Assembly (NCBI GenBank): GCA_003520365.1
Contig: DOUW01000040.1
Coordinates: 386 to 8,896 of the forward strand
Direction: 5' to 3'
DNA from: Massilia sp.
Lineage (GTDB): Bacteria > Pseudomonadota > Gammaproteobacteria > Burkholderiales > Burkholderiaceae_D
DNA length: 8,511 nucleotides
Positions 1 to 8,511 of the stretch are shown here, piece by piece; the first letter of the stretch is position 1; each line of letters begins with the position of its first letter. Under the pieces are notes generated by a model. That model did no database searches and had not been told where the DNA came from. It saw only the letters and a list, made by a program, of their open reading frames with translations. The position numbers and the translations under genes were made by a program.

Positions 1-813
1 AAGCCCGATTTGCTGGTGATCGACGCGGCCTGGTTCGAACGCGCATCCGGCGCCACCCGTAGCGCACTGCTGGAACAAGTGAAGGAGGGCGCCGCGCTGC
101 TGGTACTGGGCGGGAACGCCAACGACAGCGCCATCTGGTCGCGCAGCGTGCAGCTGGCCCTGCGCCCACAGTCCGCTGACGCCACGATCGGTTCGCTGGC
201 CTTGACGGCCGCGCCCCTGAACCCGGCCGCCACGCAAGCCGGCGCCTGGCTGGGTAGCGACGCCGTGTGGTCGCGCCAGTGGGGCCAGGGCCGCATCGGC
301 TGGCTCGGCGCCGCCGACTGGCACCGCCAGGCGATCAAGGAGCCGCGTGCGCTGGCGCTGTGGTGGCAGGGCGTGCTCGATACCCTCGGCGTGCAGCGCA
401 ACGAAGAGGTCAATTGGCTCGCGCCCGGGGAAATGCCGCTGCCGAACCAGCGCCTGGAAGTGTGCGCCCAGGGCGTGCAGGGCAAGGTGCATTTCCCGGG
501 CCTTGGTCAAACCCTGGAATGGCGGCGCCGCAGCGACCGGGTCGATGCTTCCTGCGTGGCCGTGTGGCCGCGCCAGCCTGGCTGGCTGCGCATGGAGACG
601 CAGGGCGCCAAGCCGATGAGCGCGCAGCTTTACGTCTACGCGCCGAGCGACTGGCCGCTGTGGCAGGCGGCAGAGCGGCGCGATGCGACCGCACGTTATG
701 CGGCGCGTACCTTGGCGCCTGCTACCCGGAATCAGGGCACGCTGCCGGGCTGGCCTTTCGCTGTCGTGTTCGCGCTCGCCATGCTGTGCTTGTGGTGGCG
801 GGAGCGGCGCTGA
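1..813 (+). CDS. Membrane-anchored protein of unknown function, 3' part only
   Basis: The reading frame is open from the first base, so the start lies upstream of the window; 270 codons are visible before the TGA at 811-813. The first ~40 visible residues (KPDLLVIDAAWF, then LLVLGG) look like alternating strand and helix of a Rossmann-like or glutamine-amidotransferase-like fold, as found in some large bacterial membrane proteins. This resemblance is weak and I do not assign a family. The middle is soluble-looking and rich in Trp and Gln. Residues ~250-266 form one hydrophobic segment (WPFAVVFALAMLCLWW) followed by RERR. By the positive-inside rule this places the tail in the cytoplasm and the bulk in the periplasm. 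GC and codon use match the rest of the window. The gene is surely real; its function is unknown. Confidence 0.8.
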   Translation, partial: KPDLLVIDAAWFERASGATRSALLEQVKEGAALLVLGGNANDSAIWSRSVQLALRPQSADATIGSLALTAAPLNPAATQAGAWLGSDAVWSRQWGQGRIGWLGAADWHRQAIKEPRALALWWQGVLDTLGVQRNEEVNWLAPGEMPLPNQRLEVCAQGVQGKVHFPGLGQTLEWRRRSDRVDASCVAVWPRQPGWLRMETQGAKPMSAQLYVYAPSDWPLWQAAERRDATARYAARTLAPATRNQGTLPGWPFAVVFALAMLCLWWRERR

Positions 814-869
814 GGCGCCTGTCACTTCGAGCTGCCTGAACAGCTTCTACCGCCGGAGAAAGCCAGGTC

Positions 870-1343
870 ATGAAAGTCGCATTCCATGCAAACGTCGTTG
901 ACGAAGATACCCGGGCATTAGCCGCTGCACTTGAGCCCGTATTGAAGAACTTGGGGCAGGGGCTTGACGGCGATTATGGCGGCTCCATCGAGCACCTATG
1001 GATCCAGATCGAAATGCTCGCGTATCTGGCAAGGGAAGATGGGCGGGCCCGTCATCCATTCCGGTTCCAGAAGCGCGTCTCTGGCCGTTCACATTTCGGG
1101 CTTCCGGCGAACCCTGACTGGTTCAATGTCGGCCATTTCAGCGTACGGCCGGACTTTGCGCTGCTTGTTTCGCGTCCTGTAGAACATGTGATCGAACATG
1201 TCTTGCAACGCGTTTATTGCGAATCCGCTGTGCTGTTGGAAAAGCAGAAAAAGCTCGGTGGTTTCGATGCCGGACTGTTTCGCGAACGCTTCCTGGTCGA
1301 GTGTGCCTCGCTTGGCTATCCCTTGATTCTCGAGCGGTGTTGA
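870..1343 (+). CDS. Hypothetical protein, 157 aa, low-GC orphan
   Basis: The ORF runs from ATG at 870 to TGA at 1341-1343. A GGAG (855-858) and an AGG (865-867) lie upstream, so ribosome binding is plausible. I do not recognise the family. No signal peptide or membrane segment is seen, so it is probably cytosolic. The first ~55 residues are mainly helical and acidic (DEDTRALAAALEPVL, then EHLWIQIEMLAYL). The middle is aromatic and basic (HPFRFQKR, then PANPDWFNVGHF). The end is helical with a KQKK patch near 126-129. Three sampled 60-base stretches count 48-57% GC, clearly below the flanking genes, which suggests recent acquisition or an accessory gene. It follows the upstream gene by 56 bases and is convergent with the ABC transporter. 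The size and loose composition would suit a small accessory protein such as an immunity protein, but nothing specific supports that. Confidence 0.7.
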   Translation: MKVAFHANVVDEDTRALAAALEPVLKNLGQGLDGDYGGSIEHLWIQIEMLAYLAREDGRARHPFRFQKRVSGRSHFGLPANPDWFNVGHFSVRPDFALLVSRPVEHVIEHVLQRVYCESAVLLEKQKKLGGFDAGLFRERFLVECASLGYPLILERC

Positions 1344-1461
1344 GCTCGGCGTCAGGCTGATCAGTCCATTTCCCAGCGCGAGGCGATGGTGGCAAAACGA
1401 CTTGGTAAATGGGCGGTTGAGCCACCGGGCACGCTCGAGGCGGAAATTTAACCGCGCTCGC

Positions 1462-3384
1462 TCAGCGTGCCGCAGCCGCCATCGCAGCCCCCGGCTGCAC
1501 CAGCTGCAAGTTAGCAGCCCCGCCTCGCACCGGTGTCGCCGTCTCGCCAAACTGATATGCCCCCGCCTCGTGCATTTCCCACGCGCCGTCCCCCAACAGG
1601 CGCAGCACATGGGTATGGTGGCGCAGTACGGCGGCGCGGTGCGCGATGCTGATCAGGGTGGTGCCGTTGGCGCGCAGGCGCGCATACAGCGCGGCTTCGT
1701 TGGCGCTGTCGAGCGCGCTGGTCGCTTCGTCCAGGATCACGATGCTCGGCTTGTGCACCAGCACGCGGGCGAAGGCCAGGCGTTGCTGTTCGCCGACCGA
1801 CAGCAGCTTTTCCCAGTCGTGCACGGCGTCCAGGCCGCCCATCCGTTCGGCCAGGCGCGGCAGGTGCACCTCTTCCAGGATGGCCAGCAGCTGGGCGTCG
1901 CTCAGGTCGGTGTGCGCGCTGGGATAGATGAGCTGGCTGCGCAGCGTGCCCGTTTGCAGGTAAGGCTGCTGCGGCAGGAAGAAGAAGTTTTCCTGCGGCG
2001 GATGATGGATCACGCCGCTGCCGGTATTCCACAGGCCCGCGATCGCGCGCAGCAGCGAACTTTTGCCGCAGCCGCTCTCGCCGGTGATGAGCAGGGCGTC
2101 GCCCGGCTTCAGGCTCAGGTTCAGGTCCTTGATGAGCACCCGGTCCGATTGCGGCGGGTGCAGGGTCAGGGATTCCAGCGCCAGTTGCGCACCCGGACGC
2201 ATCTGGATGCGCGGCTGCGTGCTCTCGGCGGCCGGCGCTTGCGCTTGCGGTTCCGGCAGCATCAGCCTGGACAGGGCCTGCAAGCGGTCGATGCCGGCCA
2301 CGAAGCGGCTCAGGCTCTCGAAGTTATCGACGATCAGCCCCACGGCGGCCAGCACGGCGGTAAACGCTCCCGCCGCCTGGACCGCCCGGCCCACTTCCAG
2401 TTCGCCCGACAGGACGCCCTGGGCCAGGATCACGAAGGGCAGCACCAGGGTGAGCTGGCTGAAGGTGCGCTGGAACAGGTTGAGCGAGCACTGCTTGCGG
2501 ATCAGCTGCCCGAAATTCTGGATGACCTGCTCGAACTTGCCGTCGATGTGCGCGCGTTCCTGGGCTTCGCCGCGGTAGAAGGCGATCGATTCGGCGTTTT
2601 CGCGCAGGCGCACCAGGCTGAAGCGGAAGTCCGCTTCGCGCCGCAGCTGCCGGAAGTTCAGCTGGATCAGCGGGTTGCCGTAGATGTAGAGGGCGACCAC
2701 GGTACCCGCCAGCGCGTACACGGCCAGCACGCCGACCAGCACCCGCGAGATCGACCACAGCACGGCGCTGAACGCCACCAGTTGCATGATCGAGCCCAGG
2801 AAGATCAGCAGGAAGTGGATGGAGCGACCGGTAAAGGTGTTGATGTCCTCGCTGATGCGCTGGTCGGGGTTGTCGATCTCGCTGTCGCCACGCAGGCGAT
2901 AGTATTTGCGCCCGTTCAGGTAGCCGTCGAGGAAACGGCCGGTCAACCAGCGCCGCCACTGGTTGGCGAAGCGGTCGCGCATGTAGTAATAGAAGGCGTA
3001 GACCGGTATCGCGAAGGCCAGCACCAGCAGGCAGGCGCGCACCGAGGTCCAGAAGCGGTCGCCGTTCCTCGCCGCCAGCGCCGAGGTCATCTCGCCGGCC
3101 TGGTCGTTCAGCATGACCGCCAGCTTGGTCTCGACCAGCATCAGCGCGATCAGCAGCAAGAGCAGGGTCCAGGCCGTCCTTTTTTCCTCGCCCAGCCAGT
3201 ACGGTTTCGCCACATTGACGAACTGCTTCCAGGCCGCGAGCGACAGCGGCGCTGCGCGGCGCCCCTTGCCCTGTGCCGCGGGAGTGTCCCCGGAAGTGGC
3301 GCCGCTGGCGGCGGAGGTCGGCGCAGAGGCAGGCGCGAGCTTAGGTGCGAGCTTAGGCGCGAGGGTAGGCGTAGTCATGGTCAT
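1462..3384 (-). CDS. SbmA/BacA/YddA-type ABC transporter, fused permease and ATPase
   Basis: An inner-membrane half-transporter with the permease and nucleotide-binding domain on one chain, of the family annotated as peptide, bleomycin or vitamin B12 transporters. Numbered from the chosen ATG (640 aa): a low-complexity Ala/Pro/Lys N-terminus (1-45); transmembrane segments near 70-90, 113-135, 187-208, 214-235 and ~311-354; the family motif NPDQRISEDI at 172-181; Walker A GESGCGKSS at 435-443; signature LSVGEQQR at 528-535; Walker B SIVILDEA at 547-554; and the switch histidine (SIAHRA) at 582. All ATPase motifs are intact. The same frame stays open to an ATG at 3594 (710 aa). I chose 3384 because the extra 70 residues look non-coding and overlap inverted repeats. 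No strong Shine-Dalgarno supports either start, and an ATG two codons on (3378) is equally possible. Direction of transport and substrate cannot be read from sequence. Confidence 0.9.
   Translation of the reverse strand: MTMTTPTLAPKLAPKLAPASAPTSAASGATSGDTPAAQGKGRRAAPLSLAAWKQFVNVAKPYWLGEEKRTAWTLLLLLIALMLVETKLAVMLNDQAGEMTSALAARNGDRFWTSVRACLLVLAFAIPVYAFYYYMRDRFANQWRRWLTGRFLDGYLNGRKYYRLRGDSEIDNPDQRISEDINTFTGRSIHFLLIFLGSIMQLVAFSAVLWSISRVLVGVLAVYALAGTVVALYIYGNPLIQLNFRQLRREADFRFSLVRLRENAESIAFYRGEAQERAHIDGKFEQVIQNFGQLIRKQCSLNLFQRTFSQLTLVLPFVILAQGVLSGELEVGRAVQAAGAFTAVLAAVGLIVDNFESLSRFVAGIDRLQALSRLMLPEPQAQAPAAESTQPRIQMRPGAQLALESLTLHPPQSDRVLIKDLNLSLKPGDALLITGESGCGKSSLLRAIAGLWNTGSGVIHHPPQENFFFLPQQPYLQTGTLRSQLIYPSAHTDLSDAQLLAILEEVHLPRLAERMGGLDAVHDWEKLLSVGEQQRLAFARVLVHKPSIVILDEATSALDSANEAALYARLRANGTTLISIAHRAAVLRHHTHVLRLLGDGAWEMHEAGAYQFGETATPVRGGAANLQLVQPGAAMAAAAR
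3332..3367 (-). repeat. Three tandem 12-bp units encoding LAPK-type repeats
   Basis: Three consecutive 12-base units (3332-3343, 3344-3355, 3356-3367), differing at a few bases, lie just inside the 5' end of the ABC transporter gene. On the minus strand they encode LAP followed by K, repeated, then a run of Ala/Pro/Ser. The unit is a multiple of three, so copy-number change by slippage would keep the frame and only alter the length of the cytoplasmic N-terminal tail. Confidence 0.75.
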
Positions 3385-3541
3385 TCGGTATCGGTGATCG
3401 CCTGGGTTTCCAATGCCCGGCGCGAGCGATGTCGATGATCCCGAAGAATGTGCAGGAAAGCGTGCCGGAAGGCGTTCCGGAGCGCTGCATGCCCTCGCTC
3501 GTGCCGTCGTTCCACGGCCGGGCGCATGGTATTGCCCGAGC

Positions 3542-3591
3542 CGTACGCTCAGCATACGACCGGGAATCGGGCTGTTCCGTTCGAAAACGGA
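3542..3591. promoter_or_regulatory. Two inverted repeats upstream of the ABC transporter
   Basis: In the 283-base spacer between the receptor and transporter genes, 3542-3558 reads as 8-base arms around a central C (CGTACGCT-C-AGCATACG) with one mismatch. Positions 3576-3591 are perfect 6-base arms TCCGTT/AACGGA around CGAA. Either could be an operator or an mRNA hairpin for the transporter gene on the minus strand. No convincing promoter hexamers were found next to them. The rest of the spacer shows only the terminator-like hairpin at its right end. Confidence 0.35.
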
Positions 3592-3639
3592 CATAGCGCT
3601 CGCTGCCCTTTCTGAACAGGCCAGGGCGCGGTCGCTATT

Positions 3640-3663
3640 GAAACGGCAGCGTCAGCGCTGCCG
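3640..3663 (-). terminator. Candidate terminator of the TonB-dependent receptor gene
   Basis: A perfect 8-base stem CGGCAGCG/CGCTGCCG (3644-3651 and 3656-3663) with a TCAG loop starts five bases after the receptor stop codon on the minus strand. It is followed there by TTTCAAT. The stem is strong and GC-rich, but the T run is short, so termination may be partial or Rho-assisted. If it works, it separates receptor transcription from the downstream ABC transporter. Confidence 0.55.
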
Positions 3664-3667
3664 GTAT

Positions 3668-6109
3668 TCAGAACGCATATTCGGCGCGCGCATACATGGT
3701 CCGCCCGTTGATCCCGAACGGGCAGGTCTCCCAGCAATGCGTGAAGCCCATCTGCGGGAAGGGCGCCGCGCGTTGCGGATCCCAGCGCGTCGGATAGGTG
3801 TCGAACAGGTTGTTCACGCCAGCCGAGAAACTGAGCGCCTTGCTGAGCGCATAGCGGCTAGAGAGGTCGAGCAGCCACTTCGCTTTCCAGGTCTGGATGA
3901 AGGGCGCCGTGAAGCCCTGGCCCTGCACCTCGCCGTAGTAGTTGGCGCGCAGGTTCGCGTTCCAGGCGCCGCGCGAGAAGTCGGCCGCCACCACGTGGTG
4001 CTGGCGCGGCTGGCCGCGTTCGATCAGGGTCACCTGGGCGTCGTCGAACAGCTGGGCGCCGGTGAGAACGGCCGATTGCGAATGGCGCGACTTCACTTTC
4101 GTCCTGTTCAGGCCCAGCTGGCCGGACAGCACCAGTGTGCCGCCGGCGACGCCGCGTGTCGTGTGTTCGGCGACGATGTCCAGGCCGCGCGTCTCGGTGT
4201 CGATCGCGTTCGTGAAAAACTGGGCCTGGCCGACGCGCAGCGGCGCGAGGATGGCGCGGATCGGGCAGGCCGCGGGCGTGGGGCAGGCGCCGCTCTCGGG
4301 AGCGATCGTGCTGGAGAAGACGATGCGGTCATCGATGTCGGTGCGGTACAGGTCGGCCGTGATGCTGAAGTTGGGCGCCGGACGCAGCACGATGCCGGCG
4401 CTGGCGCTGCGCGAGGTCTCGTCCTTCAGCGGTGCGATGCCGAAGGCGCGGGTGACGGCGCTGCCTTCGCGCGCGGTGAGGGTGTCGGTCAGCACGCCGG
4501 CGCCGTTCAGGTTGGTCGATACCGAGCTGTAGAACTTCTGCTGCACCGACGGCGCGCGAAAACCCGTGGAGGCGCTGGCGCGTAGGCCGATCGTGCGGCT
4601 CGGGTGGTAGCGCGCGATCAGCTTGCCGGTGGTGGTGCTGCCGAAGTCGGAATAGCGCTCGCGCCGCAGGGCCGAACCGAGCGTGAGCCGGTCGCTCCAC
4701 TTGTGCTCGGCGTCGATGTAGAAGGCGGTGTTGTGGCGGCCGTCGTAGACCTGGGTCGCCGGCGTGTAGCCCGGGAAGCCCTGGATGCCGGCCTGGGCGA
4801 TGCCGCCGTGCTGGTCGCGGATGACCAGCGCCGGGTTGTTCGTGCGGCCGTACTGGTAAGAGGCCGGTTCGCCGGCCTCGATGCGGTAGCTGTCGCGCCG
4901 GTATTCGAAGCCGGTGCCGATGAAGATCGGCTGGCCGGCGAAGCGCACCGAGCCCTTGAAGTCGAGGTTGAAGGTCGACTGGTGGAAGCCCAGCGTGCCG
5001 GTGTAGGCCGCGAAGGGCGACTCGCATTTACACGGGTTCTCGTACCAGTAGCTGACGTTGATCGAGTTGCGCTCGTTGAACACCAGTTCGCTGCGGCCGT
5101 GGTTGAAGCTGGCATCGTATTTCCAGTCGCCGGCGAGAATGCCGCGGTAGCCGACCGCCAGCGAGGCGTCGCGCACCTCGGTGCGAATCTCCGGCAGGAA
5201 GCCGTTCGGGTACACGGCCGGCACGTTGCGCGCATCCTCGCGCGGACGGAAGAAACCGGCCGCCTCGCCGGTGCGTTTCGACGCGCCGCCGAACAGGTAC
5301 AGTTCGCCGCCGCCCAGCGGCAGCGCGGCGTTGGTCCACAGGTAGCCGTCCTTGGCGCGGCTGTCGCCGATGCGCTGGGTCACGCGCGCCGGCGTCACGC
5401 GCAGGGTATCGAGGCCGGCGCGGTTGGTTTCGCCGCGCTTGCGCGCTTCCATCGCCAGCGACAGGTAGCCGCCGTTCGAGCCCAGCGCGAAGCCGTGGTA
5501 GGCACTGGCGCCGTAAGTGTCGCCGTCGCCCTCGGAGGTGGTGCCGGCGCTGGCGCTGACCAGGCCCTTGCCCACGCCTTCCTTCAGCACGATGTTGATC
5601 ACGCCGGCGATCGCATCCGACCCGTACTGGGCGGCGGCGCCGTCGCGCAGCACCTCGATGTGGTGAATGGCCGACATCGGGATCGCATTGATGTCGGTGC
5701 CGGCCGAGCCGCGCCCGACCGTCTGCTGCACGTTCACCAGCGCCTGCTGGTGGCGGCGCTTGCCGTTGACCAACACCAGCAGCTGGTCCGGCCCCAGGCC
5801 GCGCAGCGTCGCCGGGCGGATGATGTCGGTGCCGTCGCTGATGAAGGTGGTGCTGAAATTGAACGAGGGGTCGAGCTCCTGCAGGGCCTTGCCCAGTTCC
5901 AGCGTGCCGGTCGAGGCAAGGTCCCTGGCGCCCACCAGCCCCACCGGCACCGAGGTGTCGAGGGCCGAGCGGGCGGCGCCGCGCGAGCCGACCACGACGA
6001 CCGTCTGCGTGTCCGCATCGCTCGCCGCGGCCGTTTGTGCTTCTGCATGGGGAAAGGCGGCCAGCAGCGCAGCGGCCAGCAGGGTGGGGTGGAAGGTCGG
6101 GTGGGGCAT
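3668..6109 (-). CDS. TonB-dependent outer-membrane receptor, 813 aa
   Basis: A complete ligand-gated outer-membrane channel driven by TonB. Residues 1-24 are a signal peptide with likely cleavage after AEA (AEA|QT). The stretch TQTVVVVGSR (34-43) resembles a TonB box. The plug domain covers roughly 50-180 and carries LLVLVNGKRRHQ (110-121), IEVLRDGAAAQYGSDAIAGV (151-170) and NIVLKEG (172-178). The remainder is the beta-barrel, with late-barrel motifs GLRASASTGFRAPS (508-521) and GVNNLFD (764-770), ending in the terminal Phe typical of outer-membrane proteins (YARAEYAF). Length is normal. It belongs to a large group with this conserved plug whose substrates are mostly unknown. Six cysteines form three close pairs (360/362, 609/615, 792/796). 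The start at 6109 is well supported: AAGGAA lies 5 bases upstream (6115-6120), and the ATG opens directly into the signal peptide. The substrate cannot be stated. Confidence 0.95.
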   Translation of the reverse strand: MPHPTFHPTLLAAALLAAFPHAEAQTAAASDADTQTVVVVGSRGAARSALDTSVPVGLVGARDLASTGTLELGKALQELDPSFNFSTTFISDGTDIIRPATLRGLGPDQLLVLVNGKRRHQQALVNVQQTVGRGSAGTDINAIPMSAIHHIEVLRDGAAAQYGSDAIAGVINIVLKEGVGKGLVSASAGTTSEGDGDTYGASAYHGFALGSNGGYLSLAMEARKRGETNRAGLDTLRVTPARVTQRIGDSRAKDGYLWTNAALPLGGGELYLFGGASKRTGEAAGFFRPREDARNVPAVYPNGFLPEIRTEVRDASLAVGYRGILAGDWKYDASFNHGRSELVFNERNSINVSYWYENPCKCESPFAAYTGTLGFHQSTFNLDFKGSVRFAGQPIFIGTGFEYRRDSYRIEAGEPASYQYGRTNNPALVIRDQHGGIAQAGIQGFPGYTPATQVYDGRHNTAFYIDAEHKWSDRLTLGSALRRERYSDFGSTTTGKLIARYHPSRTIGLRASASTGFRAPSVQQKFYSSVSTNLNGAGVLTDTLTAREGSAVTRAFGIAPLKDETSRSASAGIVLRPAPNFSITADLYRTDIDDRIVFSSTIAPESGACPTPAACPIRAILAPLRVGQAQFFTNAIDTETRGLDIVAEHTTRGVAGGTLVLSGQLGLNRTKVKSRHSQSAVLTGAQLFDDAQVTLIERGQPRQHHVVAADFSRGAWNANLRANYYGEVQGQGFTAPFIQTWKAKWLLDLSSRYALSKALSFSAGVNNLFDTYPTRWDPQRAAPFPQMGFTHCWETCPFGINGRTMYARAEYAF

Positions 6110-6112
6110 CGT

Positions 6113-6148
6113 GATTCCTTATTGAAAACGGTCATTGACCAAGGAATC
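6113..6148 (-). promoter_or_regulatory. Leader hairpin covering the receptor's ribosome binding site
   Basis: On the receptor mRNA the 8-mer AAGGAAUC (from 6120-6113), which contains the ribosome binding site, is perfectly complementary to GAUUCCUU (from 6148-6141). The loop is 20 bases. Directly inside the upstream arm sits GGUCAAUGACC (6140-6130), which could fold as a GGUC/GACC stem with an AAU loop and stack on the first stem. If formed, the hairpin would hide the ribosome binding site three bases before the AUG and reduce translation. This is seen in sequence; the regulatory role is inferred. No known riboswitch class was recognised. Confidence 0.5.
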
Positions 6149-6172
6149 TTGCTCGCGGTTACTCTGCTGGAC

Positions 6173-6242
6173 TTGAGCTAAGGCAATACCAGCCGGAGAA
6201 CACTTCATATTGTGTCGAACCGGCAACACCTAGTTGAGCTAA
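6173..6242. repeat. Paired direct repeats flanking the 33-base inverted repeat
   Basis: The 9-mer TTGAGCTAA occurs exactly at 6173-6181 and again at 6234-6242, 61 bases apart. Just inside them, GGCAATACC (6182-6190) and GGCAACACC (6222-6230) form a second direct pair with one difference. Together they bracket the inverted repeat at 6192-6224 almost symmetrically. They may be half-sites for a regulator. A mobile-element footprint with target duplication is less likely, because no matching terminal inverted repeats are seen. Confidence 0.4.
6192..6224. promoter_or_regulatory. 33-base inverted repeat in the divergent intergenic region
   Basis: Outer arms GCCGG (6192-6196) and CCGGC (6220-6224) enclose inner arms ACAC (6200-6203) and GTGT (6212-6215), with small unpaired bulges and an 8-base AT-rich loop (6204-6211). 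If the receptor is transcribed from the candidate promoter further upstream, this would be a bulged hairpin in its leader. It could equally be a protein-binding site on DNA. Confidence 0.4.
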
Positions 6243-6256
6243 CTGTACATTTCCTT

Positions 6257-6288
6257 TTGACAATAATGTAGAGTTATCTAGTTGTAAT
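6257..6288 (+). promoter_or_regulatory. Candidate promoter of the M48 peptidase gene
   Basis: A perfect -35 consensus TTGACA (6257-6262) lies 54 bases before the peptidase ATG, in a stretch counted at 30% GC (6241-6300). The best -10 match is TGTAAT (6283-6288), but the spacer is 20 bases, longer than optimal. No good hexamer exists at 16-18 bases. A long spacer together with an overlapping palindrome could indicate activator-dependent transcription, as in MerR-type promoters. This remains uncertain. Confidence 0.35.
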
Positions 6289-6293
6289 TACAA
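6265..6293 (-). promoter_or_regulatory. Candidate promoter of the TonB-dependent receptor gene
   Basis: On the minus strand TTGTAA (6293-6288) and TACATT (6270-6265) are separated by 17 bases. Each matches the sigma-70 hexamers at four of six positions. Transcription would start near 6258 and give a leader of about 148 bases containing both hairpins described. The match is modest. Confidence 0.3.
6282..6293. promoter_or_regulatory. Perfect 12-bp palindrome, candidate operator
   Basis: TTGTAATTACAA is its own reverse complement. It overlaps the candidate -10 of the rightward peptidase promoter and the candidate -35 of the leftward receptor promoter. A dimeric repressor bound there could control both genes. 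No regulator gene lies next to it in this window. Confidence 0.45.
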
Positions 6294-6316
6294 ACGGACA
6301 ATCGAAAGGTCAGGAA

Positions 6317-7522
6317 ATGGATTTGGTGTACAAAAACGAGAAGACACTGTTCGTGCTGATGCTGGTGCTCTCGCTCCTCGTCTGGGCCGGGCTGGTGCTG
6401 GGCCTCGGCTGGGCGGTGCTGAGCTATGCGCTGATGTTCTTCCTGTTCTACTGCTTCGCGCAGTCGGCGCTGATTTCCTATATCAAGGGCACCGGCGTGC
6501 GCATCACCGCCGAGCAGTTTCCCGACCTCGACCGCCAGATCCTGGCCTGCTGCGCCAAGCTGGGCCTGGAGCGCGAACCCGAGGCCTACCTGCTGCAGAT
6601 GGGCGGTTCGCTGAACGCCTTTGCCACCCGCTTCCTGGGGCGCGACTTCCTGGTGCTGTACACCGACGTGGTCGATGGCCTGCACGACAATCCGGACGCG
6701 CTGAATTTCTACATCGGCCACGAGATCGGCCACATCAAGCGCAAGCACCTGAGCTGGGCGACCGTGCTGCTGCCGGCCTCGATGCTGCCGCTGGTCGGCG
6801 CCGCCTATTCTCGCGCCCGCGAGTACACCTGCGACCGCCACGGCCTGGCGGCCTGCGAGCAAGCGATCAACGCCGAATTCGGCATGGCCGCGCTGGCGGC
6901 CGGCGGCAGGCGCTGGCGCACCATGAACAAGAGCGCATACATCGAGCAGTCGCGCGAGACCGAAGGCTTCTGGATGTCCTTCCATGAGCTGGTCGGCGAC
7001 TACCCCTGGCTGGTCAAGCGCATGGCCGCGGTGCGTGCCCTGGCCGCCGGGCAGGAAGTACAACAGCCGCGCCGCCACTGGCTGGCCGCGCTGATGGCCC
7101 TGTTCGTGCCGCGCATGGGTGCCGGCGGCGCAGGCGGCGTGGTGGTGCTGGCGGTGATGGCGGGTATCCTGGCGGCGGTCGGTATCCCGGCCTACCAGGC
7201 CTACCAGCAGAAGGCCGTGGTGGCCAGTGCCTATGCCGCCGGCCAGGGCGCCAGCGCCAAGGTCGAGGCCTATCTCGTCGAGCACGGCAGCATCCCGACC
7301 CTGGCCCAGGCCGGCGTGCAGGCCAGCGCCGGCGCTCCCGCCGTGCGCGAACTGGAAATCGACCCGAAGAACGCGACCCTGCGCGTGCTGACCAGCATCG
7401 AGACGAAACAGGGCGCCGGAGTGCTCGTGTTCGAGCCTTCGATGGACGAGGAGAAGAACATCTCCTGGGCCTGCAGCGCCGAAGGGATCATGCCGGATGC
7501 GCTGCCCGAAGATTGCCGCTAG
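6317..7522 (+). CDS. M48 zinc metallopeptidase with C-terminal pilin-like domain
   Basis: A membrane-bound metalloprotease of the HtpX/Ste24 family fused to a pilin-like tail, 401 aa. Two hydrophobic segments (10-31 and 33-52) come first. The zinc site HEIGH is at 135-139, and the third ligand is probably E169 in REYTCDRHG, with the conserved D173 four residues on. A further hydrophobic stretch spans 146-164. Residues ~274-296 (GILAAVGIPAYQAY) closely match the N-terminal helix of type IV pilins. Residues 380-401 resemble a pilin C-terminus, with Cys386 and Cys400 as the possible disulfide loop and a LPEDCR ending. The prepilin cleavage motif and Glu5 are missing, so it should not be processed like a pilin. 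The start is supported by GAAAGG at 6304-6309, seven bases upstream. It is divergent from the TonB receptor. HtpX-like proteases degrade damaged membrane proteins; the substrate here is unknown. Confidence 0.9.
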   Translation: MDLVYKNEKTLFVLMLVLSLLVWAGLVLGLGWAVLSYALMFFLFYCFAQSALISYIKGTGVRITAEQFPDLDRQILACCAKLGLEREPEAYLLQMGGSLNAFATRFLGRDFLVLYTDVVDGLHDNPDALNFYIGHEIGHIKRKHLSWATVLLPASMLPLVGAAYSRAREYTCDRHGLAACEQAINAEFGMAALAAGGRRWRTMNKSAYIEQSRETEGFWMSFHELVGDYPWLVKRMAAVRALAAGQEVQQPRRHWLAALMALFVPRMGAGGAGGVVVLAVMAGILAAVGIPAYQAYQQKAVVASAYAAGQGASAKVEAYLVEHGSIPTLAQAGVQASAGAPAVRELEIDPKNATLRVLTSIETKQGAGVLVFEPSMDEEKNISWACSAEGIMPDALPEDCR

Positions 7523-7551
7523 AGCACCTGAAAAACCTCATGGCGCTCTAG
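7519..7551. terminator. Candidate bidirectional terminator between convergent genes
   Basis: Seven-base arms CTAGAGC (7519-7525) and GCTCTAG (7545-7551), with two further CC/GG pairs inside after one mismatch, occupy most of the 36-base gap between the peptidase and the spermidine-synthase-like gene. The peptidase stop codon TAG (7520-7522) lies in the left arm. No T run follows on either strand, so it may act as a weak terminator or an mRNA-end stabiliser. Confidence 0.4.
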
Positions 7552-7558
7552 AACCCAG

Positions 7559-8338
7559 CTACTCTTGCTGGTCGCGCATCCACTCCTTCAAGCCGTTGAC
7601 CCAGTCCTTGGCCGGCAGGTTGTAGCGCCGTTTGATCTCGCCGGCGCGCTCGTAGAGCACCGAGAAATCGATCTCTGGTGCGTTCTTGAAGGCGAGGACG
7701 ACGATGTTCGCGTCGTGCACCTCGGGCAGCCATACCACGGCGTCGAACACCTCGCGCATCGCGTCCAGGTTCCTGTCGTAGCAGGAGATGTCGCCGAACA
7801 CGTTTGTGGTCATGATGCCGTCCCGGCCCAGGCAGTCGAAGCAGGCTTGATAGAACGCCGGCGTATCGAACACCGGCCCGCGCGCCTCCTCGTCGTACAG
7901 GTCGACCTGCAGCACGTCGACCTTGCCGTGGTTGGCCGGGTCGAGCACGAAGTCGAGGGCGTTCATCTCGCGCACCTGCAGGCGCGCGTCGTTCGGCGGC
8001 AGTTCGAACAGGGCGCGGCAGATCGCGATCACGTTCGGGTTCAGCTCGGCCGCCGTCACCTTCGCTTCGGGAAAGCGGCGATGGCAGAACTTGGTGAGCG
8101 CCGCGCTGCCCAGGCCCAGCTGCACGATGTGCCGCGGCGCGTCGAGAAACAGCATCCACGCCATCATCATCTGCACGTAGGTCAGCTCGATCGCATCCGG
8201 ACGCGCCAGGCGCATCGCGCCTTGCTCCCACGAGGTGCCCAGGTGCAGCGAGCGCACGCCGTCGAATTCGGTGATGGTGGCGGGAGGATGGCCCGGCTGG
8301 GCGAAACGGGGATCGAAAGGAGGGGGCTTGCTTGGCAT
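7559..8338 (-). CDS. Spermidine-synthase-like protein (methyltransferase fold), 259 aa
   Basis: It resembles the SpeE family, with a Rossmann nucleotide fold that in true members transfers an aminopropyl group from decarboxylated S-adenosylmethionine to putrescine. Visible landmarks: strand and loop IVQLGLGSAALTKFC at 71-85 in place of the usual GGGDG; acidic residue E98 in AELNPNV, which normally contacts the cofactor; the MNALDF region at 125-130; and VDLYDEEARGP at 145-155 where SpeE has its catalytic Asp loop (D146 aligned). An N-terminal beta segment (21-34) is also typical. Because the glycine motif and active-site loop differ, polyamine synthesis is doubtful; many such paralogs are of unknown function. 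The predicted protein is soluble and cytosolic. No clear Shine-Dalgarno precedes the ATG at 8338, but no better start lies nearby. It is convergent with the peptidase gene. Confidence 0.85.
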   Translation of the reverse strand: MPSKPPPFDPRFAQPGHPPATITEFDGVRSLHLGTSWEQGAMRLARPDAIELTYVQMMMAWMLFLDAPRHIVQLGLGSAALTKFCHRRFPEAKVTAAELNPNVIAICRALFELPPNDARLQVREMNALDFVLDPANHGKVDVLQVDLYDEEARGPVFDTPAFYQACFDCLGRDGIMTTNVFGDISCYDRNLDAMREVFDAVVWLPEVHDANIVVLAFKNAPEIDFSVLYERAGEIKRRYNLPAKDWVNGLKEWMRDQQE

Positions 8339-8393
8339 GGCGGGATCGGCGGTGATGAAGGCCGATCTTACCAGAGCCGCCGCCGACGGCGCG

Positions 8394-8511
<118 letters not shown>

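Follow-up and report, generated by a model that had tools for sequence, protein, structure and literature searches.

The window, i.e. the whole stretch of 8,511 nucleotides from Massilia sp. analysed here, carries on the plus strand (6317..7522) a gene encoding a 401-aa protein in which an M48 protease is joined to a C-terminal pilin module, as delimited by the ORF and by full-length homologues. The neighbouring genes lie on the minus strand, and encode an ABC transporter with an SbmA/BacA-like part (1462-3594), a TonB-dependent receptor (3668-6109) and a spermidine synthase-related protein (7559-8338). Both domains of the fusion reside in one uninterrupted frame, and the best-matching stretches, residues 67-149 for Peptidase_M48 and 299-401 for Pilin, score above the Pfam cut-offs. 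That a protease and a non-processable pilin share one frame had been proposed in a preliminary description of the locus, and is confirmed as an observation. The IMG name 'Zn-dependent protease with chaperone function/Tfp pilus assembly major pilin PilA' already covers both halves. Among the best 120 of 2128 matches, the closest named public copy is P0002 from Massilia haematophila (401 aa, 100% listed identity). Conservation was monitored in a 100-row alignment (A3), made of the window protein and 99 hand-chosen rows spread among the other 239 listed matches (source lists: best 120 of 2128 and best 120 of 3153 matches). Head-less forms, described below, are under-represented in A3 because the source lists hold best matches only, and many rows behind the alignment carry no precomputed PF00114. 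Both halves and the C-terminal Cys pair are kept across the 100 rows, which upholds the conservation of the fusion among these homologues.

The protein starts with a predicted transmembrane hairpin (helices 6-30 and 33-59; 6332..6493, plus strand), drawn from hydropathy and the structure model. The protease domain (residues 61-250; 6497..7066, plus strand) scores 59.7 bits against PF01435, the Pfam model of peptidase family M48, well above the gathering cut-off of 20.3, as the preliminary description had anticipated. The zinc site, also described there, appears intact. It includes the HEIGH motif (residues 135-139; 6719..6733, plus strand) and E169 (6821..6823, plus strand), the presumed third zinc ligand by its role in the M48 family. 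H135, E136 and E169 are found in 100/100 rows of A3, H139 in 99/100, and Cys 78, 79 and 172 of the protease are invariant (100/100). HtpX, BepA and Ste24/ZMPSTE24 are M48 peptidases, from which the window protein differs by its C-terminal pilin. The best NCBIfam HtpX equivalog model gives 24.9 bits against a cut-off of 341, and Peptidase_M56, the family of BlaR1 and MecR1, 12.5 against 31. One carrier genome, G338, has lost the first zinc His. In the distant carrier locus L037 (L037:1375-2724), an M48 relative which retains a pilin-like end with Cys, RELSH, devoid of the first His, replaces HEXXH, and the product is possibly a pseudoprotease.

A Gly-rich linker (residues 251-272; 7067..7132, plus strand), recognized by sequence, conservation and model, includes most of a GGAGG stretch (270-274); residues 269-272 are the sole segment of the model with pLDDT < 50. 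It is followed by a pilin-type alpha-1 helix (residues 273-323; 7133..7285, plus strand; model and conservation), the first half of which is predicted to cross the membrane as the third such helix, and by a pilin head with a sheet (residues 324-401, strands 343-389; 7286..7519, plus strand; PF00114 and structure comparison). The motif region of the helix (residues 283-296) is strongly conserved, P291 and Y293 in 100/100 and Y296 in 98/100 rows of A3. In the head, W384 is found in 100/100 rows, these being top matches which favour head-bearing forms. The C-terminal Cys pair typical of pilins had been noticed at the outset and is borne out by A3: C386 (7472..7474, plus strand) is present in 100/100 rows, and C400 (7514..7516, plus strand) in all 99 rows with a letter there.

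The resemblance to pilins surfaced in several comparisons. The PF00114 match to the C-terminal part, expected in the preliminary description, is above cut-off, and the cut-off of 22 is missed by two of the four head-bearing relatives scanned (L029, 20.4; L036, 14.6). In a phmmer search against PDB chains, gonococcal and meningococcal pilins match approximately residues 276-387. The modelled fold, with the predicted long alpha-1 helix and sheet head, matches solved pilins among the PDB families listed in the comparison; Foldseek of the model returned no match at E<=0.001, the best being a pilin (2.3e-03). The prepilin motif (class III signal, Gly-1, Glu5) is found in none of the 100 rows of A3, and in an alignment made by hand GGAGG occupies prepilin positions 1-5, where FTLIE is expected. 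The absence of the prepilin peptidase motif and of Glu5, already reported for the single sequence, thus extends to the homologues.

Hydropathy highlights three hydrophobic stretches, two at the N-terminus and one at ~272-291. In A3 the mean K+R is 0.05 in the hairpin loop, 2.14 and 1.36 at the flanking ends; a near-uncharged loop with charged ends fits a hairpin inserted from inside. Charge gives little guidance on the third helix (mean K+R 2.12 before and 1.76 after). The Cys pair of the head would need the periplasm to form a disulphide, and this, along with the conserved Cys of the protease, fits a protease inside and a periplasmic head. From hydropathy and Cys pattern, the protease is predicted on the cytoplasmic side and the pilin head in the periplasm, in agreement with the topology first suggested.

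Pilin domains lacking the motif are also found at the end of other membrane proteins. Pfam matches place them after GYF_2 and RDD (L041), a zinc ribbon and RDD (L043), RDD (L046), DUF2628 (L040, L061) and TM2 (L070); by eye only, similar ends were recognized in TM2-like (L039, L042, L044, L050, L142), DUF2628-like (L047) and RDD-like (L138, L143) proteins. A search with the RDD-borne domain retrieved 28 proteins, 25 of which are RDD+Pilin, one DUF2628+Pilin, one TM2 and one Pilin only. Further fusions were suspected in G188, G226, G240, G271 and G217, and were discarded, as their pilins carry the motif, some with long C-terminal parts. In a tree of pilin domains (124 columns), 28 of the 31 fused domains form one group in which partner types are mixed (support 89/87, not starred). 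L029, L055 and L070 fall outside the group, two of the three on long branches, and the starred branches force at least two changes of the fused label. Holding all 31 fused domains together is not rejected by the AU test (p 0.552); neither is one clade of the M48-borne pilins (p 0.161), though it is 21 log units worse. The canonical rows of the tree had been found by similarity to fused pilins, and are hence a biased choice; the domain was cut after the motif region, and the tree left out duplicates, L022, and rows outside 95-150 aa or lacking the motif pattern used for cutting (L033, L037 and head-less forms). A single origin of the fused pilins is compatible with the tree, within the limits set by the few columns and the biased canonical rows.

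The distribution of the fusion is uneven. It is matched in 11 of 62 genomes of the genus at E<=1e-8; the order sample gives matches in 35 of 399 genomes. Among the latter 35, most of whose frames were read, protease and pilin-type helix are found together in 14 and the protease without the helix in one (G069), and the remaining 20 match only through pilin domains of other proteins, either fused or ordinary. In the class sample 249 of 369 genomes match the profile, nearly all through the pilin part among the matches listed, and five host protease and helix; in the phylum sample the protease half has matches in 8 of 398 genomes, and the helix is present in 6 of these. The profile searches of the order, class and phylum samples scored part of the candidates per genome, and absences are not proof. 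The 26 carriers discussed below come from the genus, order and class samples, and include G338 and G039. Each has elsewhere in the genome a second M48 relative closer to an HtpX model, above the cut-off of the model in 2 of the 26. Gene order is common only to Massilia, to the trio L083/L084/L088, and to L086 and L091; a conserved neighbourhood was thus rejected, order being kept among close relatives only. Twenty neighbour ORFs, hand-picked from 12 of 14 loci by a codon-composition gene guess, include transporters, metabolic enzymes, MurJ, EF-P and a CAAX-type protease; the neighbour in L093 is an HD-domain/LuxR-type regulator, and 4 of the 20 have no match at E<=1e-5.

The known role of pilins is that of fibre subunits: once cut, they are pulled out of the membrane. 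The window module is akin to the type IVa pilins PilA and PilE in the modelled alpha-1 helix and sheet head, the C-terminal Cys pair and the Pfam Pilin match, but lacks class III signal, Gly-1 and Glu5, and resides behind ~270 protease residues. It also recalls modular type IV pilins, as PilB and PilC of Streptococcus sanguinis, in which a pilin is joined to a functional domain; 264 modular architectures, including the peptidase modules S74 and M26, are counted in a survey of such proteins (PMC8179133). There, however, a modular pilin is an N-terminal, processed pilin with a class III signal, followed by a C-terminal effector, and in the window protein the order is reversed and the motif is missing. 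Modular pilins described elsewhere are likewise N-terminal and processed (PMC10191384). The survey required an N-terminal IPR012902 (PMC8179133), and proteins with a C-terminal, motif-less pilin would therefore likely escape it. Another precedent is XAC3805, a Xanthomonas DUF4339 pilin-like protein first called pilA, which lacks a prepilin leader and is distant from the pil cluster; it has been suggested as a possible pilA paralogue (PMC10333488, citing Dunger et al. 2014). Going by the name DUF4339, XAC3805 may have an N-terminal domain linked to the membrane, comparable to GYF_2 in L041, but it has no protease. Single pilins of the reversed kind have thus been described before; the precedent covers neither the M48 fusion nor the wider set. 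In the literature searched (titles and abstract starts), no paper on the M48-pilin fusion or on the whole set was found, and within these bounds neither is in print.

BlaR1 turns a beta-lactam signal into proteolysis. BlaR1 and MecR1 have a cytoplasmic gluzincin, a last membrane helix and an extracytoplasmic sensor, an order which the window protein would share if its predicted topology holds. They differ in being M56 peptidases, whereas the window protein is M48 by Pfam, and in their penicillin-binding sensor, which has no Pfam match at E<=1 here, a pilin domain being found instead; no BlaI-like repressor as a partner was found among the 20 neighbour ORFs. In MecR1, the protease is proposed to open when the last membrane helix shifts (PMC7593790). 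By analogy, we tentatively favour a reading, possible rather than probable, in which the uncleaved pilin module acts in a BlaR1-like manner. A partner, likely a second pilin or a pilin-like part of a filament machine, would dock on the head, predicted in the periplasm; the last membrane helix, common to both domains, would then relay the signal to the protease, predicted on the cytoplasmic side. In the window protein this helix is the pilin alpha-1, and a partner docked on it or on the head could thereby influence the protease. The module would be confined to the membrane and non-polymerising, and would regulate or target the protease; its ligand, too, is putative. The role first suggested in the preliminary description, a periplasmic sensor or docking module perhaps binding pilus or secretion components, is a hypothesis of the same kind.

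Alternatively, the module may be an anchor only, a convenient N-in/C-out helix that carries a small cap and was taken up as third membrane helix, without a specific signal or partner. We regard this as somewhat unlikely, though the history of the head speaks for it. The head is absent in 7 of the 26 carriers (G015, G017, G058, G181, G310, G329, G796), in which 18-82 residues follow residue 301; Ala and acidic residues abound in six of these seven tails, and none of the five scanned has a Pfam Pilin match. The pilin-type helix stays in the head-less forms, altered in G017. When the protease part is placed on a tree (25 rows; L037 and L038 were left out as long branches), the head/no-head state changes five times, at least four of which are forced by starred, well-supported branches, and the label is poorly clustered (65-73 of 500 shuffles are as low). 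As head-bearing forms are found on all main branches and head-less forms retain the pilin-type helix, repeated loss is the simplest reading of these sequence comparisons, gains being possible. With seven carriers lacking the head, a signal borne by it cannot be essential in all of the 26. The head also evolves fast. Its mean entropy in A3 is 1.73, whereas the helix (0.94) is about on a par with the protease (0.89). Mean dN/dS, from 28 non-independent pairs of 8 close coding sequences, is lowest in the protease (0.16) and rises through hairpin (0.25), linker (0.34) and helix (0.375) to 0.59 in the head; the helix, too, thus exceeds the protease. Such a value for the head, which seven carriers do without, indicates weak constraint for a required sensor. 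Motif-less pilin domains on unrelated membrane proteins, and the ordinary third hydrophobic stretch found at the same place in L103, fit an anchor too. Yet P291, Y293 and Y296 are plausibly kept in excess of what a generic membrane helix needs, the dN/dS of the head is still below 1, and W384 and the Cys pair are all but invariant, albeit in rows favouring head-bearing forms. Judging by the losses, carriers can dispense with the sensing part or replace it, and a plain anchor therefore stays close behind the BlaR1-like relay.

Among the relatives analysed, the L103 protein (L103:1231-2277) is an M48 relative with a short tail after its third hydrophobic stretch, at the position of the pilin, and is a candidate pre-fusion form. 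In the carrier L033 (L033:1084-2475; 464 aa), a long acidic insertion lies between the pilin helix and the kept head. In another M48 relative, L058 (L058:995-2140), which also has a third hydrophobic stretch, the C-terminal part resembles a GspG pseudopilin head by eye; with no Pfam match and a weak PDB match (E 0.13), it is a lead only.

According to another view, which we deem distinctly unlikely, the module mingles with pilins or pseudopilins in the membrane, so that prepilins left unassembled or misfolded would come within reach of the protease and be degraded. The pilin-type helix retained even in head-less forms would suit such a role, as does the presence of PilP in 26/26 carrier genomes and, in the order sample, in 14/14 carriers versus 296/399 genomes overall (chance ~0.015, uncorrected for kinship). 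PilP, however, is found in 62/62 genomes of the genus, 51 of which have no fusion match at E<=1e-8. The co-occurrence with type IV pilus genes called for in the preliminary description is therefore non-discriminating, and was rejected as proof of function. Moreover, no pilus family was found at E<=1e-5 among the 20 neighbour ORFs, and pilins fused to protease-free proteins would be left unaccounted for.

It is very improbable that the protein is a filament or pseudopilus subunit, its bulky N-terminus being removed by its own protease or by another enzyme. The modelled pilin fold would allow it, and a filament tip pilin without Glu5 is known, so that the missing Glu5 alone does not exclude assembly; but docking into the filament is ascribed to Glu5 and to a free processed N-terminus (both statements from PMC10191384). 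With both missing, and GGAGG in place of a motif absent from all rows, the module would stay in the membrane. Chance similarity or a mis-joining of adjacent genes is refuted, to the point of being practically excluded, by the unbroken frame, by full-length homologues measuring 394-436 aa in all 120 rows, query included (best 120 of 2128 matches), and by head shuffles, which reach 5.1 bits versus 34.1 for the real head; nothing in the window favours it, and 1 of 26 carriers, G039, has the gene in two overlapping frames (L024:975-2268), possibly by natural decay or sequencing error.

The BlaR1-like relay can be framed in a broader conjecture, which we hold to be rather unlikely as it stands. Uncut pilin domains may have left fibre building, and been shuffled among unrelated inner-membrane modules (M48 protease, RDD, TM2 with zinc ribbon, DUF2628) as a C-terminal periplasmic input reading the pilus machinery; the M48 form would convert the input to proteolysis, as BlaR1 does for beta-lactams. 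If so, the pilin fold would serve in a second capacity, fixed in the periplasm as the uncut end of a conserved family of membrane proteases and of other membrane proteins, and the state of a pilus or pseudopilus would have a route to control intracellular proteolysis. 'PilA' or 'pilin' labels on proteins of ~250-450 aa may accordingly not mark pilus subunits.

Larger frames with a pilin domain were also noticed. Three, of ~740-830 aa, end in a pilin without motif (L145:734-2947, L144:636-3128 and L078:1501-3378, the last cut off by the locus end). The start of the L145 product resembles a lipoprotein signal (LLAGC); with a periplasmic N-terminus and the usual pilin topology, its head would face inside. 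In the class sample, frames of 707-748 aa with a pilin match occur in G639, G499, G724, G501, G614 and G651.
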